Positions 1 to 64,000 of a DNA stretch of 64,000 bases are shown here, one piece after another (the first letter of the stretch is position 1; each line of letters starts with the position of its first letter). The stretch is taken from assembly GCF_014207705.1 (NCBI RefSeq), contig NZ_JACHIU010000001.1, positions 4,518,501-4,582,500 of the forward strand. Direction: 5' to 3'. Below the pieces are notes generated by a model. The model saw only the letters and a program-made list of their open reading frames with translations, was not told the origin of the DNA and searched no databases. This DNA comes from Sphaerisporangium rubeum (GTDB lineage Bacteria; Actinomycetota; Actinomycetes; Streptosporangiales; Streptosporangiaceae). The translations under genes were made by a program, and so were the position numbers.

Positions 1-12
1 CGCGCGGCGACC

Positions 13-88
13 GCCCCGATAGACCAACGGCAGAGTCAATGGCCTCAAAATCCATCAAGTGTGGGTTCGAATCCCACTCGGGGCACCA
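13..88 (+). tRNA. tRNA with CAA anticodon (Leu by anticodon), short variable loop
   Basis: A full cloverleaf can be drawn. The 7-bp acceptor stem is 13-19 with 78-84, followed by discriminator A85 and an encoded CCA at 86-88. The D stem GAC/GTC is 22-24 with 35-37. The anticodon arm is 39-55 with loop CTCAAAA, giving anticodon CAA at 46-48. The T arm is 61-77 with loop TTCGAAT. By anticodon this would read UUG (Leu). However, the variable loop is only about 5 nt (56-60), whereas bacterial tRNA-Leu normally has a long variable arm, and the inner anticodon-stem pair 43/51 is a C-T mismatch. It is therefore a real tRNA-like gene whose amino-acid identity is uncertain. Confidence 0.85.
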
Positions 89-95
89 CGCGAGA

Positions 96-129
96 ACGGC
101 CACCGGCGGGAGCTCCCGCGGGTGGCCGT
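96..129. terminator. Strong hairpin between tRNA and pyk 3' end
   Basis: A 9-bp arm at 96-104 pairs with 121-129. After one G-G mismatch, GCGGG (106-110) pairs with CCCGC (115-119) around an AGCT loop. It lies between the 3' end of the tRNA (plus) and the stop codon of pyk (minus), where a bidirectional terminator would be expected. There is no clear T tract, which is common for actinobacterial terminators. Confidence 0.55.
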
Positions 130-146
130 CGTCGTGAGGATGGCGT

Positions 147-1580
147 TCAGACGCTGCTGGACGACACCGCCGAGCCGATGGTGTGCACGCGCAGCGCGTT
201 GGTGGAGCCGTGGGTGCCGGGAGGTGAGCCCGCCACGATGACGACCTTGTCGCCCTTCTCGCAGCGGCCGGCCGACAGCAGCGCCGACTCGACCTGGCGC
301 ACCATGTCGTCGGTGTGGTGCACGAACGGCACCTCGTAGGTCTCGACACCCCAGGTGAGCGCGAGCTGGCCGCGCACCTCGGGTGCGGAGGTGAAGGCGA
401 GCAGCGGGATCGGCGAACGGTAGCGCGCGAGGCGCCGCGCCGTCTCCCCCGACATCGTGTATGCGCACAGGGCCCGCGCGCCGACGATGGCGCCGACCTC
501 GGCGGCGGCGCGCGCGATGGCGCCGCCGGTGGTCTCAGGCATCCGGTCGAAGGTGTGGGTGGACTGCAGGTACTCGGCCTCGGCGGCCAGTGCGATGCGG
601 TCCATCGTGGCCACCGACTCGATGGGGTAGCTGCCGACCGACGTCTCGCCGGACAGCATGACGGCGTCGGCGCCGTCCATGACGGCGAAGGCGACGTCGG
701 AGGCCTCGGCGCGCGTCGGACGCTGGGCCCCCATCATGGAGTCGAGCATCTGGGTGGCGACGATCACCGGGTGGGCCTTCTCGCGGCACAGCGCGATGGC
801 GCGGCGCTGCACGATCGGCACCTGCTCCAGCGGCAGCTCCACGCCGAGGTCGCCGCGGGCCACCATGATGCCGTCGAAGGCGTCGACGATCTCCTCCAGG
901 CGATCCACGGCCTGCGGCTTCTCGATCTTGGCGAGCAGCGGCAGGTGGACACCCTCCTCGTCCATGATCTGGCGCACCAGCGCGGCGTCGTCGGGGCTGC
1001 GCACGAACGACAGCGCGATGAGGTCGAAGCCGGTGCGCAGGGCCCAGCGCAGGTCTTCCTCGTCCTTCTCGGTGAGCGCGGGGGCCGACACCGCGGCGCC
1101 GGGGAGGTTGAGCCCCTTGTTGTCGGAGATCATGCCGCCGACGATGACCTTGGTGACGACCCGCGGCCCGTCCACGGCCGTGGCCTCCAGCACGAGGCGG
1201 CCGTCGTCGACCAGGATGCGGTCACCGGGCCCCACGTCGCCCGGCAGCCCGTCGTAGGTGGTGGACACCAGGTCGCGGTCGCCGGGGACGTCCTCGGTGG
1301 TGATGGTGAAGACGTCACCGAATCCGAGCCGCACCGGGCCCTCGGCGAACCGGCCCACCCGGATCTTGGGGCCCTGGAGGTCGGCGAGGACCCCGACACC
1401 CTTGCCGAGCTCGGCGGCGGCCTCCCTCACCCGTCCGTGTACCTCTTTGTGGAGCTCGTGGCTCCCGTGACTGAGGTTGAACCGCGCGACATCCATGCCC
1501 GCGGCGATCAGTTCGCGCAGGCGCTCCGGGGAGGAGGTGGCGGGCCCCAGTGTGCAGACAATCTTCGCTCGACGACTCAC
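147..1580 (-). CDS. pyk: Pyruvate kinase
   Basis: Converts phosphoenolpyruvate and ADP to pyruvate and ATP in the cytoplasm, the last step of glycolysis. The 477-residue product has the usual length. It opens with the conserved KIVCTLGPATSS segment, carries the FNLSHG substrate-side motif, a lid (B) domain at about residues 70-165, the active-site segment around LLAKIEKPQAV and MVARGDLGVE, and a C-terminal regulatory domain. The GTG start at 1580 has almost no Shine-Dalgarno sequence. Instead a TAGGGT -10 hexamer lies 7 nt upstream, suggesting a leaderless mRNA, and a DasR-like operator overlaps the promoter. It is a single gene facing the tRNA. Confidence 0.95.
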   Translation of the reverse strand: MSRRAKIVCTLGPATSSPERLRELIAAGMDVARFNLSHGSHELHKEVHGRVREAAAELGKGVGVLADLQGPKIRVGRFAEGPVRLGFGDVFTITTEDVPGDRDLVSTTYDGLPGDVGPGDRILVDDGRLVLEATAVDGPRVVTKVIVGGMISDNKGLNLPGAAVSAPALTEKDEEDLRWALRTGFDLIALSFVRSPDDAALVRQIMDEEGVHLPLLAKIEKPQAVDRLEEIVDAFDGIMVARGDLGVELPLEQVPIVQRRAIALCREKAHPVIVATQMLDSMMGAQRPTRAEASDVAFAVMDGADAVMLSGETSVGSYPIESVATMDRIALAAEAEYLQSTHTFDRMPETTGGAIARAAAEVGAIVGARALCAYTMSGETARRLARYRSPIPLLAFTSAPEVRGQLALTWGVETYEVPFVHHTDDMVRQVESALLSAGRCEKGDKVVIVAGSPPGTHGSTNALRVHTIGSAVSSSSV

Positions 1581-1587
1581 AAGTCCT

Positions 1588-1609
1588 ACCCTAATTGGTA
1601 CAGACCACT
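1588..1609 (-). promoter_or_regulatory. pyk promoter: -10 box with DasR-like (dre) operator
   Basis: On the minus strand TAGGGT (1588-1593) lies 7 nt before the pyk GTG. Directly upstream, 1594-1609 reads AGTGGTCTGTACCAAT. This matches the known 16-bp dre consensus A(C/G)TGGTCTAGACCA(C/G)T at about 12 positions. The operator fills the spacer where RNA polymerase would bind, so repression by occlusion is the natural reading. The consensus and its association with a pyruvate kinase gene in Streptomyces come from recall. The rest of 1610-1837 shows no gene. Confidence 0.5.
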
Positions 1610-1837
1610 GGATGGAGGCGGAAGGGGCCGGCGACCGGCCGGGACACCCCCGGTTGATCCCCTGACGCCTCCCGATGGCGTCCTGGCGCGGCGGCGCTGC
1701 CGTGGGGGACGCCGGCGGACCAGGTGACGGCCGGTGCGGTCAGGCGCCTCGGGTCCGCGTTCGTTTCGTGCGCCTCTCAGGATAAACGTCCCGGGGGCCG
1801 CGGTGCGGCGGGTCCCCCAGACCGCCTCGGGCCGTTC

Positions 1838-1859
1838 ACCCGGCCGTCACCGGCCGGGT
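1838..1859 (-). terminator. Hairpin downstream of subtilase gene
   Basis: Perfect 9-bp inverted repeat (1838-1846 with 1851-1859, loop TCAC), 39 bp past the stop codon of the minus-strand protease gene. It has no T tract on either strand, so intrinsic termination is plausible but not certain. Confidence 0.5.
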
Positions 1860-1897
1860 GGCGCCAGCCCCAGGTGGGGGCCGGGTTCGTGGCCGCG

Positions 1898-3649
1898 TCA
1901 GCCCTTGGTGGTGGCGGCACGGCCGGCGTTCACGATGCCGTGGCCGTAGAAGCCGTTCTTGGCGGGGCCGCCGGCGCACACGTGGGTCTCCTCGGTGGCG
2001 GCGTAGCGTGTGGAACCGGTCCCCGGACAGGGGGTGCGGGTCGCGGTGGCGTACAGCAGCTTCTCGACCCTGGCGGGGGCGAGGGTCAGGCCGCCTCTGC
2101 CGGGCTTGCCGAAGCGGGAGACGAGGATCGCGGCGACCCCCGCGGCGTGCGGCGAGGCCATCGAGGTGCCGGACAGGTACTGCCAGTAGGCGCACGAGCC
2201 GTGGTGGCACTCGCGCAGCACCGCGGAGGTCTTGGGCCTGCCGGACGCGTCGATCAGCTTCTGGGCCTTCAGCGCGCGGGTGGGGGCCGGGCCGAGGATC
2301 TCGCGCGCCGCGCCCTTGAGCGCGGTGCCGGTGTCGGTGGGGTCGCCGCCGGGGGCCGCGATGTCGGTCTGCTCGGTGCCGTAGTCGGAGTACCAGGCCT
2401 TGCGCTTGCTCGGCCCGACGGCGGACACCGAGATGACGCCGCGGGACTCGGCCGGCACGTTGACGCAGGAGTTGTCGATGGTGCGCTTCCGCTCGGACCC
2501 TTCGGGGTAGCCGGGGCTGCTCTCGTCGGTCACGGGGTGGCCGAGGTCGGTCGACTCGTTGCCGAGCGCGCTGATCAGCGTGACGCCGCGTGCCCTGGCG
2601 TAGTCGAGCGCGCGCTGCACGCCGGTGATGATGCCGGCCTGCTGCTGCCGCTCGGCGGCCGAGTCGGCGGGGTTGTTCGTGCAGTTGAACGTCCACGGGT
2701 CCACGAAGAAGCTCATGTTGACCACGTCGATGCCGGCGTCGCCTGCGTAGGTGAGCGCGTCGAGCACGGGCTTGAGGAAGAAGAACCCCGAGTCCATGCC
2801 GGCCCTGATGTTGACCAGGCTCACCCCCGGCGCGACGCCTGCCATGCCGATGCCGTTGATCGGCGCGCCGATGGTGCCGGCGACGTGGGTGCCGTGGCCG
2901 TCGTCGTCCACGTCGGCGGGGTCCTTGCAGCCTTTGTACTCGCAGGGGCCGTCGAGGGTCTTGCCTTTGGGGTCGAGCGGCCGGTCCACCACGAAGTTGC
3001 GGCTGCGGGCCCGGTCGAAGTTGGCGGCGATGTCGGGATGCGAGCCGTCCACGCCGGTGTCGATGATGCCGACCAGCACCTTCTTGGAACCGCGCGCCTT
3101 GGCGTAGGAGCCGCTCGGCGTGGCGCCGATCATGCGCATGTCCCACTGGCGGCCGGCCATCGGCTCGCCGGCGGCGGACGCGGCGAAGGCCGTGGACGTC
3201 ACCGCGGCGGTCGCCGCGGTGCCCGTGGACACCTCGGCGGGGAGGATGGGGAGCGTCTCAGGTGCGGCGGCGAGCTGCGCGGAGGTCAGCGCGGCGGCCG
3301 AGCCGACCCGGCGGTTGGCGGTGACGCCTGCCACGGACGGGTCGGCGCCGACCCGCGTGGCGAACGCGGCACCGGGGCCGCGCGCGACGACGTACCCGAG
3401 GCGCGGGTCGGCGCCGGTGACCTCGCCTCCGCCGGCCTGGACGGCACGCAGCGCGTCGCCTTGGCGTCCCGGCGCGTAGAAGACCAGGTAGTCGCCGGTC
3501 TCCGGAGCCGTGGCCCCCTGCTCGACGTCGGTGCTCGACGCCGGGGACGCGATGATCCCGGAGCCTGGTGTCACCGCGCCTGCGATCAGCGCACCCGCCG
3601 TCACGATCGGAACGGCGGCGCGCACGGCGCGCCTGTACCCCCGCAGCAT
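1898..3649 (-). CDS. Secreted S8 family serine protease (subtilase)
   Basis: A 583-residue secreted endopeptidase. I chose the ATG at 3649 because GGAGAGG lies 6 nt upstream; an in-frame ATG 63 nt earlier has no such site. The N-terminus is a Sec signal (LRGYRRAVRAAVPIVTAG and following hydrophobic stretch). A propeptide-like region of about 120 residues follows. The catalytic triad is visible as Asp in VGIIDTGVDGSHPD (about residue 196), His in GHGTHVAGTIG (about 252) and Ser in LSGTSMASPHAAG (about 495). Several Cys residues in the mature part (CEYKGC, NNSCVNV, CAYWQ) suggest disulfides. It is transcribed alone. Substrate unknown. Confidence 0.9.
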   Translation of the reverse strand: MLRGYRRAVRAAVPIVTAGALIAGAVTPGSGIIASPASSTDVEQGATAPETGDYLVFYAPGRQGDALRAVQAGGGEVTGADPRLGYVVARGPGAAFATRVGADPSVAGVTANRRVGSAAALTSAQLAAAPETLPILPAEVSTGTAATAAVTSTAFAASAAGEPMAGRQWDMRMIGATPSGSYAKARGSKKVLVGIIDTGVDGSHPDIAANFDRARSRNFVVDRPLDPKGKTLDGPCEYKGCKDPADVDDDGHGTHVAGTIGAPINGIGMAGVAPGVSLVNIRAGMDSGFFFLKPVLDALTYAGDAGIDVVNMSFFVDPWTFNCTNNPADSAAERQQQAGIITGVQRALDYARARGVTLISALGNESTDLGHPVTDESSPGYPEGSERKRTIDNSCVNVPAESRGVISVSAVGPSKRKAWYSDYGTEQTDIAAPGGDPTDTGTALKGAAREILGPAPTRALKAQKLIDASGRPKTSAVLRECHHGSCAYWQYLSGTSMASPHAAGVAAILVSRFGKPGRGGLTLAPARVEKLLYATATRTPCPGTGSTRYAATEETHVCAGGPAKNGFYGHGIVNAGRAATTKG

Positions 3650-3752
3650 CGACCCTCTCCTCAATTCCTCGATCTTGGTCGAGGAAGCATCATTCTTCGG
3701 AACGAGGATCAAAGCAAGTCAGGCAAGAATCCTCCGGCGTCCGGTCCTTTAT

Positions 3753-3762
3753 ACACATGTGT
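3753..3762. promoter_or_regulatory. Palindrome in subtilase upstream region
   Basis: ACACATGTGT is a perfect 10-bp palindrome about 104 bp upstream of the protease start. On the minus strand it abuts TATAAA, a -10-like element. No well-spaced -35 is evident. It could be an operator, but this is only suggestive. Confidence 0.25.
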
Positions 3763-3809
3763 CGTGACAAGCCATGCGATAAACGACCGAACGCCGAGTA
3801 AGTTCCTGA

Positions 3810-5294
3810 TCAGACCAGCGGACGCGCCGTCGGCGGGATGGCGACGGGGAGCGCGCTCTGGCCGGTGAGGTAGCGGTCCACCCCGGCGGCGGCCGACCGG
3901 CCCTCCGCGATGGCCCACACGATGAGCGACTGGCCGCGGCCCATGTCACCGGCGACGAACACACCCGGCACGCCGGACATGTACGACTTGTCGCGTACGA
4001 CGTTGCCGCGCGCGTCGAAGAACGTCTCCGGGTCGGCCGACTGCGCCGCCAGGTCGTTCAGCAGCGGGCCCTTCTCCGGTCCGAGGAAGCCCATGGCCAG
4101 AGTGACCAGCTCGGCGGGGATCTCCCGCTCGCTGCCCGGCACCGGCGCGAACCCGGCGGCCGGGCCCTCCACGTCCACGAGCCTCAGCGCGCGCACCCGG
4201 CCCTCGTCGTCGGCGACGAACCCGGTGGTCGACACCGCGTACACCCGGTCGCCGAGACCCGCCTCGAGCTCCTCGTGCGCGCTCTCGGTCTTGAACAGCA
4301 TCGGGTACGTCGGCCACGGCTGCGCGTCCGGCCGCAGGCCCGGCGGCTTCGGCATGATCTCCAGCTGCGTGATGGAGGCCGCACCCTGGCGCACCGCGGT
4401 GCCGATGCAGTCGGCGCCGGTGTCACCGCCGCCGATCACCACCACGTGCTTGCCCTCGGCCGACACCGGCGAGTCGGCCATGTCGCCCTGCTGAACCTTG
4501 TTGGCCAGCGGCAGGTACTCCATGGCCTGGTAGATGCCGTGGTACTCGCGGCCCGGCACCGGCAGGTCACGCCACGCCGTGGCGCCGCCGGCCAGCACGA
4601 CCGCGTCGAACTCCTCACGCAGCCGCGCCGCCGTGACGTCCACGCCGACGTTCACGCCGGTACGGAACTCGGTGCCCTCGGCGCGCATCTGGTCGAGGCG
4701 CCGGTCCACGTGGCGCTTCTCCATCTTGAACTCGGGAATGCCGTACCGCAGCAACCCCCCGGCACGGTCGGCGCGCTCGAACACCACCACGTCGTACCCG
4801 GCCCGGGTGAGCTGCTGCGCGGCGGCGAGACCCGCGGGCCCCGAGCCGACGACGGCGACCCGCTTGCCGGTGCGCACGGCCGGCGGACGCGGGGTCACCC
4901 AGCCCTCGGCGAAGGCCCGGTCGATGATCTCGACCTCGACCCGCTTGATCGCCACGGGGTCGGAGTTGATGCCGAGCACGCACGCCGACTCGCACGGCGC
5001 GGGGCACAGGCGGCCGGTGAACTCGGGGAAGTTGTTGGTGGCGTGGAGCCGCTCGATCGCCTCGGCCCAGTCGTCCCGGTACACGAGGTCGTTCCACTCG
5101 GGGATGAGGTTCCCGAGCGGACAGCCGTTGTGACAGAACGGGATGCCGCAGTCCATGCAGCGTGCCGCCTGCCGGTTGAGCGCGGGTGCGGGGAAGTCCT
5201 CGTAGACCTCACGCCAGTCGCGGATGCGGACGTCGACCGGGCGGCGCGCCGGCAGCTCGCGCGGGTGCGCCAGGAAACCCTTGGGGTCGGCCAT
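3810..5294 (-). CDS. gltD: Glutamate synthase [NADPH] small subunit
   Basis: The beta subunit of GOGAT passes electrons from NADPH through FAD and Fe-S centres to GltB. The 494-residue product has the N-terminal Cys clusters (CMDCGIPFCHNGCP near residue 47, CPAPCESAC near 95) that hold 4Fe-4S clusters. It also has an FAD dinucleotide fold (VAVVGSGPAGLAAA, about residue 147) and an NADPH fold (VVVIGGGDTGADC, about residue 287). It begins 16 bp after gltB with GGGAGGT-like purines upstream, so the two form an operon, gltB first. Confidence 0.95.
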   Translation of the reverse strand: MADPKGFLAHPRELPARRPVDVRIRDWREVYEDFPAPALNRQAARCMDCGIPFCHNGCPLGNLIPEWNDLVYRDDWAEAIERLHATNNFPEFTGRLCPAPCESACVLGINSDPVAIKRVEVEIIDRAFAEGWVTPRPPAVRTGKRVAVVGSGPAGLAAAQQLTRAGYDVVVFERADRAGGLLRYGIPEFKMEKRHVDRRLDQMRAEGTEFRTGVNVGVDVTAARLREEFDAVVLAGGATAWRDLPVPGREYHGIYQAMEYLPLANKVQQGDMADSPVSAEGKHVVVIGGGDTGADCIGTAVRQGAASITQLEIMPKPPGLRPDAQPWPTYPMLFKTESAHEELEAGLGDRVYAVSTTGFVADDEGRVRALRLVDVEGPAAGFAPVPGSEREIPAELVTLAMGFLGPEKGPLLNDLAAQSADPETFFDARGNVVRDKSYMSGVPGVFVAGDMGRGQSLIVWAIAEGRSAAAGVDRYLTGQSALPVAIPPTARPLV

Positions 5295-5310
5295 CGGTGT
5301 ACCTCCCTCG

Positions 5311-9825
<4,515 letters not shown>

Positions 9826-10097
9826 TGAATCCCTCCCGTCGTCTTCGTCTGCTTCGTCTGGAATGGCGAGTGCAGGCAAGAGGGACGACGTTGGCCCTGC
9901 TGCTGTATGAGGTGTGTAGAGACTACCGCACCCTGCCGGAATAGTGCCCGCCAGGGGGGAATCGCGAACATTCACCACTGGATGGGCGCCCTGGTGGCCC
10001 CATCATGCGTCCCCGGCCGCACTATGGAACGAACCCCGGATGAACGTTATTCCACCGTGCTTGGTGCTTAACCCTCAATAATTCGGTCGATTGTCGG

Positions 10098-10751
10098 TCA
10101 AGGACCCGCGCCGTCGGCCGCCTCCAGCACCCGGCGCTGCGCGAAACCGGCCAGCGACTCCAGGGCGAGCTGCGGGAACGCCAGATCCACCTCACCGGCC
10201 CCCGTCGCGGCACCCACCCAGTTGACGACCACGAAATGGCCGAGAGCGCGGGCCTGCGCACGGCTGTGCGCCGCGTCGAGACACGCCGGGCCGGGTGCGG
10301 GACGCAGGAAGCCGCCGCGCCGCGCCGGCTCGAGCGCCGCGACCAGGCGGTCGGCCGCCGCCCCGTCCGGCAGGTCGAACACCGCGTACTGCCCGCACAC
10401 CCGGCCGTCGCCGCTCTCGTACCCCGCGCGCACCACCCGCGCGCACCCCGAGGCCGCCTCCGCGACGCCACTCCCCCACAGCGCGCTCCCGCAGTCGTCC
10501 GACGCCTCCGTGCCGCGGCGCGCCATAGTGACCCCCTCGGCGCGCACCTCCTCAGTGGTGAACACCTCCTGCACGGTCAGCGGCCGGGAGCCGGCCGCAC
10601 GGGTCGCGATGGGCTCGTACAGCGCGGACGTCGGCTCCCCCCGGTACACCGCCGGGCTCGGCCCGGTCTCCGGCCTGGTCAGCACGAACGCCGCCACCCC
10701 GCCGCCGGCCAGCACCACCACAGCGGCCACGACGACCCACAGCCGGCTCAC
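10098..10751 (-). CDS. Membrane-anchored extracytoplasmic protein, paralog A
   Basis: No family name is recognised. The GTG at 10751 follows GGGGGAA. The 217-residue product begins with a short basic segment and one membrane helix (SRLWVVVAAVVVLAGGGVAAF), so the rest should be outside the membrane. It is clearly homologous to the upstream neighbour: TVQEVFTTEEV versus LRAEEVFAVRTV, and DDCGSALWGSGVAEAASGC versus DDCAPAMWGGSALASLAGTGC. This copy has four extracytoplasmic Cys, two more than its paralog. It lies 29 bp downstream of the paralog in the run lgt - paralog B - paralog A. Confidence 0.75.
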   Translation of the reverse strand: MSRLWVVVAAVVVLAGGGVAAFVLTRPETGPSPAVYRGEPTSALYEPIATRAAGSRPLTVQEVFTTEEVRAEGVTMARRGTEASDDCGSALWGSGVAEAASGCARVVRAGYESGDGRVCGQYAVFDLPDGAAADRLVAALEPARRGGFLRPAPGPACLDAAHSRAQARALGHFVVVNWVGAATGAGEVDLAFPQLALESLAGFAQRRVLEAADGAGP

Positions 10752-10780
10752 CGGCTTCCCCCTGTCACCGGCGACCGTCC

Positions 10781-11590
10781 TTATCCGGCCGCCGGAGCAG
10801 GGGACGGGCCGGTCACGGCGACCACACGCCGGTAGACGACCTTCTCGGCCGCGCGGGCCGCGAGGGTCAGGGACACGAAATCGTCCTTGACCGTCGGCTC
10901 CTGGCCGTCGGCCCGGGCCACCCAGACGAAACCGGCGTAGTGCCCCATCGCGTAGCCGCTGCCTTCGGCGTAGCCGTCCACGGCGAACGTCGCGGCGTCC
11001 GACTCCAGCGCGCGCACCCAGCCCCCACCTCGGTAGAGCGTCGCCATGTGCTGCACGAATTCCGCGGCCTTCTTGGCGTCCGCCATGTTGAACAACGTGT
11101 ACTGCGCGACGTACCGGCGGTCGGCGCTGAGGTAGAGACCGCGGACCGCCTGGGTGCAGCCCGTCCCGGCGAGGCTCGCGAGCGCGCTGCCGCCCCACAT
11201 GGCGGGTGCGCAGTCGTCCAGGCGGCGGTTCAGGAGCTTCAGGGTGAGCTTGTCGCTCTTGACGGTGCGCACGGCGAAGACCTCTTCGGCGCGCAGCGGC
11301 GTGCGGTCGGCCGCGCGGTCGGCGATCGGGCCGAACAGCGCCGGCGACGGCCACGCCTGGTACTCCTCGGGGTGCGGCAGGCCGATGTCGGCGGCGGAAC
11401 CACCCTGCTCGACCGGCGGTTCGTGCACGCCGACCCGGCTCACCACGTACGTCAGGCCCGCGCCGCCGATCAGCACCGCGAGCACCACCCCGACCGCCGT
11501 CAGAAGGCGCTGCTGGCCCACGCTCAGTCCCCGCTCCGACAGAGCGGGGACCTCGAACGAGGATTTACGCTTTTTACTCCGCGTGCTCAC
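10781..11590 (-). CDS. Membrane-anchored extracytoplasmic protein, paralog B
   Basis: A 269-residue protein of unknown function. A basic cytoplasmic tail (STRSKKRKSSFEV) precedes one helix (about residues 30-50, LLTAVGVVLAVLIGG), followed by an outside domain of about 215 residues. Two Cys flank a Trp-Gly motif (DDCAPAMWGGS...GC), placed as in the downstream paralog, and would suit one disulfide. The GTG start has only a distant GGGAG. It lies 31 bp after lgt, in the same transcription unit as the DsbA-like and MauE-like genes further upstream, so a role in envelope redox or lipoprotein biology is possible but unproven. Confidence 0.75.
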   Translation of the reverse strand: MSTRSKKRKSSFEVPALSERGLSVGQQRLLTAVGVVLAVLIGGAGLTYVVSRVGVHEPPVEQGGSAADIGLPHPEEYQAWPSPALFGPIADRAADRTPLRAEEVFAVRTVKSDKLTLKLLNRRLDDCAPAMWGGSALASLAGTGCTQAVRGLYLSADRRYVAQYTLFNMADAKKAAEFVQHMATLYRGGGWVRALESDAATFAVDGYAEGSGYAMGHYAGFVWVARADGQEPTVKDDFVSLTLAARAAEKVVYRRVVAVTGPSPAPAAG

Positions 11591-11621
11591 AGAACGCCGG
11601 CACTCCCGGCGTCACCCCGCG

Positions 11622-12818
11622 TCATCGGCCACCCGCCTCCGGGCCCGCCGCACGCGCCGCGACCTCACCGGCGTCCGCCTGGTCGGCCGGATGCGCCGGA
11701 TCGGCGGCCTCGCCGTCCCCGGACACCGGGACGGCCACGGGCTTGGCGGGGACCTCCGCCGCGGCACCACCGTCCGTGGCCTGCGCCGAGGCCGTGGCGT
11801 CCGCACCGTCGGCCGGAGAGGTGGAACCGGCGGTCACCGTGCCGACGGCCGCGGATGGGCCGTCCTCCGGGGTGTCGTCCCCCTCGGTGGCAGGCGGCGA
11901 CTCGGCGTCGGCGGTGGCGAGCCTGACCTGCTCGATCTCGTCGGCGTCGGCCTGGTCGGCGCCGTGGGCCTGGTCGGGGGTGTCCTCACCCGGGCCGGCC
12001 TCGGGGACGATGATCTCCGGGGTGTCCTTGGTTCTGGTGAGGTAGAAGTACACCAGTGCGCCGATGAAGATGACGATGGACGTCCACTGGTTGAGGCGCA
12101 GGCCGAGGATCTCGTGGGCCGGGTCCACCCGCAGGCCCTCGATCCAGAACCGGCCGAGCGTGTAGCCCGCGACGTACAGCGCGAACAGGCGGCCGTGCCT
12201 GATGGCGAACCGGCTGCCGATCCAGATGAGAACGCCGGCGAGCGCGAAGTCCCACAGCAACTCGTACAGGAACGCCGGGTGGTAGGTGGCCACGCCGGGG
12301 ACGGTGCCGGGCCGGCCGGGTTCGATCTCCAGGCCCCACGGCAGGGTGGTGGGCCCGCCGAAGAGCTCCTGGTTGAAGTAGTTTCCGAGCCGGCCGATGC
12401 CCTGGGCCACGGCGATACCGGGAGCGCAGACGTCGGCCACGGCGGACAGCGACAGGCCGCGGCGGCGGCAGGCGATCCACACCCCGACGGCGCCGAGCGC
12501 GATGGCACCCCAGATGCCGAGGCCGCCGTGCCAGATGTACAAGGCGTCGATCGGCCGGTTGGGTGCGTCAGGCCCGAAGTAGAGCTGCCAGTCGGTGATG
12601 ACGTGGTAGAGCCGGCCGCCGACCAGGCCGAACGGCACGGCCCAGACGGCGAGGTCGGTGATGGTGCCCGGCACACCGCCGCGGGCACGCCAGCGGCGCT
12701 CGCCCATCCAGACGGCGACGATGACGCCGAGCACGATGCAAAGAGCGTAGGCCCGCAGAGGGATCGGTCCGAGGTACCAGACCCCTTCAGGCGGGCTGGG
12801 AATGGAGGCCAGGGGCAT
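11622..12818 (-). CDS. lgt: Prolipoprotein diacylglyceryl transferase
   Basis: An integral membrane enzyme that moves diacylglycerol from phosphatidylglycerol to the lipobox Cys of prolipoproteins. The core (about residues 1-265) has seven or so hydrophobic segments, the HGGLGIWGA motif, and the Lgt signature GRLGNYFNQELFGGPT, which contains the essential Arg/Asn region. From about residue 270 onward runs a tail of roughly 130 residues rich in Ala, Asp, Glu and Pro with no membrane segment; such tails occur in actinobacterial Lgt but this is a long one. It starts 11 bp after the DsbA-like gene. Confidence 0.95.
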   Translation of the reverse strand: MPLASIPSPPEGVWYLGPIPLRAYALCIVLGVIVAVWMGERRWRARGGVPGTITDLAVWAVPFGLVGGRLYHVITDWQLYFGPDAPNRPIDALYIWHGGLGIWGAIALGAVGVWIACRRRGLSLSAVADVCAPGIAVAQGIGRLGNYFNQELFGGPTTLPWGLEIEPGRPGTVPGVATYHPAFLYELLWDFALAGVLIWIGSRFAIRHGRLFALYVAGYTLGRFWIEGLRVDPAHEILGLRLNQWTSIVIFIGALVYFYLTRTKDTPEIIVPEAGPGEDTPDQAHGADQADADEIEQVRLATADAESPPATEGDDTPEDGPSAAVGTVTAGSTSPADGADATASAQATDGGAAAEVPAKPVAVPVSGDGEAADPAHPADQADAGEVAARAAGPEAGGR

Positions 12819-12829
12819 GTCAGGTGACG

Positions 12830-13597
12830 TTACCGCGTCCCGGCGCGCTTCGCGGCATCAAGGACCGCTCCACGCAGCGCCGCAGGCGAGAAGGCGATCC
12901 TGTTCTCGAGCTCGGCGCCGTCCAGGCGCACCGTGGGGGTGCCCTTGGTGAGGAGCTTGGCGTCGATGACCTTCTTGGTGTACGCGGCCTGTGCCTGCGC
13001 GTTCTTCATGGAGGTGACGCACGAGGCGAACCCCGGCTCGGTCACCCCGGCCTCCTTGCCCCACTTGACGAGGTCGGCGGCGGCGAAGCCGCTCGCGGTC
13101 TCCGGCGGCTGCTCCTTGAACAACCGGTCGTGGAACGCGACCCACTGGCTGCCACCGGGAACGCAGCGGGCCGCGGCGGAGGCCCGCATGGAGTTGGGGC
13201 CCGCGGGCTCGTCGCGGAAGATGGTGACCGGGTGGTAGACGACCTTGACCTTGCCCTCGGCGGCGAGGTTCTTGACGGTGGCGGCACTGGCGCGCTCGAA
13301 CGCCTGGCAGGCGGGGCACTGGAAGTCCTCGTAAATGTCGAGGACGGGCTTGGTGACACCGGGCCGCGCCATGGCGACCGTGCCGTCGGCCTGCATGGTG
13401 ACCGGCGCGAGGTCGCCGCCGGGGGTCTCCGAACGGCCCGCCTGGACGTACCACCAGCCGCCGCCGATCGTCGCGAACGCCACGGCCGCGACGGCCCCCA
13501 CTGTGACCAGCCGCCTGCGGCGGTCCCTGCGGCGGTCGGCCTCACGCTGAGACCTGATGCGCTCGCGGGCGGAGAGCTCTCGCGCGGCCTTGCTCAT
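12830..13597 (-). CDS. DsbA-like thioredoxin-fold protein, membrane anchored
   Basis: A likely extracytoplasmic thiol oxidoreductase. The ATG at 13597 has AAGGAG 8 nt upstream. The 255-residue protein has a very basic cytoplasmic start (about 30 residues), one helix (RLVTVGAVAAVAFATIGGGWWY), and a thioredoxin fold with redox motif CPAC in IYEDFQCPACQAFE. The cis-Pro is in KGTPTVRLDG. A second Cys pair (AARCVPGG, FASCVTS) sits in the inserted helical domain, as in mycobacterial DsbA-type proteins. It follows the MauE-like gene by 13 bp; such pairs often work together in disulfide formation. Confidence 0.88.
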   Translation of the reverse strand: MSKAARELSARERIRSQREADRRRDRRRRLVTVGAVAAVAFATIGGGWWYVQAGRSETPGGDLAPVTMQADGTVAMARPGVTKPVLDIYEDFQCPACQAFERASAATVKNLAAEGKVKVVYHPVTIFRDEPAGPNSMRASAAARCVPGGSQWVAFHDRLFKEQPPETASGFAAADLVKWGKEAGVTEPGFASCVTSMKNAQAQAAYTKKVIDAKLLTKGTPTVRLDGAELENRIAFSPAALRGAVLDAAKRAGTR

Positions 13598-13610
13598 GTG
13601 GCGTTCTCCT

Positions 13611-14174
13611 TCACACCGTGCTGGGCGCCCCCAGCTCGTCGCCTTCGACACCTTCGGCACCGCCGTCGCCGTCCACGTCACCGACCCCGCGCGGGGTGGC
13701 CAGGCCGAGGGCCGAGTCGAGGGAGAGGCGTCCCGGGCCGAACCACATGACCCAGCCGCCGAGCAGGAACAGTCCCGCGTCGCGCAGCAACTCCCACAAG
13801 TAGCCAGGCTCCTGGCCCGCGCCGAGCTGCCCGCCGCCGCCGAAGCACCCGCAGTCGATGCGCAGCCCACGTGCCCACGCCGAGGCGATGCCGACCACGA
13901 AGGCCAGCATGAGCAGCGCGGACACCGCACCCGCCGCGCGCGTGAGCAGCCCGATGACAAGCAGCACCCCTACGACGATCTCGACGATCGGCAGGCCGTA
14001 ACCCACCGCGGTGGCGACCTGTTCCGGCAGCAGCTCGTAGGCCTTGACGGCCTGGACGGACAACGCCGGCGTGCCGATCTTCAACCAGCCCGCGACGATG
14101 AGCACCCCGGCCACCACGAGCCTGGCGGCTGTCGTCACCCAGGGTACCGCGTCCCGCACACTCCGTGACATCAT
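13611..14174 (-). CDS. MauE/DoxX-like redox-associated membrane protein
   Basis: About 187 residues with four predicted membrane helices (AARLVVAGVLIVAGWLKIG; YGLPIVEIVVGVLLVIG; AVSALLMLAFVVGIAS; LLRDAGLFLLGGWVMWF). A loop motif IDCGCFGGGG carries vicinal Cys, typical of MauE-type proteins that pass disulfides or electrons. I prefer the ATG at 14174 (GGGAAGAG 7 nt upstream). An ATG at 14219 would add 15 hydrophilic residues but has a poor ribosome site. Its acidic C-terminus is rich in Gly, Asp and Glu. The DsbA-like gene follows at 13 bp. The stretch 14175-14466 upstream holds no other gene. Confidence 0.82.
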   Translation of the reverse strand: MMSRSVRDAVPWVTTAARLVVAGVLIVAGWLKIGTPALSVQAVKAYELLPEQVATAVGYGLPIVEIVVGVLLVIGLLTRAAGAVSALLMLAFVVGIASAWARGLRIDCGCFGGGGQLGAGQEPGYLWELLRDAGLFLLGGWVMWFGPGRLSLDSALGLATPRGVGDVDGDGGAEGVEGDELGAPSTV

Positions 14175-14466
14175 CGGCACGCTCTTCCCGCTCGCATCGG
14201 CATCTCCTTGTTCACCCATGTCCCGTCCGAGGACCGCCGCCACCGCGCACGGAGCACTCCCCCCGGCCCGGCGCCACCGCACCAGGCGCCGTCGCCGTAG
14301 GCTACCGGCTGACCACCACATCATGGCCTCGATAAGCGGCGGGTAAACGACGTCCGCGCGCGGTCAGCGCCGAGCGGCCCCGGGAACGGCCCGGCGCAGC
14401 ACGGGCAGGTGTCCTGGCGGTGAGTCGCTCATGCCGGGGCCACCGGTTCGCGCCGGGGGCCGGACG

Positions 14467-15273
14467 TCAGGCTTCCTGACGGGTGCGGACGCCGGTGGCG
14501 AGTTCCTCGGCGAGAGCGCGGACGGCGGTGAGGCCTTCGGACTCGGTGGGTGCGTCGAGGAGGCGGCGGATGAAGGCGGAGCCGACGATGACGCCGTCGG
14601 CGTAGGCGGCGACCTCGGCGGCCTGGGAGCCGGTGCCGACGCCGAGGCCGACGCAGACAGGGAGGTCGGTGTGGGCCTTGGTGCGCTTCACCAGGCCTTC
14701 GGCGGCGGCGCTCACGCTGGTGCGCGCGCCGGTGACACCCATCAGGGAGGCGGCGTAGACGAAGCCGGTGCAGCAGCCGGCGACGGCCTGGATGCGGTCG
14801 TCGGTGGAGCTGGGTGCCACCAGGAAGACGGTGCCGAGGCCGGCGGAGGCGGCGGCGTCGCACCAGGGGCCGGACTCCTCGGGGGTGAGGTCGGGGGTGA
14901 TGACGCCGGCGCCGCCGGCGTCGGCGAGCTCACGCGCGAAGCGGTCGGCGCCGTAGCGGTCGACCGGGTTCCAGTAGGTCATGACGAGCACGGCGGCGCC
15001 GGACGCGGCGACTCCCTCGACGGTGCGCATCACGTCGGCGATGCGGGTGCCGTTGGTGAGGGCACGGTGCACGGCGTCCTGGATGGTGGGGCCGTCCATC
15101 AGCGGATCGGAGTACGGCAGGCCGATCTCGATGACGTCGCATCCGGCCTCCACCATGGCGGTGGCGGCGGCGACGGCGCCTTCCTTGGTGGGGAAGCCGG
15201 CGGGAAGGTACCCGATCAGCGCGGCGCGGCGGTCGGCGCGCGTCTTCTCGAACACCGTCTGAAGATTGGTCAT
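14467..15273 (-). CDS. trpA: Tryptophan synthase alpha subunit
   Basis: Cleaves indole-3-glycerol phosphate to indole, which is channelled to TrpB. The 268-residue TIM barrel shows the catalytic Glu region (CDVIEIGLPYSDPLMDG) with the Asp of PYSDP, and the phosphate loops near GVIVGSAFI. AGGACGAT precedes the ATG. It is last in trpC-trpB-trpA, 37 bp after trpB. An inverted repeat CGTCAGG-CTT-CCTGACG (14465-14481) covers the stop codon, possibly the foot of a terminator or a processing stem. Confidence 0.95.
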   Translation of the reverse strand: MTNLQTVFEKTRADRRAALIGYLPAGFPTKEGAVAAATAMVEAGCDVIEIGLPYSDPLMDGPTIQDAVHRALTNGTRIADVMRTVEGVAASGAAVLVMTYWNPVDRYGADRFARELADAGGAGVITPDLTPEESGPWCDAAASAGLGTVFLVAPSSTDDRIQAVAGCCTGFVYAASLMGVTGARTSVSAAAEGLVKRTKAHTDLPVCVGLGVGTGSQAAEVAAYADGVIVGSAFIRRLLDAPTESEGLTAVRALAEELATGVRTRQEA

Positions 15274-15310
15274 GTCGGATCGTCCTGTGGCCGGCGCGGA
15301 ATCAGCGGAA

Positions 15311-16548
<1,238 letters not shown>

Positions 16549-16552
<4 letters not shown>

Positions 16553-17379
16553 TGCTGCCTCTCGGGTCCTGGTCCGCTGTCGAGTCGGGACGCGGGGTGC
16601 GCGCCGGCGGTGACCAGGTCGACCACCGCGGCCTTGGGGTCCTTGCCCGTCACCAGGCTCTCCCCGACGAGCACCGCGTCGGCGCCGGCCCTGGCGTAGG
16701 CCAGCAGGTCGTGCGGGCCGCGGACGCCGGACTCGGCGATCTTGATGACGCCGTCCGGGATCTTCGGCGCCAGTTGGGAGAATATCTCGCGGTCGACCTG
16801 AAGTGTCTTCAGATCGCGCGCGTTCACTCCGATGATCTTGGCGCCGGCGTCGAGCGCGCGGGCCAGCTCTTCCTCGTCGTGCACCTCGACGAGCGGCGCG
16901 AGGCCGATCGACTCGGCGCGTTCGATCAGCGACACCAAGGCGTTCTGGTCGAGGGCCGCCACGATGAGCAGCGCGAGGTCGGCGCCGTGGGCCCGCGCCT
17001 CCCACAGCTGGTAGGAGCTGACCACGAAGTCCTTGCGCAGTACGGGGATGTCGACGGCGGCGCGCACGGCGGCGAGGTCGGCGAGGCTGCCGCCGAACCT
17101 GCGGCCCTCGGTGAGCACGCTGATGACATGAGCGCCGCCGGCCTCGTAGTCGGCGGCGAGCGCGGCGGGATCGGCGATGGCGGCCAGCGCGCCCTTGGAC
17201 GGGCTGGAGCGCTTGACCTCGGCGATGACCGACACCCTGTCGCCGCCGAGCGCGGCGTAGGCGTCCCTGGCCGGCGGGGCCAGCCGCGCGCGGTCCTTGA
17301 GCTCCGCCAGCGACACGGACTTCTCGCGCTCGGCGAGGTCGGCCCGCACCCCTTCCAAGATCTCGTCGAGCACGCTCAC
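16549..17379 (-). CDS. trpC: Indole-3-glycerol phosphate synthase
   Basis: Closes the indole ring from CdRP in tryptophan synthesis. It is a 276-residue monofunctional TIM barrel with no fused TrpF. Conserved elements are [13 protein letters not shown] (catalytic Lys region), [23 protein letters not shown] (second Lys) and [11 protein letters not shown]. The GTG start has AGGAG 5 nt upstream. It is first in the trpCBA unit. No trp leader peptide with tandem Trp codons was found in the 187 bp upstream. The TrpF step is presumably done by PriA, encoded at 26637-27359. Confidence 0.95.
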
Positions 17380-17566
17380 TTGATCTCCTCGCTTGGCTCG
17401 CTCACCCGATCAGGGTCCCTCCCGGTCGACTTGCGCGGGCCGAGGACGCCGCGCCGCTCGATCGGCTCGATCGACTCGGGGGCCTGATCCTCACCCGGCC
17501 TTGCCCTGCCGATGGTATCGGGCTAATCACCGTCGCCTCGCCACAGGGGTGGCCACCCGGGGAAAC

Positions 17567-18007
17567 TTAGGGGGCGAGGAAAGCCGCGAAAGGCAGATTT
17601 CGCACAACACCGAAGACCATCATCAGCACCAGGTACCCCCAAATCACCACCGACCATCGCGGCCCCCACCGCTGCGGCCGGCCACGCCAGGCCCGCACGG
17701 CCCAGACCGACCACACCACCGCCACCACAGGGATCGTCACCAGCAGCAGCGGATTGAGCCCCGCCGCCGCGACGACGTCCCCATGGGTGAGCGCGTGCAG
17801 AGCCCGCAACCCCCCGCAACCCGGACAGTACAGCCCGGTGAGCCACAGAAGAGGACACGGCGGGTAGTGACCCGGAACACCCGGGTCCACCGCACCGACA
17901 TAGGCCACCCCGGCCGCGGCCGGCGCGGCCACGCCGAGTGGCGCGACCCGGGACCACATCGCGACCCGGGACCCCATCGGCGCACGCACTTCTGAGTGAT
18001 ATCTCAT
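17567..18007 (-). CDS. DUF2752 family small membrane protein
   Basis: 146 residues with about three hydrophobic segments. The family hallmark is the short motif YCPGCGGLRALHALTHGD (about residues 60-77), with CPxCG preceding a helix. DUF2752 proteins are widespread in actinobacteria and of unknown function. The ATG at 18007 lacks a ribosome site; the ATGs 30 and 48 nt downstream are alternatives. It lies between the trpC region and the Trp-associated membrane gene, a position also seen in other actinomycetes as far as I recall. Confidence 0.8.
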   Translation of the reverse strand: MRYHSEVRAPMGSRVAMWSRVAPLGVAAPAAAGVAYVGAVDPGVPGHYPPCPLLWLTGLYCPGCGGLRALHALTHGDVVAAAGLNPLLLVTIPVVAVVWSVWAVRAWRGRPQRWGPRWSVVIWGYLVLMMVFGVVRNLPFAAFLAP

Positions 18008-18156
18008 GAAATAGCCGACAAATCAGAAATCAGGCCTGCGACCCGTCGAAATGACCACGCCGGACCGGCACTTTCCCCGCCGGTGTCACCCGATGACATC
18101 GATTGTCACCCCTTCCCGCACGTCGGACACTCTGCTCGTCCTGGTTCGACGCTTTT

Positions 18157-18263
18157 CGCACCTCGCACGACCTCCGCGCCGTACCGGCCCTCTCGCACCT
18201 CTGCCCACTCACTGTTCCGGATCGACGATCTCCGCACCTCGCACGACCTCCGTGCCGTACCGG
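18157..18263. repeat. Two 31-bp imperfect direct repeats in a gene-free gap
   Basis: 18157-18187 and 18233-18263 are identical except one base (C/T at the 21st position) and lie 76 bp apart start to start. The repeat begins CGCACCTCGCACGACC and ends GCCGTACCGG. The short sequence before each copy is also similar (TCGACG plus pyrimidines). They lie inside the 309-bp gap 18008-18316 between the Trp-associated membrane gene and the DUF2752 gene. No credible ORF or promoter was found elsewhere in this gap. Confidence 0.7.
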
Positions 18264-18316
18264 CGCTCCGCGGCCCTGCAGGCCCGCCGTCCCGGAATCG
18301 ATCCTTCTGGAGCCGG

Positions 18317-18967
18317 TCAGCTCTTCCCGTGCGGCTTCCGATCCGCCGCCTCGGACTCCGCCGTCGGGTCCTCGCCTCTGTCGAGCGCCTCCCACATTCC
18401 CCGGTCCGCGTCGCGGGGGGTGGCGGACCTGCTTGCCTCGGTGGAAGGCGTGGTGCCGGTGGGGCGGTCGTAGCGGGTGGACATGCCGGGCCAGTGACGG
18501 CCGCGAAGTACGGCGGTGAGGCCGGCGGCGGCCAGGACGGCTCCGCCGAGTGCGGCGAGAGCGGGCCAGGACCAGGTGGCGGTCACCGCGGCCTGGTCGC
18601 CGGCGGCGAGGGTGACCCGCTCGCGCGCGACCGCGACGACCTGGCCGGTGGAGACGCCGCGCAACGCGGTCACGGCGACGGCGGCGCCGCACAGCGCGAT
18701 GACCACGCCGACAATGGCCCGCCAGACGCCGCGCGTGGCGAGCACGGCGACGACCGCGGCGAAGGCCGCGAGCGCGAGCGGGCCGAGCGCCGGGACCAGG
18801 TCGTTCCCCGTGACCTCCACCGGAGCGGCCCGCACCGCCGGCGCGCCGTGGAACTGGACGGTGGCCCAGGTGCGGCCCCCCGCGATCAGTGCCGCCGCGG
18901 CCCCGGCGGCGCCGGCCGGCACGAAGACCGCGAGCGCTCTGCGCGCGACCGGCGGGTCGCCTGTCAT
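18317..18967 (-). CDS. Trp biosynthesis-associated membrane protein
   Basis: 216 residues matching the layout of the actinobacterial family annotated as Trp_oprn_chp (TIGR02234). There is an N-terminal helix (ALAVFVPAGAAGAAAALIA), a short outside loop with GRTWATVQFHG, two central helices (ALGPLALAAFAAVVAVLA; IVGVVIALCGAAVAVTALRG), another near LAALGGAVLAAAGLTAVLRG, and a hydrophilic tail. Function is unknown; the name reflects consistent placement next to trp genes. It starts 33 bp after hisI and is probably cotranscribed with it. Confidence 0.82.
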   Translation of the reverse strand: MTGDPPVARRALAVFVPAGAAGAAAALIAGGRTWATVQFHGAPAVRAAPVEVTGNDLVPALGPLALAAFAAVVAVLATRGVWRAIVGVVIALCGAAVAVTALRGVSTGQVVAVARERVTLAAGDQAAVTATWSWPALAALGGAVLAAAGLTAVLRGRHWPGMSTRYDRPTGTTPSTEASRSATPRDADRGMWEALDRGEDPTAESEAADRKPHGKS

Positions 18968-19000
18968 CGTGCGCGCCTCATGCCTGTCATCGTGCGGCCC

Positions 19001-19345
19001 TCATCGGGAGACCTCAAGGACGTCGGCGTCGAAACAGGTGCGGTCACCGGTGTGACAGGCGCCACCGGTCTGGTCGACCTTGAGCAAGATGGTGTCGCCG
19101 TCGCAGTCCAGTGCGGCGTGCCGGACGAACTGGACGTTGCCGGAGGTCTCGCCTTTGACCCAGTAGTCGCGGCGGCTGCGGGACCAGTAGGTCGCGCGGC
19201 CGGTGGTGAGGGTGCGATGCAGGGCCTCGTCGTCCATCCAGGCCATCATCAGCACCTCGCCGGTGTCGTACTGCTGGACGACGGCGGGTACCAGGCCCTG
19301 CGCGTCGCGTTTCAGCCGGTCCGCGACCTTCGGATCAAGAGGCAT
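19001..19345 (-). CDS. hisI: Phosphoribosyl-AMP cyclohydrolase
   Basis: Hydrolyses PR-AMP in the third step of histidine synthesis. The ATG at 19345 gives 114 residues, matching monofunctional HisI (no fused HisE). Conserved metal and substrate motifs are [18 protein letters not shown] and [21 protein letters not shown], with the Zn/Mg ligands Cys and Asp. The bases just before the ATG form a small hairpin (CGGCA-GAAT-TGCCG) rather than a ribosome site. It is separated from the main his operon by about 6.5 kb, as in Streptomyces. trpE, which sits beside hisI there, is missing here. Confidence 0.93.
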
Positions 19346-19558
19346 ACGGCAATTCTGCCGCAACCACTCCCAGCCCCAGGTCACCCCCCGTGGTGACGTG
19401 CGCCGCCACGTCACCACCACGGCACCACCACGGCACCGGCTCATGACCGCCTCTGGCTTCGGAGCCACCTTTCCGTAGTTTCCCTGCGATCGTCGTGACC
19501 TTTGGGGTGAGCGGGAGGAAAGTGGTGCGCAACTTCGCGCAACACGGAGGTATCACGA

Positions 19559-19574
19559 GTAGTGCTCGCACTAC
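19559..19574. promoter_or_regulatory. Inverted repeat upstream of XRE regulator
   Basis: GTAGTGC-TC-GCACTAC is a perfect 7-bp inverted repeat 57 bp upstream of the XRE start codon. Its size and spacing suit a dimeric helix-turn-helix regulator, so autoregulation is a reasonable guess. No firm -35/-10 pair was identified beside it. Confidence 0.4.
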
Positions 19575-19630
19575 CTTCTGGGAAGTGCATTTTCCCCCGA
19601 CCGCTTTCCCCGACCACGAGCAGGTGACCC

Positions 19631-20482
19631 ATGCCCCCCACCCGCATCAGCGAGGCCAAGGGGATCCTGGCCGCGCGGCTGCGCGAGATCCGCAGTGAGG
19701 CCGGGCTGACGGCCAGGAGTCTCGCGTCGGAGGCCGGCTGGCATTTCTCCAAGGTCTCCAAGATCGAGCACGCGGTGCAGACGCCGGCGGAGAACGACAT
19801 CCGGACCTGGTGCCGGGTCTGCGACGCCGACGAGTACGTCGTGGACCTCATCGCGGCGGTACGCAACATCGACTCGATGTACACCGAGTGGCGGCGGCTG
19901 GAGAGCACGGGGCTGCGCCATGTGCAGGAGTCGTTCCAGCGGCTCTACCAGGGAACCCGGCAGTTCCGCGTGTTCCAGCACTCGGCGGTGCCCGGCCTGC
20001 TCCAGACGCCGGGGTACGCGCGTGCGCACCTGAGGGCCGTCATCGACTTCCGGGGCATCCCCGACGACCTGGAGTCGGCGGTGGCGGCGCGGATCGGGCA
20101 GCAGGAGGTGCTGACCGGGGGAGGAGGCAAGAGATTCATGTTCGTCATCGGCGAGCAGGCTTTGCGCACCCCGGTGTGCGGCACGGCCGAGATGGTGACG
20201 CAGCTGGAGCGGCTGGCCGAGATCACGACCAACGTTCCGCAACTCAGCTTCGGTGTGATCCCTTCGGGGACGTCGCCGCCGATCATGCCGCCGGAAAACT
20301 TCTGGATCTATGACGACAATCAAGTCAGAGTGGACACCATACCGGGACAGTTCCGGATCAAAGCTCCTACCGACGTGGCGCTGTACGAGAAGGCGTTCAC
20401 CGCTCTGGCCGGAGTCGCGGTGTACGGGAAGGCGGCGCGCGACCTCATCGAGGCGAGGTCGAGCGCGCTGCGCGAAACATGA
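19631..20482 (+). CDS. XRE-family regulator with DUF5753-type C-terminal domain
   Basis: 283 residues. The N-terminal helix-turn-helix covers about residues 8-70 (LRSLASEAGWHFSKVSKIE-like segment). It is followed by the DUF5753/Scr1-type domain with QFRVFQHSAVPGLLQTPGYARA and a late IPGQFRIKAPTDVALYEKAFTALA motif. Such regulators are abundant in sporulating actinomycetes and usually pair with DUF397 proteins; WhiJ is the known example. Here no DUF397 gene follows. Instead a 99-residue protein lies 108 bp downstream. AGGTG precedes the ATG. Confidence 0.88.
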   Translation: MPPTRISEAKGILAARLREIRSEAGLTARSLASEAGWHFSKVSKIEHAVQTPAENDIRTWCRVCDADEYVVDLIAAVRNIDSMYTEWRRLESTGLRHVQESFQRLYQGTRQFRVFQHSAVPGLLQTPGYARAHLRAVIDFRGIPDDLESAVAARIGQQEVLTGGGGKRFMFVIGEQALRTPVCGTAEMVTQLERLAEITTNVPQLSFGVIPSGTSPPIMPPENFWIYDDNQVRVDTIPGQFRIKAPTDVALYEKAFTALAGVAVYGKAARDLIEARSSALRET

Positions 20483-20492
20483 CGCAACATCG

Positions 20493-20522
20493 TTGATCAC
20501 GTGGAACTTGAGCGCCTAGCGT
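20493..20522 (+). promoter_or_regulatory. Candidate promoter for the 99-aa gene
   Basis: TTGATC (20493-20498), an 18-bp spacer, and TAGCGT (20517-20522) resemble a housekeeping-sigma promoter, about 70 bp upstream of the small gene. The boxes are near consensus for actinomycetes (TTGAC / TAgnnT) but unproven. Confidence 0.4.
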
Positions 20523-20590
20523 CGCAGAGGACGCGGCGCACGACACATTTATCGGAATATGTCGGACTTGCGATTGACGCGGAGCATCTC

Positions 20591-20890
20591 ATGACGACAC
20601 CTGACACCGTCCCGGCCGCGGCCTCCCGCCATCTGCATCTACTGGCCGACCATCTGCAGACCTGTGACCTGCATGTGCGGGTGGCGCTCACCCGCAGCGG
20701 CCTCCCCCAGCTCATCCTGGTCCGCACGGCACTGCCGAGCTGGTCGGAGGTCGTGTACGCGGCGCAGCGCGCGGGCACCTGGTGGTTCTGGTGGTCCTGG
20801 GCCGAACCCATCGCCCCCGTCAACGATCTGACCACGGCCATCACCCGGATCCGCCGCCTGTTCGCCGCGTCAGGCACCCGCAGGCGCTGA
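20591..20890 (+). CDS. Small protein next to XRE regulator, unknown function
   Basis: 99 residues from ATG 20591, with GGAG 6 nt upstream; an open frame further upstream (from 20501) lacks a ribosome site. The sequence is a His/Leu-rich helix (ASRHLHLLADHLQTCDLHVR), a beta-like middle (PQLILVRTALPSWSEVVYAA), and a striking aromatic run GTWWFWWSWAEPI before a final helix. No catalytic motif is apparent. Placement right after a DUF5753 regulator suggests it may modulate or be controlled by that regulator; this is inference from position only. Confidence 0.7.
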   Translation: MTTPDTVPAAASRHLHLLADHLQTCDLHVRVALTRSGLPQLILVRTALPSWSEVVYAAQRAGTWWFWWSWAEPIAPVNDLTTAITRIRRLFAASGTRRR

Positions 20891-20923
20891 AGCACCCCGG
20901 CCCGCGGCACCGTCGCCGCCGCA

Positions 20924-20949
20924 CCCGGCCCGCCGCGCGGCGGGCCGGG
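20924..20949. terminator. Bidirectional terminator palindrome
   Basis: A perfect 26-bp GC-only palindrome (arms 20924-20936 and 20937-20949) sits between two convergent genes, 33 bp past the 99-aa gene and 12 bp past the stop of the ABC gene. Location and strength fit a shared terminator; no T tract. Confidence 0.6.
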
Positions 20950-20960
20950 GAGCGGGCCGC

Positions 20961-22736
20961 TCAGGCCGACGACCGGCCGGCGGCCCAGGAGGCGTGCAGG
21001 TCGGCGTAGACGCCGTCCACGGCGACCAGCTCGGCGTGCGGGCCGCGCTGCACGATGCGGCCGTGGTCGAAGACGAGGATCTCGTCGGCGGCCTCGGCGG
21101 TGGACAGGCGGTGCGCGATGGAGACGGCGGTACGGCCGCGCGTGACCCCGTCGAGCGCGCGCGCGAGGCGGACCTCGGTGGCGGGGTCCACGGCGGAGGT
21201 GGCCTCGTCGAGCAGGAGCAGGTCGGGGTCGGCGAGGTAGGCGCGGGCCAGGGCCACGAGCTGGCGTTCGCCGGCGGACAGCGACTCGCCGCGCTGTCCC
21301 ACGGGGGTGGCGAGCCCGGCGGCGAGGCCCGCGACCCAGTCGGCCAGGCCGAGCTCGCCGACGGCGCGCGCGATCTCGTCGTCGGTCGCGGAGGGCCGGC
21401 CGTAGCGGATGTTGTCCGCGAGGGTGCCGTCGAACAGGAAACCGTCCTGCGGCACCATGACGATGCGTTCGCGCAGCGAGGAGAACCGCAGGCGCCGCAG
21501 GTCCACGCCGTCCACGAGCACGCGGCCCTCGGTGGGGTCCATCAGCCGGGTGAGCAGCTTGGCGAACGTCGTCTTGCCCGACCCGGTCTCCCCCACCACG
21601 GCGATCCGGGTGCGTGGCGCGATGTCCACCGAGACGTCGTGCAGCACCGGCGGCCCGCCGGGGTAGGCGAACCCGACGTCCCGGAAGGACACCGTGATCG
21701 GGCCGCGCGGCAGTGCCTCCCCTTCGGGGCCGGGGTCGGCGACGTCGGCCGGGGTGTCGAGCACCCCGAGCACGCGGCGCCAGCCCGCGACCGCGTTCTG
21801 CGCGTCGTTGAGCACCTCGGTGGCGGTCTGCAGTGGGCTGATGAACAAGGTGATCAGGAACAGGAACGCGACCAGGCGGCCCGCGGTCAGGTCGCCGTCG
21901 AGGCCGAGCCGCACCCCGAGAACCACGACGGCGGCGATGGCGACCGCGCCGGCCAGCTCGGTGATGGGGAAGGTGAACGCGATGATCTTCTGTGCGCGGG
22001 TCTGCGCGGCCCGGTGCGCGTCCACGGTCTCGTCGATGCGCCGCGCGGTGCGGTCCTCCGAGCCGTACGCGCGGATCACCGCACTGCCGACGACCGACTC
22101 GCTGATGGCGGCCAGCATGTCGCCGGCGCGTTCGCGCACCTGCGTGTAGGCGCGGGCCACCCAGCGCTGGAAGCGCGGCAGCGCGATCACCAGCGGGACG
22201 AAGCATCCCCACACGACCAGGGTGAGCTGCCAGGAGTACACCGCCATCAGCACGCTCGCGATGAGGAGCTGGCCGACGGAGATGATCACCATCAGCCCGC
22301 CCCACTGCATGAACGTGCTGATCTGGTCGACGTCACCGGTGATCCTGGAGACCAGCGCGCCGCGCCGCTCGGTGTTCTGCGTGAGCACCGACAGGTCGTG
22401 CACGTGCCGGAACCCCTTGCCGCGCAGGGTCGCGAGGCCCGACTCGGTGGAGCGGTACAGCCGGACGTTCATGAGGTAGCCGCACAAGGCGGTCAGCAGC
22501 ACCGCGACGCCGCACAGCAGCACCGCGTTCCTGATGAACGGCACGTCGGGGACGCCGCCGGACAGGCCGCGGTCGATGACCTGCTGGACGGCGACCGGAA
22601 CGATGATCTTCCCGGCGGTGGCGAGCACCGCGAGCAGCAGCGTCACCGGCAGCCCGACGCGGAACTCCGGTGACAGCTCCAGGCCCCGCCGCAGCGTGCC
22701 GAGCGCCGAGCGTTCCTCCACCCGCAGCGTGGTCAC
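20961..22736 (-). CDS. ABC exporter half-transporter, catalytically complete NBD
   Basis: 591 residues: six-helix exporter domain (about 20-320) fused to an ATPase domain (about 340-580). It has Walker A GETGSGKTT, Walker B LLLLDEATSAVD with the catalytic Glu, and switch His in IAHRLST. The signature loop is LSAGE rather than LSGGQ. Its ATG overlaps the stop of the preceding half-transporter (ATGA, 22733-22736). The pair resembles heterodimeric exporters of the TM287/288 or BmrCD type. The substrate cannot be told; drug or lipid export is common in the family. Confidence 0.92.
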   Translation of the reverse strand: MTTLRVEERSALGTLRRGLELSPEFRVGLPVTLLLAVLATAGKIIVPVAVQQVIDRGLSGGVPDVPFIRNAVLLCGVAVLLTALCGYLMNVRLYRSTESGLATLRGKGFRHVHDLSVLTQNTERRGALVSRITGDVDQISTFMQWGGLMVIISVGQLLIASVLMAVYSWQLTLVVWGCFVPLVIALPRFQRWVARAYTQVRERAGDMLAAISESVVGSAVIRAYGSEDRTARRIDETVDAHRAAQTRAQKIIAFTFPITELAGAVAIAAVVVLGVRLGLDGDLTAGRLVAFLFLITLFISPLQTATEVLNDAQNAVAGWRRVLGVLDTPADVADPGPEGEALPRGPITVSFRDVGFAYPGGPPVLHDVSVDIAPRTRIAVVGETGSGKTTFAKLLTRLMDPTEGRVLVDGVDLRRLRFSSLRERIVMVPQDGFLFDGTLADNIRYGRPSATDDEIARAVGELGLADWVAGLAAGLATPVGQRGESLSAGERQLVALARAYLADPDLLLLDEATSAVDPATEVRLARALDGVTRGRTAVSIAHRLSTAEAADEILVFDHGRIVQRGPHAELVAVDGVYADLHASWAAGRSSA

Positions 22737-24574
22737 GCCGACACCTCCTCGCCGGGCAGGTCCTCGAGATCGCGTACGTCCTCGCCGAGCGCCGCGCGCT
22801 CGGCCTCCTCGCGCTCATACGCGGTGACGAGGTCGCGGTACCCGGCGCAGCGCAGCAGCAGCCGTTCGTGGGTGCCCTGGTCGGCCACGGCGCCGTGCTC
22901 CAGGTACACCACCTCGTCGGCCAGCGCGATGGTGGCCATCCGGTACGCGACCACCACCACGGTCGACCCGCCGGAGCCCTCGCGCAGCCCCCGCAGGATG
23001 CGTCCCTCCACCTGCGCGTCCACGCTGGAGGTGGCGTCGTCCAGGATGAGCAGCCGTGGCTCGCGCACCAGGGCCCTGGCGAGGGCCAGCCGTTGCCGCT
23101 GACCGCCGGACAGTGTGGCGCCTCGTTCGCCGATGCGGGTGTCCAGGCCCTTCGGCAGCGCGCTGACGAACCCCTCGGCCTGCGCGAGCCGCAGCGCGGC
23201 CCAGATCCGCTCGTCCGGCACGTCACCGGTGCCGAGGGTCAGGTTGCCGCGCACGGTGTCGTCGAACAGGAACGTCTGCTGCGGCACGAGCGCGGCGGCG
23301 GCGCTGATCTCGCCGCGGGCCAGATCACGCAGGTCCGTGCCGTCCAGCAGGACCGCTCCCTCGTCGGGGTCGACGAGCCGGACCAGGAGCTGGGTGAGGG
23401 TCGACTTGCCGGAACCGGTGGGGCCGACGACGGCGACGGTGCGGCCGGGCCGCACGCCGAACGTCACGCCGGACAGCACCGGGACACCGGGGACGTAGCC
23501 GTACCGCACGTCGCGGACCTCCACCCGGGCCCCGCCTGAGCCCGTCAGGCGCGCGGCGCCGTGCTCCATGGACCCGGTGGCCGACAGCACGGCCTGGACG
23601 CGGGTCCAGCCGACCACGCTGCGCGGCAGCTCGGCGAGGACCCAGCCGAGCGCGCGGATCGGGAAGGCCAGCAGGGTGAACAGGTAGGCCACCTGGATCA
23701 GCTCGCCGGCGGTGACGCCGCCGGACGACAGCCGCAGCGCGCCGAAGCCGAGGACCGCGAGCACGCCGAGGGTGGGGAGGGCCTCAAGCAGCGGGTCGAA
23801 CATGCCGCGGATCCGGCCGACGGCGATGTTGGCGTCGCGCAGCCGCGCGGCCTTGGCCTGGAAGCGCGCGGCCTCGTCGTCCTCACGGCCGAGGGTCTTG
23901 ACGACCAGCGCGCCGTCGAAGCTCTCGTGCGCGATCTCGCTGACCTCGGCGCGCAACTGCTGCGCCTTCATCACCAGCGGCGACAGCCTGCGCTGGTACA
24001 CGAAGTTGAGCACCGCGATGGCCGGGAAGATCAAAAAGCCGATGAGCGCGAGCACCGGGTCCACCAGCACGATCGCGACGGCGGCGGTCACCAGCATCAC
24101 GACCACGCCGACCGCCATCGGCAGTGGCGCGAGCGGCCCCCAGGCGGCCTCGACGTCGGAGCCCGCGTTGGACAGCAGCTGACCGGTGGGGTGGCGGTGG
24201 TGCCAGGCGAGCGGCAGGCGCAGGTACTGGCGGGTCACGTCGCGGCGCGACCTGGCCTGCATGCGGTACTGCATGATGCCGGCCAGCACCCGGCGCGCGA
24301 TCACGCCGGCGGCCTTGAGCACCGCGACGCCGACGATGAGCAGCGCGGCGGCCAGCAACGCGCCGGTGGTGGCGTGACCGTCGCGGAAGGCGGGGAGCAC
24401 CACCTCCTCGGTCGCCTTGCCGAGGGCCCAGGAGGCTCCGACGGTCATCACGCCGTAGACGGCGCTGCCGAGGACGGCTCCGGCGAAGATCCCGGGCTCG
24501 CCGCGCACGGCGTGGCCGATGACGCGGAACCCTTCACGCATGACGCTCGGCTGGTGCTCCTGCTCGGTCGGCAC
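22733..24574 (-). CDS. ABC exporter half-transporter, degenerate NBD
   Basis: 613 residues from the GTG at 24574 (AAGGA 8 nt upstream). An earlier in-frame start at 24763 lacks support. Exporter domain about 25-330, ATPase about 350-590. Walker A (GPTGSGKST) and signature (LSGGQRQ) are canonical. The residue after Walker B is Asp (LLILDDATSSVD) instead of Glu, and the switch His is replaced by Tyr (VAYRMAT). It should therefore supply a good signature loop but a weak hydrolysis site to the heterodimer with the next gene. Acidic C-terminal tail. Confidence 0.92.
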   Translation of the reverse strand: MPTEQEHQPSVMREGFRVIGHAVRGEPGIFAGAVLGSAVYGVMTVGASWALGKATEEVVLPAFRDGHATTGALLAAALLIVGVAVLKAAGVIARRVLAGIMQYRMQARSRRDVTRQYLRLPLAWHHRHPTGQLLSNAGSDVEAAWGPLAPLPMAVGVVVMLVTAAVAIVLVDPVLALIGFLIFPAIAVLNFVYQRRLSPLVMKAQQLRAEVSEIAHESFDGALVVKTLGREDDEAARFQAKAARLRDANIAVGRIRGMFDPLLEALPTLGVLAVLGFGALRLSSGGVTAGELIQVAYLFTLLAFPIRALGWVLAELPRSVVGWTRVQAVLSATGSMEHGAARLTGSGGARVEVRDVRYGYVPGVPVLSGVTFGVRPGRTVAVVGPTGSGKSTLTQLLVRLVDPDEGAVLLDGTDLRDLARGEISAAAALVPQQTFLFDDTVRGNLTLGTGDVPDERIWAALRLAQAEGFVSALPKGLDTRIGERGATLSGGQRQRLALARALVREPRLLILDDATSSVDAQVEGRILRGLREGSGGSTVVVVAYRMATIALADEVVYLEHGAVADQGTHERLLLRCAGYRDLVTAYEREEAERAALGEDVRDLEDLPGEEVSA

Positions 24575-24720
24575 GCGGGGGATCCTTTCGTCGGGACGAC
24601 CGGTGCGCGGGCCTCTGGGGAAACGGCCCGCCTCAATCCCTATCATTCGCGGCAAGCGGTTTATTCCCGTCTCCGAGCGTGCCGTATCACCGCGCACGCG
24701 GCGCGGCACGCGGCGGCGGT

Positions 24721-24726
24721 TACAGT
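24721..24726 (+). promoter_or_regulatory. -10 element of a probable leaderless transcript
   Basis: TACAGT ends 6 nt before the GTG start of the TIGR03085-like gene, so transcription would begin at the start codon. There is no Shine-Dalgarno sequence in the short space. Confidence 0.5.
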
Positions 24727-24732
24727 GATCAG

Positions 24733-25368
24733 GTGACATACGCAGCAGCCGAGCGCGCCGCACTGTCGGACCTGCTCGGTCACCTCGGCCCGGACGCCAC
24801 CACCCTGTGCGAAGGGTGGACGACGGCCGACCTCGCCGCTCACCTCGTGCTGCGCGAGCATCGGCCCGACGCCGCCGGCGGCATCCTGATCAAGGGGCTC
24901 GCCGGGTACACCGCGTCGGTGCAGGACAAGATCAAGAAGAGCCGGAGCTGGCCCGCGCTGGTGGACACCGTGCGCACCGGCCCGCCCCTGTGGTCGCCGT
25001 ACCGTCTGCCCGGAGTGGACGGCCTGGTCAACCACCTGGAGCTGTTCGTGCACCACGAGGACGTACGGCGCGCGCAGCCCGGGTGGGAGCCGCGTGAGTT
25101 GCCGGCCGCGCAGCAGGAGGAGATCTGGAAGCGGGTGGCAGGCGGCGCGCGCCTGATGCTGCGCCGCTCCCCGGTGCCGATCGTGCTGCGCCACCCCGAC
25201 GGCCGCACCGCCGGCGCCGCGGCGGGGCCCGGCCCCCGCGTCACGGTGACGGGCCCGCCGGCCGAGCTGCTGCTGTTCGCCTTCGGCCGCCAGGACCACG
25301 CGCGCGTCTCCTACGAAGGCGACGAGACGTCGGTCTCCCGCGTGCGGTCGGCTTCCCTCGGCCTCTGA
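24733..25368 (+). CDS. TIGR03085 family metal-binding protein
   Basis: 211 residues; start chosen at GTG 24733 because the leaderless -10 box lies 6 nt upstream and the protein then begins at the conserved AAAERAALSDLLGHLGPDA segment. It resembles the mycothiol maleylpyruvate isomerase/DinB fold group: an N-terminal helix pair with LCEGWTTADLAAHLVLREHRPD, and a later HHEDVRRAQPGWEPR segment. These carry His residues able to bind a metal. The function of this subfamily is not established; a mycothiol-dependent role is often assumed. Divergent from the ABC exporter. Confidence 0.85.
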   Translation: MTYAAAERAALSDLLGHLGPDATTLCEGWTTADLAAHLVLREHRPDAAGGILIKGLAGYTASVQDKIKKSRSWPALVDTVRTGPPLWSPYRLPGVDGLVNHLELFVHHEDVRRAQPGWEPRELPAAQQEEIWKRVAGGARLMLRRSPVPIVLRHPDGRTAGAAAGPGPRVTVTGPPAELLLFAFGRQDHARVSYEGDETSVSRVRSASLGL

Positions 25369-25418
25369 GCGAGGGCTTCGACGGCCGCCGAGCCGGCACC
25401 GCGCATCTGGAGGACCGG

Positions 25419-25461
25419 AATCGGCCCGGATCGGCCCAGAATCGGCCCAGAATCGGCTCAG
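25419..25461. repeat. Short tandem repeat, about 4 x 11 bp
   Basis: Units AATCGGCCCGG, ATCGGCCCAG, AATCGGCCCAG and AATCGGCTCAG follow head to tail, 51 bp after the TIGR03085-like gene. They lie in the 315-bp gap 25369-25683, which also holds two copies of TTGAGGCGGCC (25567-25577, 25599-25609), a candidate promoter and a 30-bp palindrome. Confidence 0.7.
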
Positions 25462-25524
25462 TGCTTCGCGTCCACGGCCGGGACGATATTCGGACGGCCC
25501 GGAACCCCGGCGTGCCGCCAGGCG

Positions 25525-25553
25525 TTCAGCTTCCCGGAACAGTTAGATAGATC
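25525..25553 (+). promoter_or_regulatory. Candidate promoter for the 55-aa membrane peptide gene
   Basis: TTCAGC (25525-25530), a 17-bp spacer and TAGATC (25548-25553) point toward the small gene at 25684. Transcription from here would give a leader of about 125 nt containing the two TTGAGGCGGCC repeats and the 30-bp palindrome. Confidence 0.35.
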
Positions 25554-25638
25554 CGTTCATGTCGCCTTGAGGCGGCCACAACCCCCCAAAATGATCGTTT
25601 GAGGCGGCCGACCGGCGTTCCCCAAGGTCGGCGACCTG

Positions 25639-25668
25639 GTCCGCCGGAGTTCCGGAACTCCGGCGGAC
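25639..25668. promoter_or_regulatory. Perfect 30-bp palindrome just upstream of a small gene
   Basis: Arms 25639-25653 and 25654-25668 are exact reverse complements with no loop, centred on TTCC/GGAA. It ends 15 bp before the ATG of the 55-aa gene and directly abuts its ribosome site. As RNA it would fold into a hairpin next to the start. It may be the terminator of the preceding gene, an operator, or a translation-control stem. Confidence 0.6.
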
Positions 25669-25683
25669 ACGCAAGAAAGGCAC

Positions 25684-25851
25684 ATGCCGATGAAGGGCAA
25701 AAAGGTACTCGTCTACCTGGCCGTGGCCTTCTTCGTCTTCTACCTCTACTCCCGGCCCGCCGACGCCGCCGACGCCGTGCGCGGGCTCATGGACGGCATC
25801 GGCGACGGCGCCTCGCGGCTCGCCCTGTTCTTCTCCGAGCTCCTCGGCTGA
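25684..25851 (+). CDS. Small single-span membrane protein, 55 aa
   Basis: Starts at ATG 25684 (AAAGG 3 nt upstream) or, better spaced, at the in-frame ATG 25690. After a basic start (MPMKGKK) comes one helix (VLVYLAVAFFVFYLY), then an amphipathic part (ADAADAVRGLMDGIGDGA) and a second hydrophobic end (LALFFSELLG). It is convergent with hisF, whose stop lies 18 bp away. Coding character is supported by the GC-rich third positions and by the membrane-protein pattern. Function unknown; similar tiny proteins occur in actinomycetes, as I recall. Confidence 0.75.
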   Translation: MPMKGKKVLVYLAVAFFVFYLYSRPADAADAVRGLMDGIGDGASRLALFFSELLG

Positions 25852-25869
25852 CCGTCCTTGGCGGCCGGT

Positions 25870-26640
25870 TCAGCGCACGGGGTGGCCGGACCGGCGCAAG
25901 GTGTCCTTGACGTCGGAGATGGCGAGCGTGCCGAAGTGGAAGACGCTGGCCGCGAGCACGGCGTCCGCGCCGGCGTCCACCGCCGGCGGGAAGTCGTCGA
26001 GCGCGCCGGCGCCGCCACTGGCGATCACCGGGACGGTCACGGCCTTGCGCACGGCGCGGATCATCTCCAGGTCGTAGCCTCCCTGGGTGCCGTCGCCGTC
26101 CATGGAGTTGAGCAGGATCTCCCCCACGCCGTACTCCTGGCCGCGGCGGGCCCATTCGACGGCGTCGATGCCGGTGCCGCGGCGGCCCCCGTGGGTGGTC
26201 ACCTCGAAGCCCGAGGGGGTCGGCGGGCCGTCCACGACGCGGCGTGCGTCCACCGACAGCACCACGCACTGCGCGCCGAACCGGCGGGACGCCTCGGTGA
26301 GCAACTCAGGACGCGCGATGGCGGCGGTGTTGAGCGCCACCTTGTCGGCGCCGGCGCGCAGCAGGCGGTCCACGTCGTCGGCCGACCGCACCCCGCCGCC
26401 GACGGTGAGCGGGATGAAGACCTGCTCGGCGGTGCGGCTCACCACGTCGTACATGGTGGCGCGGTCGCCGGAGGACGCCGTGATGTCGAGGAACGTCAGC
26501 TCGTCGGCGCCTTCGGCGTCGTAGCGGCGGGCCAGCTCCACCGGGTCGCCGGCGTCCCGCAGGTTCTCGAAGTTCACGCCTTTGACGACCCGGCCGGCGT
26601 CGACGTCCAGACAGGGGATGACCCGCACGGCCACCGTCAT
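25870..26640 (-). CDS. hisF: Imidazole glycerol phosphate synthase, cyclase subunit
   Basis: With HisH it converts PRFAR to imidazole glycerol phosphate and AICAR. The 256-residue TIM barrel has catalytic Asp residues in [15 protein letters not shown] (about residue 12) and [11 protein letters not shown] (about residue 132), and phosphate loops [12 protein letters not shown] and [13 protein letters not shown]. It starts within the priA stop (ATGA overlap at 26637-26640) and is the last gene of the his operon. Confidence 0.95.
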
Positions 26641-27359
26641 GAGCGGACCGCCGCGAGCGCCTCCCGCAGGGTGAACGCCTGCGCGTACAGGGCCTTGCCG
26701 ACGATGGCCCCCTCGACGCCCTCCGGCACGAGGTCCGCGAGGACACGCAGGTCGTCAAGGGAGGACACGCCGCCGCTGGCGATCACCGGCTTGTCGGTGC
26801 GCGCGCAGACCTGGCGCAGCAGCTCGACGTTGGGGCCGCGCAGCGTGCCGTCCTTGGTGACGTCGGTGAGGACGTAACGGGGACAGCCGTCGGCCTCCAG
26901 GCGGTCGAGGACCTCCCACAGGTCGCCGCCCTCGCGGGTCCAGCCGCGTGCGGCGAGGGTGGTGCCGCGCACGTCGAGGCCGACGGCGATGCGGTCGCCG
27001 TACTCGGCGATGATCTTGGCGCACCAGGCGGGGTCCTCAAGGGCCGCCGTGCCGATGTTCACGCGGCGGCACCCGGTGGCGAGCGCGGCCTCGAGGGAGG
27101 CGTCGTCGCGGATGCCGCCGGACAGCTCCACCTGGACGTCCAGCGCCTTCACCACCGAGGCGAGCAGCTCACGGTTGGAGCCGCGGCCGAAGGCGGCGTC
27201 CAGGTCCACGAGGTGGACCCACTCGGCCCCCGCCTCCTGCCACGCCAAGGCGGCGGCCAGCGGATCGCCGTACGACGTCTCCGTCCCGGCCTCACCCTGC
27301 ACCAGCCGGACGGCCTGACCGTCCGCGACGTCCACCGCGGGCAACAGCACCAGCGACAT
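26637..27359 (-). CDS. priA: Bifunctional phosphoribosyl isomerase (HisA/TrpF)
   Basis: A 240-residue (beta/alpha)8 isomerase. Both general acid/base Asp residues are present ([15 protein letters not shown] and [16 protein letters not shown]). In actinobacteria this single enzyme isomerises both ProFAR (His) and PRA (Trp); the lack of any trpF here, with trpC, trpB and trpA all present, agrees with that. It lies 3 bp after the small membrane gene and overlaps hisF by ATGA. Confidence 0.93.
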
Positions 27360-27362
27360 GAT

Positions 27363-27701
27363 CTACGACCTCCGGTCGAATGCGACGGTGACGAGCACCG
27401 GGAACAACAACAACGACAGCACCAGCACACCGAGGCGTGCCGCCCACCCACTGAGCAGCAGCCACGCGCCGGCCTGGACCAGCACGAAAAGCAGCACCAT
27501 CACGGCGTTCTGCACGCGGCGGCGCCTGGCGATCAGCCCACCCTGGCGCGCCACCCGGACCGGCCGCGGCGCCAGCGACGCCACCCGCTCGCGGCGCTCA
27601 CGCCACCTGGCGCGGCGCGCGTCCTTGGCGGCGCGCAGCGCCTCCTGCCGCGCGCGCTCGGCCTCACGCTCGGCGCGGCGCTTCGCACGCTCCTTGCTCA
27701 T
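27363..27701 (-). CDS. Small basic membrane protein in his operon
   Basis: 112 residues. The first 60 are extremely rich in Arg, Ala and Glu (KRRAEREAERARQEALRAA), likely a charged helix in the cytoplasm. Two membrane helices follow (AVMVLLFVLVQAGAWLLLSG and LGVLVLSLLLFPVLVTVAF) with almost no tail. It sits between hisH and priA, 3 bp before priA, as a similar gene does in other actinomycetes by my recollection. Function unknown. A repeat upstream duplicates its start region. Confidence 0.8.
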   Translation of the reverse strand: MSKERAKRRAEREAERARQEALRAAKDARRARWRERRERVASLAPRPVRVARQGGLIARRRRVQNAVMVLLFVLVQAGAWLLLSGWAARLGVLVLSLLLFPVLVTVAFDRRS

Positions 27702-27736
27702 GCCGGGCTCACGCCGTCCACACGCTCCTCGCTCAT
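27698..27736 (-). CDS. Possible 12-aa upstream peptide made by duplication of a start region
   Basis: The start of the 112-aa gene (27701) is preceded by a near copy of itself. On the minus strand GGCGTGAGC-C/G-CGGCATGAGC followed by AGGAGCG occurs twice, 35 bp apart. The upstream copy gives ATG at 27736 and a 12-codon frame MSEERVDGVSPA whose TGA overlaps the ATG of the real gene (ATGA). It could be a leader peptide giving translational coupling, or just a small duplication. Confidence 0.3.
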   Translation of the reverse strand: MSEERVDGVSPA

Positions 27737-27760
27737 GCCGCGCTCACGCCGCCAAGAGGT

Positions 27761-28387
27761 TCACAGCGTGGCCAGCCAGTTCTTCAGCAGCAGCGCACCG
27801 GCGTCCCCGGACTTCTCCGGGTGGAACTGCGTCGCCATGAGCGGGCCGTTCTCGACCGCGGCCACGAACGGCACGCCGTGCTCGGCCCAGGTGACGAGCG
27901 GCGCGCGGAAGCCGTCGCCGCCGAGCGGCTCGAACCTGCGCACACCGTAGGAGTGCACGAAGTAGAAGCGGGTGGACGGGTCGAGACCCTCGAACAGCAC
28001 CGAGCCGTCGGGGGCCTGGACGGTGTTCCACCCCATGTGGGGCAGCACGGGTGCGTCGAGGCGCTCCACGACGCCGGGCCACTCGCCGCAGCCCTCGTGG
28101 TGCTCGCCGTGCTCCACCCCCTCGGCGAAGAGGATCTGCATGCCGACGCAGATGCCGAGCACCGGCCGGCCACCCGCGAGGCGGCGGCCGATGATCTGCT
28201 CGCCGCGCACGGCCCGCAACCCGGCCATGCAGGCGCCGTAGGCACCCACCCCCGGCACGACCAGGCCGTCGGCGGCGAGCGCCGCGTCGAAGTCGGCGGT
28301 GACGGTCACCTCGGCCCCCGCACGCGCGAGCGCGCGCTCGGCGGACCGCAGGTTGCCCGAGCCGTAGTCGAGGACGACGACGTTCAC
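27761..28387 (-). CDS. hisH: Imidazole glycerol phosphate synthase, glutaminase subunit
   Basis: A class I amidotransferase feeding ammonia to HisF. 208 residues from GTG 28387. The catalytic triad is Cys in [10 protein letters not shown], and His plus Glu in [12 protein letters not shown]; the oxyanion strand is VPGVGAYG. Two further in-frame GTGs lie at 28390 and 28393. The chosen start overlaps the stop of the 51-aa gene by GTGA (28384-28387). Confidence 0.94.
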
Positions 28388-28539
28388 CACCACAGCACCC
28401 CCGCTCCGATGGCCATCGCCGCGCCGACGCCGGCCACCACGGCGGCGGTCCTCAGGCCCTGCTTGGCGAACGACACGACGCCGCCGATGAGGAACAACCC
28501 GATGAAGATCATCACCGGGGCCGTCCAGTTGGAGCTCAC
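28384..28539 (-). CDS. Small membrane protein, 51 aa, coupled between hisB and hisH
   Basis: Reads from GTG 28539 to TGA 28384. Its start overlaps the hisB stop by GTGA and its stop overlaps the hisH start by GTGA. The product begins [20 protein letters not shown], continues with a short basic stretch (SFAKQGLR), and ends in a second hydrophobic segment ([21 protein letters not shown]): two short membrane spans. The exact double overlap and the clean hydrophobic pattern argue strongly for a translated gene. No function is known to me. Confidence 0.85.
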
Positions 28540-29156
28540 AGCACCCCCTTGGTGCTCGGCACCCCGGTCGCGCGCGGGTCGCGCTCACTGGCCGCGCGCA
28601 GCGCTCTGGCCAGCGCCTTGAACTGCGCCTCCACGATGTGGTGCGCGTTGCGGCCGTACGGCACCCGCACGTGCAGGCACACGGCGGCCTGGGCCACGAA
28701 GGACTCCAGGATGTGCCGGGTCAAGGTGGTGTCGTACTCGGGGCCGATCATCGGGGCCATGCCGTCCGGCTCGCTGTGCACGAGGTAGGGACGGCCGGAG
28801 AGGTCCACGGTCACCTCGGCGAGGGCCTCGTCCAGGGGGCAGGACGCGCTGCCGAACCGCCGGATGCCGGACTTGTCGCCGAGGGCCTCGCGGAACGCCG
28901 CGCCGAGTGCCAGCGCCGTGTCCTCGATGGTGTGGTGGGAGTCGATGTGCAGGTCGCCGTCGGTCTTCACGGTCAGGTCGAACAGGCCGTGCTTGCCGAG
29001 CTGAGCGAGCATGTGGTCGAAGAACCCGACGCCGGTGGCGACGTCCACGCGTCCGGTGCCGTCGAGATCGACCTCGACCAGCACCGAGGTCTCCTTGGTG
29101 GTGCGCTCGACGCGGCCCGTCCTCTGCCTGGGCTCGGCTGCGGCGGGACTGGTCAC
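28536..29156 (-). CDS. hisB: Imidazoleglycerol-phosphate dehydratase
   Basis: Dehydrates imidazole glycerol phosphate to imidazole acetol phosphate. 206 residues from GTG 29156, monofunctional (no phosphatase domain). The metal-binding His motifs are present: [30 protein letters not shown] and the later [13 protein letters not shown], which bind two Mn ions in this family. It overlaps hisC by GTGA (29153-29156). Confidence 0.95.
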
Positions 29157-30313
29157 GAGGTCTCCTCGAGGTCGTCGGTGTTCCGGTGATCCGGGGTGTC
29201 GCCTGAGTGCGCGATCGGGGGGTGGTCCGCGAGCACCGCGGCCATGGCGTGGCGGAACGCCGCCATGTCGCCGGCGGTGCCGATCGAGACGCGCAGCCAC
29301 TCGGGGGGGCCGACCTCGCGGACCAGCACCCCGTGGCCGAGCAGCGCCTGCCAGACGGCGCCGCGGTCGGCGAACCGGCCGAAGAGCACGAAGTTGGCGT
29401 CGGAGTCGGCCACCGTCAGTCCGTGCTCGCGCAGCCACGCCACCACGTCGTCGCGCTCGGCCCGCAGCCGGTCGACCGTGCCGAGCAGCGCGGCGCGGTG
29501 CGCCAGCGCCACCCGGGCCGCGGCCTGGGTCAGCGTGGACAGGTGGTACGGCAGGCGCACCAGCAGCAGCGCCTCCACCACCGCGGGATCGGCGGCGAGG
29601 TAACCGAGGCGCGTACCGGCCATGGCGAACGCCTTGGACATGGTGCGCGTGACGATCAGCCGCGGATTGCCAGGCAGCAGCCCGAGCGCGCTCGGCGTGC
29701 CGGTGCGCGCGAACTCGTAGTAGGCCTCGTCCACGACCACGATGCCAGGCGCGGCCTTGACGACCCGCTCCACCACCTCCAGCGGCAGCGCCGTGCCGGT
29801 GGGGTTGTTGGGGCTGGTCAGGAAGACCACGTCGGGACGGTGCTCCTCGATCGCGGCCACCGCGCGGTCGGCGTCCAGCCCGAAGTCGTCCTCGCGCGCA
29901 CCGGAGATCCACCGGGTGGACGCGCCGGTGGTGATGATCGGATGCATGGAGTAGGACGGCTCGAACCCCATCGCGCCGCGGCCCGGCCCGCCGAAGGCCT
30001 GGAGGATCTGCTGGAGGATCTCGTTGGACCCGTTGGCGGCCCACACCTGCGCCGGGACGACGCCGTGGCCGAGGAAGGACGCGAGGTCCTCGCGCAGCGC
30101 CACGGCGTCCCTGTCGGGGTAGCGGTTGAGGACGCTCGCCTGGGAACGCACCGCCTCGGCGAGGTCGTCCACCAGCTCCGGCGGCGGCGGGTAGGGGTTC
30201 TCGTTGGTGTTGAGCCGCACCGGCACGTCGAGCTGCGGCGCGCCGTACGGCGTGCGGCCACGCAGATCGTCGCGCAGCGGCAGATCGTCCAGCCGGACAC
30301 GGTCGCCGCTCAT
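29153..30313 (-). CDS. hisC: Histidinol-phosphate aminotransferase
   Basis: A PLP aminotransferase giving histidinol phosphate. 386 residues, fold type [12 protein letters not shown] is the N-terminal substrate arm, [13 protein letters not shown] the conserved Asn loop, and the Schiff-base Lys lies in [17 protein letters not shown]. The ATG overlaps the hisD stop (ATGA, 30310-30313), so translation is coupled along hisD-hisC-hisB. Confidence 0.95.
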
Positions 30314-31614
30314 CGGTCTCCCTCCGGGAAGCGCGCGCGCACCGCCGCGCCGTGGGCCGGGAGGTCCTCGGCCTCCGACAGCGCGTAGACGTGTGGCGCG
30401 GCCTGCGCCAGCGCCTCACGGGTGTAGTCGACGACGTGCACCCCGCGCAGGAACGTCTGCACCGACAGCCCCGAGGAGTGGCAGGCGCAGCCGCCGGTGG
30501 GAAGCACGTGGTTGGACCCGGCGAGGTAGTCGCCGAGCGACACCGGCGCGTACGGCCCGATGAAGATCGCGCCGGCGTTGCGCACCCGCGCGGCGACCCC
30601 GGCGGCGTCCGCCGTCTGGATCTCCAGGTGCTCGGCGGCGTAGGCGTCGGCGACCCGCAGCGCGTCGTCGACGCCGGACACCAGCACGATCGCCGACTGC
30701 GGCCCCGACAGGGCCTCGGCGATGCGCTCGGAGTGGCGGGTCGCGGCGACCTGGCCGGGGAGTTCCTTCTCGACGGCGTCGGCGAGGCGCTCGCTCGGCG
30801 TGACCAGCACGGCGGCGGCGATGACGTCGTGCTCGGCCTGGCTGATCAGGTCGGCGGCGACGTGCGCGGGATCGGCGGTGTCGTCGGCCACGATCATGAT
30901 CTCGGTGGGCCCGGCCTCGGAGTCGATGCCGACGCGGCCCTTGAGCAGGCGCTTGGCGGCGGCCACCCAGATGTTGCCGGGGCCGGTCACCATGCTCACC
31001 GGGGGGCACTCCTCGGTGCCGTAGGCGAACATCGCCACGGCCTGCGCGCCGCCGACGGCGTACACCTCGTCCACGCCGAGCAGCGCGCACGCGGCGAGGA
31101 TCGACGGGTGCGGCAGTCCGCCGTGCTCGGCCTGCGGCGGCGAGCTGACGGCCAGCGACGGCACACCGGCCTCCTGCGCCGGCACGACGTTCATCACGAC
31201 GCTGGAGGGGTAGACGGCGCGGCCGCCGGGGACGTACAGCCCGACGCGGTCCACCGGCACCCAGCGCTCGGTGACCGTGCCACCCGGGACGACCTGGGTC
31301 GTGACGTCCTGCCTGCGCTGGTCGCGGTGCACCAGGCGCGCGCGGCGGATCGACTCCTCGAGCGCGGCGCGCACCGCCGGGTCGAGCGCCTCGAGCGCGG
31401 CGGAGATCGCCGCCACCGGGACCCGAGTGGAGGTGAGCTCGACGCCGTCGAAGCGCACGGTGAGCTCCCGCACGGCCGCCGCTCCCCTATGGCGCACGTC
31501 GTCGCACAGAAGGCGCACGGCGGTGAGGGCGGCCTCGACGTCGAGGTCGGCACGGGGCAGCAGGTCTCGCGGATCGGACGGCAGTGACCCGCGCAGGTCG
31601 ATACGGGTTATCAC
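30310..31614 (-). CDS. hisD: Histidinol dehydrogenase
   Basis: Oxidises histidinol to histidine in two NAD-dependent steps. 434 residues with the usual motifs: [19 protein letters not shown], the [18 protein letters not shown] region, [11 protein letters not shown], and [20 protein letters not shown]. The last contains His/Glu/Asp-type Zn ligands and the Gly-rich active-site loop. The GTG start has no ribosome site but a TAGACT box 6 nt upstream. It is the first gene of the operon. Confidence 0.95.
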
Positions 31615-31620
31615 CGGACC

Positions 31621-31626
31621 AGTCTA
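31621..31626 (-). promoter_or_regulatory. hisD -10 element, probable leaderless mRNA
   Basis: On the minus strand TAGACT is followed by six bases (GGTCCG) and then the hisD GTG. Transcription would start at or next to the start codon. It shares the 100-bp divergent region 31615-31714 with the ybaK promoter. Confidence 0.5.
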
Positions 31627-31702
31627 CGGAGGGTGGCGAGGCGTTCCGGCGTCCGTCCGCCATTCGGACGATGCCTTTACATTGTAGATTTTAGTTCGGC
31701 AT

Positions 31703-31708
31703 TAAGCT
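31703..31708 (+). promoter_or_regulatory. ybaK -10 element, probable leaderless mRNA
   Basis: TAAGCT lies 6 nt before the ybaK GTG. A weakly matching TTGTAG lies about 15 bp upstream in an unusually AT-rich patch (31680-31710). Confidence 0.5.
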
Positions 31709-31714
31709 TGCGCC

Positions 31715-32218
31715 GTGAGCAAGACGAAGAGCAAGGGCGGCCAGAGCACCCCCGCGACCGTGGCGCTGACCAAGGCCGGGGCCGGGTTCACCCTGCACCC
31801 CTACGACCACGACCCGAACGCGCAGGCGTACGGCGAGGAGGCCGCCGACGCGCTCGGCGTGCCGCACGACCGCATCTTCAAGACGCTCGTGGCCGAGGTC
31901 GAGAGCGGCCTCGCGGTCGCGGTGGTCCCCGTGGCCGGCAAGCTCGACCTGAAGGCGCTGGCGGCGGCGCTCGGCGGCAAACGCGCCGCCATGGCCGACG
32001 CCGCCAAGGTCGAGCGGGTCACCGGGTACGTGGTCGGCGGCATCAGCCCGCTCGGCCAGCGCAAGGCCCTGCCGACCGTGGTGGACTCCTCGGCGCTGGA
32101 CTTCCCGACCATCTACTTCTCCGCCGGTCGGCGCGGCCTGCAGATCGAGGCGGCCCCCGCCGACCTGGTGCGCCTCACCCGCGCCGTCACCGCCCCCATC
32201 GGCAAGGAGGCGGCGTGA
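31715..32218 (+). CDS. ybaK: Cys-tRNA(Pro)/Cys-tRNA(Cys) deacylase, YbaK/EbsC type
   Basis: A stand-alone trans-editing protein that hydrolyses mischarged Cys-tRNA(Pro). 167 residues with the YbaK fold: the conserved Lys in DRIFKTLVAEVESGL, the GKLDLKALAAALGGKRAAMA helix region, the GYVVGGISPLGQRKALPTVVD signature, and GRRGLQIEAAPADLVRLT. The GTG start lacks a ribosome site (leaderless pattern). Its TGA overlaps the amidase GTG (GTGA, 32215-32218). Confidence 0.93.
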   Translation: MSKTKSKGGQSTPATVALTKAGAGFTLHPYDHDPNAQAYGEEAADALGVPHDRIFKTLVAEVESGLAVAVVPVAGKLDLKALAAALGGKRAAMADAAKVERVTGYVVGGISPLGQRKALPTVVDSSALDFPTIYFSAGRRGLQIEAAPADLVRLTRAVTAPIGKEAA

Positions 32219-33615
32219 CCGAGCCGGTCCACCTGTCCGCCACCGAGATGCTCGGCCTGCTGCGCGCGCGCGAGATCAGCGCCGCCGAGCTGACCGAGGC
32301 GCACCTGCGGCGCATCGACGAGGTCAACGGCCAGGTCAACGCCGTCGTCACGTTGTCGGCCGACCGGGCCATGGACGAGGCGAGACGGCTGGACGACGAC
32401 CTCGCGCGCGGCGTCTGGCGCGGGCCGCTGCACGGCCTGCCGATCGCGTTCAAGGACCTCACCGACACCGTCGGCATCCGCACCACGTACGGCTCGCGGC
32501 TGTTCGCCGAGTATGTGCCGCGCGAGGACGCTCTGGTGGTGAAACGTGCGCGCGCGGCGGGGGCCGTGACGCTCGGCAAGACCAACACCCCCGAGTTCGG
32601 CACCGGCTCGCACACCGTCAACGAGGTGTTCGGCGCCACCCGCAACCCCTACGACCTCACGCGCAGCGCCGGCGGCAGCAGCGGCGGCGCCGCGGCGGCG
32701 CTGGCCTGCGGCATGACGGCGCTCGCCGACGGCTCCGACATGGGGGGATCGCTGCGCAACCCCGCGTCGTTCTGCAACGTGGTCGGGCTGCGGCCCACTC
32801 CCGGCCGGGTCCCGGACTTCTCGCGCGCCGCGGCGTGGTTCACCCTCGGTGTGCCGGGGCCGATGGCGCGCACGGTGGCCGACGCGGCCCTGCTGCTCAG
32901 CGTCATCGCGGGGTTCGCGCCGACCTCGCCGTTCGCGATCCGCGAGGACGGCTCGGCGTTCGCCGGGCCGCTCCAGCCGGGGGTCGAAGGCATGCGGATC
33001 GCGTGGAGTCCCGACCTCGGAGGGCTGCCGGTGGACCCGCGGACCGCGGAGGTCACCGCGCGGGCCCCGGCCGTGCTGACCGGGCTCGGCGCCACGGTCG
33101 AGCAGGTGGAGCTGAACCTGTCCGACGCCGAGGACGCCTTCCGGACCTACCGCGCGTGGCAGTACGCCGCGACGTACGGCGAACTGGACGATCACCTGGT
33201 CGGGCCGAACGTGCGGTGGAACGTCGAGCAGGGCAGGAAGGTCACCGCGGCGGACCTCGCGCGGGCCGAGCGGCTGCGCACCCGGCTGTTCCACAGGATG
33301 AGCAGGTTCTTCGACACCTACGACCTGCTGATCGCGCCGGTCAGCCAGGTGCCGCCGTTCCCGGTGGAGGACCCCTACGTCACCGAGATCGACGGCACCC
33401 CGATGCCCGACTACCTCGCGTGGATGCGCTCGGCGTACTGGATCAGTGTGCTGCACGCGCCTGCCGCGTCGGTGCCCTGCGGTTTCACCCCCGAGGGGTG
33501 GCCGGTCGGGGTGCAGATGATCGCGCGGCCGTTCGAGGACCTCACGGTGCTGCGCGCCGCGCACGCCTTCGAACGCGCCACCCGGCACGGCGAGAGGCGG
33601 CCCCCGCTCGGCTAG
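32215..33615 (+). CDS. Amidase, signature family
   Basis: 466 residues. The Ser-Ser-Lys triad of the amidase signature family is visible: Lys in PIAFKDLTDT (about residue 80), and the Gly/Ser-rich SAGGSSGGAAAALA followed by GSDMGGSLRNPASFC with the nucleophilic Ser. It is not part of a gatCAB set and lacks GatA-type context, so it is probably a free amide hydrolase; substrate unknown. Translation is coupled to ybaK by GTGA. Its TAG stop shares the tetranucleotide CTAG (33612-33615) with the stop of the convergent gene. Confidence 0.9.
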   Translation: MTEPVHLSATEMLGLLRAREISAAELTEAHLRRIDEVNGQVNAVVTLSADRAMDEARRLDDDLARGVWRGPLHGLPIAFKDLTDTVGIRTTYGSRLFAEYVPREDALVVKRARAAGAVTLGKTNTPEFGTGSHTVNEVFGATRNPYDLTRSAGGSSGGAAAALACGMTALADGSDMGGSLRNPASFCNVVGLRPTPGRVPDFSRAAAWFTLGVPGPMARTVADAALLLSVIAGFAPTSPFAIREDGSAFAGPLQPGVEGMRIAWSPDLGGLPVDPRTAEVTARAPAVLTGLGATVEQVELNLSDAEDAFRTYRAWQYAATYGELDDHLVGPNVRWNVEQGRKVTAADLARAERLRTRLFHRMSRFFDTYDLLIAPVSQVPPFPVEDPYVTEIDGTPMPDYLAWMRSAYWISVLHAPAASVPCGFTPEGWPVGVQMIARPFEDLTVLRAAHAFERATRHGERRPPLG

Positions 33616-34283
33616 CGCGGCGGCGGCCCGCCGGCCTCCCTCCCCGGCGCCGGCGGACCGGCGGCGTCCGTACCCGGTCCGGCGAACTCCGGGCCGGGAG
33701 GCGGCGGGCCGTGGACGGCGGTGCCGGGAAGTGGGGGGCCGGGGACGCCGTGACCGGGCCCCGGCGGGCCGCCGTCCTCACCGGCGTGCGGCCGGCGCAG
33801 TGGCGAGTCGCGGTAGCCGTCGGTGGACTCCAGGATGCCGAAGACCGCGACGGCGACCAGGGGCCAGCACAGCAGCACGCCGGCGGCGGTGACGGTGAGC
33901 ACGCCGACGGTCGAGCCCACGGCCGCGGAGCCGGGGCCCGCGGCCTGCACCGAGGCCGAGCCGACGGACGTGCCGACGGTGAGCGCGAGACGGCCGGCCA
34001 GCAGGCCGCCGGCGGCGAGCCCGGTCAGCAGCGCGAGGGGCCGGCCGCGGCGGGCCAGCAGGTAGGCGGCGACACCGGACGCCAGCCCGGCGACCCCGGT
34101 GATCAGCGCGAACCAGCCGTCGGCGGCGATGAGCGACTGGGTCATCGGGTCGGTGAGCCTCGGGCCCGCCGCGGTGACGACGTACGGCGTGCGGGGGGCC
34201 ACCGCCGACCAGAGCAGGCCGCCGGCTGCGCCGAGCACGGCGAGCACCCCCACGGTCAGTAAGAAGTCCCGTAGCTGCCGCAC
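33612..34283 (-). CDS. DUF2567-like membrane protein
   Basis: 223 residues from GTG 34283 (GAGGTGA upstream). Four membrane helices: FLLTVGVLAVLGAAGGLLW, WFALITGVAGLASGVAAYLL, LALLTGLAAGGLLAGRLAL and VGVLTVTAAGVLLCWPLVAVAVFGIL. An outside loop follows the first helix (RTPYVVTAAGPRLTDP). The C-terminal 65 residues are almost only Pro and Gly with a few charges. The layout resembles the actinobacterial DUF2567 group; the family call is from memory. Function unknown. Confidence 0.72.
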   Translation of the reverse strand: MRQLRDFLLTVGVLAVLGAAGGLLWSAVAPRTPYVVTAAGPRLTDPMTQSLIAADGWFALITGVAGLASGVAAYLLARRGRPLALLTGLAAGGLLAGRLALTVGTSVGSASVQAAGPGSAAVGSTVGVLTVTAAGVLLCWPLVAVAVFGILESTDGYRDSPLRRPHAGEDGGPPGPGHGVPGPPLPGTAVHGPPPPGPEFAGPGTDAAGPPAPGREAGGPPPR

Positions 34284-34532
34284 CCGATCACCTCGCCCGC
34301 CGCGCGCCGCGCACCGGCACGCGGGCCCCGACAATGCTACCGATGACTGTTGCCGCTGAAGCCCTCGATGACACCTCGCACGGCACGGTCCTGCCGGCGA
34401 CGAGATCCCCGGCTTCTCGCGCGACGTGCTCCACACGGGTGACCGTCGCCGCCGAACATCCCACGACACTCGCGTACGGCCTGGTCCATACCGGTCGAGG
34501 ACGGCCGCCCCCGGCCATTCGTGTCACCCGGT

Positions 34533-34538
34533 TAGGCT
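34533..34538 (+). promoter_or_regulatory. murA-family gene -10 element, probable leaderless mRNA
   Basis: TAGGCT lies 7 nt before the GTG start at 34546. No purine-rich ribosome site lies between. Confidence 0.5.
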
Positions 34539-34545
34539 GTTCCCC

Positions 34546-35850
34546 GTGAGTGAAGAGGTATGGCTGATCGAGCCGTCCGGGCCTCTCCGGGGGGACGTCG
34601 AGGTACGCGGGTCAAAGAACGCCGTGTCCAAGCACATGGTGGCCGCGATGCTCGGCAGCGGGCCGAGCACGTTGCACAACGCTCCCGAGGTGGGTGAGGT
34701 CGGCATCACGGCCGCCATGCTCGGAGCGCTCGGCATCGAGGTCGACATCTCGGGCCGCGAGATAACGCTGGAGCGCGGGCCTGAGATCCGGCCGCGGGTG
34801 CCTGAGGCGTTCACCGGCCTCAACCGCATCCCCATCCTGATGCTGGGGCCGTTGCTGCACCTGGCCGGTGAGGCGTTCGTGCCGCTGGTGGGAGGCGACC
34901 CCATCGGCCGGCGGCCGGTCAACTTCCATGTCGAGGCGCTGCGCCAGATGGGGGCCGAGGTCGAGGTCGGCGACGCCGGCATCACCGCCAAGGCCACCCG
35001 GCTGCGCGGCACCCGCATCGAGCTGCCGTACCCGAGCGTCGGCGCCACCGAGACCATCCTGCTGTCGGCGGTGCTCGCCGAGGGCAAGACGGTCATCAAG
35101 GGGGCCGCCACCGAGCCCGAGGTCGTCGAGCTGGCGCTGTTCCTGCAGCGCATGGGGGCCCGCATCGAGCTCAGCCCGGACCGCCGCATCGTCATCGAGG
35201 GTGTGGAGCGGCTGCGCGGCGCGTCCACGTGGCTCGCCGGCGACCGCATCGAGGCGTTCTCCTACCTGGTGGCGGGGCTCATCACCAAGGGTGAGGTGCG
35301 GGTGCACGGCTGTCCGCAGGACCGCCTGGTCACCGCCATCACCACGCTGGCCCGCATGGGTGCGCAGTTCGACATCACCGACGACTGGCTCACCGCGTCC
35401 GCGCCGGACGGCCTGCGTGCCGCCGCGGTGCAGACCGACACCCATCCGGGGTTCATGACCGACTGGCAGACCCCGCTGATGGTGCTGTTCACGCAGGCCG
35501 AAGGCATGTCGGTGCTGCACGAGACGGTGTTCGAGAACCGTCTGGTGTACGTGCCGGCGCTGCAGAAGATGGGCTGCGAGATCGAGATCTTCGACGTGTG
35601 CCTCGGCGGCCCGGCGTGCCGGTACCACGACACCAACGCCAGGCACTCGGCGGTGGTGCGCGGCGTGTCCAAGCTGCGTGGCGCCGACGTCACGCTGCCG
35701 GACATCCGGGCCGGGTTCTCCGCGGTGCTCGCCGCGGCGGTCGCGGACGGCAATTCCACTCTGCGTGGGGTCAACCACATCGAACGCGGCTACCACCGCG
35801 TATACGACCAGTTCACCTCACTTGGGATGAAGATCAGCAGGGAACCGTAA
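34546..35850 (+). CDS. murA: UDP-GlcNAc 1-carboxyvinyltransferase (MurA family), Asp in place of Cys
   Basis: Adds enolpyruvate from PEP to UDP-GlcNAc, the first committed step of peptidoglycan precursor synthesis. 434 residues with the two-lobed fold, the N-terminal GSKNAVSKHMVAAML motif (catalytic Lys/Asn) and the late LPDIRAGFSAVLAAAVADG motif with its active-site Asp. The active-site loop reads VGGDPIGRRPVNFH where the usual motif is GGCxIGxRPVD. Asp118 thus replaces the Cys attacked by fosfomycin, a natural resistant form known in mycobacteria and chlamydiae. A second murA elsewhere is possible. Confidence 0.9.
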   Translation: MSEEVWLIEPSGPLRGDVEVRGSKNAVSKHMVAAMLGSGPSTLHNAPEVGEVGITAAMLGALGIEVDISGREITLERGPEIRPRVPEAFTGLNRIPILMLGPLLHLAGEAFVPLVGGDPIGRRPVNFHVEALRQMGAEVEVGDAGITAKATRLRGTRIELPYPSVGATETILLSAVLAEGKTVIKGAATEPEVVELALFLQRMGARIELSPDRRIVIEGVERLRGASTWLAGDRIEAFSYLVAGLITKGEVRVHGCPQDRLVTAITTLARMGAQFDITDDWLTASAPDGLRAAAVQTDTHPGFMTDWQTPLMVLFTQAEGMSVLHETVFENRLVYVPALQKMGCEIEIFDVCLGGPACRYHDTNARHSAVVRGVSKLRGADVTLPDIRAGFSAVLAAAVADGNSTLRGVNHIERGYHRVYDQFTSLGMKISREP

Positions 35851-35903
35851 AGTTTCGCACGGCGGACGTTTCCCGACGTTCCGGCGGTCGCACTTTCTAT
35901 CCC

Positions 35904-38420
35904 GTGAGCTCGGGATCCGACGGCCGACGCGTGACCGGCGGCGACGCCGCGCGGCGGCGTGAGCGTCCCGTGCCGGCGTGCCTCGCCGCGCTCGGCCTCG
36001 CCGGGGTGGCCGGCGGTGTGCTCGTCGCCGGTCTCACGCTCCCCGCGGTCGGCGGCGCCGGGGTGTTCACCAGGGACGTCTCCAGGAACTTCTTCGACAC
36101 GCCGTCCGCGCTGCGTGAGGCGCCGCTGCCGGAACGCACCCGCCTGCTGGACAAGGACGGCCGCCAGTTCGCGCAGTTCTACGTGCAGAACCGCCGGTCG
36201 GTGGACATCACGCGGATCGCGCCGGTGATGCTGAAGGCGATCGTCGCCATCGAGGACGCGCGGTTCTACGAGCACGCGGGTCTCGACCTGCGCGGCACGC
36301 TGCGCGCGGTGATCACCAACACCCGGGCCGGGGAGATCAGGCAGGGCGGGTCGTCGCTGACGCAGCAACTGGTGAAGAACATCCTGCTGCAGAACGCGCG
36401 CTCCGACGGCGAACGCGACTCGGCCCGCGCGCCGAGCATCCGCCGCAAGCTGCAGGAACTGCGGTACGCGATGGGGCTGGAACGCAAGTACTCCAAGGAC
36501 CAGATCCTGGTCAGGTACCTCAACATCGCGTACTTCGGCGGCGGCGCGTTCGGGGTGGAGGCCGCGGCGCAGCGGTTCTTCGGCACCTCGGCGGCGTCGC
36601 TGACGCTGGCGCAGGCCGCGACGCTCGCCGGCGCGGTGCGCACGCCGTCCCTCACCGACCCGACGCTCGGCCCCGAGCAGCGCCGGCGGCTGCGGACGCG
36701 GCGCGACCTCGTGCTCGACCGCATGACGCAACTGCGCATGGTGCCCCCCGCGCGGACCCAGGCCGCCAGGACCGAGCCGCTGGGACTGGACCTGCGGCCG
36801 GAACCCGGGGGGTGCGCCGAGAGCGAGTACCCGTTCTTCTGCCTGTACGTGCAGCGCGAGGTGGCGGCCAACCCGGCGTTCGGCCAGACCAGGGCCGAGC
36901 GGGAGCGGCGGCTGTACCGCGACGGGCTGGAGATCACCACGACGCTCGACCGGCGCATGCAGGAGGCCGCGCAGAAGGCCGTCTCCGAATACGTGCATCC
37001 GCGTGACCACCAGGTGGCCGCCGAGGCCATGGTCGAGCCCGGCACCGGACGCATCCGCGCGCTGGTCGCCAGCAAGAAGTACGGCCTCAACCCCGGCGGC
37101 AAGGACCAGGGTGCGCACACGACCTTCAACCTGGCGGCCGACATCGCGCACGGCGGCGGTCAAGGCTTCCAGGCCGGCTCGACGTTCAAGGTGTTCACCC
37201 TGGCCACCGCGCTCGCCAAGGGCTGGAAGTTCGACCAGGGCTTCGACACCCCCGGCGCCTTCTCGCCGTCCTCGGGGTACCGCGACTGCGCCGGCAAGAA
37301 CGTCAGCGTGCCGGACGCGGTGGTGCACAACGCCGGCGGAGAGGGGAAAGGCGGGCCGTACAGCCTGGCCACGGGGACCTGGCAGTCGGTGAACATCTTC
37401 TACATGATGCTGGAACGCGACGTCGGCCTGTGCGACGTGGTCCGCACCGCGCGGTCGCTCGGCGTCACCCGCGCGGACGGCAAGCCGCTGAAGGAGGTGC
37501 CGACGTTCACCCTCGGGGTCAACGAGATGGACCCGGTGACGGTGGCGGCGGCCTTCGCGACGTTCGGCGCGCGCGGCAGGTACTGCCGGCCGATGGCGGT
37601 GCTGGCGATCACCGAGCGCCGCGGCCGGCACACCACGGTCGCGCCGAGCTGCTCCGCGCCGATCGAGGAGGCCGTGGCCGACGCGGTCAACTTCGTGCTG
37701 TCGGGGGTGTTCACGCAGGGGACCATGCGCGGCCAGGGCATCGGCCGGCCCGCCGCCGGCAAGACCGGCACCAACAACGAGTACACCTCCGCGTGGTTCG
37801 CCGGCTACACCCCCGAACTCGCCGCGGCCGTCAGCCTCGGCGACATCCGCGGCGCCTACAAGCACCCCCTGGACGGCGTCGAGATCGGCGGCCGCTCCTA
37901 CGGCGGCATCCAGGGTGCCACCCTTCCCGGCCCGATCTGGGTGACGTCGATGGAAGGCGCGCTGCGTGACGTCCCCTCGACGGACTTCACGGCCCCCGAC
38001 CACGCGCGTTTCGGCGGCGGCACCACCCCCGGCCTGAAGCCCGAGGACCTGGTCGCCGGACGCCGGCCCGGTGAGGAGCGTGACGGCCGCCGCGACCGGG
38101 ACGGCGAGCGGTACGAGGAGGACGGGGCCGGGGAGCGTCCACGCGCGAATCGCCTGCGCCGCCACTGGTACCCCGGTGACCGTCCCTTCCGTCCCTACCC
38201 GCAGAGCCACGACCTGCTCGAGGACTGGGAGAGCGGCCTCCCCGCGCCGCGCCGCCGCGACCCGTACGAGCGGTACGACGGCTTCGGCCGGGCCGAGCCG
38301 TACGAGCGGTACGGGCGGTACGGACGCGGCGAACCGTACGCGCGGCACGATCGCTACGGACGCGGCGAACCGTACGACCCGTACCTGAGGTACCGGCGCC
38401 AGCCGCCGGTCCGGTGGTGA
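35904..38420 (+). CDS. Class A penicillin-binding protein (transglycosylase/transpeptidase)
   Basis: 838 residues from GTG 35904 (start uncertain; GTG 35931 is an alternative). After a short cytoplasmic part there is one anchor (ACLAALGLAGVAGGVLVAG). The GT51 domain (about 90-290) has IEDARFYEHAGLDLRG and RQGGSSLTQQLVKN. The transpeptidase domain (about 360-680) has the nucleophile Ser in GSTFK, SVN in WQSVNIF and KTGT in AGKTGTNNE. The tail of about 120 residues is highly charged and repeats RYGRGEPY-like units. It follows murA by 53 bp and is probably cotranscribed. Confidence 0.92.
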   Translation: MSSGSDGRRVTGGDAARRRERPVPACLAALGLAGVAGGVLVAGLTLPAVGGAGVFTRDVSRNFFDTPSALREAPLPERTRLLDKDGRQFAQFYVQNRRSVDITRIAPVMLKAIVAIEDARFYEHAGLDLRGTLRAVITNTRAGEIRQGGSSLTQQLVKNILLQNARSDGERDSARAPSIRRKLQELRYAMGLERKYSKDQILVRYLNIAYFGGGAFGVEAAAQRFFGTSAASLTLAQAATLAGAVRTPSLTDPTLGPEQRRRLRTRRDLVLDRMTQLRMVPPARTQAARTEPLGLDLRPEPGGCAESEYPFFCLYVQREVAANPAFGQTRAERERRLYRDGLEITTTLDRRMQEAAQKAVSEYVHPRDHQVAAEAMVEPGTGRIRALVASKKYGLNPGGKDQGAHTTFNLAADIAHGGGQGFQAGSTFKVFTLATALAKGWKFDQGFDTPGAFSPSSGYRDCAGKNVSVPDAVVHNAGGEGKGGPYSLATGTWQSVNIFYMMLERDVGLCDVVRTARSLGVTRADGKPLKEVPTFTLGVNEMDPVTVAAAFATFGARGRYCRPMAVLAITERRGRHTTVAPSCSAPIEEAVADAVNFVLSGVFTQGTMRGQGIGRPAAGKTGTNNEYTSAWFAGYTPELAAAVSLGDIRGAYKHPLDGVEIGGRSYGGIQGATLPGPIWVTSMEGALRDVPSTDFTAPDHARFGGGTTPGLKPEDLVAGRRPGEERDGRRDRDGERYEEDGAGERPRANRLRRHWYPGDRPFRPYPQSHDLLEDWESGLPAPRRRDPYERYDGFGRAEPYERYGRYGRGEPYARHDRYGRGEPYDPYLRYRRQPPVRW

Positions 38421-38694
38421 CCGTCCCGGGACGCTGAGCGGCGCGGCCTCCTGTCGGCGCGCGGCCGTGCGGAAACCGCGGACGAGCTGGGGTGGAATCG
38501 GATCGGGTGATCACATTCGCGCCGGACTCCGCCGGGCCGGGGCCATGAAATGCCTGATCATCGGGGTGGCGGGCTTTGGGATGTCCACGATGTGGATGTC
38601 GCGTCCCGGATCGCGGACCACTCCTGTCCTTCCCGCGTTTGCGCGTGCCTGCTGCTATGGGACGATTCTTTCGCCTGAAAGGGGGTAGCGCCGG

Positions 38695-41271
38695 GTGATG
38701 TCGGAAGCACGGCCGGGGAAGCGACAGCAGGGACGCCGCGTGGCCGACCGCTACCAGCTCCTGGAGCAGATCGGCCGGGGCGGCATGGGCATCGTCTGGC
38801 GGGCCCACGACGAGCTGCTCGACCGCGCGGTCGCCGTCAAGGAGGTCCGCTACCCCGGCGACCCCGAGGACGACGAGATCGCCGAGCTGAACCGCCGCAC
38901 GCTGCGCGAGGCACGGGCCGCGGGCCGGCTGACGCACCCGAACGTCGTGGTCGTGCACGACGTCATCGAGGAGAACGGCCGGCCGTGGATCGTCATGCAG
39001 CTCGTCGACTCGCGGTCCCTCGGCCAGGTGCTGCGTGACGACGGCCCGCTGCCGGTGCGCATGGTCGCCGAGATCGGCCTGCGGCTGATCGAGGCCCTGC
39101 GGTCCGCGCACGCCGCCGGGGTGCTGCACCGCGACGTCAAGCCCGAGAACGTCCTGCTCACCGACGACGGCCGGGTGGTGCTGACCGACTTCGGCATCGC
39201 GCGCATGGAGACCGACACCACCATGACCCGCACGGGCCTGGTCGGCACCCCCGCCTTCATCGCACCCGAGCGCCTGCGCGGCTACCCGGCGCAGCGCGAG
39301 TCCGACTTCTGGTCGCTCGGCGCCACGCTGTACGCCGCCGTCGAGGGCCGTCCCCCGCACGACAAGGGCATGGCCATGGCGACCATGCACGCGGTGCTGA
39401 ACGATCAGCCGGAACCGGCCCCGCGCGCCGGCCGGCTGAGCGCCGTCCTCATGGGCCTGCTGGAGAAGGACCCGGCCCGCCGGCTCCCCCCCGACCAGGC
39501 CGAACGCATGCTCCGCGCGATCGCGGAGGACCGCAGCGCCACCCCCACGTCCCACCAGCACACCCTCCCCTCGGCTCCGCTCCCCGCGCCGGCGACCTCC
39601 CCACCCCGCAAACCCTCCCGCTCCCCCCGGCCGGCCGCCTCCCCGTCCCCGCCTCCCCCCGTCTCCTCGTCCCCGCCTTCCGCCGCACCCGGCCGAGCGG
39701 CCTCTGCCGTCCCCGGCCCCCCGGCGCCGAAGGCCGCGCCGGCGGCCGGACCGTCCGGTGACGGCGACGGCATCCCGGCGACCGGCAAGCAGATAGAGGC
39801 CGTCGCGAGGCCCGGGAAGCAGGAGCCCCCGGTCGCCGCGTCCCCGCCTGAGGACGACGGCCCGGTCGCCGCCCCCACCCCGGCCCCGGCCACATCCGCC
39901 GCCGGTGCGGCCGAAGACGGCGCCGCGACGCCGGAGCCCGCGGCACGGCCCGGCGCATCCGGCGATCCCGCCGCCTCCGAGAGCCCCGCCACGCCGGACG
40001 CCGCCGCCACCCCGGACTCCGCCGCGCCGCAGGCCGCCGAGGACGGACGTGACGAGGCGGCCGAGGCAGGCGTGGCCGAGGCGCACCCCGCGGAGGACGG
40101 CCGCGACGGCGGGGACGCGGCAGAGGGCCGGAACGCGGAGAACGCGAAGGACCCGCAGGAGGCGGAGGCGCACCGGCCGACGCGCGTGCCGCGGCCGGGA
40201 AGGCCTCCGGGTGGCGAGACCCGGCCGGAGGGCCGTCCGGACAACCGGCGGCGTCCCTACGGCGCGGCCGCGGCGGATCCTGAGCCCTATGTGGCGCCGC
40301 AGATGCCTGCCGCGCAGGCCGTCGAACGACGGCCCGCCGCGTCCGAGCCGGTGGCCGCCGCCGCGGCCGGTGCGGCCGAGCGCCGTGCCGATGTGACCGG
40401 CGCGGCCGCCGCCGAGCGTCGTGCCGGCGCGGTCGAGGATCCGGCCGGGGCGACCGTGACCGCGCATCCCGGCGGAGGCGAGACCGTACTCGGGAACGAC
40501 GACTGGTGGGCCCGCGGTGAGGGCGAGGGCCCGGGACGTTCGTTGCCGGTGCGGCGGATCGTGCTGCTCACGGTGCCGGTCGTGCTCGTGGTGGCGGCGG
40601 TCGCGCTGTGGATCGGGATGAGGCAGGCGGAGGAGACCCCGCAGGATCCGCGGGCCGGGGCCGGCGGCACGCCGTCGGCCGAGACCGGCGCGAGCGGTGC
40701 CGCCTCACCCGGCGCGTCGCAGGACTCCTCAGGAGCGGTGTCGACCGCCGCGCCGCCGTCGCAGGCCACTACTCCCACCCCCACCCCCACGGCGACCCCC
40801 ACGCCGAAGCCCACCGGTTCCAGCCCCGCCGACGTGCCGGACGGGTGGCACCGGTACAAGGACGGCACCGGGTTCTCGCTGGCGCTGCCGAAGGGGTGGA
40901 AGCGCGCGGAGACCAAGGGCACCCAGATCTACTTCCGCAAGCCGGGTACCGACGCCTTCTTGATGATCGACCACACCGGCAGTCCCAAGTCCGACGCCGC
41001 CAAGGACTGGCGCGCTCAGGAGCCCGCCGCGCGCGGACGCTTCCCCGGCTACAAGCTGATCAAGATCAAGGAGGTGGACTACTGGAAGACGGCCGCCGAC
41101 TGGGAGTTCACCTACAGTGCCGGCGGCGGCCGCGCGCATGTCGTCAACCGCGGGTTCGTCACCAGCAAGAAGCACGGTTACGCGATCTACTGGAAGACGG
41201 CCGACAAGGACTGGAAGAAGATGTACGACCTCTTCGAGACCTTCACCGCGACTTTCAAGCCCGCCAAATAG
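38695..41271 (+). CDS. Membrane Ser/Thr protein kinase 1
   Basis: 858 residues from GTG 38695 (GGGGG 9 nt upstream). The kinase domain covers about 18-280: GRGGMGIVW glycine loop, VAVKEV Lys, HRDVKPENV catalytic loop, DFGIAR and GTPAFIAPE activation segment. A 330-residue Ala/Pro-rich cytoplasmic linker precedes one helix at about 620-643 (VLLTVPVVLVVAAVALWIG), then a Thr/Pro spacer and an outside domain (about 708-858, DGWHRYKDGTGFSLALPKGW) found again in the next kinase. No PASTA repeats. First of three tandem kinases. The 274 bp upstream hold no credible gene. Confidence 0.9.
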   Translation: MMSEARPGKRQQGRRVADRYQLLEQIGRGGMGIVWRAHDELLDRAVAVKEVRYPGDPEDDEIAELNRRTLREARAAGRLTHPNVVVVHDVIEENGRPWIVMQLVDSRSLGQVLRDDGPLPVRMVAEIGLRLIEALRSAHAAGVLHRDVKPENVLLTDDGRVVLTDFGIARMETDTTMTRTGLVGTPAFIAPERLRGYPAQRESDFWSLGATLYAAVEGRPPHDKGMAMATMHAVLNDQPEPAPRAGRLSAVLMGLLEKDPARRLPPDQAERMLRAIAEDRSATPTSHQHTLPSAPLPAPATSPPRKPSRSPRPAASPSPPPPVSSSPPSAAPGRAASAVPGPPAPKAAPAAGPSGDGDGIPATGKQIEAVARPGKQEPPVAASPPEDDGPVAAPTPAPATSAAGAAEDGAATPEPAARPGASGDPAASESPATPDAAATPDSAAPQAAEDGRDEAAEAGVAEAHPAEDGRDGGDAAEGRNAENAKDPQEAEAHRPTRVPRPGRPPGGETRPEGRPDNRRRPYGAAAADPEPYVAPQMPAAQAVERRPAASEPVAAAAAGAAERRADVTGAAAAERRAGAVEDPAGATVTAHPGGGETVLGNDDWWARGEGEGPGRSLPVRRIVLLTVPVVLVVAAVALWIGMRQAEETPQDPRAGAGGTPSAETGASGAASPGASQDSSGAVSTAAPPSQATTPTPTPTATPTPKPTGSSPADVPDGWHRYKDGTGFSLALPKGWKRAETKGTQIYFRKPGTDAFLMIDHTGSPKSDAAKDWRAQEPAARGRFPGYKLIKIKEVDYWKTAADWEFTYSAGGGRAHVVNRGFVTSKKHGYAIYWKTADKDWKKMYDLFETFTATFKPAK

Positions 41272-41470
41272 CCGTACCGTCGCGCGGATCGTGTCCGCGG
41301 ACGCCGGACGCGGTGTCCGGCCGGCGGGCCTGCGGAGCACGCGGGCTGTGCGACGATGCCGTTGGTGACGGGAACGGCAGGCGTGTCCCTGTGGACACGG
41401 GTGATACCGGACCGCCGTCATCGCAAGCGTGCCTGGGGGCGGCCGGGGGCCGTGGGAGGGACTGGATCGG

Positions 41471-43231
41471 GTGACGGCGCAGGGGCGGCGGGTCGCGGGC
41501 CGGTACCGGCTGGTCGAGGAGATCGGCCGTGGCGGCATGGGGGTCGTGTGGGTGGCCCACGACGAGCTGCTGGACCGGCGGGTGGCCGTCAAGGAGGTCG
41601 TGTACCGGGGGGTGGGGGACGCCGATCGTGAGGCGTTCAACCGGCGGACCATCAGGGAGGCGCGCGCGGCCGGACGGCTCGATCATCCGTCGGTCGTGGT
41701 GGTGCACGACGTCGTCGAGGAGGACGGACGGCCGTGGATCGTCATGCAACTGGTGCGGTCGCGTTCCCTCGGCCAGGTGCTGAAGGAACAGGGACCACTG
41801 GACCCGCACACGGTGGCGGGGATCGGCGCGAACGTGCTGGACGCGTTGCGCGCGGCACACGCGGCGGGGGTGCTGCACCGGGACGTCAAACCGGAGAACG
41901 TGCTGCTCACCGAAGGCGGCCGGGTGGTGCTGACGGACTTCGGCATCGCGACGATGACGCGGGACGCCGGGCTCACCACGACCGGCAACCTGACCGGCAC
42001 ACCCGCGTTCATGCCGCCGGAGCGGCTGCGAGGTCATCCGGCGGTGCCGGAGTCCGATCTGTGGTCGCTCGGCGCGACGCTGTACGCCGCGGTGGAGGGC
42101 CGTCCGCCGTTCGACCGAGGCGCTCCTGTGCCGACCATGGCCGCGGTGCTCAGCGACGACCCCGCGCCGGTCCGGCGCGCGGGACCGCTCGCCCCGGTGC
42201 TGGAAGGTCTGCTGCGCAAGGAACCCGACCTGCGCATGACGGCCGCGGACGCGGCGCAGGCCCTGCACCGGGTGGCCGCGAGCGGGCCGTCGGCGGACCC
42301 ACGCGGCCCCGCGCCGCACGGCGGCCACGCGGCGCCCGGCCTCACCCTGCCGGACGGCCGCGCCTGGCGCGACGCCTCCGAGCACTCCCCCACCGGCCCA
42401 CCGGCCGCACGACCCGGTACCCCCGTGCCTCCGGGCCCTCACGGGACCGGGCCGGGGGACGCGTACCGGCATGCGACAGGGCCGGACGGCGTGTCCCGGC
42501 GGCCCGCCGGACCGAGACGCGGGGTCCGGGCCGCGGTGGTCACGGCGCTGGTGCTGCCGCTGGTGGCGGGGCTCGGCGCCGCCGGGTACTACGGGTACCA
42601 GCGGCTTTCAGTGACCGGCGGGGTGGCCGGCACGCCGGGGGTGCCTTCCGGGACCGCCTCCGCGGAGACGTCTCCCACCACTGCGCCGACCGGTGCGTCC
42701 CCGCAGGCGGAACCGTCGGCGAGGCCCTCGGTGAGCCCGTCCGTGAAGCCGACGGGACAGCCGTCGGCGCGGCCCGTGGTGGTGCCGCCGGGGTGGCGCC
42801 TGCACGAGGACCGGCTGGGGTTCACGATCGCGCTGCCGCCGCGGTGGGTGGAGACGACGCGGCAGAAGACACGGGTGACGTTCCGGGAACCGGGTTCGGG
42901 GACCTATCTGCTGGTGGACACCACGCCGTGGACGGCCGAGCGGCCGGTGGACGCGTTGCGCGCGGTGGCGCGTGAGTCGACCGCACGGGGCTGGCTGCCG
43001 GGGTACCGGCTGGTCGGGCTGACGGCGGGGTCGTTCATGGGGTGGCAGGCGGCGGACTGGGAGTTCACCTGGCGCATGAAGACCGGGACGGCGCATGTGA
43101 TGGACCGTGCGTTCGTGACGCCGGACGGACGGCAGTACGCGCTCTACTGGCACACCTCTGATGAGTCATGGGAAGCGGAATATTCCCGTTTCGTGAGGTT
43201 CGCCGGTACTTTTCGGCCTGATCCTCTCTGA
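41471..43231 (+). CDS. Membrane Ser/Thr protein kinase 2
   Basis: 586 residues from GTG 41471 (GGAGGG about 10 nt upstream; an ATG 42 nt earlier adds an unsupported stretch). Kinase domain about 10-275 with GRGGMGVVW, VAVKEV, HRDVKPENV and DFGIATM. The linker is shorter than in kinase 1. Helix at about 353-376 (AVVTALVLPLVAGLGAAGYY). The outside domain (about 438-586, PGWRLHEDRLGFTIALPPRW ... DWEFTW ... YALYW) is homologous to that of kinase 1, so both probably sense related signals. Likely a gene duplication. Confidence 0.9.
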   Translation: MTAQGRRVAGRYRLVEEIGRGGMGVVWVAHDELLDRRVAVKEVVYRGVGDADREAFNRRTIREARAAGRLDHPSVVVVHDVVEEDGRPWIVMQLVRSRSLGQVLKEQGPLDPHTVAGIGANVLDALRAAHAAGVLHRDVKPENVLLTEGGRVVLTDFGIATMTRDAGLTTTGNLTGTPAFMPPERLRGHPAVPESDLWSLGATLYAAVEGRPPFDRGAPVPTMAAVLSDDPAPVRRAGPLAPVLEGLLRKEPDLRMTAADAAQALHRVAASGPSADPRGPAPHGGHAAPGLTLPDGRAWRDASEHSPTGPPAARPGTPVPPGPHGTGPGDAYRHATGPDGVSRRPAGPRRGVRAAVVTALVLPLVAGLGAAGYYGYQRLSVTGGVAGTPGVPSGTASAETSPTTAPTGASPQAEPSARPSVSPSVKPTGQPSARPVVVPPGWRLHEDRLGFTIALPPRWVETTRQKTRVTFREPGSGTYLLVDTTPWTAERPVDALRAVARESTARGWLPGYRLVGLTAGSFMGWQAADWEFTWRMKTGTAHVMDRAFVTPDGRQYALYWHTSDESWEAEYSRFVRFAGTFRPDPL

Positions 43232-43269
43232 AGGGAATGTGACCACTTTTTGGGGGTAGCCACATCTCC

Positions 43270-44892
43270 ATGCCGGAATCCTCCCAGGTCACAGAGCAAG
43301 TCGTAGCAGGCCGCTACCGCCTGCTCGAACGAATCGGCCGAGGCGGGATGGGCACGGTGTGGCGTGCCCGTGACGAGGTCCTCGGCCGCGACGTCGCGGT
43401 CAAGGAGGTCATCGCACCCCCAGAACTGACCGACCAGGAACGCGAGGTCTTCGCGGTGCGCACGTTCCGGGAGGCGCGGGCCGCGGGACGGGTGAGCCAC
43501 CCGAGCGTCGCCACGGTCTACGACGCGTTCGAGGAGAACGGCCACCCCTGGCTCGTCATGCAGCTCGTCCCGTCGGACACCCTCGGCGCGTACGTCCGCG
43601 ACCACGGGCCGCTGCCGCCGGTGCGGGTGGCCCGCATCGGACTGGAGGTGCTGGCCGCGCTGCGCGCCGCGCACCAGGCCGGGGTGCTGCACCGGGACGT
43701 CAAGCCCGACAACGTGCTGCTCGCCAAGGGCAGCGGCCGTGCCGTGCTCACCGACTTCGGCATCGCGACACTCGAGGACGACTCGCCGGTCACCAGGACC
43801 GGCATGCTGGTCGGCACCCCGGCGTTCATCGCGCCGGAACGTGCCGCGGGCGGCCAGGCCACCCGCGCGTCGGACCTGTGGTCCCTCGGGGTGACGCTGT
43901 ACGTGGCGGCGGAGGGCCGCTCGCCGTTCCACCGCGGCAATCCGCTGGCGACGCTCGGCGCCGTGATGCACGACCCGCCGGAGCCGATGCGCCACGCCGG
44001 GCCGCTCGCCCCGCTGCTCGAAGGACTGCTGCACAAGGACCCGGAGCAGCGGCTGAGCGCCGCCGACGCCGAGACGTACCTGCGGATGGTGGCAGCGGGT
44101 CTCGCGCCGGAGGCCACGGCCCCCGCCGTCCCCGCGCAGCGTCGTGGCCCCGACTCGGCGGCGGCCGTCGCGGCGGCCCCCACCCCGCCGGCCCACCGGC
44201 CGGCCGCGGACGGCCCCCGGCACGGCCCGTTCGCCGTCGGCGCCGTCCCGGTGACCGGAGACGTGCACCCCGCCGACACCAGCCCCGCCACGGAGCCCCC
44301 CGCGCGTGCCGGAGGCGGCGGCCGTGGCATGGCGCTCGCCGGGCTCGGCGCTCTGGTGTTGTCGGTGGCGCTGGTGACCGGCGGCGCCGCCTGGATGATG
44401 GCCCAGATGGACGGCCGGCAGACCACGCCGACGGTGTCCCCGACGGTGCGGGTGACCGTGTCGGTCACCCCCACGCCGCCTCCCGCCACCGAACCCGTCA
44501 GCCGCGGCGGCCGTCCCTCGTACTCGCAGGCTCCCCCGGTCGTGCCGTCCGCCAAGCGGACCGGCGGCGGCGAGAACAAGACCGACGACAAAGGACCGGC
44601 CGACAAGGCGCCCAAGGACGACAAGGGTCCCAAGCCCAAGGACAAGGGCCCGAAGGACGACAGCGGCAAGAGCGGCAAGCCCTCCGGGCCGCCGAAGAGC
44701 CAGTCTCCGGAGCCCGAGGACAGCAGCGGCGCCGGCGAGATCCCGCCGGGCCACGCCGAGCAGGGCTCACCGAAGCACGGCGGCCCGAAGAACGGGAACC
44801 AGGGCGGCCCGGGTGGCGGCGTGAACGCACCGCTGCACTCGGTGAACGCGAACGAGGAGGCCTCCACGCCGCTCCTGACGCACGACGTCTGA
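43270..44892 (+). CDS. Membrane Ser/Thr protein kinase 3
   Basis: 540 residues. Kinase domain about 14-275 (GRGGMGTVW, VAVKEV, HRDVKPDNVLL, DFGIATL, GTPAFIAPE). Membrane helix about 352-380 (GMALAGLGALVLSVALVTGG). Unlike its two neighbours, the outside part has no folded domain: it is about 160 residues of low complexity rich in Lys, Asp, Pro and Gly (DKGPKPKDKGPKDD). It may bind the polyanionic wall or be a passive tether. Starts 38 bp after kinase 2; GGGGG lies 13 nt before the ATG. Confidence 0.9.
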   Translation: MPESSQVTEQVVAGRYRLLERIGRGGMGTVWRARDEVLGRDVAVKEVIAPPELTDQEREVFAVRTFREARAAGRVSHPSVATVYDAFEENGHPWLVMQLVPSDTLGAYVRDHGPLPPVRVARIGLEVLAALRAAHQAGVLHRDVKPDNVLLAKGSGRAVLTDFGIATLEDDSPVTRTGMLVGTPAFIAPERAAGGQATRASDLWSLGVTLYVAAEGRSPFHRGNPLATLGAVMHDPPEPMRHAGPLAPLLEGLLHKDPEQRLSAADAETYLRMVAAGLAPEATAPAVPAQRRGPDSAAAVAAAPTPPAHRPAADGPRHGPFAVGAVPVTGDVHPADTSPATEPPARAGGGGRGMALAGLGALVLSVALVTGGAAWMMAQMDGRQTTPTVSPTVRVTVSVTPTPPPATEPVSRGGRPSYSQAPPVVPSAKRTGGGENKTDDKGPADKAPKDDKGPKPKDKGPKDDSGKSGKPSGPPKSQSPEPEDSSGAGEIPPGHAEQGSPKHGGPKNGNQGGPGGGVNAPLHSVNANEEASTPLLTHDV

Positions 44893-44915
44893 CCGCCGCC
44901 AGGGGGACGGCGGTC
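44891..44915. terminator. Hairpin between convergent kinase 3 and pseudouridine synthase genes
   Basis: GACCGCCG (44891-44898) pairs perfectly with CGGCGGTC (44908-44915) around a 9-nt loop. The two stop codons lie inside or at the edges of the stem. No T tract. Confidence 0.5.
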
Positions 44916-45843
44916 AGGACTCGGCGCGGACCGTGTCGAGCACGCGCGCGAGGTCGGCGGGATGCTCGCTGGTGAAGGTGACCTGGTCGCCGGTGACCGG
45001 ATGCTCGAACGACAGCGACACGGCGTGCAGCCACTGGCGGGTCAGGCCGAGGCGGGCCGCGAGGCGAGGATCGGCGCCGTACATGAGGTCCCCCACGCAG
45101 GGGTGGCGGGTGGCGGACATATGGACGCGGATCTGGTGGGTTCTGCCGGTCTCCAGGCGGATGTGCAGCAGGGACGCGGCGCGGAACGCCTCGACGGTGT
45201 CGTAGTGGGTGACCGACGGCTTGCCACCGGCGACCACGGCGAACCGGCCGTCGCCGGCCGGGTGGCGGTCGATGGGTGCGTCGACGGTGCCGCGCAGCGG
45301 GTCGGGGTGGCCCTGGACCAAGGCGTGGTAGCGCTTGTCCACGGTGCGTTCCTTGAAGGCGCGCTTGAGCCGTGAGTAGGCGACCTCGCTCTTGGCGACC
45401 ACCATGACGCCGGTGGTGTTGGCGTCCAGGCGGTGCACGATGCCCTGACGCTCGGCGGCGCCGCTGGTGGCGACCCGGTGGCCGGTGCCGAGGAGCCCGC
45501 CGAGCACGGTCGGTCCGGTCCAGCCCACAGTGGGGTGCGCGGCGACGCCGATGGGTTTGTCCACCACCACGATGTCGTCGTCCTCGTACAGCACCCGCAT
45601 GCCGGGAACCGGCTCGGCGACGGGGACCGGGGCCGCCGGCGGCGGGGGGATCACGACCTCCAGCCAGGCGCCGGCGTGCACGCGGTCGGACTTGGCGGCG
45701 GTCGCGCCGTCCAGCTGCACGTCACCGGCGGAGATCAGCTCGGCGGCGCGGGTGCGGGAGAAGCCGAACAGCCGCGCGAGCGCGGCGTCGAGCCGCTCCC
45801 CCTCAAGGCCGTCGGGGACGGGGAGGCTGCGCAGGTCACCCAT
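44914..45843 (-). CDS. RluA/RluD family pseudouridine synthase
   Basis: Isomerises uridine in rRNA (large-subunit helix 69 for RluD). 309 residues: an N-terminal S4 RNA-binding domain ([21 protein letters not shown] ... GDVQLDG) and the catalytic domain with the active-site Asp in [19 protein letters not shown] and the RxHQIR motif ([12 protein letters not shown]). The ATG at 45843 overlaps the end of lspA by 8 bp, the standard arrangement in many bacteria. Exact target not provable here. Confidence 0.93.
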
Positions 45844-46492
45844 GTGACTCACCGGACCCGGCGTCGCCGCCGCCGGCGGCGGGCCGTCCAGGCGAGGTGC
45901 CGGAGGGCTCCGTCTCGGCGCCGGCCCGGGTGCCGTCCATCTGGTAGCCGCGCCACGCGAGGAACACCGCGATGATCCCGCCGCACACGATGGCGGAGTC
46001 GGCGACGTTGAACACAGGGAAGCCCGTGGCGGGGAACACCTCGATCCAGTCGACGACGTGGCCCTGCAGCGGCGCGGGTGCGCGGAAGACGCGGTCGGTG
46101 AGGTTGCCGAGGGCACCGCCGAGGAGCAGGCCGAGGGTGAGGGCCCACGGCAGGCTGCGCAGCCGGCGCGCGGTGCGGAGGATGGCGACGACCACGATGG
46201 CGGCGATGACGGTGAAGATCACGGTCATGCCGGTCCCGATGCTGAACGCCGCGCCGGGGTTGCGGATCACCCGCAGCCGCAGCACCTCGGAGATCACCGT
46301 GACCGGGTCTCCGCCTTCGAGCACCGACACCACGACGGTCTTGCTGATCAGGTCGAGCACGTAGACCGCGACCGCGACCGCGACGAGGAGGCCCATGCGG
46401 CGCGCACCCCGCCGCACGACGGCGGGCTCCCCTGTGGCGCCGGCGTCCGAGGCTCCGGCGTCCCCGGCGGACCCCGCCGCCGGGTCGTTCAG
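45836..46492 (-). CDS. lspA: Lipoprotein signal peptidase II
   Basis: An inner-membrane aspartyl protease that removes signal peptides from diacylated lipoproteins made by Lgt. Both catalytic Asp residues are present (LGNLTDRVF and [15 protein letters not shown]) within four helices. The start is uncertain. A CTG at 46492 overlaps the DksA-type stop (CTGA) and has GGAGG 7 nt upstream, an ideal ribosome site. A GTG at 46516 and a later GTG near the first helix have poorer sites. Both ends of the protein carry Gly/Ala-rich tails; 218 residues by the CTG start. Confidence 0.85.
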
Positions 46493-46896
46493 CGGCGCTC
46501 CTCCCGTTGCTTGCACGACACGCACAGCGTCGCCCTCGGGAACGCCCGCAGCCGCTCCTTGCCGATCGGCTTGTGGCACGATTCGCACACTCCGTAAGTT
46601 CCTGAGTCGATGCGGGCCATCGCCCGCTCGTTCTGCGCGACCAGGTCCCGCGCATTCAGGGTAAGGGCGATCTCGCGTTCCCGCTCATAGGTCTTGGCGC
46701 CGGCGTCCGCCTGATCGTCCCCCGCGCTGTCGCTGATGTCCCCGGAGGCGATCTGGGACTCGGCCCGCGCGATCTCGGCGTTGAGCTCTTCGATCTCCCC
46801 CTGCAGACGGTGCCGGACCGCCGACAGTTCCTCGCCGGTCCAGCCGCCGCCGTCAATCTGAGTGGCGGGCTTACCCGCCCGCGCCACACCGGCCAT
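46489..46896 (-). CDS. DksA/TraR-type zinc-finger protein
   Basis: 135 residues from ATG 46896, which has GAGGAGG 5 nt upstream. A helical N-terminus (ELSAVRHRLQGEIEELNAEI) leads to the four-Cys finger CESCHKP...RATLCVSC (C-x2-C-x17-C-x2-C). Proteins of this family bind the RNA polymerase secondary channel in proteobacteria; the actinobacterial members are less studied. It is upstream of lspA, with translation probably coupled. Confidence 0.9.
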   Translation of the reverse strand: MAGVARAGKPATQIDGGGWTGEELSAVRHRLQGEIEELNAEIARAESQIASGDISDSAGDDQADAGAKTYEREREIALTLNARDLVAQNERAMARIDSGTYGVCESCHKPIGKERLRAFPRATLCVSCKQREERR

Positions 46897-46981
46897 GCAG
46901 GCCTCCTCGCCGATCACGCCTTTGAGCAGTGCGGGAAGCTTAGGTCGGCCATTTCGGAAGAACAACCGACGCGCCGACCGT

Positions 46982-47251
46982 TTACGTCATCCGTAACGCC
47001 GCCGCCCTTTCGGTCAATTCCTGGTGATCTCCCAGGATCTCGATGACCTTGTCCCTGCTGGTCGCCCCGCTGACCAGCCGTACGTCTCCCCGGCGCACCC
47101 CGAACGCCGCGGCCACCGCGCGCAGCGCGGCCTCGGTGGCCTTGCCGTCCACGGCGCGCGCGCCGACCCTCACCACGACGGCGTCCTCACCGTACGCGCC
47201 GCCGACCGATTCGCGGGCCGAGCCCGGCTTCACCCTGATCACCAGCCGCAT
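46982..47251 (-). CDS. DUF167 (YggU-like) protein
   Basis: 89 residues from ATG 47251, a small alpha/beta protein of unknown biochemical role. Conserved family segments: RLVIRVKPGSARESVGG at the N-terminus, AVDGKATEAALRAVAAAFGV and VRLVSGATSRDKVIEI. GGAGG lies 13 nt upstream, a little far. It is divergent from the ileS leader, so its promoter must overlap that of the T-box transcript. Confidence 0.87.
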   Translation of the reverse strand: MRLVIRVKPGSARESVGGAYGEDAVVVRVGARAVDGKATEAALRAVAAAFGVRRGDVRLVSGATSRDKVIEILGDHQELTERAAALRMT

Positions 47252-47299
47252 ATCCGGTACCGAGCCTCCTTGCCGGTGAGATATCGTTTCAGATTGCAA

Positions 47300-47560
47300 G
47301 GCGTTGATGGGGACGAGTACCTCCGCACCCCTCGCCGTAGCGACCCGGGGACGGTGTGAGCCCGGGGCGAGGCCGGAGGGAAGATCACCCCGGAGCCGCC
47401 GGAAGAACGGCCGCCACGGCCCAGTAGACCCGGCCACGAAGACAAGAGTGGGCCTCGATCAGGGAGATTCTCCGCGATCGTGGTCAAGGAGGGTGGTACC
47501 GCGGGGCCCCGCGCCTCGTCCCTTCACGCAGACCAGCAATCTTTCGCGTGGAGGACCGGT
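47300..47560 (+). promoter_or_regulatory. T-box riboswitch leader of ileS
   Basis: The hallmark T-box sequence AGGGTGGTACCGCGG is at 47490-47504, inside the 5' leader of an isoleucyl-tRNA synthetase gene. An upstream stem region begins near 47303 (GATGGGGACGAGTA). A candidate specifier ATC (Ile) is at 47384-47386 in an AAGATCACC loop. After the T-box, GGGGCCCCGCGCC and the purine run GTGGAGGAC before ATG 47568 suggest control of ribosome access rather than termination, as known for actinobacterial ileS T-boxes. Borders are approximate; the structure was not computed. Confidence 0.88.
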
Positions 47561-47567
47561 CCCGACG

Positions 47568-50500
47568 ATGACTTCACCCTACTTCCGCCCGCTCCCCTCG
47601 CGGGTCGATCTTCCCGCCTTCGAGCAGGAGACGCTCACCCGGTGGCGTGACGGGAAGGTCTTCGAGCGCTCCCTGGAACAGAACTCCGGCGGCCCTTCCT
47701 GGGTGTTCTACGAGGGCCCGCCGACGGCCAACGGCATGCCAGGCGTGCACCACGTCGAGGCCCGGGTGTTCAAGGACGTGTTCCCCCGCTACAAGTCGAT
47801 GCGCGGGTTCTCCGTGCCGCGCAAGGCCGGCTGGGACTGCCACGGCCTGCCGGTCGAGGTGGCGGTGGAGAAGGAGCTCGGCCTCTCCGGCAAGCCGGAG
47901 ATCGAGGCGTACGGCATCGCGGCGTTCAACGAGCGCTGCCGCGAGTCGGTGCTGCGGCACGTGGACGCGTTCGAGGAGATGACCGAGCGCATGGGCTACT
48001 GGGTCGACATGACCCAGGCCTACCGCACCATGGACCCCGCCTACGTCGAGGCGGTGTGGTGGTCGCTGAAGGTCATCTGGGACAAGGAGCTGCTGTTCCG
48101 CGACTTCCGCATCACGCCGTACTGCCCGCGCTGCGGCACCGGCCTGTCGGACCACGAGCTCGGCCAGCCCGGCGGGTACGAGACGGTGCGCAGCCCGTCG
48201 GTGTACGTGCGCATGCCGGTGACCTCCGGCCGTTTCGAGGGCGCCGATCTGCTGGTGTGGACCACCACGCCGTGGACCCTGGTGTCCAACACGGCCGTCG
48301 CGGTGCACCCCGACGTGACGTACGTCGTCGCGGCCAAGGACGGCGAGCGGCCGGTGATCGTGGCCGAGCCGCTGCTCGGCGCGGCGCTCGGCGAGGGCTG
48401 GACGGTCACCGGTCACGTCCAGGGGACCGAGCTGGAGCACACGCCGTACTCCCGGCCGTTCGAGCTGGTCGACATCCCCGGCGCGCACTTCGTGGTCCTC
48501 GCCTCCTACGTCACCGTGGAGGACGGCACCGGGCTGGTGCACCAGGCGCCGGCGTTCGGCGCCGACGACATGACGACCTGCAAGCGGTACGGCCTGCCGG
48601 TGGTCAACCCGGTCGGCCCGGACGGCCGGTTCACGGCCGAGGTGCCGATGGTCGGCGGGGTGTTCTTCAAGGACGCCGACGAGCGGCTGACCGAGGACCT
48701 GCGGGCCAGGGGCCTGCTGCTGCGCGGGGAGCACTTCGAGCACAGCTACCCGCACTGCTGGCGGTGCCACACGCCGCTGCTGTACTACGCGCTCCCCTCC
48801 TGGTACATCAGGACCACGGCCGTCAAGGACCGGCTGCTGGCCGAGAACGCCGGCACCAACTGGTTCCCGGCGACCATCAAGGACGGCCGGTACGGCGAGT
48901 GGCTGCGCAACAACGTCGACTGGGCCCTGTCGCGGTCGCGCTACTGGGGCACGCCGCTGCCGCTGTGGGTGTGCACCGCCGACGAGTCCCACGTGACGTG
49001 CGTGGGGTCACTCAAGGAGCTCGGGGACCTCGCGGGCCGCGACCTGACCGCGCTGGACCCGCACCGGCCGTACGTCGACGACGTGACCTTCGCCTGTCCG
49101 GTGTGCGGCGACGAGGCCCGCCGCGTGCCGGACGTGATCGACGTGTGGTACGACTCCGGCGCGATGCCGTTCGCGCAGTGGGGTGCGCCGCACGTGAACA
49201 AGGACGTCTTCGAGCGGGCCTACCCGGGCCAGTTCATCTGCGAGGCGATCGACCAGACCCGCGGCTGGTTCTACTCCATGATGGCCGTCGGCACGCTGGT
49301 GTTCGACCGGTCGTCGTACGAGAACGTGCTGTGCCTCGGGCTGATCCTGGCCGAGGACGGCCGCAAGATGAGCAAGCACCTCGGCAACGTGCTGCAGCCG
49401 GTGCCGCTGATGGAGCAGCACGGCGCCGACGCGCTGCGGTGGTTCATGGCGACCTCCGGCTCGCCGTGGTCGCCGCGCCGGGTCGGCCACGCGGCCCTTG
49501 AGGAGATCGTCCGCAAGGTCCTGCTGACCTACTGGAACACCACCTCGTTCTTCACGCTGTACGCCAACGCCGAGTCGTGGTCGCCGGAGCGGCTGGCGCA
49601 AGCCCCCGCGCCGGCGGACCGGCCGCTGATCGACCGGTGGGCCCTGGCCGAGCTGAACCGCACCGTGGCCGAGGTCACCGACGCCATGGAGGTGTTCGAC
49701 ACCGCGCGCGCGGGCCGGCGGATCACCGAATTCCTCGACGACCTGTCCAACTGGTACGTGCGCCGTTCCCGGCGCCGGTTCTGGTCCGGCGACGTGTCGG
49801 CGTTCGCCACGCTGTACGGCGCGCTGGAGACGGTGACGCGGCTGATGGCGCCGCTGGTGCCGTTCGTCACCGACTACGTGTGGGACGTGCTGCGCGCGCC
49901 GGACGCGCCGTCGTCGGTCCACCTGGCCTCCTGGCCGCAGGTCGAGCACGAGCTTCTCGACCCGGCCCTGTCGGAGCGCATGGCGCTGGTGCGCCGGCTG
50001 GTGGAGCTCGGCAGGTCCGCGCGGGCCGGCAGCGGCGTCAAGACCCGTCAGCCGCTGGCGCGGGCCCTGGTCGGCGCCGCCGGATGGTCCTCGCTGCCCG
50101 CGTCACTGCGTGAACTGATCGCCGACGAGCTCAACGTGCGGTCCCTGGAGGACCTGTCGGCGTACTCGGCGGACCTGGTGTCGTTCACCGTGAAGCCGAA
50201 CTTCCGTGCGCTCGGCAAGCGGTTCGGCGCCGGCACCAAGGCGGTCGCCGCAGCGGTCGCCGCCGCCGACCCGGCGACGCTGGCCGCGGCGATCCGGGCC
50301 GGCGACACCGCGACGGTGGTCGTGTCCGGCGAGAAGGTCACGCTCGGCGCGGACGACCTGATCGTCACCGAGCACCCGAAGGCCGGCTGGGCCGTGGAGA
50401 CCGGCGCGGTCGGCACCGGCTCGGGTGAGACCGTGGCCCTGGACCTGGAGGTCACCCCGGAGCTGTACCGCGCGGGCCTGGTCCGTGACGTCGTCCGCCT

Positions 50501-50723
50501 GGTGCAGGAGGCACGCAAGGCCACCGGCCTGGAGATCACCGACCGGATCTCGCTGTGGTGGACGGCGGACGGCGACCTCGCCGAGGCTCTGCGCGACGGC
50601 GCGGGCCACGTGGCGGACGAGGTGCTCGCCACCACGATCAGCGAAGGCGCGCCTCCGGCGGACCTGCCGGCACACCACGACGCCGAGCTCGGCCTCACGT
50701 TCCACGTGAGCCTGGCCGGCTGA
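47568..50723 (+). CDS. ileS: Isoleucyl-tRNA synthetase with GXHH signature
   Basis: Charges tRNA-Ile. 1051 residues; ATG 47568 follows GTGGAGGAC. The class I signature region reads ANGMPGVHHVEARVFKD: the usual HXGH is changed to GVHH (residues 59-62). KMSKH replaces KMSKS (GRKMSKHLGNV). The CP1 editing domain (about 190-400) includes VWTTTPWTL and GTGLVHQAPAFGADD. The WYDSGAMPFAQW segment and a long C-terminal anticodon-binding region match the eukaryote-like IleRS2 type. Expression should be T-box controlled. A strong terminator follows. Confidence 0.95.
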   Translation: MTSPYFRPLPSRVDLPAFEQETLTRWRDGKVFERSLEQNSGGPSWVFYEGPPTANGMPGVHHVEARVFKDVFPRYKSMRGFSVPRKAGWDCHGLPVEVAVEKELGLSGKPEIEAYGIAAFNERCRESVLRHVDAFEEMTERMGYWVDMTQAYRTMDPAYVEAVWWSLKVIWDKELLFRDFRITPYCPRCGTGLSDHELGQPGGYETVRSPSVYVRMPVTSGRFEGADLLVWTTTPWTLVSNTAVAVHPDVTYVVAAKDGERPVIVAEPLLGAALGEGWTVTGHVQGTELEHTPYSRPFELVDIPGAHFVVLASYVTVEDGTGLVHQAPAFGADDMTTCKRYGLPVVNPVGPDGRFTAEVPMVGGVFFKDADERLTEDLRARGLLLRGEHFEHSYPHCWRCHTPLLYYALPSWYIRTTAVKDRLLAENAGTNWFPATIKDGRYGEWLRNNVDWALSRSRYWGTPLPLWVCTADESHVTCVGSLKELGDLAGRDLTALDPHRPYVDDVTFACPVCGDEARRVPDVIDVWYDSGAMPFAQWGAPHVNKDVFERAYPGQFICEAIDQTRGWFYSMMAVGTLVFDRSSYENVLCLGLILAEDGRKMSKHLGNVLQPVPLMEQHGADALRWFMATSGSPWSPRRVGHAALEEIVRKVLLTYWNTTSFFTLYANAESWSPERLAQAPAPADRPLIDRWALAELNRTVAEVTDAMEVFDTARAGRRITEFLDDLSNWYVRRSRRRFWSGDVSAFATLYGALETVTRLMAPLVPFVTDYVWDVLRAPDAPSSVHLASWPQVEHELLDPALSERMALVRRLVELGRSARAGSGVKTRQPLARALVGAAGWSSLPASLRELIADELNVRSLEDLSAYSADLVSFTVKPNFRALGKRFGAGTKAVAAAVAAADPATLAAAIRAGDTATVVVSGEKVTLGADDLIVTEHPKAGWAVETGAVGTGSGETVALDLEVTPELYRAGLVRDVVRLVQEARKATGLEITDRISLWWTADGDLAEALRDGAGHVADEVLATTISEGAPPADLPAHHDAELGLTFHVSLAG

Positions 50724-50737
50724 CGGTTCCGCGTCGA

Positions 50738-50770
50738 GGGCCCCGGCGGATGATCCCGCCGGGGCCCTTT
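50738..50770. terminator. Rho-independent terminator shared by ileS and egtD
   Basis: A perfect 12-bp stem (50738-50749 with 50756-50767), 6-nt loop, then TTTACAAA on the plus strand. On the minus strand, read from egtD, it is preceded by AAA and is GC-rich. It lies 14 bp after the ileS stop and 6 bp before the egtD stop. Confidence 0.85.
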
Positions 50771-50776
50771 ACAAAG

Positions 50777-51763
50777 TCAGGCGCGAGCGAGCACCAGAGC
50801 GAAGTCGCCGGCGGGGTCGGTGTAGATGTGGTCGACGGCGAGGCCGGCGGCGGTGAGCTCGGCGCGCAGGCCGGGGAGGCGGAACTTGGCGCTGATCTCG
50901 GTGCGCATCTGCTCGCCGTCCGCGAAGGACACCTCCAGCCCGAGCGCGCGCACGCGGACCCGCATCGGCCGGGTGGCGCGCAGCCGCATCTCGATCCACC
51001 CGGCGGTCTCGTCGTACCGGGCCACGTGCGCGAAGTCATCGGGGACGAAGTCCGCGTCGAGTTCGTGGTTGATGACGTGCAGCACGTTGCGGTTGAACTC
51101 GGCGGTGACGCCGGCCGCGTCGTCGTAGGCGGCGACCAGGCGGCCGGTGTCCTTGACCAGGTCGGCGCCGAGCAGGAACGTGTCGCCGCGGCTCATCGTG
51201 GCGCGCAGCGCGCCGAGGAACGCGCGGCGCGCGGCGGGGTCGAGGTTGCCGATGGTCCCGCCGAGGAAGGCCGTCATCCGGGGGGTCGATCTCGGCAGGC
51301 CGGCGAGTTGGTGCTCGAAGTCGGCGCGCACCGGCTGGACGGTGAGCCCGGGGTAGCGGATGCCGAGGCGGCGGGCCGCCGACAGCAAGGTGGTGGCGTC
51401 GACGTCCACCGGGGTGTAGGCGGCCAGGCCCTTGGCGGTGAGCGCGTCGAGAAGCAGAGTGGTCTTCTCGCTGGTACCCGAACCGAGTTCCACCAGGGTG
51501 CCGGCGGCGGCGCGCGCGGCGATGTCGCCGGCGTGCTCACGCAGGATCGCCGTCTCACGGCGGGTGGGGTAGTACTCCGGCAGGCGGGTGATCCGGGAGA
51601 ACAGGTCGCTGCCGCGCGCGTCGTAGAACCACTTCGGCGGCAGGTGCTTGGGGGTCGCGGTGAGGCCGGTGCGGACGTCGTGCTCCAAGGCGCGGCGCAG
51701 ATGGTCCTCGCCGAGGTGGTCGACGAGGCGCACGGACGAGACAGGCGAACGGCTGACAGGCAC
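50777..51763 (-). CDS. egtD: L-histidine N-alpha-methyltransferase (EgtD)
   Basis: Trimethylates histidine to hercynine with SAM, the first step of ergothioneine synthesis. 328 residues from GTG 51763 (GGGAG 6 nt upstream). The SAM-binding motif is TLVELGSGTSEKTTLLLDAL; LPPKWFYDARGSDLFSRITRLPEYYPTRRE is characteristic of the family (shown in part: KWFYDARGSDLF), as is FLGGTIGNL. It is last in the egtA-egtB-egtC-egtD transcription order. Confidence 0.94.
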   Translation of the reverse strand: MPVSRSPVSSVRLVDHLGEDHLRRALEHDVRTGLTATPKHLPPKWFYDARGSDLFSRITRLPEYYPTRRETAILREHAGDIAARAAAGTLVELGSGTSEKTTLLLDALTAKGLAAYTPVDVDATTLLSAARRLGIRYPGLTVQPVRADFEHQLAGLPRSTPRMTAFLGGTIGNLDPAARRAFLGALRATMSRGDTFLLGADLVKDTGRLVAAYDDAAGVTAEFNRNVLHVINHELDADFVPDDFAHVARYDETAGWIEMRLRATRPMRVRVRALGLEVSFADGEQMRTEISAKFRLPGLRAELTAAGLAVDHIYTDPAGDFALVLARA

Positions 51764-51792
51764 GGGTGTCTCCCGGTTCGTTGACGGTCGGG

Positions 51793-52500
51793 TCACAGAG
51801 GGTCGGCGCGCACGCCGTCGCCGGTGACGACAAGCAGGTGGCGGTCGGGGACGGGACGCCAGGCGGGGTCGTCGTCGAGCGGTTCGCTCGCGACCAGGAC
51901 GCCGTCGGGGTCCGCGCGCAGGTAGAGGGTGTCGCCCCAGGTGGTGGCCGCGACGGTGGCGCCGTCGCAGGCGAGCAGGTTCAGCCGGGCCTCCGGGTCC
52001 TTGCCCCCGGTCCTGGTGACCGTCTCGGCGAGCGCGGCGCCGAGAGAGGTGCCGGCCTGGAGCAGGCCGAAGACACCGGCGGCCAGCCAGGCCGCGTCGC
52101 AGGTGCTCTCGGCGTCGGCGGCCAGGCAACGCACGGCGTCCCTGGCGGCGCGGCCGTTGAGGCTGAGCAGGTGGCGGCCGTCGGTGAACGGCGCGGTGGC
52201 GGTCTCCTCGATCGGCATGCCGGCGGTGGCCGACCGCACGGCGGCCAGCAGGCAGCCCGAGCGCGCGACCTGCGCGAGCGCCGGCAGGTTGGCATCCGAC
52301 CAGATCGGGATCGTCCTGCGGTACCTGACGGGCTCGGCGCGGGCCGGGTCGTACCAGCCCATGCCGAAGCCGTCGGCGTTGACCCGGCCGTGGCGCTGCA
52401 TGCGCGGCGCGTACGACTGGGTCAGCAGGCCGTGCTCCGGTTCCCCGATGAGGGACGCGAGCGCGCGAGGTGCGCCGAGCCAGGCGGCGTGACGGCACAT
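51793..52500 (-). CDS. egtC: Gamma-glutamyl hercynylcysteine sulfoxide hydrolase (EgtC)
   Basis: A class II (Ntn) glutamine amidohydrolase-like enzyme removing the gamma-glutamyl group in ergothioneine synthesis. 235 residues beginning MCRHAAWLG, so Cys2 becomes the N-terminal nucleophile. NADGFGMGWYD, AAVRSATAG and the late LLVVTGDGV match the family. 44 bp after egtB and 29 bp before egtD. Only a weak GGGGGT precedes the ATG. Confidence 0.92.
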   Translation of the reverse strand: MCRHAAWLGAPRALASLIGEPEHGLLTQSYAPRMQRHGRVNADGFGMGWYDPARAEPVRYRRTIPIWSDANLPALAQVARSGCLLAAVRSATAGMPIEETATAPFTDGRHLLSLNGRAARDAVRCLAADAESTCDAAWLAAGVFGLLQAGTSLGAALAETVTRTGGKDPEARLNLLACDGATVAATTWGDTLYLRADPDGVLVASEPLDDDPAWRPVPDRHLLVVTGDGVRADPL

Positions 52501-52544
52501 CTACGCGCACCCCCGGGGCCCGCGCGACGGGCCGGCGGGCCGCA

Positions 52545-53846
52545 TCAGGCCTGCTCCGGGGTGGCGGAACGCGCGCAGCGGAAGCCGGAGAAGATCTGCC
52601 GGCGGATGGGGTGGTCCCAGTTGCGGAACGTCGTGCGGACCGCGGCGGGGTCGGCGGCCCAGGAGCCGCCGCGCAGCACCCGGTATCCGGAGCCGAAGAA
52701 GACCTCGCTGTACTCCGGATAGGGGAAGCTGCGGAACCCGGGGTAGGGCTGGAACGTCGAGGCGGTCCACTCCCAGACGTCGCCGACCATCTGCTCGGCG
52801 CCGCAGGGGCTCGCACCGGAGGGGTAGGCGCCGATCGGCGCGGGCCGCGCGGCACGGTGACCGAGGTTGGCCCGGCCGGGTCCCGGGTCGTCCTCCCCCC
52901 AGGGGTAGGTGCGGGTCCGGCCGGTCCCGGGATCGAAGCCGCAGGCCTTCTCCCACTCGGCCTCGGTGGGAAGGCGGCGGCCGGCGAAGCGCGCGTAGGC
53001 GTCGGCCTCGTACCAGCAGACGTGCTGCACCGGCTCGTCCATCGGCACCGGCTCGGTACGGCCGAAGCGGGTGCGCCACCAGGTGTCCCCGTCCCTGGTC
53101 CAGAACAGCGGGGCCACGGCGCCGGTCTCCGTGCGCCAGCGCCACCCCTCGGGGGTCCACCATCGGGGGTCGTCGTAGCCGCCGGCGTCGAGGAACGCGG
53201 TGTAGGCCTGGTTGCTCACCGGGAACCGGTCGATCCAGTACGCCGGCAGGTCCACCCGGTGCGCGGGCCGCTCGTTGTCGTAGGCCCACGGCTGCGTGTC
53301 GGTCCCCATGAGGAACGACCCCGCCGGCACGAACACCTCCTCGGGGCCGCCGGGCCGTCCCGGCGGGAGCGCGGCGTCACGCACCAGGCCCGGCTCGCCG
53401 GACAGTTGAAGCGTGGCCAGCATGGTCTCGTCGTGCTGGTGCTCGTGCTGGATGACCAGGCCGAACACGAAGCCCTGCCGGTGCAGCGGGTCGGGCGAGT
53501 CGAAGTCCACCGCGGACAGGACGTCGAACACCCGGCCGCGCACCCCTTCGATGTAGCGGCGCGCCTCGGCGGGCCGGAGCATCGGCAGGGAGGGACGGTC
53601 CTTGCGGGGGGTCTTGAAGGCGTCGTAGATGTCGTCGATCTCGGGGCGGACCGGCTCGATGCCGCCGGCGGCCCGCAGCACCCACAGTTCCTCGTAGTTG
53701 CCGACGTGCGCGAGGTCCCACACCAGGGGGGACATCAGCGGTGAGTGCTGACGGGTCAGCAGGTCGTCCTCGGCGTCGGTGTAGGTGAGCGAGCGGTCGC
53801 GCACGGCCTGAAGCTGCGCGGCGATCCGTTCCTTCAGGTCGTTCAC
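52545..53846 (-). CDS. egtB: Hercynine sulfoxide synthase (EgtB)
   Basis: A non-heme Fe(II) enzyme joining gamma-Glu-Cys to hercynine with O2. 433 residues from GTG 53846 (AAGGA 5 nt upstream). The N-terminal DinB-like domain provides the iron ligands (His of WDLAHVGNYEELW and the HEHQH motif in VIQHEHQHDETML). The C-terminal formylglycine-enzyme-type domain shows FLMGTDTQPW, RLPTEAEWEKAC, GDVWEWTAS and YRVLRGGSW. Overlaps egtA by GTGA (53843-53846). Confidence 0.94.
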   Translation of the reverse strand: MNDLKERIAAQLQAVRDRSLTYTDAEDDLLTRQHSPLMSPLVWDLAHVGNYEELWVLRAAGGIEPVRPEIDDIYDAFKTPRKDRPSLPMLRPAEARRYIEGVRGRVFDVLSAVDFDSPDPLHRQGFVFGLVIQHEHQHDETMLATLQLSGEPGLVRDAALPPGRPGGPEEVFVPAGSFLMGTDTQPWAYDNERPAHRVDLPAYWIDRFPVSNQAYTAFLDAGGYDDPRWWTPEGWRWRTETGAVAPLFWTRDGDTWWRTRFGRTEPVPMDEPVQHVCWYEADAYARFAGRRLPTEAEWEKACGFDPGTGRTRTYPWGEDDPGPGRANLGHRAARPAPIGAYPSGASPCGAEQMVGDVWEWTASTFQPYPGFRSFPYPEYSEVFFGSGYRVLRGGSWAADPAAVRTTFRNWDHPIRRQIFSGFRCARSATPEQA

Positions 53847-55048
53847 AGGTGTCCTTCCATCAGCCGGGTCCCGATCGGGGGCCCGTCGAGGAGCGCGGCG
53901 GCCGGGGACCGGCCCGGGGTGACGTGACGGTCGGCGAAGTCCGCCACCGCGCGGATCAGGCCGGGGTGCGCGCCGAGACGAGGCAGCGCGTCGAGCGCGG
54001 CGTGGAAGCACTCCTGCGCCGCGCGCCGCAGCGGCGCACCGGCCAGACCGTCCCGCGCCGCGGTCCGCCACAGGCCGCGGCACGGCTCGGCGGCGGCGCA
54101 GGCGGCCCCGGCCGCCTTGTCGTCGGTGATCAGGGCATGGGTGACGGCCACGCAGACGGGCCACACGGCCGGGGACTGCGCGTCGAGGTAGCGGATCTCC
54201 AGCCAGCCCCGTGGACGCACCGGCGGGAACACGGTGGTGGCGTGGTAGGCCACCTCGGCCTTCGTGACGCCGGTCGCGGCGATCCTGTCCCGCAGCGTCG
54301 TACCGTCGCGCACCTGCCGGCAGCGGCCGTCGCCGTCCCGCAGGACCATCAGGCGCGCGTCCAGCAGGTAGGCGGCCCACGCGGCGGCCGGGTCCGCCGC
54401 GGCGGGCACCGGGGCCGTGCGGGTCCGGTCGAGGTTCTCCCAGACCTCCTGCCGGCCCGACATCCAGCCGGTCGGCCCGCGGGCCCCGAGCGGCGAGTTG
54501 GCGAAGGCCGCGACCAGGACCGGCCCGAGCAGGTGCGCGCGCTCCCAGCGGACCTCAGGCGCCGCACCGAGATCCAGGTTGACCTGGATCGACGCGGTCG
54601 AGCACATCATGAGCGGCCCGTACGGCGCACCGAAGTGCCTCGCCATCGCCTCGTACCTCGGCTCGGTGAGCTGCCGCACCGGCGGCCGCACCGGATCCAG
54701 GCCCACCCCCGCCGGCGCCAGACCCGCGTCCAGCAGCGCGGCCCTCACCGCCTCCACGTCCGCGCCGAGCCGCCGCACCGCGCCGGTCAGCGTCCCCGGT
54801 GGCCCGGACAGTTCGAGCTGCCCCCCCGGCTCGAACGTCACCCTGCTCCCCCCCGGCAGCTCGGGAAGCGCCGCCACGACCTCGCCGACCGGCACCGGCC
54901 GCGCGGGGTCCCGCCGGTCGTACACCAGGAACTCCAGCTCGGCCCCGACGCGCTCCTCCCCCGCAACCGCGGCGAAGCACTCCCGCGCGAACTCCTCGAC
55001 CCCCGCGGCGTCCCGGATCAGCACGTCCTGCGTCAGCCCGCTCGTCAT
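53843..55048 (-). CDS. egtA: Glutamate-cysteine ligase (EgtA)
   Basis: Makes gamma-glutamylcysteine for EgtB. 401 residues of the GCS2 type, with GAELEFLVYD, FEPGGQLELSGPP (metal/ATP-binding Glu residues), MMCSTASIQVNLDLG and RGWLEIRYLDAQ. First gene of the egt operon; GGGGGG precedes the ATG by a few bases. The cluster stops at egtD. No egtE-type PLP lyase is found in the window. Confidence 0.93.
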   Translation of the reverse strand: MTSGLTQDVLIRDAAGVEEFARECFAAVAGEERVGAELEFLVYDRRDPARPVPVGEVVAALPELPGGSRVTFEPGGQLELSGPPGTLTGAVRRLGADVEAVRAALLDAGLAPAGVGLDPVRPPVRQLTEPRYEAMARHFGAPYGPLMMCSTASIQVNLDLGAAPEVRWERAHLLGPVLVAAFANSPLGARGPTGWMSGRQEVWENLDRTRTAPVPAAADPAAAWAAYLLDARLMVLRDGDGRCRQVRDGTTLRDRIAATGVTKAEVAYHATTVFPPVRPRGWLEIRYLDAQSPAVWPVCVAVTHALITDDKAAGAACAAAEPCRGLWRTAARDGLAGAPLRRAAQECFHAALDALPRLGAHPGLIRAVADFADRHVTPGRSPAAALLDGPPIGTRLMEGHL

Positions 55049-55146
55049 CCCGTGCCCCCCACAGCGTCGGCGTACGGATACACAGACCCTTGAGGACGTC
55101 AGGCGTTACAGCCCGACGGCGAATCAACCCGCGGACGACACCAGGC

Positions 55147-56430
55147 TCACAGCAAGGACGTGGCCGGTGGCGCGCTCGGTGCGGGACGGTCGTCGGGGAC
55201 CGGCTCCGGGGCCGTCGTCACCTCCGGGGCGGACGGCAGGGACGTCTCCCCCACGAGGCCGGTTCCCTCCAGCAGGGACATGTGGGTGCGGACGAAACGC
55301 GCGGCGAGGTCGGCGAAGTCGCGGATGGCGGAGTTCCGCGTGGTCGCGCGGACCTGCGCGATGACCGGGAAGACCTTGCCGTGCGCCACGCGCAGGCGGG
55401 TCACGGCGGTCTGGTCGAACTCCTCGCCGGTCTTGAGGAAGATCTCCATGATCCAGCCCTGCTGCTCGTCGGTCGGCTCGTCGGGAAGCGGCACCCGGAG
55501 CCGCGCGGCGACCGCGCGGACGTCCGCGTCCAGCAGCTCGTGCTGCCGCGCGATCTCGCCGAGGTTCTTGCGGGTCTTCTCCCCCACGGCTCGGGCCGCG
55601 GCCTCACGTCCCACGGGGATCTCCCACAGTCCGGCCTGGCGCACCTTGACGAGCAGGTCGATGTCGGCGGGGCTCAGCGGGCCGGTGTCACGCGGGCTCT
55701 GGTCCAGCAGCTTGGTCGCGGGTGGCGCGACCGGGGCCGGCTCGCCGGGAGGGACGACCTCCGGCGGAGGGCCGGCGTCCGGCGGCGCGGGGATCGCCGC
55801 CGAGTCGGCGAAACCGGTGGCCTCCAGCAGGTCCATGTGCGCGTTGACGAACCGCGCCGCGAGCTCGGCGAAGTCACGCACCAGCGTGTTGCGGGTGGTG
55901 GCGCGCACCTGCGCGATCACAGGGAAGACGGTGCCGTGCGCCTGGCGGAGCCGCTTCACGGCGGTGCGGTCGTACGCCGTGCCCGACTTGCCGGAGATCT
56001 CCGCGATCCACCCGAGCTGCTCGTCGGTGGGGGTGTCCGGCAGCGTGACCCGCAGCTTGCGCGCCACGGCCCGTACGTCGGCGTCCAGCAGCACATGCTG
56101 CCGTGCCATCTCCCCGAGGTTGGTCCTCGTCCGGGGACGCGCCGCCTTGGTCCTGGCCTCCCGGCCCACCGGGATCTCCCACAGCCCCGCCAGCCGTACC
56201 TTCATCAACAACACCCGGTCCGCCGGGGACAACGGCCCCCACTCGGTGTCCACGAAGTCCCCTGCCGCCGCCGGAGCCGCCGCGGGCCCCGCGGTCCCGG
56301 TGGCCGCCACGAACGCCGGCACGTCGCCGTCGGGCCGCGCTCCCTCCGGCGCCGCGCACGCGCCGACGAGCTGAAGCACGACGAGCCCGCTCGCCGCCGT
56401 GACCGCGATCCTGCCACCCGCGTACCGCAT
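55147..56430 (-). CDS. Lipoprotein with two tandem DUF4142 domains
   Basis: 427 residues from ATG 56430. Lipobox LVGAC follows a short signal (IAVTAASGLVVLQLVGAC), so it should be anchored outside the membrane by Lgt/LspA. Two homologous halves of about 150 residues each: PLSPADRVLLMKVRLAGLWE ... ARQHVLLDADVRAVARKL, and PLSPADIDLLVKVRQAGLWE ... ARQHELLDADVRAVAARL. The halves are closely similar along their length and joined by a Pro-rich linker. DUF4142 folds like a ferritin-type helical bundle; function unknown. Downstream of an ECF sigma/anti-sigma pair. Confidence 0.88.
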   Translation of the reverse strand: MRYAGGRIAVTAASGLVVLQLVGACAAPEGARPDGDVPAFVAATGTAGPAAAPAAAGDFVDTEWGPLSPADRVLLMKVRLAGLWEIPVGREARTKAARPRTRTNLGEMARQHVLLDADVRAVARKLRVTLPDTPTDEQLGWIAEISGKSGTAYDRTAVKRLRQAHGTVFPVIAQVRATTRNTLVRDFAELAARFVNAHMDLLEATGFADSAAIPAPPDAGPPPEVVPPGEPAPVAPPATKLLDQSPRDTGPLSPADIDLLVKVRQAGLWEIPVGREAAARAVGEKTRKNLGEIARQHELLDADVRAVAARLRVPLPDEPTDEQQGWIMEIFLKTGEEFDQTAVTRLRVAHGKVFPVIAQVRATTRNSAIRDFADLAARFVRTHMSLLEGTGLVGETSLPSAPEVTTAPEPVPDDRPAPSAPPATSLL

Positions 56431-56486
56431 GGACTCCGCCCCTTCCCGCGTGGCCGAGGCCTGGCTCGCGCTCGGCGTCACCGGAA

Positions 56487-56515
56487 GGTACGGCCGGCCG
56501 CCACAGACGGTTCAC
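56487..56515 (-). promoter_or_regulatory. Candidate ECF-sigma promoter before the DUF4142 gene
   Basis: On the minus strand GTGAACC (56509-56515), a 16-bp spacer and CGTACC (56487-56492) match the usual GAAC-N16/17-CGT form of ECF promoters, 57 bp before the lipoprotein ATG. This would let the neighbouring sigma factor control the lipoprotein gene separately. Confidence 0.45.
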
Positions 56516-56600
56516 CTCCGGCGCCGCCGGTGGCGTCGCGAGGTCATGGCCGGGTCGTCGTGACCCCGGCCATGACCGGTCGAATCCGGGACAGGGCCGG

Positions 56601-56876
56601 TCAGGGACGGCGGGGGTCGGGAGAAGGCCGGTCAGGGACGCGGGAGGCGCGGAAGGCGGCGAGGAGGCGGGAGCGGACGCGGGAGGAGAGCGCGGGTGCG
56701 GGGAGGCCGCCGAGTGCGGTGACGGTGGCGCGGAGTTCGGTGAGGTACTCGGCGCAGGACGCACAGGCGGTGAGGTGGCGGTCGAAGTTCTGGCGGGTGG
56801 CGGCGTCCAGGGCGTCGTCGAGGTAGAGCGGGGTGAGTTCCCCGAAGTCCTCGCAACTGAAACGCTTCACTTTCAC
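56601..56876 (-). CDS. Zinc-binding anti-sigma factor
   Basis: 91 residues from GTG 56876 (GAGG 5 nt upstream). The ZAS motif HLTACASCAEYL (H-x3-C-x2-C) lies in the helix after DDALDAATRQNFDRHL. The C-terminal part is short and has no membrane helix, so it is a soluble anti-sigma. It lies 34 bp after the sigma gene. The Cys pair could release zinc on thiol oxidation, as in RsrA; this is inferred from the family. Confidence 0.85.
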   Translation of the reverse strand: MKVKRFSCEDFGELTPLYLDDALDAATRQNFDRHLTACASCAEYLTELRATVTALGGLPAPALSSRVRSRLLAAFRASRVPDRPSPDPRRP

Positions 56877-56910
56877 GACCGCCTCGACCTTTGCTCTCTG
56901 AACCGTTTCA

Positions 56911-57513
56911 CTACTCCGTTCGCTTCACGGTAGCGAAGTAACCCGCCAGACGGCCACGCACGGTGGTGCGGGCCCGATGGAGGAGGACACGCTGATTGGC
57001 CGGGGTGAGATCAAGGATCTCGCAGACCTCCTCCGAGGTGAATCCTTCCACGTCCCGCAACATGATCACGCTACGTTGCCGCGCCGGCAGGTCCGCCAGC
57101 GCGGCCGCGATCGTGATCCGCGCCTCCGCGGCCAGCGCCTCCCCCTCAGGCGTCGGCCACCGTCCCGGCGAGTCCCACACACCGGACGGCATCTCCGGCG
57201 GCCCACCGGCGTCACCGAACGCCGCACTCCACGGAACGCTGCGGCTCTCGCGCACACCACGCTTGACCGCGGTGTTGACCACGATGCGATAGATCCACGT
57301 CCTCAGGGAGCACCGCCCCTCGAAGTCGTCGACGGCCCCGACGACAGCCAGCCAGGTGTCCTGCACGACCTCCTCTGCGGACTCGGATGTGGACACATAG
57401 CCGCGGGCCACTCTCAGCATGCCCGGCGACCAGGCGTCCAGCACCGCCGCGAACATCGCCTCGTCCCCAGCCCTCAGGGCCGCGACGACGACGTCGTCCG
57501 GAGGCAACGCCAC
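56911..57513 (-). CDS. ECF RNA polymerase sigma factor
   Basis: 200 residues from GTG 57513 (GGAGG 8 nt upstream). Region 2 covers about 15-85 (DAWSPGMLRVARGYVSTSESAEEVVQDTWLAVV; key part SAEEVVQDTW), with RTWIYRIVVNTA. Region 4 covers about 130-190 (LADLPARQRSVIMLRDVEGF, SEEVCEILDLTPANQRVLLHRAR in outline). Partner anti-sigma lies directly downstream. An SOS-box-like palindrome lies 55-70 bp upstream. Confidence 0.92.
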   Translation of the reverse strand: MALPPDDVVVAALRAGDEAMFAAVLDAWSPGMLRVARGYVSTSESAEEVVQDTWLAVVGAVDDFEGRCSLRTWIYRIVVNTAVKRGVRESRSVPWSAAFGDAGGPPEMPSGVWDSPGRWPTPEGEALAAEARITIAAALADLPARQRSVIMLRDVEGFTSEEVCEILDLTPANQRVLLHRARTTVRGRLAGYFATVKRTE

Positions 57514-57566
57514 GATCGTCTCCTCCCGGTCAAGGCGTCATACCCGGACATCATTCCACCCATGTC

Positions 57567-57582
57567 TCGAACAGTCGTTCCC
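57567..57582. promoter_or_regulatory. Candidate LexA (SOS) box upstream of the ECF sigma gene
   Basis: TCGAAC-AGTC-GTTCCC matches the actinobacterial LexA consensus TCGAAC-N4-GTTCGA perfectly in the left half and in 4 of 6 bases in the right half. It lies 54 bp before the sigma start codon, a normal operator position. Confidence 0.4.
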
Positions 57583-57905
57583 TGCCGGAACCGCCACATA
57601 AGCCGACGGCCGCCGGTGGACACATCGGCCCTGTCGAGTGCGTGTCCGGGGCTGACGAACGCAGCCGGTGGGTGTCCGGAGCCACCTGTCGAGTCGCCGG
57701 ACCGCCGCGAAGGGTGCCATGGCGGCGTCGGCCGTGGTGGCGTGGTCGCCGTGAACCACTCCCCCACGCGGCCGAAACCCGGCACCACCTCATCTGCGGC
57801 AGCGAAGGTCTCCGCACACCGGGCCTGCCATCTCTTCCCTGGAGCGCCGACACGATGCCGTGAGCCTGTCAAACAGTCCGCGCACCCTTACCAGGTAGCC
57901 AAGTG
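57583..57905. other. Gene-free stretch
   Basis: No credible ORF, promoter or strong hairpin seen here. Together with the LexA-like box and the 87-bp repeats it makes up the 674-bp gap between the ECF sigma gene and the 824-residue gene. Confidence 0.5.
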
Positions 57906-58162
57906 TTGGACGAGACGCCGGGGGTGCCGGCCACAGCCCCCAGCACCACGACGAAGGTCGTGTCAGGCCCTCGGCGGTGACCCCTTCAGGTTGGGAACGA
58001 GACGCCGAAGGTGCCGGCCACGGTCCCCAGCACCACAACGAAGGTCGTGTCAGGCCCTCGGCGGTGACCCCTTCAGGTTGGGAACGAGACGCCGAAGGTG
58101 CCGGCCACGGTCCCCGGCACGACGACGGAGGTCGTGTCGGGCCCTCGGCGGTGACTGCTTCA
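57906..58162. repeat. Tandem repeat, three copies of 87 bp
   Basis: Copies start near 57906, 57991 and 58078 and repeat every 87 bp (the first is 2 bases short). Each contains GACGCCG, GGTGCCGGCCAC, AGCACCAC and GGTCGTGTC, ending in TCGGCGGTGAC. Copies 1 and 2 differ at about 5 of 77 aligned positions; copy 3 is more diverged. Each has an inverted repeat GGTGC...GCACC. 87 is a multiple of 3, but no supported gene covers them; they end 26 bp before the stop of the 824-aa gene. Confidence 0.85.
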
Positions 58163-58187
58163 CGTGCGTGAGCCCGATGTGGAGGTG

Positions 58188-60662
58188 TCAGCGGTCGGTG
58201 TCGCAGACCGAGCAGTGGGTGAGGCCTGCGGCTTCGGCGTCGGCGCGGGACATGGTCTCCAGCGAGCCGGGATCGGAGCCCTTGATCAGCGGGCAGTTGG
58301 AGCTGTGGAAGCGGCGCGTGCCCGAGATGACCTTGACCATGCCGGGACGGCGGAGTTGCGCCGTGACCGACCTGTCCCCGTCCCCGCCGGCCCTCGCCGA
58401 CTCAGGCGCACCGGTCCCGGCGCTCTCCGACTTGACGGGCTCTGACCCGGTGCTCTCCGACTTGGCGGCTTCTGACTCGGCGGACTCTGACTCGGCGCTC
58501 GCCGACCCGACGCTCCCCGGCCTGGCGGTCTCCGGCCTGCCGCTCGCCGGGCTGGCGGTCTCCGGACCGATGCTCGCCGACTTCGCGGGCTCCGACTTGG
58601 CAGGCTCCGACTTGGCGCTCTCCGGCTTGGCAGGCTCCGGCTTGGAGATTCTCTCTCTGCTCGGCTCCGCCGATGAAGTCTCCGCCTTGACCGGGTCCGT
58701 TCCGGAGGTCTGCGGCTTGGCGGGCCTGCCTGCGGGGTCTTGCGGTGTGGCGGGCCTGGACCCAGGAGGCTTCGCCTTGACCGGCTCCGTCCCGGACCTG
58801 GTGGGCTCAGAGCCGGTCCTCGTGGGCTCCGGGCCGGTGACGTCGGGCTTGGCGCGCTGACCTTCGGGGGCGAAAGCCTTGGCGGGTCCCGTCGTGGAGG
58901 CCTCCGCCTTGGCGGGGTTCGCGCCGGAGTCAGGTCGCGCCGGCTTCGTCTCGCCTGGCCCGGTCCTGGCGGCCGGAGACGTGGCCCCGGCTTCGGCGGG
59001 CCGGCCGCCGGCCTGCTCGGTACCGGCCGGGGCACCGGGGGTGGTCTTCCTCGGGGAATCCGCCGCACGGGTCTCATCGGTGGCCCGATCGCGCTCGGGT
59101 GACCGGGTCTCGCGCTCGCCGTCCGGGACGGCGGGAGCGGGCTGTGCGGCCGTGCCGGGGCGCTTGAAGGCCTCGAAGGGGCTGACCGCCTCGGGGAGCA
59201 CCACGGGCTTCGACGGGACGACCGGCGGGGTGCCGGTGCCGCCGGGTGGCGTGGACCCGGTGGAGGCGGACCTTCCGGTGAACCATGTGTCGGCCGTGCG
59301 ACCCGAGGAGCCGGATCCGGTGCGCGGCAGCCGTCCGGCCACGGTGGCGTCGGACGACCGGTCGGCGTCAGTGGGACGTTCCACGTCCCCAGAGGGCCGC
59401 CGTCCCTCCGCGGACCGTTCCGCGTCCCACGGCCGTACCGCCTCTCCGGGCCGTGCGGAGTCCCCGGGCTTCGCCGCGTCGCGCGGTCGTACCGCCTCCG
59501 TGGATCGTGCGGGGTCCGCCGACCGTTCCGCGTCCCGCGGCCAGACCGCCTCCCCAGGCCGTGCCGGATCCCGGTGGCGATCAGTCTCTCCGGGCCGCGC
59601 GGGGTCGCCGGACCGGGACGTGGCTCCGGATCGCGCGGGGTCGCCGGACCGGGACGTGGAGGCGGGTCGCGTGGGGTCGGCAGGTCGTGCGGGACGCTCG
59701 GGCCGTTCGCCGGCCGGCGGTCGTCTGTCGTCCTGCGTGCGCCTGAAGTCCTCCGGTCGTCCTGGCTCCCTGGACCATGCCGGGGTCTCGGGCCGGGACG
59801 GGGAGGCGGGTCGTCTCAGGGGGTCGGACGGGTCCGCGTCCGTGTGGTCTCTCTCGTCCGGCCGGTTAGGCACCGGCGGTCGAGAAGAGGCGGGACGGGG
59901 GGTGGCGGGTGAAACTTTCAGGGGGCCGGTCGTCGCCGGGGGGAGGGCCGGGGGGTCGGCGGGAGGCAGGGACGGGTGGGGTGCGGCGGGGAGAGCGCGG
60001 GAGGACGGGGGGGACGGGGACGCGGTGCGGGCCGTCTCGGGGACGGAACGGACGGTGGCACCGGGGGATGGCGGACGGGCCGAGGGGTCGGCCGTGGTCG
60101 CCGGGAGGCAGGTGGTGCAGGCGGAGAAGCCTTCCTCGCGCGCCTCCTCGTACGTCAGCTCCTCGTGCTCACGCCCCGCGAGCTGGCGGCACCCGGGCAG
60201 GTGGAAACGCCTGCGGCCGGGGATGACGAGCACGATGGTGTCGGGGGACGGCCGTGCGCCGGCGGGCGGTCGTGGCCCGCCGGAGGCGGCGAAGGCCCCG
60301 GTCGGACCCTGCGCGGCGGTGGTTCGCGCCGTGGCGGGGTGGGCCGCCGCAGGCGTGGACACCGGCCGGGTCAGGGTGGGGGATGCACCACGAGCGGGAG
60401 CGGCCGCGCCGGCCATGGCTCCGGGTCTCGCCATCGTGCCGGCACCGGCACCGACCGGCGGCATCGGCGGCGCCATGGCCGCCTTCCCACCGCCGGAGGG
60501 GAACAGGTGATGGCGTCGCAGCAGTGCCCCGATCATCAGGAAGACCGCGGACAGCACGCTGACCACGATCGACCACATGACCAGGACCGCTGTTCCGGTC
60601 ACCACGCCCGCGACCAGGAGGCCGAAGGCGAGGACCACCAGAATGGCGCTGAGGTAGATCAC
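58188..60662 (-). CDS. Membrane protein with two terminal FHx3C...CxxC modules, beside divIVA
   Basis: 824 residues from GTG 60662 (GGGAG 6 nt upstream). Two membrane helices at the start (IYLSAILVVLAFGLLVAGVV; MWSIVVSVLSAVFLMIGALL). A first knuckle follows at about 152-187 (RRFHLPGC ... GFSACTTC). Then come about 590 disordered residues rich in Pro, Ser, Arg, Asp and Glu, with loose repeats such as RSGDPAR, RPGEAV and EPAKSEPAKS. A second knuckle ends the protein (about 783-824, RRFHSSNC ... GLTHCSVC). The H-x3-C/C-x2-C pattern resembles Ada-type zinc sites. It starts 45 bp after divIVA. Function unknown. Confidence 0.8.
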   Translation of the reverse strand: MIYLSAILVVLAFGLLVAGVVTGTAVLVMWSIVVSVLSAVFLMIGALLRRHHLFPSGGGKAAMAPPMPPVGAGAGTMARPGAMAGAAAPARGASPTLTRPVSTPAAAHPATARTTAAQGPTGAFAASGGPRPPAGARPSPDTIVLVIPGRRRFHLPGCRQLAGREHEELTYEEAREEGFSACTTCLPATTADPSARPPSPGATVRSVPETARTASPSPPSSRALPAAPHPSLPPADPPALPPATTGPLKVSPATPRPASSRPPVPNRPDERDHTDADPSDPLRRPASPSRPETPAWSREPGRPEDFRRTQDDRRPPAGERPERPARPADPTRPASTSRSGDPARSGATSRSGDPARPGETDRHRDPARPGEAVWPRDAERSADPARSTEAVRPRDAAKPGDSARPGEAVRPWDAERSAEGRRPSGDVERPTDADRSSDATVAGRLPRTGSGSSGRTADTWFTGRSASTGSTPPGGTGTPPVVPSKPVVLPEAVSPFEAFKRPGTAAQPAPAVPDGERETRSPERDRATDETRAADSPRKTTPGAPAGTEQAGGRPAEAGATSPAARTGPGETKPARPDSGANPAKAEASTTGPAKAFAPEGQRAKPDVTGPEPTRTGSEPTRSGTEPVKAKPPGSRPATPQDPAGRPAKPQTSGTDPVKAETSSAEPSRERISKPEPAKPESAKSEPAKSEPAKSASIGPETASPASGRPETARPGSVGSASAESESAESEAAKSESTGSEPVKSESAGTGAPESARAGGDGDRSVTAQLRRPGMVKVISGTRRFHSSNCPLIKGSDPGSLETMSRADAEAAGLTHCSVCDTDR

Positions 60663-60707
60663 GGAGAACTCCCAGTCGCGGGTCGGCGTAAACCCTTGAC
60701 CTTTACC

Positions 60708-61577
60708 TTAACGCCGGTCGGTGTGCGGAGCGTCAACCGGGAAGGCACCGGAGTGCGGCGCCGGCTCGGGAGCGCCGAACGGGTTGCTCTGGCCACCCTG
60801 GATCTGCTGGGGGCCACCAGGCGCGCCGGCGTGGGACATGGCGGGGGCGCCACCCATCTGGCCGCCGACCACGGGGAACCCGCCGCTGCCCTCGGCCGCG
60901 ACGTTCAGCTCGGCGAGCTGGTTCTCCAGGTAGAGCTTCAACCGGCTGCGGTACTCACGCTCGAAGCTGCGCAACTCGTCGACCTTGCGCTCCAGCTCGT
61001 CGCGGGTCTGCACGAGGGAACCCATCGCCTGGCGGTGCCGCTCCTGCGCGTCACGCTCCAGCGTCTCGGCGCGGCCGCGCGCGTCGCCGATGATCTGCTC
61101 GGCCTGGCGGCGTGCCTTGCCGAGGATCTCGTCGGCCTCGCGGCGCGCACGGGTGACCGTCTCGTCGGCCTCGCGGCGCGCGTCGGCGATGGCCTGGTCG
61201 GCGGTCTGCTGTGCGAGCGCGAGCACGCGGGCCGCGGTGTCCATGTTGTCCTCGGCGGGAGGCATCCCCATCCCGACCGGCACCGGCTCGGGCCTGATCG
61301 GCTCCGGCTGCTTCATGGGCTCCGGCTGCGGCATCATCATCTCGGGCTTGGGCTCGGCGACCGGCGCGGGGGCCATCGCCATGCCCATGCCACCGGGGAC
61401 CTTGCCGCGCAGGCACTCGGTCAGCTTGGCACGCAGTTCCTCGTTCTCCTGGATGAGGCGGTCCAGCTCGGCCTCAACCTCATCGAGGAAGGCGTCGACC
61501 TCTTCCTCGTCGTACCCCGGCCGCAGCCGGGTGGTACTGAATTGCTTGTTCCGCACATCAGCGGGCGTCAGCGGCAT
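60708..61577 (-). CDS. divIVA: Polar growth protein DivIVA/Wag31
   Basis: A membrane-curvature-sensing scaffold that marks hyphal tips and directs wall growth. 289 residues: the N-terminal lipid-binding domain (MPLTPADVRNKQFSTTRLRPGYDEEEVDAFL, key part RPGYDEEEVDAFLDEVEAEL), a Pro/Met-rich linker (about 65-110), a long coiled coil (about 112-225) and a Gly/Pro-rich tail. AAGGAG precedes the ATG. It stands between yggT and the 824-residue gene. Confidence 0.94.
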   Translation of the reverse strand: MPLTPADVRNKQFSTTRLRPGYDEEEVDAFLDEVEAELDRLIQENEELRAKLTECLRGKVPGGMGMAMAPAPVAEPKPEMMMPQPEPMKQPEPIRPEPVPVGMGMPPAEDNMDTAARVLALAQQTADQAIADARREADETVTRARREADEILGKARRQAEQIIGDARGRAETLERDAQERHRQAMGSLVQTRDELERKVDELRSFEREYRSRLKLYLENQLAELNVAAEGSGGFPVVGGQMGGAPAMSHAGAPGGPQQIQGGQSNPFGAPEPAPHSGAFPVDAPHTDRR

Positions 61578-61627
61578 TTCGGTCTCCTTGGCGCGCTCGG
61601 AGTCGGTCCGACAGGACGGTACCCGAT

Positions 61628-61915
61628 CTAACGAAGCACGGACACAATGTTGATCATGAGCAAGACCACAATGAACAGCACTGTGAAGCTCAGGTCAAAG
61701 GCCACCGTACCCAACCGGAGCGGGGGAATGAAACGGCGGAGGAACTTGAGAGGCGGATCGGTCACCGTGTACGTGGCCTCCGCGAGCACCAGGACGACCC
61801 CGGTGGGGTGCCAGGAGCGCGCGAACGCCTGCACGGTCTCAAAGATCATCCTGCCGATCAGCAGGACGAGGTAGATCGCGAGGATCCCGACGAGGATGTC
61901 ACTAATGATCCCCAC
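61628..61915 (-). CDS. YggT family membrane protein
   Basis: 95 residues from GTG 61915 (GGGGAGG about 12 nt upstream). Two membrane helices (IISDILVGILAIYLVLLIGR and FDLSFTVLFIVVLLMINIV) flank the family loop with LAEATYTVTDPPLKFLRRFIPP. Found next to divIVA and sepF throughout actinobacteria; implicated in osmotic tolerance in other bacteria. Confidence 0.9.
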   Translation of the reverse strand: MGIISDILVGILAIYLVLLIGRMIFETVQAFARSWHPTGVVLVLAEATYTVTDPPLKFLRRFIPPLRLGTVAFDLSFTVLFIVVLLMINIVSVLR

Positions 61916-61998
61916 GGTCGTGCCCCGCCTCCCCACCGACGTGCCTGCCACGGTCCGAGCGGGCCAGGTGTGGCCGTTCACTGTTCATAGGTGGAACT

Positions 61999-62505
61999 CT
62001 AGCTCTGGTTGAAGAACCCGCGTTCCGCGATTCGGGCCTTGTCCTCGGCGGTCACCTCGACATTGGCAGGGGACAACAGGAACACCTTGTTGGTAACACG
62101 TTCAATGCTGCCATGTAGGCCAAAGACCAGACCTGCCGCGAAATCGACCAGCCGCTTCGCGTCGCTGTCGACCATCTCTGTCAGATTCATGATGACAGGG
62201 GTGCCTTCGCGGAAGTGCTCCCCGATCGTGCGGGCCTCGTTGTACGTGCGAGGGTGAAGTGTCGTGATCCGCGCCAGATCGGTCGTACGGCGCTCGACGA
62301 CGGGCACCCCCGACCGGGGGGCGGGCACCGGGCTCTCGGGCTCCTCAAGGCCCTCCTGCGGCGCGCCGGTGCCGCGCTCGTCGCGGCGGCGGTCGGCGTA
62401 GTCGTCGGGATAATCGTCCTCGTCGGCGTAACCGCCGTAGTCGGGGTAGCGGTCGTCCTCCACGAGACCGAGGTAGACCGCCATCTTGCGCATCGCGCCG
62501 GCCAT
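61999..62505 (-). CDS. sepF: Cell division protein SepF
   Basis: Anchors and bundles FtsZ at the septum. 168 residues: an N-terminal amphipathic membrane-binding helix ([14 protein letters not shown]), an acidic Asp/Tyr-rich linker, and the SepF core (about 75-165) with [40 protein letters not shown] and [14 protein letters not shown] 62505 was chosen; the ATG four codons later is nearly as good. In actinobacteria SepF is the main FtsZ membrane tether. Confidence 0.94.
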
Positions 62506-62611
62506 CGCTCCGTCGTCCTCCTGCTCATGGTCGCCGCACCCAAGGCAACCTAAGGCACCGCTGTCGACCTCTGCTCGGATACATGGACATCAAGGTCCAC
62601 TCGGGGGGACA

Positions 62612-63322
62612 TTACCTGACGAAGGGCGTCCGGCGGCCGAGCAACGCCGTACCGACCCGCACGTGTGTCGCGCCGTGTGCGACGGCCTCCGCCAGATCTC
62701 CGCTCATTCCGGCGGAAATCATCGACGCTCGTGGATGCGCCGCGCGCAGGGCCTCCGCCACCTCGCGCAGGCGCGCGAACGCCGGGGCCGGGCTCGTGCC
62801 GAGCGGTGCCACCGCCATGACGCCGCCGAGCACGAGTCCCTCCTGCTCGGCGACGGCGTCCGCCACGGCGGGGACGCCGTCCGGTGTGACGCCGCCGCGT
62901 CCGGGGTCGTCGTCCAGTGCCACCTGGACCAGGCAGGTGACCAGCCGTCCCGCGGCCACGGCCCCCCGGCCGAGCGCGGCGGCGAGCCTCGGCCGGTCCA
63001 CCGAGTGGATCACGTCGGCGTAGGACGCCACGGAACGGGCCTTGTTGGTCTGGAGCTGACCGACGAAGTGCCACCGCACCGGCAGGCCGGCGCAGTCGCG
63101 CGCCTTGGCGGCGGCCTCCTGGTCGCGGTTCTCCCCGATGTCGCGCACCCCGAGCCCGCTGAGGATCCGGATGTCGGACACCGGGTAGGTCTTGGTCACC
63201 GCGACGAGCGTGACCTCCTCGCGTGGCCGGCCGGCGGCGGCGCACGCCTCGGCGATCCGCCGCTCCACCTGTGCCAGGCCCGCCGCGATCTCCTCGCGCC
63301 GCGCGGTGCTCACATCGGTCAT
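62612..63322 (-). CDS. yggS: YggS family PLP-binding protein
   Basis: A PLP homeostasis protein without known enzyme activity. 236 residues of the alanine-racemase-like barrel. The PLP Lys is in VTLVAVTKTYPVSD; GENRDQEAAAKA, WHFVGQLQTNKARSV and ISAGMSGDLAEAVAHGATHVRVG are family motifs. It directly follows ftsZ (114 bp), without the pgeF/yfiH gene usually found between the two. Confidence 0.93.
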   Translation of the reverse strand: MTDVSTARREEIAAGLAQVERRIAEACAAAGRPREEVTLVAVTKTYPVSDIRILSGLGVRDIGENRDQEAAAKARDCAGLPVRWHFVGQLQTNKARSVASYADVIHSVDRPRLAAALGRGAVAAGRLVTCLVQVALDDDPGRGGVTPDGVPAVADAVAEQEGLVLGGVMAVAPLGTSPAPAFARLREVAEALRAAHPRASMISAGMSGDLAEAVAHGATHVRVGTALLGRRTPFVR

Positions 63323-63436
63323 GTACGGCCCGCCCGCTCCGTGATCTCGCCATGGCTCATAGCGGGCCCAGCGTAACGGGACCGCCGCGTGGCCCGGGTG
63401 GGGGGAGTGCTCACGGCGCCGGCGTCACGACCGGTG

Positions 63437-64000
63437 TCACTTGAGGAAGTCGGGAACGTCCAGTTCCTCTTCCTGGTCCTCGAACACGACCTGGCGGCGC
63501 CGGTTGGGGTCGGTGACGCGGGAGGTGATGGGAGTGGGGGGCTCGGGGGTGGGCCGCGGGATGGTCAGCGGCGCCTGGTCGTCGTCGGCGTCGCGCGCCA
63601 CCGCCGTCTCACGCGGCGTGACCGGATCGGCCGCGGCCGCCGAGGGCTGCTGCGCCGGCGGCGCCGGTGTGGCGGACTGCGCGGACGCCGGCGGGAACGG
63701 ACGCACGGGGGCCGGTCGCTGCTCGGCGCGGGAGGGCTCGGCGCGCGGAGGCTCGGGCCGGGACTCGGGCCGGGACTCGGTGCGCGCGGGCTCGGCCCGC
63801 GGCGCGGTGAACGACGACGGACGGGGCTGCGGCGCCGCCGGCGCGGACTGCGTGCCCGCGGCCGTGGCCGTGCCGGCCGTCCCCTGTGCCTGCGAGCCGG
63901 CCGCCGGACGGGAGGCGGGCTGTGGCCGGGAGACCGGCTGCGCCGGCGCCGGTTTCTCGTCGGGCTCGTCGAACCCGGCGGCGATCACGGTGACGCGGAC
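63437..64000 (-). CDS. ftsZ: Cell division protein FtsZ, C-terminal part (runs off the window)
   Basis: 187 codons of the C-terminal end; the GTPase domain lies beyond position 64000. It begins within the last strand of the core (VRVTVIAAGFDEP), continues as a linker of roughly 150 residues rich in Pro, Ala, Arg, Glu and Ser, and ends with the conserved tail DVPDFLK that binds SepF. The linker is longer than in many bacteria. Confidence 0.95.
   Translation of the reverse strand, partial: VRVTVIAAGFDEPDEKPAPAQPVSRPQPASRPAAGSQAQGTAGTATAAGTQSAPAAPQPRPSSFTAPRAEPARTESRPESRPEPPRAEPSRAEQRPAPVRPFPPASAQSATPAPPAQQPSAAAADPVTPRETAVARDADDDQAPLTIPRPTPEPPTPITSRVTDPNRRRQVVFEDQEEELDVPDFLK

Follow-up and report, generated by a model that had tools for sequence, protein, structure and literature searches.

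The window analysed here, a stretch of 64,000 nucleotides of Sphaerisporangium rubeum from a genome that consists of a single contig of 7.5 Mb, carries a cluster of genes encoded on the minus strand, as are, unless stated otherwise, all genes and protein segments of the window mentioned below. In order of transcription, the genes for a yggS-family PLP protein (62612-63322), SepF (61999-62505), a YggT-family membrane protein (61628-61981) and DivIVA (60708-61577) are followed, 45 bases past the divIVA stop, by a reading frame for an 824-aa protein (58188-60662). DivIVA was assigned by Pfam (E 6.7e-20), the nearest NCBIfam model being Wag31 with 193.9 bits, below its cut-off of 260, and the protein is closest to those of other Sphaerisporangium loci (92% to L002 and L003). 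SepF-family matches above cut-off occur three times in this genome (G000), one of them in this cluster. The gap between divIVA and the 824-aa frame (60663-60707) showed no terminator-like or sigma-70-like site by scan, such scans being weak in this group of organisms. A preliminary description of this DNA had placed the gene directly after divIVA among genes of polar growth and division, and the DivIVA, YggT and SepF families found here bear this out.

Several other features surround this cluster. A reading frame at 63437-63988 ends in DVPDFLK, which we take to be an FtsZ-type tail. Downstream of the 824-aa frame lie genes for an ECF sigma factor (56911-57513) and a zf-HC2 anti-sigma-like protein (56601-56876), both recognised by Pfam, and the intergenic region between the ECF sigma gene and the frame holds a tandem repeat (57910-58162; period 87, 2.9 copies, 92% matches). 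Further on, a 444-aa protein (55147-56481) shows by eye two similar repeats around LWEIPVGREA, and the genes at 50777-55048 presumably form an ergothioneine biosynthesis cluster.

The 824-aa protein starts with GTG and consists of five successive parts. A hydrophobic hairpin (residues 1-50, 60513-60662), read as two transmembrane helices from alignment, charge count and profiles, is followed by RRH and by a membrane-proximal spacer rich in Pro, Ala and Gly (residues 51-138, 60249-60512), which is predicted to be disordered (AlphaFold pLDDT <50 at residues 57-64, 70-108 and 110-130). A first small Cys/His module (module 1, residues 139-190, 60093-60248; candidate ligands H154, C158, C182 and C185) leads into a disordered, repeat-rich linker (58356-60107, overlapping the final residues of module 1 as delimited here), and a second such module (module 2, residues 770-824, 58191-58355; candidate ligands H786, C790, C817 and C820) closes the protein, its last ligand C820 lying four residues from the end. 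The linker, built on several short tandem repeats, comprises 587 aa with 17.7% Pro, 15.5% Ala, 11.8% Ser, 28.6% charged residues and no Cys; all six Cys of the protein are located within the modules. The translation confirms the gene and the architecture given in the preliminary description, namely two hydrophobic helices, an FHx3C...CxxC module, a long linker and a second module at the very end. Searched at full length, the protein matched no Pfam or NCBIfam family above its cut-off, and with E values up to 1 allowed, phmmer found no match in the PDB. On the opposite strand, an ORF of 543 aa was dismissed as mechanical.

The gene was compared across 81 divIVA loci, that is, 80 loci of Streptosporangiaceae or MAGs near them, kept from 495 confirmed divIVA loci, plus that of Nonomuraea gerenzanensis. 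Hairpin, module 1 and module 2 are found in one frame just downstream of divIVA in 73 of the 81 loci, so that the architecture reflects more than chance, and a chance ORF in GC-rich DNA is ruled out. Five more loci have the hairpin and module 1 only: in L028, L050 and L078 the contig stops after module 1 and truncates the gene, and in L035 (Spongiactinospora sp.) and L059 (a MAG) a complete ORF lacks module 2. Being absent from these last two, module 2 is dispensable. In the window the gene directly follows divIVA, as it does in 78 of the 81 loci; of the other three, two are contigs that stop before the gene (L019, L048) and one has it spread over two frames (L073). Under the start rule used, 77 of 78 genes begin with GTG, and the gap to divIVA measures 39-58 bases in 66 of 78, the rest ranging from 0 to 101 except for L034 and L077 (near 250). 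With the window included, module 1 (79 sequences) shows a mean pairwise identity of 83%, the hairpin (79 sequences) one of 79% and module 2 (74 sequences) one of 62%; linker length, over 74 sequences, spans 104 to 651 aa with a median of 426. Module 1 is thus present in every complete family relative seen and module 2 in nearly all, as expected if the modules noticed in the preliminary description are conserved.

The modules had initially been likened to zinc knuckles. The CCHC zinc knuckle, C-x2-C-x4-H-x4-C, is a small Cys/His motif too, whereas the modules here read H-x3-C ... C-x2-C; this difference in ligand order and spacing, together with the matches described next, rules it out, and the modules resemble instead the N-terminal zinc domain of Ada. 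In a profile search of the PDB, four Ada N-domain entries came out on top (E 0.015-0.12), followed by survivin at 0.87; the Ada alignment spans positions 6-51 of 51 and pairs the module His with the Cys that opens the Ada motif, a residue that we take to be the methyl acceptor Cys38. A module model computed by AlphaFold without templates (pLDDT 93.7) had only one plausible Foldseek match, Ada 1wpk, with a modest score (prob 0.85, TM 0.56, rmsd 4.1, E 0.18), the other four hits having a prob of 0.02 or less. Because PDB entries went into the training of AlphaFold, these two lines of evidence are independent only in part. Pfam Ada_Zn_binding reaches 12.3 bits on the 824-aa protein and 19.9 bits on the best relative (L163), against a cut-off of 23; it matched 6 of 25 module 2 sequences (best E 0.0094), and the module 2 of the window, searched alone, matched no Pfam family. 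The similarity to Ada is therefore below the usual thresholds, each score being modest.

Five positions are invariant across 45 diverse modules (H16, C20, A36, C44 and C47). Since the first motif searches themselves demanded [FYWL]H and Cys, this early invariance of the ligands was partly built in; the four ligand columns were then masked, the profile was rebuilt, and all loci were searched. The masked profile gave 276 module hits at E up to 1e-3, of which 275 have H,C,C,C at these columns; the exception, truncated where its locus ends, has H,C. Zinc binding by the modules is thus likely, judging from their residues. All 276 hits have His at the position of the Ada methyl acceptor, which excludes methyl transfer of the Ada type through the acceptor residue. 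We read the modules as Ada-like domains that have lost their acceptor, and not as members of the Ada repair family.

The Ada domain is a zinc-thiolate sensor of alkylation, and the modules might therefore act as a redox or alkylation sensor at the tip, in which oxidised or alkylated sites would lose zinc, alter a contact and so couple stress to polar growth. The invariant Cys and His, and the confinement of all six Cys of the window protein to the modules, would suit such a function. However, a structural site should have invariant ligands just as much, the acceptor position holds His in every hit, and no regulatory domain is attached according to Pfam and NCBIfam, which makes a sensor distinctly unlikely. 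The Ada N-domain also binds DNA, and module 1 displays three invariant arginines (150, 152 and 159) and a nearly invariant one (164) among 24 sequences, as might be expected if the modules held the nucleoid or origin region near the membrane marked by DivIVA. The modules of the window are, however, not clearly basic (6 K/R versus 8 D/E in module 1, 8 K/R versus 6 D/E in module 2), and DNA-binding families all stayed below their Pfam and NCBIfam cut-offs; we regard such a tethering of DNA as very improbable.

The distribution of charges suggests how the hairpin is oriented. Residues 2-20 contain no Lys or Arg in any of 79 hairpins and the turn averages 0.65, while the flank after the second helix holds about 2.1, a value that is partly built in because the flank was located by its basic motif (present in 79/79). 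Counted without the motif, Lys and Arg are commoner after residue 44 than before it in 16 of 17 distant hairpins, and equal in L163. By the positive-inside rule, both ends of the hairpin are predicted to be cytoplasmic. In the AlphaFold model the hairpin forms a single long helix, whose confidence drops at residues 21-30; Actinomadura-like members have a polar stretch between two hydrophobic segments, which favours a hairpin despite the single helix of the model. Rv2144c, a small membrane protein encoded after wag31, is presumably the mycobacterial counterpart. A table of exported proteins induced in vivo (PMC5405230) lists it as 'Unknown, TM', and such a listing sits uneasily with a cytoplasmic C-terminus.

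Beyond the family, a profile of the N-terminal part matched 91 of 150 genomes of the order (E up to 0.01). Linkage at this level was taken from 20 selected regions among the weaker of these matches, and in all 20 the gene encodes two modules and has divIVA upstream; at every place examined within the order it thus lies beside divIVA, which upholds the synteny noted in the preliminary description. One genome, G050, contains a second N-terminal profile match elsewhere (C1:3916154-3916525, minus strand; E 1.7e-19, a 205-aa frame).

A search across the phylum matched 25 of 296 genomes, the source genome included, at 28 places besides the window. Twenty of these were fetched, of which L156 belongs to the class of the window and the others are labelled as the same phylum only. 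Eight lie in a sepF cluster (L154, L156, L158, L159, L160, L163, L166 and L171). A DivIVA gene is present in six of these, identified by Pfam in L158, L159, L160, L166 and L171 and by a local profile in L156; no divIVA was detected in the clusters of L154 and L163. Outside the class, the hairpin protein is accordingly encoded in a sepF cluster at 7 of 19 fetched places, five of them with a DivIVA gene. Among the eight, L166 consists of the hairpin only, L171 has hairpin and module in separate frames, and the other six combine hairpin, linker and one C-terminal module. L155 and L157 sit at contig ends and were assigned neither to the cluster nor elsewhere. The remaining ten places (L161, L162, L164, L165, L167-L170, L172 and L173), all outside the class, encode similar modules and have no sepF-cluster gene within the DNA fetched; in some of them the two-helix segment is of another kind. 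The neighbours tested in L167, L170, L172 and L173 match Pfam ABC_tran and look by eye like the branched-chain amino acid type. These unlinked places may represent a second home of the module.

The presence of similar modules on other membrane proteins away from the cluster, with ABC_tran matches among all four neighbours tested, raises the question whether the 824-aa protein is an unrelated membrane protein of metal handling that stands beside divIVA through shared transcription only. Against this, three families outside the class (f12, f17 and f20) again show linkage to the sepF/divIVA cluster, and a tree of 45 modules over 51 columns, although weakly resolved, separates the unlinked modules from the linked ones. 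A branch in this tree (96/89) parts module 1, the linked single modules and other twin modules on one side from module 2 and the unlinked modules on the other. We consider a mere bystander of the operon quite improbable. No order of module duplication is drawn from the tree, since two of its linked single modules (L155 and L157) are without genomic context and L159 and L160 were left out of it.

Within the class, SepF was matched in 114 of 118 genomes, and the stretch after sepF was fetched for 40 of them, mostly one per family. Thirty-five of these loci contain divIVA, and 14 of the 35, from 10 families including that of the window, have a hairpin gene directly after it; no hairpin match was obtained elsewhere in the 40 loci (E up to 1). 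Eleven of the 14 hairpins were seeds of the profile (all except L183, L187 and L205). A hairpin profile made from Streptosporangiaceae only recovers nine of them at E <0.02, followed by L176 (E 0.72) and L206 (E 2), and misses L187, L205 and L209 at E up to 10. Two modules are present in L184 and L202 and at least one in L183 before its contig ends, the other 11 having none. In L205, L206 and L207, tentatively Nocardiopsis-like, a hairpin and a long acidic linker follow divIVA, with no modules. The other 21 divIVA-positive loci, including two that look Streptomyces-like (L188 and L211), show no hairpin relative, so the hairpin gene is not needed for DivIVA function in general.

Since module 2 is dispensable and relatives with one module or none exist, the twin modules are not the essence of the family, which is rather the membrane hairpin beside divIVA. 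The hairpin might then be the working part, for instance by conditioning the membrane for DivIVA, with linker and modules as accessory decoration. It is indeed the most widely shared part, and frames of 55-59 aa that consist of the hairpin alone adjoin divIVA in L182, L198, L209 and L210. Module 1 is nevertheless at least as conserved as the hairpin within Streptosporangiaceae (83% versus 79%), and this reading appears to us rather unlikely.

The linker, free in length, often carries a recurrent motif in the family. When three-residue patterns shared by half or more of 80 linkers were compared with three shuffles, W-F-x-R alone was conspicuous (51 linkers versus 0.0 in the shuffles), the next best pattern having a ratio of 2.3. 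Of the 74 complete linkers, 55 contain WF and 49 contain WF.R, compared with maxima of 6 and 2 over 500 shuffles, both counts being inflated by the relatedness of the sequences. WF is lacking from 19 linkers, most of them short: 16 measure 104-314 aa and three 390-590 aa. The local form in the window, WFTGR (59271-59285), is inexact, with two residues between F and R. A second short motif, PFEAFKR (59160-59180), is shared only with close relatives (L002, L003, L005, L007 and L010). WF is absent from all 20 distant members of the order, half of which (10/20) have PSAW followed by P or S, and the module-less Nocardiopsis-like relative L205 has NWFARR. All of these resemble short binding motifs.

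Taken together, we propose, with about even confidence that it is right, that the 824-aa protein is a cytoplasm-facing, membrane-anchored scaffold of the DivIVA machinery at the tip or septum, encoded in the divIVA operon. The protein would be made together with DivIVA, its hairpin would be embedded in the membrane with two cytoplasmic ends, and each module would bind one zinc through His-Cys-Cys-Cys as a rigid binding surface. The modules would not serve as alkyl-transfer sites, because the methyl-acceptor Cys of Ada is a His here. Module 1, as the most conserved part, would make the main contact with a conserved partner at the tip or septum, either DivIVA itself or a protein that DivIVA gathers, whereas the linker, free in length and often equipped with W-F-x-R, and module 2 would reach for further, lineage-specific partners. 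The protein would have a role in growth or division. The neighbourhood is no proof of contact, as a co-transcribed gene may act elsewhere. The preliminary description had seen in the protein a tether or scaffold made of twin modules joined by a flexible chain. The twin modules, the membrane anchor and the long variable linker fit this idea, and a tether is plausible, but its emphasis on the twin modules does not stand, since they do not define the family.

To our knowledge, there is as yet no settled account of how the peripheral coiled-coil protein DivIVA of actinobacteria gathers its clients and keeps them at the tip. We tentatively suggest a broader and somewhat less assured possibility, namely that the hairpin protein encoded after divIVA inside and outside the class is a previously unrecognised core partner of actinobacterial DivIVA, to which an Ada-derived zinc module, its acceptor Cys altered to His, and a linker with a Trp motif would have been added, so that the filamentous Streptosporangiales would have a membrane scaffold of long reach between DivIVA and its clients. 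The membrane protein encoded directly after divIVA is a ready candidate, and one that studies of Streptomyces as a model might overlook, neither of the two Streptomyces-like loci having yielded its gene. If the proposal is true, the metal domain of Ada would have been re-used without its repair chemistry. The residues H154, C158, C182 and C185 and the WF motif are offered for testing. In the literature searched, which lay largely outside subscription journals and bioRxiv, we found no description of the gene, in agreement with the preliminary description, which knew of none; Rv2144c came up in a single paper, as the table entry cited above, and MSMEG_4216 in none of the papers listed by the search concerned.

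Compared with known systems, the modules have in common with the Ada N-domain (PF02805; 1adn, 1wpk, 1u8b, 1zgw) their length, the order of elements, the second Cys, the last C-x2-C and the Ala-containing helix before it. They differ from it in having His in place of the methyl-acceptor Cys, in their association with a membrane hairpin, in usually occurring as twins and in their location beside divIVA. Ada further contains an AraC helix-turn-helix and a methyltransferase domain, neither of which was found in the 824-aa protein (Pfam and NCBIfam, E up to 1). DUF6233 (PF19746), a family with no function known, gives a subthreshold match to module 1 (E 0.0019, 18.7 bits versus a cut-off of 27.6) and also matches several relatives, always below the curated cut-off in the cases seen. 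The class locus L176, which we take to be of the Rv2144c type, encodes a protein at the same place after divIVA and with a similar hydrophobic hairpin (E 0.72 with the Streptosporangiaceae-only profile), which differs in its length of 140 aa and in having no modules. Finally, PacL1 of mycobacteria, which belongs to membrane platforms of metal efflux and is tied to a P-type zinc exporter, shares with the 824-aa protein, by its published description, a membrane segment, a low-complexity cytoplasmic region and a C-terminal metal-binding motif (PMC9374683).
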